From Amoebophrya sp. AT5.2 (taxonomy: Eukaryota > Sar > Dinophyceae > Syndiniales > Amoebophryaceae), in the NCBI GenBank assembly GCA_005223375.1, contig RXOD01005923.1, forward strand, positions 1-11,972: 11,972 nucleotides of DNA. Direction: 5' to 3'. Shown here piece after piece: positions 1-11,972 of the stretch (positions are counted from its first letter, which is position 1; every line of letters starts with the position of its first letter). A model generated the notes under the pieces. The model searched no databases and was not told the origin of the DNA. It saw only the letters and a program-made list of their open reading frames with translations. The position numbers and the translations under genes are program-made.

Positions 1-2459
1 CTCCCGTGAACCAACCAGGTCTGGCTCCGCTGATCCCGGGAAGCGCTCCTGTGCCGGATCTGCAGCCCCAGGTGGTGGTGCAGGCGCAGCCGAAACAGAT
101 GTTGCAATCGCAGGTGGGCGCACCCTCACTCGGCGCGGTCGCAGGGGGCGAACAGGTGGCGTTGGGTGGAAGCAACGATAATGTGATCGCGCATCCGGCC
201 TCCGTCGCGCAGTCCCAGGTGGTGGTGCAGGCGCAGCCGGAACAGATGTTGCAATCGCAGGTGGGATTGGGTGCTGCAGTCGCCGGAGGCGAAAAAGTGC
301 CGTTGGGCGGACGCAACGATAATGTGCATGTGCTCGCGCCTCCGCCGGGGGAGAGCAGAACTGCTCCGCCGGCGCAGCTGCAGACGTCAGCCGTTTTTTG
401 CCCGGTGCAGACGGCCTACGGGGTAGGACACGCCCAGCAGCCTCTTCCTCCGTTCTTCCACGCCCCCGGATTTCACAAGGACACGCACGGCTCGGCCTTC
501 ACGTACAGTTCGCCGATGACAAAACACGGCGGCCCCCCGTTGGTCTCCGTATCCGAGAACGTGAATCCAGCTGCAGCAGTGTCCGCCATGCAACAGGAGT
601 CCGGTCTGATCTCGGAACCGGTTCAAGACCAAGGGGCTGGCCAGTGCAACGCCGGCAAGTCCGTTGCACGCGAGGGCGAAGGTGGCCGGCACCCGCTGGA
701 AGTCTTTTGCGGTGGGGTGGAAAGAGCGCGTCCCAACCGCGTCGCACCTCCCGTCGGGTTGGCGAAAGCGATTCACAACCTGCCGTCACCGAGTAAAACG
801 GCCGGATCTGCTACAGGAGCAGCATCGATCGAAGAGAAGTCGCCGACGCTCACCGAAATGAAAAGGCACGTCCAAGAGGCCAAGGACGAACAGACGAGGC
901 TGGCGGAAGCTGCTGCCCGTGAACACGCAGAAATGAAAAGGGCGGAAAAAGAAAAATCGAAGCGAGAGCTCAACGACCTCAACCGGCAGAGCGACAACCT
1001 CCGTGTGAGTAAATCGCTGGGCGTGAGTATGAGAAGCAGCGGCATCGAGGCAGGTGAAAAGTCGAAGGTACCCGTCGGAGAAGGTGAAACGTCGGCGCAG
1101 GGGAGTGCGGAGTACGTGCTGTTGCCGGTGCCGGATTCGGATCTTGCATATGCAGGGGGCCAACCACAGATGACGACGTTGGAAGCGGGGAGCCTGCTGG
1201 TGGAGAAACTGCTGAAGGATAAGGAACAAAAGAGCCGCGACTGCACGGAAAGCGTCAGTGGTCCGCAGACACTTGCGTTCGATTCTGACGGTACGTACGT
1301 CGGTAGAGCTATCCACTACCGTTGGTTGTGTTTCTATTAGTTTGTAGCTGATAGCACCTCCTCGAAGTAAAAAAAATTGTTTTCTCGCGAGTGATGAGTT
1401 ACTCTCCTGGTTTCCCTGCATACTCTACGACCACGCTCGCATGCTTACAGGTTCTACTGCTCTGGCGCAAACGGACACGCATCAAGGACTGCAAGCCGAC
1501 CGGTTGGCGAGTGTGCAAGGCAATTTCATGGCAAACAGCAACGCGCGGCCCGGAAGGTATATTTTTCCTGGCGTCAGATTTCCGGTTGCGTACGAACCCA
1601 TGTCAAGCAATCCGCTTCTTCCGGATCACCACGAGTGGCATCTCTCTCGCGCGAGCTGTAGCCCGGCACCACGTGAGCACCTCCTATTTCAAACCAGTGC
1701 TGTGCGTCGCTACGCACCACAACGGAACACGATTTCCACGGACAGGGGCGAACCGGTGGCTTCCGCGGCGGGCTCCAGCGATGCAGTCTGCGGAGATGAC
1801 AAGCCGCGCGACATGATGGGACATTCTTCAGGCGACAAGTCCTCCCGGGTTCTCATCGCGGGCGGGGAGATGAACCTGAACGCCAAGACGTCGGAGGGTG
1901 GTGGTACTGTGGTCCAGGGAAGCGGGTCGAGCAGCTCCTGGTGTTCGAAGCAGTCTCGCGCTGGGCAGCCGATCATTTCTGCTGCTTGCGCTACCCCGAG
2001 CGTCAGCGACATGTCCATTTCTGTTCCTTCATCTGCCGCCGCGATCGCGAAGAGCGCGGGAGCGCCCGGCAGTGTGATCAGCATCGCCAGTTCTTCGTCT
2101 GCTTCTTCAAGCTCCAGCTCCAGCAGTTCCAGTTCGACATCTGGTGCGAGCAGCAGCTCCGGATCTGGCAGCTCGACTAGTGACTCGGCGTGCCCACTGA
2201 AGCGGAAGAACGACAACGAGGAGGAGAATCAGGGGTACTCTACTACTGTACCCCTTCGCTCAAGGTCAAGCAGAGTCTTCCTGTTTTGGTTCATTGATTG
2301 CCTGCTTGGGTCGAGCATTGGATCGGAACGCAAGCGCGTTCGTACTTCATTCTAAAAACTAAACAGGTTGCTCAAGAAGGCGAAGCCGGACATCTAGATG
2401 ACGGGGGGTCAAGCTGGGAATTCACACCCAGCGACGTGGAGTACGCGCTTTGGCGATAG
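1..2459 (+). CDS. 3' part of a low-complexity coiled-coil, Ser-rich protein gene (three exons)
   Basis: I do not recognise the family. The frame is open at the left edge, so the 5' end lies outside. Proposed exons are 1-1290, 1451-2234 (or to 2247) and 2367 onward. Exon 1 ends in phase 1 at GACG|GTACGTACG and exon 2 starts after CTTACAG with two bases that complete the codon, so the two long frames join exactly. Counting from base 6, residues 1-110 are Pro/Gln/Val-rich with a tandem duplication; residues about 275-333 are a Glu/Lys/Arg/Ala-rich probable coiled coil. Exon 2 holds a Ser run (bases about 2089-2178, mixed TCN and AGY codons), then a KRK basic patch and an acidic EEE stretch. Such composition suggests a disordered, possibly nuclear scaffold or regulator; that is inference. 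The C-terminus depends on the donor used: stop at 2395-2397 (donor 2235) or 2457-2459 (donor 2248). Without splicing the frame stops at 2355. A further intron 1557-1702 (GTATAT...ACCAG) cannot be excluded. Confidence 0.6.
69..337 (+). repeat. Two-copy 147-bp in-frame tandem duplication
   Basis: Copies begin at 69 and 216 with the same CAGGTGGTGGTGCAGGCGCA and run to ACGATAATGT, 147 bp (49 codons) apart. The encoded units share QVVVQAQPxQMLQSQVG and then a diverged middle ending in GGxNDNV. The first half is nearly identical and the second half differs by substitutions and a short indel, so the duplication is not brand new or has been partly homogenised. Confidence 0.85.
1291..1450 (+). other. 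Intron 1 of the Ser-rich protein gene
   Basis: A 160-bp GT-AG interval, from GTACGTACGT to CATGCTTACAG. It contains in-frame stops, for example the TAG that ends the upstream frame near 1340. Removing it joins a phase-1 exon end to an exon start that supplies two bases, giving an uninterrupted frame from base 1 into the Ser-rich part. The phase match of two long independent frames is the main support. Confidence 0.65.
2235..2366 (+). other. Intron 2 of the Ser-rich protein gene, alternative donors
   Basis: The acceptor is ACTAAACAG at 2358-2366, with a CTAA branch-like motif just upstream. Two donors are possible. GT at 2235 (CAGG|GTACTC) leads to a short ending with stop at 2395. GT at 2248 (ACT|GTACCC) leads to a longer acidic ending, including WEFTPSDVEYALWR, with stop at 2457. 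The two donors sit in the two arms of a small palindrome, GGGGTAC/GTACCCC. The longer ending looks more protein-like, but the 2235 donor is closer to consensus. Confidence 0.45.
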
Positions 2460-4138
2460 TGACGCAATGGGCTGCGGTCGGTGGTTTTGTATGCCGAACT
2501 GGGGCGGAAAGCAGCCGTGGCGATCTTCGCCGCCAGCGACGAATGAAGATGCGGAATCGACGAGTCGGGTTAACTCGATTGATGTGCCCTTGGATGGTGG
2601 CGAAGAAAACATATTAGTTTCGTTCCTTCGGTGTTCCGTTTTTCTGGCAGAATAAATGAACGCGCCTATGATAGGTAGCACAAGTGGCCGGCGCTCAAAG
2701 TAGATCAATGGCCCGGTCCTTCCTCTACCGACGCACCAATGACTTGAGTCGTCCGCTTTCTTTTTCGATCCAGAACGAAGAGAACCACGAAGATGAACAA
2801 ACAATACGAAATACACAGTGCCTGTTCTTTCGATGAATTATTTCTATTGAGATATTTATAAATAAATATATCAAGAACGAAGCATGTTTTAGTACTTGCG
2901 TACTCTTCTACCGTACCAGATACCGGCGCCACACTGTTAGAAAACGACCCGCAGGTGGTGCGCATAAACAGTTACGTCGTTGACTATGTTCTAGAGGATG
3001 CCTACCTACAAGCGAGCACGCAAAAGCTACACCTAGCAGTATAAATTATGAAATACCGCGGAAGAAACTAGCGCGCGACAAAGACTAGCAAATGCAGGAG
3101 CTGGAACTTTCCGAACGAAGGCAGAAGCGTCACCGAGAAACCCCATGTAGCTAGGCTTGCGGACAATCTTTGCATGGCAGCGAGTGGCGCCTTTCCTGTC
3201 GGGTTTGTAGACCAACGAGCACACTCATACTACGTAACAGCTAGAGCCTCAGTGAGAACGTGAACGAATGTAATAAACTGTTCTACAACTTTAGTATTAG
3301 GTTTCGAGAGAGCGACCCCGGGATCGATGAAGTCGCTCGAAAGTTTCGCGGCACGTGGACCAAATCCTGTCGAGCAAGACACTCCTCACAAAAAACGAAG
3401 CTGAAAGCCGGAGGCTACTATATGTAAATGTATCGACCGATGAAACGAAGTGAGCGCGACACCGCCTCCAGCAAACCGGCCATCGTTGGACGCCCTGCAT
3501 CCTTCCGCGCGGCTCTCGCTCCGTAGGGTCTGGCTTGTTCGCAGTCAACTCGAACTCCAGCGATATTCGTGTCAGTGTCGCGGCTCTGTCTGTCGCTGTT
3601 GTTGAAAGAGGCCTTCGTGTCCCAGCTCACTCTCTAGCCCGTGGCCCGTCGTAGATGCATAGCCTGACAGAGTGAAGATAGGCGCCGTCCAGTTCGTCCT
3701 TCGTTGTTGTGCTAGAACATAGTGGCTCTGCGTGCTCGCTAATTACGATAGGAGGCTCCGCTATTTCTATCCCGCCAAGCTACCGATCTATCAACTGCTA
3801 ATATATATGTGCTGTAACTAGGAAGTATCTCTCGAGCTACAATGTCGCAGGCAATCGTCGATCAAGCGAACAACTACGAAGTACGGACAGCAAGCCACAA
3901 TGAACGAGCCAACCACTGAAAAAGTACGACGCCCGAACTACTGGGGGAATCAATGACGATGTGCGAGCGAGCCGGAAAGTGATCACTTCATCTGAAGCAG
4001 AGAAGCACGTGGCTAGAGATTGACGAGACAAACTAACGTAACGGCAACAGACTCGAAAGCAAGTAAGCTAAGGCATACGCGTGCAGCTCACCGCTTAGAA
4101 TATATCTACGAAGAAGAAAGCAGATGCGGATCCACATC
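2460..4138. other. Gene-free stretch, 1.7 kb
   Basis: Just after the proposed stop of the first gene comes likely 3' UTR, with an AATAAA-like stretch near 2651. Beyond it the six frames hold only short open stretches without protein-like composition or clear splice-linked continuation. A small foldback lies near 3310-3340 (GAGCGAC and GTCGCTC arms). I see no RNA gene or mobile element. Confidence 0.5.
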
Positions 4139-4186
4139 TTACAACACGCCCCAGCTCCAACGAATCAAACGAATGCGAGCGCATGA

Positions 4187-4375
4187 ATGAAGCAAAGATC
4201 TATTCCTGAAGAAATGAAAGACAAGCTGCCACGGAAAGCAAGAAAGGCCGTGGCAAGCTGGCGCGGGGCGTTCCTGCGTTTGTGGCGATTGTTTGCAGCC
4301 ACTGGACATCGACTCAGATTCGCACGGGATCGCACCCAGTTCCAAGATCGTCAAACGTCTTCATTGATTAGTTAG
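4187..4375 (+). CDS. Possible small basic protein, 62 aa
   Basis: An ATG-started open frame with a high proportion of Lys and Arg (KDKLPRKARKAV, later several Trp and Arg residues). I do not recognise it. It lies between the gene-free stretch and a GC-rich coding-like region and could be a first exon of that region, or chance. No splice link in phase is convincing. Low confidence. Confidence 0.2.
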   Translation: MKQRSIPEEMKDKLPRKARKAVASWRGAFLRLWRLFAATGHRLRFARDRTQFQDRQTSSLIS

Positions 4376-4389
4376 GTTCGTAGGTCGAT

Positions 4390-5740
4390 TTTTGCGCACG
4401 CGTGTGCGCTAGCGCTTCAGGATGCGCTGGAGCGCGAGCTCTTCGCCGATTTCTGTTCTTCGGTGGAGGGCTAGGAGAGTCCTGCGGTAAGTACTGCGAC
4501 GCGCACACGACGTGCCCTCCGCGCCGCTTTACTATCGTGCTGGGGTACGAGGATGAGCGGGAGCTGAAGCGGTTGATCAAGCCGTACTGCTTGCAGCTTC
4601 TCAAGCTACTGCCGCGCCGCGCTCGAGTTCCCGCCGGACTTGTGCGCGGTGCGCGGCGGCCGTTATTTTTTCGTCTGCATATGCAGACATCAAGCAACAT
4701 CAGCAGCCGCCGCGTCCTGATCTTGGCCCCCAAGTCGCTGCTGGGCGGTCGATGGTCGGAAGTGCTCGCGGCGCTGGAGTCGGAAAACCAGGCCCGGCAC
4801 GTGGATCGCTCTCCTACGTTGCTTCCGCGCTGCGCTCAGGTTCTTGCCGAACTTTTGCGCGGCGCCTGGCAGCCGTTTCGTCTCGGGCGGGGCTATCGCT
4901 GACCACTTTCGCGAGAATTGCGGGAAGTCGCAGCCCGCCCAGGCCCATTCCGTTCATCTACTTCGCCGCGCGCCACCCTTCCGCTTCGCCGCGGGCGCGA
5001 CGCTTATCGATCCAGCGGCTTCGTCTTTCGCACATCCATCCGCGGCCAGGCCACCACTTGCGTCGGTGTATAACACTCGGCGCATTAGTACGAGGTAGCT
5101 ACAAGATGGAGACGATCGCGCGGCCGCAGAATGAAAGCGAAGCGACCAAATGCCAACGCCGTTTCCGCTTCTACTCTCTCTGCCAGCGGCGCCACCAGTC
5201 AGCGCGGCCACGACGGACAACGACGCTGGCAACTCGCCGCGTTTGCCGCAACTTTAAGCGCTCGAGTATCTCGCGTGCGCGGCTGGGGCGATGGGGCAGC
5301 GGATGCAGCTGCTGGACAGCGCTGGGGGTCAGAGTTCCCCTCGGCGGAAGCTGCTCGGATAGCGCCGCGCTGTTCAAAAAGTTGGCCGAGGACTACTCGG
5401 GGGATTGGCTGGCTCGCTTCGGTCGGCGTCACTTGTGACGGCCATAGCCTCGAGCAGCTTCCGCGTCGCCCCCGCGCTGCGCTTGGGTGCCGGTTCCGGC
5501 CGCGCCCCCGCGCGGCGCGCGCCAGCTTTTTCCTGTTCTTGTTCTTCCAACTTCCACGTCGCCGCGCGCCTACCAGTGCCACCTACTACGCACCGCAGGC
5601 GGGCTGGCGGCCGCCCTGGCGCGCGATGTGCACGAGGCGAAAGCGCGAGAGCCGCGGCGTATTTTATCCCATTCCACTGGGGCGGGCAGCGAAGTTTCGA
5701 CATGGCCGCGCAATTCTTGCGGCGGCGCCCGGTGCGTGAT
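4390..5740 (+). other. GC-rich region with coding-like fragments, no firm gene model
   Basis: Several short + strand stretches look protein-like but lie in different frames. One, about 4405-4474, reads through ALQDALERELFADFCSSVEG to a stop. Another, 4598-4716, includes ALEFPPDLCAVRGGRYFF. A third, about 5258-5362, includes ALEYLACAAGAMGQRMQLL. A textbook donor GCG|GTAAGT sits at 4487, and a plausible acceptor CTTGCAG ends at 4596. That 110-bp intron would join an ATG frame starting at 4421 (phase 2) to the 4598 frame. High GC makes long open frames cheap in all six frames, so I do not commit to one product. The region ends near 5740, followed by AATAAA at 5757 and 5776. Confidence 0.3.
4612..4879 (+). 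repeat. Diverged direct repeat, two 54-bp copies
   Basis: Copies at about 4612-4665 and 4826-4879, offset 214 bp, match at roughly 42 of 54 bases. They lie in the same reading frame and encode AALEFPPDLCAVRGGR and AALRFLPNFCAAPGSR. Most differences keep similar residues, which supports this frame as the one that was selected. A TGA near 4717 separates the copies, so an intron or a broken gene is needed to connect them. Confidence 0.55.
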
Positions 5741-6183
5741 TGATGTGTTTGCGAAAAATAAAAGGACCGACACCGAATAAACTAAAGACAGCAGTCGAAG
5801 CAATGAAGGAGGACGCTTACTCTAGCAATGGGGACGGCTTTTCCGCACCACGAGCACGACCTGGCCGGGGTTGCGCGCAATTCATTGTATAGCCAGTGCT
5901 CCAAAAGATAGCCGCACGCTGGAAGTGGCTGGTTGCCGTTGCGTCGCATGCGTTTGCTTCGTGACCGCCTGAAGAGAGGCGCTGGCGCGTTGGTTGAGTT
6001 TTCCTGTCAGCGCGCGGCCGCAAGGACAGACAGAGAGAATCAGCATGCGTATACGTGATTACTCAAATAAAAGCGCGCTGCCTGAGTCAAGCGCGTCGCC
6101 AAGCAAGTCGGCCTCTTTCTTGATTTTTAAGCTAGTTGCACTCCTCCGCGGCCGAACAATAATTGCAGTGAATCAATGAAAGA
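5741..6183. other. Stretch with no supported gene
   Basis: After AATAAA motifs at 5757 and 5776 I find only short open frames with no recognisable motif. It is probably the 3' flank of the GC-rich region plus the upstream region of the next gene. Confidence 0.4.
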
Positions 6184-6285
6184 ATGTCTGCGAAAAGTCA
6201 ACGACTGCTAGCCGATCGCTTCGGCCTTTGTTTTCGTGCTCTCCTGGGTCTTTGGCCCGGCGTTTTCCTGGTTTAATCTTCAGGG

Positions 6286-7349
6286 ATGCCGCGGCTTCGG
6301 CGTTGGGAAAAGCAGACCGCACAGCGGTACATCTCATGCTGCCAAACATGCGAGAAAGTCGAGCTCAAGTGGGAGAATGTCGACGAGATCACAGCAGTCG
6401 CGTCGCGTAAAATGATGGACACGGCCCAGAAAAAGTTCACGAAGGCCTGCACGCGCGGCAAGATATACATCGACAACCACGGATTAGAGACCCAAATAAG
6501 GTGCGCACTTCACAACTAAGGAAAAAGCTTCTGCATTTTTTATTGACCTCCCCATTCCAGCCCAATCGTTCGAGCGGGAGGCTCCGCCGCCGTCGTCGGT
6601 GGGAGCTTTGCCAGAGGTCACCCGCGCTCGGTCTGCGGCGGGTGGGAAGCTTTTCTGACCTCGTGCTGGGAGCCCATCCAATCCCGCCGGGAGGGGCATA
6701 CTAGGCACCCCCATTGAGGCCAGATTCTAATGCGGGGAGCGGTCCAGGAGAGTCCCAAAAGGCGGCGGTTCGTGAGGGGGGGCGCCGATCCCCCCGAAAG
6801 ACCTCCCCGGCAGTTGCTGCCAATCCTCGGAACCCGGGCGAGTAGCCCCGCGAAAGTCTATTGCGTTCGTCTTGCATCTGCATGGCTGTAGGGGCCGCGG
6901 GCCAGAGTTGACCTGCCAGAAGTTTTTTCATTTCTTTCAAAGTGCGCACTTTTGGGTCTCTAAACGGAAGACGGGCGCGGAGGGTTGCGCCCGCACTTCG
7001 CCAAAGAGTGAGCGACTTTGTCCATAAGGGCTCACGGTCCGGGCGCCGCTTGCCCTTTTATGGGGTCAAGGTTTTGGGCATGCACATAATGGCCAACGCG
7101 CTGCTGTGCAAACAATGGACAGACCGGCAATATCGCTGGGTGGTGGGCGGGAGGTATCCCGCTTTGATGCAGAAGAAGAAGAAGCTGCAGACACAGGAAC
7201 AGCGGGACACCTTTACCGAGGTGGTGCGACGGCTGCGCGCGAAGTTTAACTATAACATCCGGGATCCGCTCCAGCGCGCGTTTTTCTGGAGCTTCTACGT
7301 ACCGAGCGCCGTGCTTTGCGTCCAAAAGAAAGATCCCGCGAACAGCTGA
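6286..7349 (+). CDS. Unrecognised basic protein, about 192 aa, interrupted by a TIR element
   Basis: Part one (6286-6483, 66 codons) runs from ATG through a Cys cluster CCQTC (residues 18-22) to KIYIDNHG. Part two resumes at 6969 and ends with stop at 7347-7349; it is rich in Lys, Arg and aromatics (for example FYGVKVLGMHIMANALL and FFWSFYVPSAVLC). The parts are in different frames and are joined exactly if the inserted element plus one copy of its 5-bp target duplication (6484-6968) is removed. A GT-AG alternative, donor 6501 and acceptor 6970, also keeps frame and would add six residues from the left repeat. The product is unknown; the basic charge would suit an organellar or ribosome-associated protein, which is only a guess. 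A 30-codon ATG frame at 6184-6276, in the same frame, stops 9 bases upstream and could be a uORF or part of an upstream exon. Confidence 0.6.
6479..6968. repeat. Target-site duplication ACGGA flanking the element
   Basis: ACGGA occurs at 6479-6483 directly before the left terminal repeat and at 6964-6968 directly after the right one. Both copies fall on the same codon position of the host gene (CAC GGA, and AAC GGA), so loss of the element plus one copy leaves a continuous frame. Confidence 0.8.
6484..6963. mobile_element. 480-bp TIR element with 5-bp target duplication (introner/MITE-like)
   Basis: The left end TTAGAGACCCAAA...GTGCGCACTT (6484-6510) is the inverse of the right end AAGTGCGCACTTTTGGGTCTCTAA (ending 6963), apart from a few extra bases in the left arm. 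The outer 13 bases are a perfect inverted match. The element is flanked by the direct repeat ACGGA at 6479-6483 and 6964-6968. It has no coding capacity, so if mobile it is non-autonomous. It lies inside a coding frame that continues only when it is removed. The left arm carries an AG|GTGCGC donor (6501), and the right arm's CTAA followed by the flank CGGAAG could serve as branch site and acceptor (6970). Confidence 0.85.
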
Positions 7350-8046
7350 GGCGAGCTCCGCCGAAACGCAAACCAAGCTGAATGTTGCGGCTGACTTTGC
7401 TGAGGTGAATGCTGCTGACAAGTGCAAGCTTTTTTTTTTCCGCTGAAACGCTAAGAATAAGACTCAATCGCGACCGCGTGCGCCCATGAAGAAGCACGAA
7501 GATAAGCATGGCCGACGTCTGTCGATCGGTAGGAGGTTTCCTGACCGTGGCCACAATGGTAACTCTGTCGACCCGAGCACCTCCAAAAATTCGTGAGAAT
7601 CTGTGTCGTCGTACTACTTCGCATCTTCCGTGGGCTCGTTATCGTTCGGGGTGGCGCCGTGGTTTGCTTTCGCATCGCTTTCGCTCCGTGCCAGGTTCTG
7701 AAAAGTTATTGATCACCATCCCCATCGGTCAACAAAATTTTGAATCTCTGTCGGGTTCAGGGCGCTGGGGATCCCAAATATGTAGCAGCGTCGGTCTTCT
7801 GATTTCTACTCCTCACTTGGTCTTGGTCCGCCTAAAAATTATTACACACACACTGTCCCCCTTGAGATTGGTAGTGCTGTGCTTTAAGTTATTGCGCAAA
7901 GAAATCCATTGCAGGCCCAGGAGTCTAAACTATTGCCGTCAGGCTCAGATTGCCCCTCCTGTTTTTTGAGTTTAATATTAATATTTTTCGCGCCAGAGCT
8001 AGTTGTTGCGATCCACTGCAAAGAAATACTTTGCCCAGCGGACTGA
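7350..8046. other. Stretch with no supported gene
   Basis: A 153-codon open frame at 7508-7969 begins with ATG but has composition expected of random translated DNA (Arg, Ser, Thr and Leu heavy, no motif) and no splice partner. An AT-rich patch with TTTAATATTAATATTT is at 7971-7986. I see no RNA gene. Confidence 0.35.
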
Positions 8047-8198
8047 GTCCGCAGCGTTTTTCGTTCAGCATGGGAAGACGGTGCGGCGTCCGTGATCAGT
8101 GAGTCGCCAAGGATTGAAATTCACGCGAAGACATTCGTTTCGCTGGCAGAATGGAAAGAAATTCAAAAAGCTTCGCCTGTGACGTCATCCCTTAGCAG
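8047..8198 (+). CDS. Possible exon of unknown gene
   Basis: The frame is open from 8047 without an ATG. It reads protein-like sequence including WEDGAASVISE and FVSLAEWKEIQKASPV, then meets AGCAG|GTGGGC, a plausible donor at 8199. A possible acceptor GATCAG ends at 8099. It lies about 500 bases upstream of the aminotransferase exon and could be part of the same gene or of another. A diverged copy follows at 8338-8409. No family recognised. Confidence 0.25.
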
Positions 8199-8430
8199 GT
8201 GGGCAGCTTGCACACAGCACGCTATGCCATGCTTATTAGTGTTTTTCTGGTACGTGTTTTCGTAGCGGCTATATAGTTCGAAGCTTGTTGTAGATGTAGC
8301 TCAGCGCGGCAAGAAGACTGCTGCTCTGCTTGATTAGTCGGCGGATGAAATTCATGCGAAAACTCTTGACGATAGAGGAAGAAAATCCTATCAGGTCATA
8401 TCCTAGCAGGTGGGCAGGCTGCATAGCGTT
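8100..8430 (+). repeat. Diverged direct repeat (possible exon duplication)
   Basis: Copy 1 spans about 8100-8220 and copy 2 about 8338-8430. Shared landmarks are GATCAG/GATTAG before the unit, GAAATTCAYGCGAA near its start (8117 and 8347), and TAGCAGGTGGGCAG near its end (8193 and 8404). Both copies encode EIHAKT in the matching frame, and both end at the same donor-like AGCAG|GTGGGC. Spacing between landmarks differs by about 20 bases, so there has been an indel. The shared splice-like edges suggest an exon was duplicated. Confidence 0.5.
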
Positions 8431-8518
8431 TGCCTGGTGTATGTTCTCCTTTTTGTGGCGGGTATACGCGAACAGCTATGCGAGCCCTCACGGCGCAGGC
8501 GCCCGCGATGAGAAGTAA

Positions 8519-8725
8519 ATGCTTCGGCGCTATATCGTTACAGGCCAGCCACAAGAGTTTCGCGCACGACTCGCGTTTGAATACATCGGTTTGAGACCTC
8601 CGCACTTTTTTGATCCGTTTGCCGCGGTCGGCGTCGACGTAAACTCAAGTTTTTTGCGCTCAAAAATTTTGCAAGTGCTTTGGATTCTGCTTGGATTTGC
8701 TTTGGATTCTGCGCGTCATTGTTAA
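8519..8725 (+). CDS. Possible upstream exon, 68-codon frame
   Basis: An ATG-started frame with some protein-like content (FEYIGLRPPHFFDPFAAVGVDV) overlaps the start of the aminotransferase frame in a different phase. The aminotransferase exon has no in-frame ATG before 9001, so a start must come from an upstream exon, and this is the nearest candidate. One phase-compatible join uses GT at 8589 and AG ending at 8746 (CTTTCTAAGAG). The donor is weak and the link is speculative. Confidence 0.2.
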   Translation: MLRRYIVTGQPQEFRARLAFEYIGLRPPHFFDPFAAVGVDVNSSFLRSKILQVLWILLGFALDSARHC

Positions 8726-9799
8726 CATCGTGGCTCTTTCTAAGAGGTAGTGGTAGTGGAGCAGAGGTAGAAGTGGTAGGAGGAGGAGGTGGCGAGAAGG
8801 GGGGTGTCGGCGGAGAAAGCGGTGAGGTGAAAGAAGAGAATGGGGCGAAAGTGGACTTCTCTTCGGGATCGAAAGCGGACGAGTACGGCGTGGCCCCCGG
8901 GCAGGTGGGATCGAATTCGAAATCGAACTTGAACTCAACAGCGGCGGCCGCGACGAACAAGAACGGGCTCGGGCAACTCTTGTACGTGGAAGCCAAGAAA
9001 ATGATTCCCGGCGGCACCCAGCTCCTGTCGAAGCGGCCGGAAATGTTTTTGCCAGACCAGTGGCCGGCCTACTACCAACACGCGAGCGGAATTGAAGTTT
9101 CGACGCTGGACGGAATTCGCCTTCAAGATTTCTCCCTCATGGGCGTGGGGGCCTGTATTCTGGGGTACTATCTAAGTTGTACTTGCTATTACTTCTTCTA
9201 CACTTAGCTATAACTTCACAACAATCAGATGTAGATACGCAGACGAGGACGTGAACCGCGAGATGCACAAGGACGTGCACCTCGCGGTTCACGTCCTTGT
9301 GCACCTCGCGGCTCACGTCCTCGGGGGAGGGTATCAGGGAGCCGGTTTTGGGGTGGGGTATCGGGGGGCCAGTTTTGGAATAGGGTATCGGCGGAGTGGT
9401 GTCGGGGTAGGGTATCAGAAGAGTGGTCATGGTCTCGGGATAGGGTATTGGGGGAGTGGTTTCGGGGGAGGGTATTGGGGAATCGGTCTTGGCATTTGTG
9501 TGTTGATGTTTTGGCTCTTGCTCCGCCGCGGTCCGTTTTTGGGCACCGAGGCTCTTGCTCCGCCGCTGCCTTTATATAAACTGATATATGTATTTCACAA
9601 TCGAAAGAAATCTGTTCTAAATAGCTTCATCGAATCGAATGAAATCACATTTCACCATATGTAGATACGCGGACGAGGACGTGAACCGCGAGGTGCACAA
9701 GGCGGTGGACCGCGGAAACATGTGCACGCTGAACTGCCCCTCCGAGGTCGAGCTCACCAAGCTATTGCTCGAACTCCACCCCTGGGCCGGGATGTGCCG
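8680..9799 (+). CDS. Class-III PLP aminotransferase (glutamate-1-semialdehyde aminomutase-like), N-terminal part, two exons
   Basis: Exon 1 ends at 9164 (CTGG|GTACTATC), exon 2 is 9665-9799, and the GT-AG intron between them keeps phase (GG+A, Gly). After a hydrophobic stretch (about 8680-8745) and a Gly/Glu/Ser-rich linker comes the family start: AKKMIPGGTQLLSKRPEMF, a DG motif (LDGIRLQDF), MGVGACILGY, then across the splice YADEDVNREVHKAV and NCPSEVELTKLLLELHPWAGM. This parallels the HemL order IPGG, DGxxYxDY, ILGHAHPxV, ExELAELI. Family members transfer or shift amino groups using PLP on a lysine; that lysine and most of the cofactor pocket lie in exons not seen here. The frame is open only from 8614 and lacks ATG until 9001, so the 5' end is also missing. 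No next exon with the expected R(Y/F)xxxGxEA motif was found up to 11972, so the gene is truncated, or its third intron is long. Confidence 0.75.
9235..9322 (+). repeat. Half-copy of exon 2 with inverted copy (33-bp stem)
   Basis: Bases 9235-9272 match the start of exon 2 (9665-9702) with two differences, and the preceding ATGTAG acceptor is also duplicated. The copy then turns back: 9245-9277 and 9290-9322 form a 33-bp inverted repeat with two mismatches and a 12-base loop. The loop is itself antisense exon sequence, so the inverted side holds nearly two antisense units of the 24-base DVNREVHK segment. Confidence 0.85.
9330..9497 (+). repeat. 27-bp minisatellite, about six units
   Basis: Units start with GGTAT at 9330, 9357, 9384, 9411 (33 bp, a 6-bp insertion), 9444 and 9471. 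The consensus is GGTATYRGGGRRYSGKTTTYGGGRTRG-like. All insertions are multiples of three, so + strand translation gives repeated GYxGxGFGx units, but it lies inside the predicted intron. G-run density on the + strand is high. Confidence 0.85.
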
Positions 9800-10217
9800 G
9801 TAATTTACTATTTATTTACTAGCCTCCCCCGCTCCGCCCGGGTTTTGCGTTGAATTGGTGCGAAGTGGACACGCTAGTCTACTACAGTAATACGCATTCA
9901 AAGTAGGACGTGCGCATAAAATGAAAGTAAAAAAAGGGGCCCCCGCCCTCATTGCGGTCGGCCTCGGTGCAGTTTATGGCGCCCCCGCCTCCGGCAGTGA
10001 GTATGGTATCGCGGGCGGACGTGCGCCGCCTCCATGGCCTCACTGGGCTCAGATTGGTGCCGGCCGCTTGGTGGGTTCATTGCTTGCGGCTGGGGCGGGG
10101 TTATGATTCTGCCCCACCCCCGCGGCTTGTTGTGGTGCGGCTGGTTCAATGCCGGCCCTTCAGAAGGTCGGGGCGTACCTCGTCGGGTAATAGCGTACCC
10201 CGTCCTCGGCTGCTTCA

Positions 10218-10312
10218 GAGTTCGAGCAATAGCTTTGTGAGCTCGACCCCTCCGAGGTCGAGCTCGCCAAGCTATTGCTCGAACTCCACCCCTGGGCCGG
10301 GATGTGCCGGTA
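10218..10312 (+). repeat. Donor-side copy of exon 2 with inverted copy (about 31-bp stem)
   Basis: Bases 10247-10312 match 9737-9802 in 65 of 66 positions, through the exon end and the first intron bases (CCGGTA), then diverge to CTACC in place of ATTTA. Directly upstream, 10218-10248 is the inverse of 10256-10286, with two mismatches and a 7-base loop. The structure mirrors the acceptor-side hairpin in intron 1. Confidence 0.85.
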
Positions 10313-10711
10313 CTACCACTACCTATCCGATCAGAAGTATCGGTTCTCAAATGCAAAAGGTAATGGTAAGCGCAGTTCGTAGTGGTAGGGAGCGCCGTAG
10401 CTATAGCCCCGTGCTGGTCGCAACGCCGAAATTTTTTTTTTCGGTTCGATGGTTCGGGCAGTAAAAGTATAGGTGCGCAGTAAGCTCTCTCCCATAGGTC
10501 ATGGGAAGACGGTGCAAAAAGACGCGAGTGGTCGCGCGCAGTTCCTGCAGGCGCCAGCGTAGAGCGCAGTAGCACGTCGCGCAATGTGAGCGCGCAGCCG
10601 CAGTCTTTGGTAAGGCCCACGTCCCTCGGTAGCCGTGTGATCATGTGCTGGCTCAACATGTTGAAGCAACACGTGAATCCCTCCCTTGCTCACCTTGATC
10701 TGCGATCACGC

Positions 10712-10774
10712 GAACTGCCCCTCCGAGGTCGAGCTCACAAAGCTAACATTGCCGGTAATTTACTATTTATTTAT
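10712..10774 (+). repeat. Second donor-side remnant of exon 2 with internal deletion
   Basis: 10712-10745 matches 9731-9764 with one difference; then, after a few bases, 10751-10773 matches 9796-9818, covering the exon end and the intron start GTAATTTACTATTTATTTA. The 31 bases between are missing. The single difference (ACAAAG for ACCAAG) is shared with the inverted arm at 10218-10247, so the two remnants share a history. Retention of intron sequence means it arose from DNA, not from a spliced transcript. Confidence 0.8.
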
Positions 10775-10810
10775 TACCGATTGACTTTGCTTTTGCATAT
10801 AGATATACCT

Positions 10811-11132
10811 ATGCGCTACCTAGTGCGGCTGCGCTACTACGGGCATGTAGTGCGGTGGGTACCCGCTGGAGCGGTGGGTGAGAAAGGTCCTCGGCAGCGA
10901 AAGCGGTTCGGCGGCGAGAGGGAGGGGGGCGCTCAAAACGTGGCGGTCGCAGGTGGAGAACGACCTGCAGCGGAGAGGGAGGGAAAGGGGCGACGTGGTG
11001 AACAGAAGAAGGTGGAGGGAGCTGGTGAAAATCGAAACGATAGAAATCACGCGGGCGAGGCCCGTGATGCCCCTGACAGTACAGCAAGAAAACAGAAACC
11101 GAGGCAAGAAAAGAGCAGCGCGGGAAATCTAA
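10811..11132 (+). mobile_element. Non-LTR retrotransposon, broken C-terminal fragment of the endonuclease/RT protein
   Basis: The tail of many eukaryotic non-LTR ORF2 proteins has the pattern LRWxGHVxRM, then a Lys/Arg-Gly-Arg-Arg spacer, W..(Q/D)VE.DL..RG, and a final RRRWRELV. Here LRYYGHVVRW is read in one frame (from 10811). The rest, RGRGALKTWRSQVENDLQRR and DVVNRRRWRELV, is in the next frame (open 10851-11132), so a frameshift lies at about 10851-10875. The catalytic reverse-transcriptase domain is absent. This is a dead 5'-truncated copy, typical of incomplete target-primed insertion. The order is well matched, but I cannot name the clade. Confidence 0.7.
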
Positions 11133-11610
11133 GGCGTCAGCGCCGATTAACATCATCAGATATGCGTAGGTATAAGCATCCAATGCAGCACCTCCGATTG
11201 GTATGCGAAATTACCGATGCCAACAATTATCGAATCCCCCCGTTGTTGAAACTGCAAACCGTAGGGTAGCTGTTTCGAATGGCGATCGCAGGCGAAAGTA
11301 AAAACGCATACCCAATCAAGGCGCAGCAGCATGCATGTATTTTTGTTGACGCACCTCGAACAGTTTATGGCCTTAGTGGGTTGAAGAGGAGGAAGATGGA
11401 TAGTAGCCAAAGCAACGGACTGGCTTGCGCCAAATTGGCTATCAGTTTAACGGCTGCGCAAGAATGTCAATCGATTCATGCTCTGGCTCAGTCGCCATCG
11501 CTTGCGGTGCTGGCTCTAGCCATAGGCTGCTGCTCGAAGATGGATTCCATTTCATAGCTCAAGCTGCTGCTCGATCAAATACAAATTCAAATTCAAAATC
11601 AAAACAATAA
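11133..11610. other. Stretch downstream of the retroelement, one possible small frame
   Basis: An ATG frame at 11279-11557 (92 codons, Ala/Ser/Leu-rich with several Cys) is the only candidate. It has no recognised motif and no splice partner. It may belong to the 3' flank of the retroelement. Just before the next element is a short AAATTCAAATTCAAAATC run at 11583-11600. Confidence 0.2.
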
Positions 11611-11939
11611 GTGTGGGGTAACAAGTGCCAGCTTGTGTGGCCCGGCCACACAGGGGCCGGCCACACGGGTGGGCGGACCTTGTGTGGCCCGTTTTCGGGG
11701 CGGAGTTCGTCTTTGGGGGGTTCGGGGGGGCCGGGGCTCCGGTGACGTGTCCGCGCGCAGGCGGCAGGCTCCGCACGCCGTCCGCGTACGCGCCTGGTAC
11801 ACAGGTCTGGCGCGACGTCCTCGACCACTACCCGGCGCGTCCGGGTCGTTGTATCGTTGTGCCACTGTGTCGCTGTATCGATCGGTAACCGGCACAAACG
11901 ACCGGCACAACGAGCCGGCATTTGTTGCCCCACTCACAC
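11611..11939. mobile_element. MITE-like element with imperfect TIRs and TAA flanks
   Basis: The left end GTGTGGGGTAACAAGTGCC (from 11611) and the inverse of the right end (GTGTGAGTGGGGCAACAAATGCC, ending 11939) align over about 38 bases with a few mismatches and a short gap. TAA lies on both sides (11608-11610 and 11940-11942), as in PIF/Harbinger-type insertions. The interior is GC-rich and non-coding, with subterminal motifs: GTGTGGCC palindromes (11635-11651) and a direct repeat ACCGGCACAA at 11888 and 11901. The 329-bp length suits a non-autonomous element. The TIR match is visible by eye; the superfamily is inference. Confidence 0.6.
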
Positions 11940-11972
11940 TAATAATAACATAGGGATGCGGCTTTTTTTTGG

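Follow-up and report, generated by a model that had tools for sequence, protein, structure and literature searches.

An introner-like family of putative non-autonomous DNA transposons in Amoebophrya sp. AT5.2

The closest described counterparts of the element analysed here are the introners of Amoebophrya A25. In the excerpted text of Farhat et al. 2021 (PMC7789003), these are repeat families with inverted ends of 8–20 nt and direct repeats of 3–5 nt at the exon borders, which are non-canonical; a hairpin formed by pairing of the ends is predicted. The inverted-repeat motifs begin with TTA followed by two purines and end in a conserved G, and the non-canonical introns have a mean length of 120 nt. 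Mostly canonical introns are described, in excerpts of PMC7789003 and PMC12005148, for AT5 and a Karlodinium strain. Introners have been characterized as DNA transposons by Roy et al. 2023, as cited in an excerpt of PMC11453091, and by Gozashti et al. 2022 (PMC9860276), in whose excerpted account they carry a target-site duplication and terminal inverted repeats, recruit splice sites in varied ways, most commonly give rise to length-neutral insertions in exons and are allowed for in either orientation.

The window, positions 1–11,972 of contig RXOD01005923.1 of the Amoebophrya sp. AT5.2 assembly, contains an element of comparable anatomy inside a protein-coding gene. Judged from its sequence, it is probably a DNA transposon of the non-autonomous type that serves as a non-canonical intron, like the introners of Amoebophrya A25.

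The element and its host gene

The element has the features of a MITE, namely inverted ends, a target duplication of fixed length, a short length, multiple copies and no recognised coding domain (Table 1). A first-pass annotation of the window had described a 480-bp element with inverted ends and an ACGGA duplication, all of which were recovered. The terminal repeats, whose first bases are TTAGA, are complementary at 13/13 bp, and the complementarity extends imperfectly further inwards (36 nt pair, 78%). A G directly after CCCAAA is present in the family consensus and absent from the window copy. Five of the open frames in the element gave no match in Pfam at E ≤ 0.1, and no Rfam family reached its gathering score anywhere in the window. 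The predicted RNA fold of the region is a single long hairpin with the ends paired and the exon borders adjacent to each other (z −3.1; 0 of 100 shuffles equally stable).

Table 1. Features of the element and its host gene in the window, expected transcript junctions, and examples of tight hairpins at other loci
Feature	Coordinates	Strand	Basis or remark
Host gene, left coding exon; starts at ATG and includes the left ACGGA as its final 5 bases	6286..6483	+	Open frame; resembles the paralogue between residue 39 and the junction
Target-site duplication ACGGA, left copy	6479..6483	+	
Putative introner/MITE, no recognised coding capacity	6484..6963	+	480 bp; ends, duplication, family
Left terminal inverted repeat TTAGAGACCCAAA	6484..6496	+	
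Right terminal inverted repeat	6951..6963	-	Partner of left repeat in predicted RNA fold
Target-site duplication ACGGA, right copy	6964..6968	+	
Host gene, right coding exon, through stop codon	6969..7349	+	Open frame; paralogue similarity
Alternative GT-AG intron, disfavoured	6501..6970	+	In phase; retains a further 15 nt (LETQI)
Expected junction, length-neutral removal			CAACCACGGA directly joined to AGACGGGCGC
Expected junction, GT-AG route			AAATAAG joined to ACGGGCGC
Tight hairpin, L041	3828-3900		
Tight hairpin, L034	1948-2014		
Tight hairpin, L049	2291-2353		

Taking out 485 nt joins the two coding exons into one frame of 192 aa, in agreement with the earlier proposal that loss of the element plus one ACGGA restores the reading frame. 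Because ACGGA is duplicated, all cuts from 6479–6963 through 6484–6968 yield an identical product. The host gene is evidently real, since the same genome holds an insertion-free paralogue; once the element and one ACGGA are taken out, the two proteins align across the junction with no gap there. This empty-site homologue, the absence of which had been named beforehand as telling against an intron-like mobile element, lies at C2690 (L061), has an uninterrupted frame of 185 aa and shares 33% identity over 151 aa with the restored host protein; the only gap near the junction is of a single residue, five residues before it. A second, more distant paralogue at C806 (L062) contains two internal TGA codons. 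The restored 192-aa protein had no relative at E ≤ 10 among the candidates of a large protein search and no Pfam domain.

In the proposed course of events, a non-autonomous inverted-repeat DNA transposon would have entered an exon of this gene, which is known only from this genome, and duplicated 5 bp of its target. Pairing between the ends of the element in the transcript would then place the exon borders next to each other, and removal of the element with one copy of the duplication would give back the original length of the message. The non-GT-AG borders would be set by the geometry of the element and its duplication, as reported for Amoebophrya introner elements, and the gene would apparently survive the insertion because the cell cuts the element exactly out of the message. 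Transcription, removal at the RNA level, an exact cut within ACGGA, the machinery and a transposase-driven spread are parts of this scheme that we infer.

Two further observations concern the surroundings of the gene. A pyrimidine-rich stretch at 6260–6282, noted by eye, ends in CAG just upstream of the host ATG and may be an acceptor for trans-splicing or of an intron. Exon-like pieces at 9226–9323, 9656–9802, 10218–10312 and 10707–10745 are repeated in sense and antisense in neighbouring stretches, partly as hairpins.

A repeat family with copies in conserved genes

A DNA search of the 50.7-Mb assembly (2759 contigs; the window is G000:C2127) returned 30 rows, five of which were second pieces of listed copies, placing the family at 25 sites including the window and bearing out its supposed multi-copy status. 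Exact 5-bp duplications were found at 14 of the 25 places, with 4/5 matches at three (L012, L014 and L026) and a 3/5 match at one (L009); as a duplication of at least 4/5 was one criterion in choosing the ends of copies, duplications are favoured in degenerate ones. Three places were not delimited (L019, L020 and L024) and four were cut by contig ends (L011, L015, L018 and L021). The duplicated target sequence varies between places. When the assembly was searched for the 13-bp end with one mismatch allowed, 62 matches turned up, compared with 21 for the reversed control; they brought in a divergent full copy (L041) as well as several fragments or relatives whose interiors differ. Among the 62 matches listed (at most one mismatch), no likely end pair more than ~0.7 kb apart, as expected of a long partner, was seen.

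A scan for arms starting with TTA, matching at 11/14 positions and bordered by an exact 5-bp duplication was applied to 207,494 bp from 53 sources. It recovered 12 elements including that of the window, a number that is not a genome rate because most of the 207 kb was chosen for holding family copies. None was found in four shifted-duplication controls or in five first-order Markov resamplings, controls that bear on the strict set only, and the other 63 arm starts gave one hit each in seven starts. A looser scan (9/16) yielded 15 elements, against 0–2 in eight shifted controls.

The window element is 60–88% identical to the other 17 aligned copies (n = 18), the closest pair among the 18 being 95% identical, and the consensus is 456 long. 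The suggestion that the intron is of recent birth is not supported, because the nearest aligned copy is 88% identical. The element lies on the same strand as the gene in six cases and on the opposite strand in five of the 11 strand-assigned genes, strands having been assigned by homology for the window, L005, L026 and L041 and by open frames for the other seven; given the symmetrical ends, both orientations would be allowed.

Several features of the copies stand apart from these counts. At L008, L016 and L026, and by eye at L022 and L023, the element carries in its interior an imperfect sense or antisense copy of the exon that flanks it; such copies reach E < 0.01 in 3 of 21 elements, none matches the flank of another copy, and they are perhaps filler from repair. 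Elements of a second type, whose ends resemble TTAGRGGTTGAAAA, occupy L008 881–1256 and L041 3451–3781, with detected similarity between the two limited to ~44 nt at one end. Ends resembling TTAGAGACCC occur at L032, L036 and L044, around interiors with no detectable similarity to the window element, and also at L038, L042 and L050. The 207,494 bp scanned for arms further contain 22 tight hairpins (~50–80 nt), against 0 in one Markov resampling; that listed for L041 lies within the coding frame of a channel gene.

Support for exact removal comes from homology at five junctions, spread over four genes, together with an additional K+ channel intron, and not from frames alone; in an open-frame test without homology, the exact frame was best in 10 of 23 copies where ~7.7 were expected, which is near chance. 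By comparison with known proteins, exact removal gives a continuous conserved product in a K+ channel, an HCN/CNG-like channel and a GH3 beta-glucosidase. At L026, the element lies in a voltage-gated K+ channel gene, identified by Pfam and homology, and the joined protein (FWW/AVTTMTTVGYGD, the slash marking the junction) aligns with Kv3.1 and Kv1.3 and is ungapped at this point. Its duplication copies are not identical (GCGAT/GCGGT), and their use to fix the cut was dropped: offsets 0–3 give V and offsets 4–5 give I, a mild change. A further intron of this gene, 310 nt long and with the direct repeat TCGGT, joins GILS to VALPTTV; the ends typical of the family are absent from it, and none of its six offsets gives GT-AG.

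The HCN/CNG-like channel gene at L041 contains two elements, one of the window family and the other with different ends (TTAGGGGTTGAAAA), and taking out both leaves a continuous C-linker and cyclic-nucleotide-binding domain. The first junction falls within a variable stretch with gaps nearby, and the second (GDFI/IREG) is tight. The duplication copies of the second element differ (TCATC/GCATC): cutting one or more bases into the duplication yields PGDFII, similar to PGDYII of HCN4, and cutting at its start yields PGDCII. In the GH3 beta-glucosidase gene at L005, each of the two alignments inspected runs through the junction, the first with a gap immediately to its left and the second with a gap farther upstream; many further hits start at or beside the junction. 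An Aurora-like kinase copy (L036) was not counted, its similarity being confined to the right of the junction and its duplication not clean, and an assignment of L002 to cytochrome b561, suggested by its sequence, was dropped as unsupported by Pfam or PDB.

Splice borders and alternative explanations

The six length-neutral cuts of the window element have the borders AC-AA, CG-AA, GG-AC, GA-CG, AT-GG and TT-GA, with GT-AG absent from all of them. In a tentative model, to which we attach limited credence, the splice borders would be dictated by transposon geometry: the ends would pair and cutting would occur ~1 nt beyond the right repeat and at the corresponding position in the left duplication, regardless of the orientation of the element and of the donor dinucleotide, so that with a duplicated target starting with G the last A of the element and this G would form the acceptor AG. 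G is the first base of the right duplication in 9 of the 14 copies assigned to genes and occupies the mirror position in 3 of the 14 (P 0.004 versus background, 0.07 by sign test, both post hoc), in a set that includes both L008 and both L041 elements and in which nine of the 14 strands were assigned by open frames or one-sided similarity. The bias is no more than suggestive of a cut one base into the duplication; the window duplication starts with A. The outer arms showed no clear within-copy covariation (mean 2.50 versus 2.69 mismatches), so that pairing-driven removal is unsupported by this test, and arm covariation was dropped as a sign of selection for the hairpin.

For the window, a conventional spliceosomal GT-AG intron at 6501–6970, with its donor in the left repeat, its acceptor in the flank and a protein gaining LETQI, appears unlikely. 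The dinucleotides proposed in the first-pass annotation are present and in phase, but as a route, with its branch-like CTAA, it is disfavoured: its product scores 194 against the C2690 paralogue and requires a four-residue gap, whereas that of exact removal scores 208. Across the family, 10 of the 14 copies assigned to genes, among them the window and the two L041 elements, have at least one in-phase GT-AG pair within the scanned ranges; the acceptor of a length-neutral pair in L002 lies 23 nt inside the exon, and two copies with the duplications GGTCG and GGTTG would, unconfirmed by homology, be exact GT-AG introns at offset 1. Against this, no in-phase pair was present in the scanned ranges of the K+ channel, GH3, L036 and L008 second-type copies, every in-phase pair in the homology-supported copies would alter the length of the protein, and the K+ channel pore is unlikely to bear such a change.

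Assembly-wide markers were also searched for. The dinoflagellate spliced leader has 18 exact matches and 50 within two mismatches, with 0 for the reversed control. U6 is present at two loci (~106 bits), and U1, U2, U4 and U5 were not found in the assembly; as U2, U4 and U5 were not found either, an argument from loss of U1 was rejected and the assembly permits no inference about the spliceosome.

It is similarly improbable that a MITE simply disrupted the gene, leaving an unspliced pseudogene, the other outcome first envisaged. The host gene has paralogues and one copy could therefore be dispensable, and the open-frame test is weak; yet the flanking frames are both intact across 192 codons, and the relatives at L026 and L041, which have diverged to 60% and 71% identity with the window element, lie in conserved channel genes with intact coding sequence to the left and right of the junction. 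Excision of ciliate internal eliminated sequences is an exact loss that retains one direct-repeat copy, an outcome that the exact loss considered here would match. Such removal at the DNA level in some cells or stages is nevertheless very hard to credit, the elements being present in the assembly and published Amoebophrya elements of this anatomy being RNA-seq-supported introns in the excerpted text of PMC7789003.

Comparison with known introners

The reading of the element as an introner holds, with its inverted ends, 5-bp duplication, multi-copy family, empty-site paralogue and relatives in conserved genes, as does the earlier pointer to Amoebophrya introners; the same anatomy is described for A25. 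The window element represents a new family of a kind already known, the Amoebophrya-type introners; among the titles and abstract openings listed in full-text searches on introners, Amoebophrya, and Syndiniales introns or non-canonical splicing, none describes this family. It adds another genome with introners of this type and a clean set of cases, made up of the paralogue with its empty site, the two channel genes and the gene for a glycosidase, where the protein to be expected limits the cut to a few bases. Recognition of non-GT-AG introners thereby becomes directly testable at named junctions, with both orientations of the element included.

Euglenid nonconventional introns, as excerpted from PMC6221363, are alike in their variable borders and in a structure joining the ends, and belong to a different lineage. 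With the introners of Gozashti et al. 2022 (PMC9860276) the family shares a target-site duplication, terminal inverted repeats, length-neutral insertion in exons and occurrence in either orientation. The splice sites of the examples in that excerpted account lie in the element and/or come from the duplication or flank, whereas a within-duplication cut would be GT-AG in only 2 of 14 gene-assigned copies here, both unconfirmed by homology. Compared with the A25 introners of the excerpted text (PMC7789003), the element is long, at 480 bp (consensus 456) against a mean of 120 nt, and its splicing is deduced from sequence. The likeness to A25 extends to inverted ends of 13 bp, within the 8–20 nt range, a 5-bp ACGGA repeat at the exon border, within 3–5 nt, repetition in the genome (25 places), ends starting with TTAGA, which fits TTA plus two purines, and a predicted end-pairing hairpin in both.
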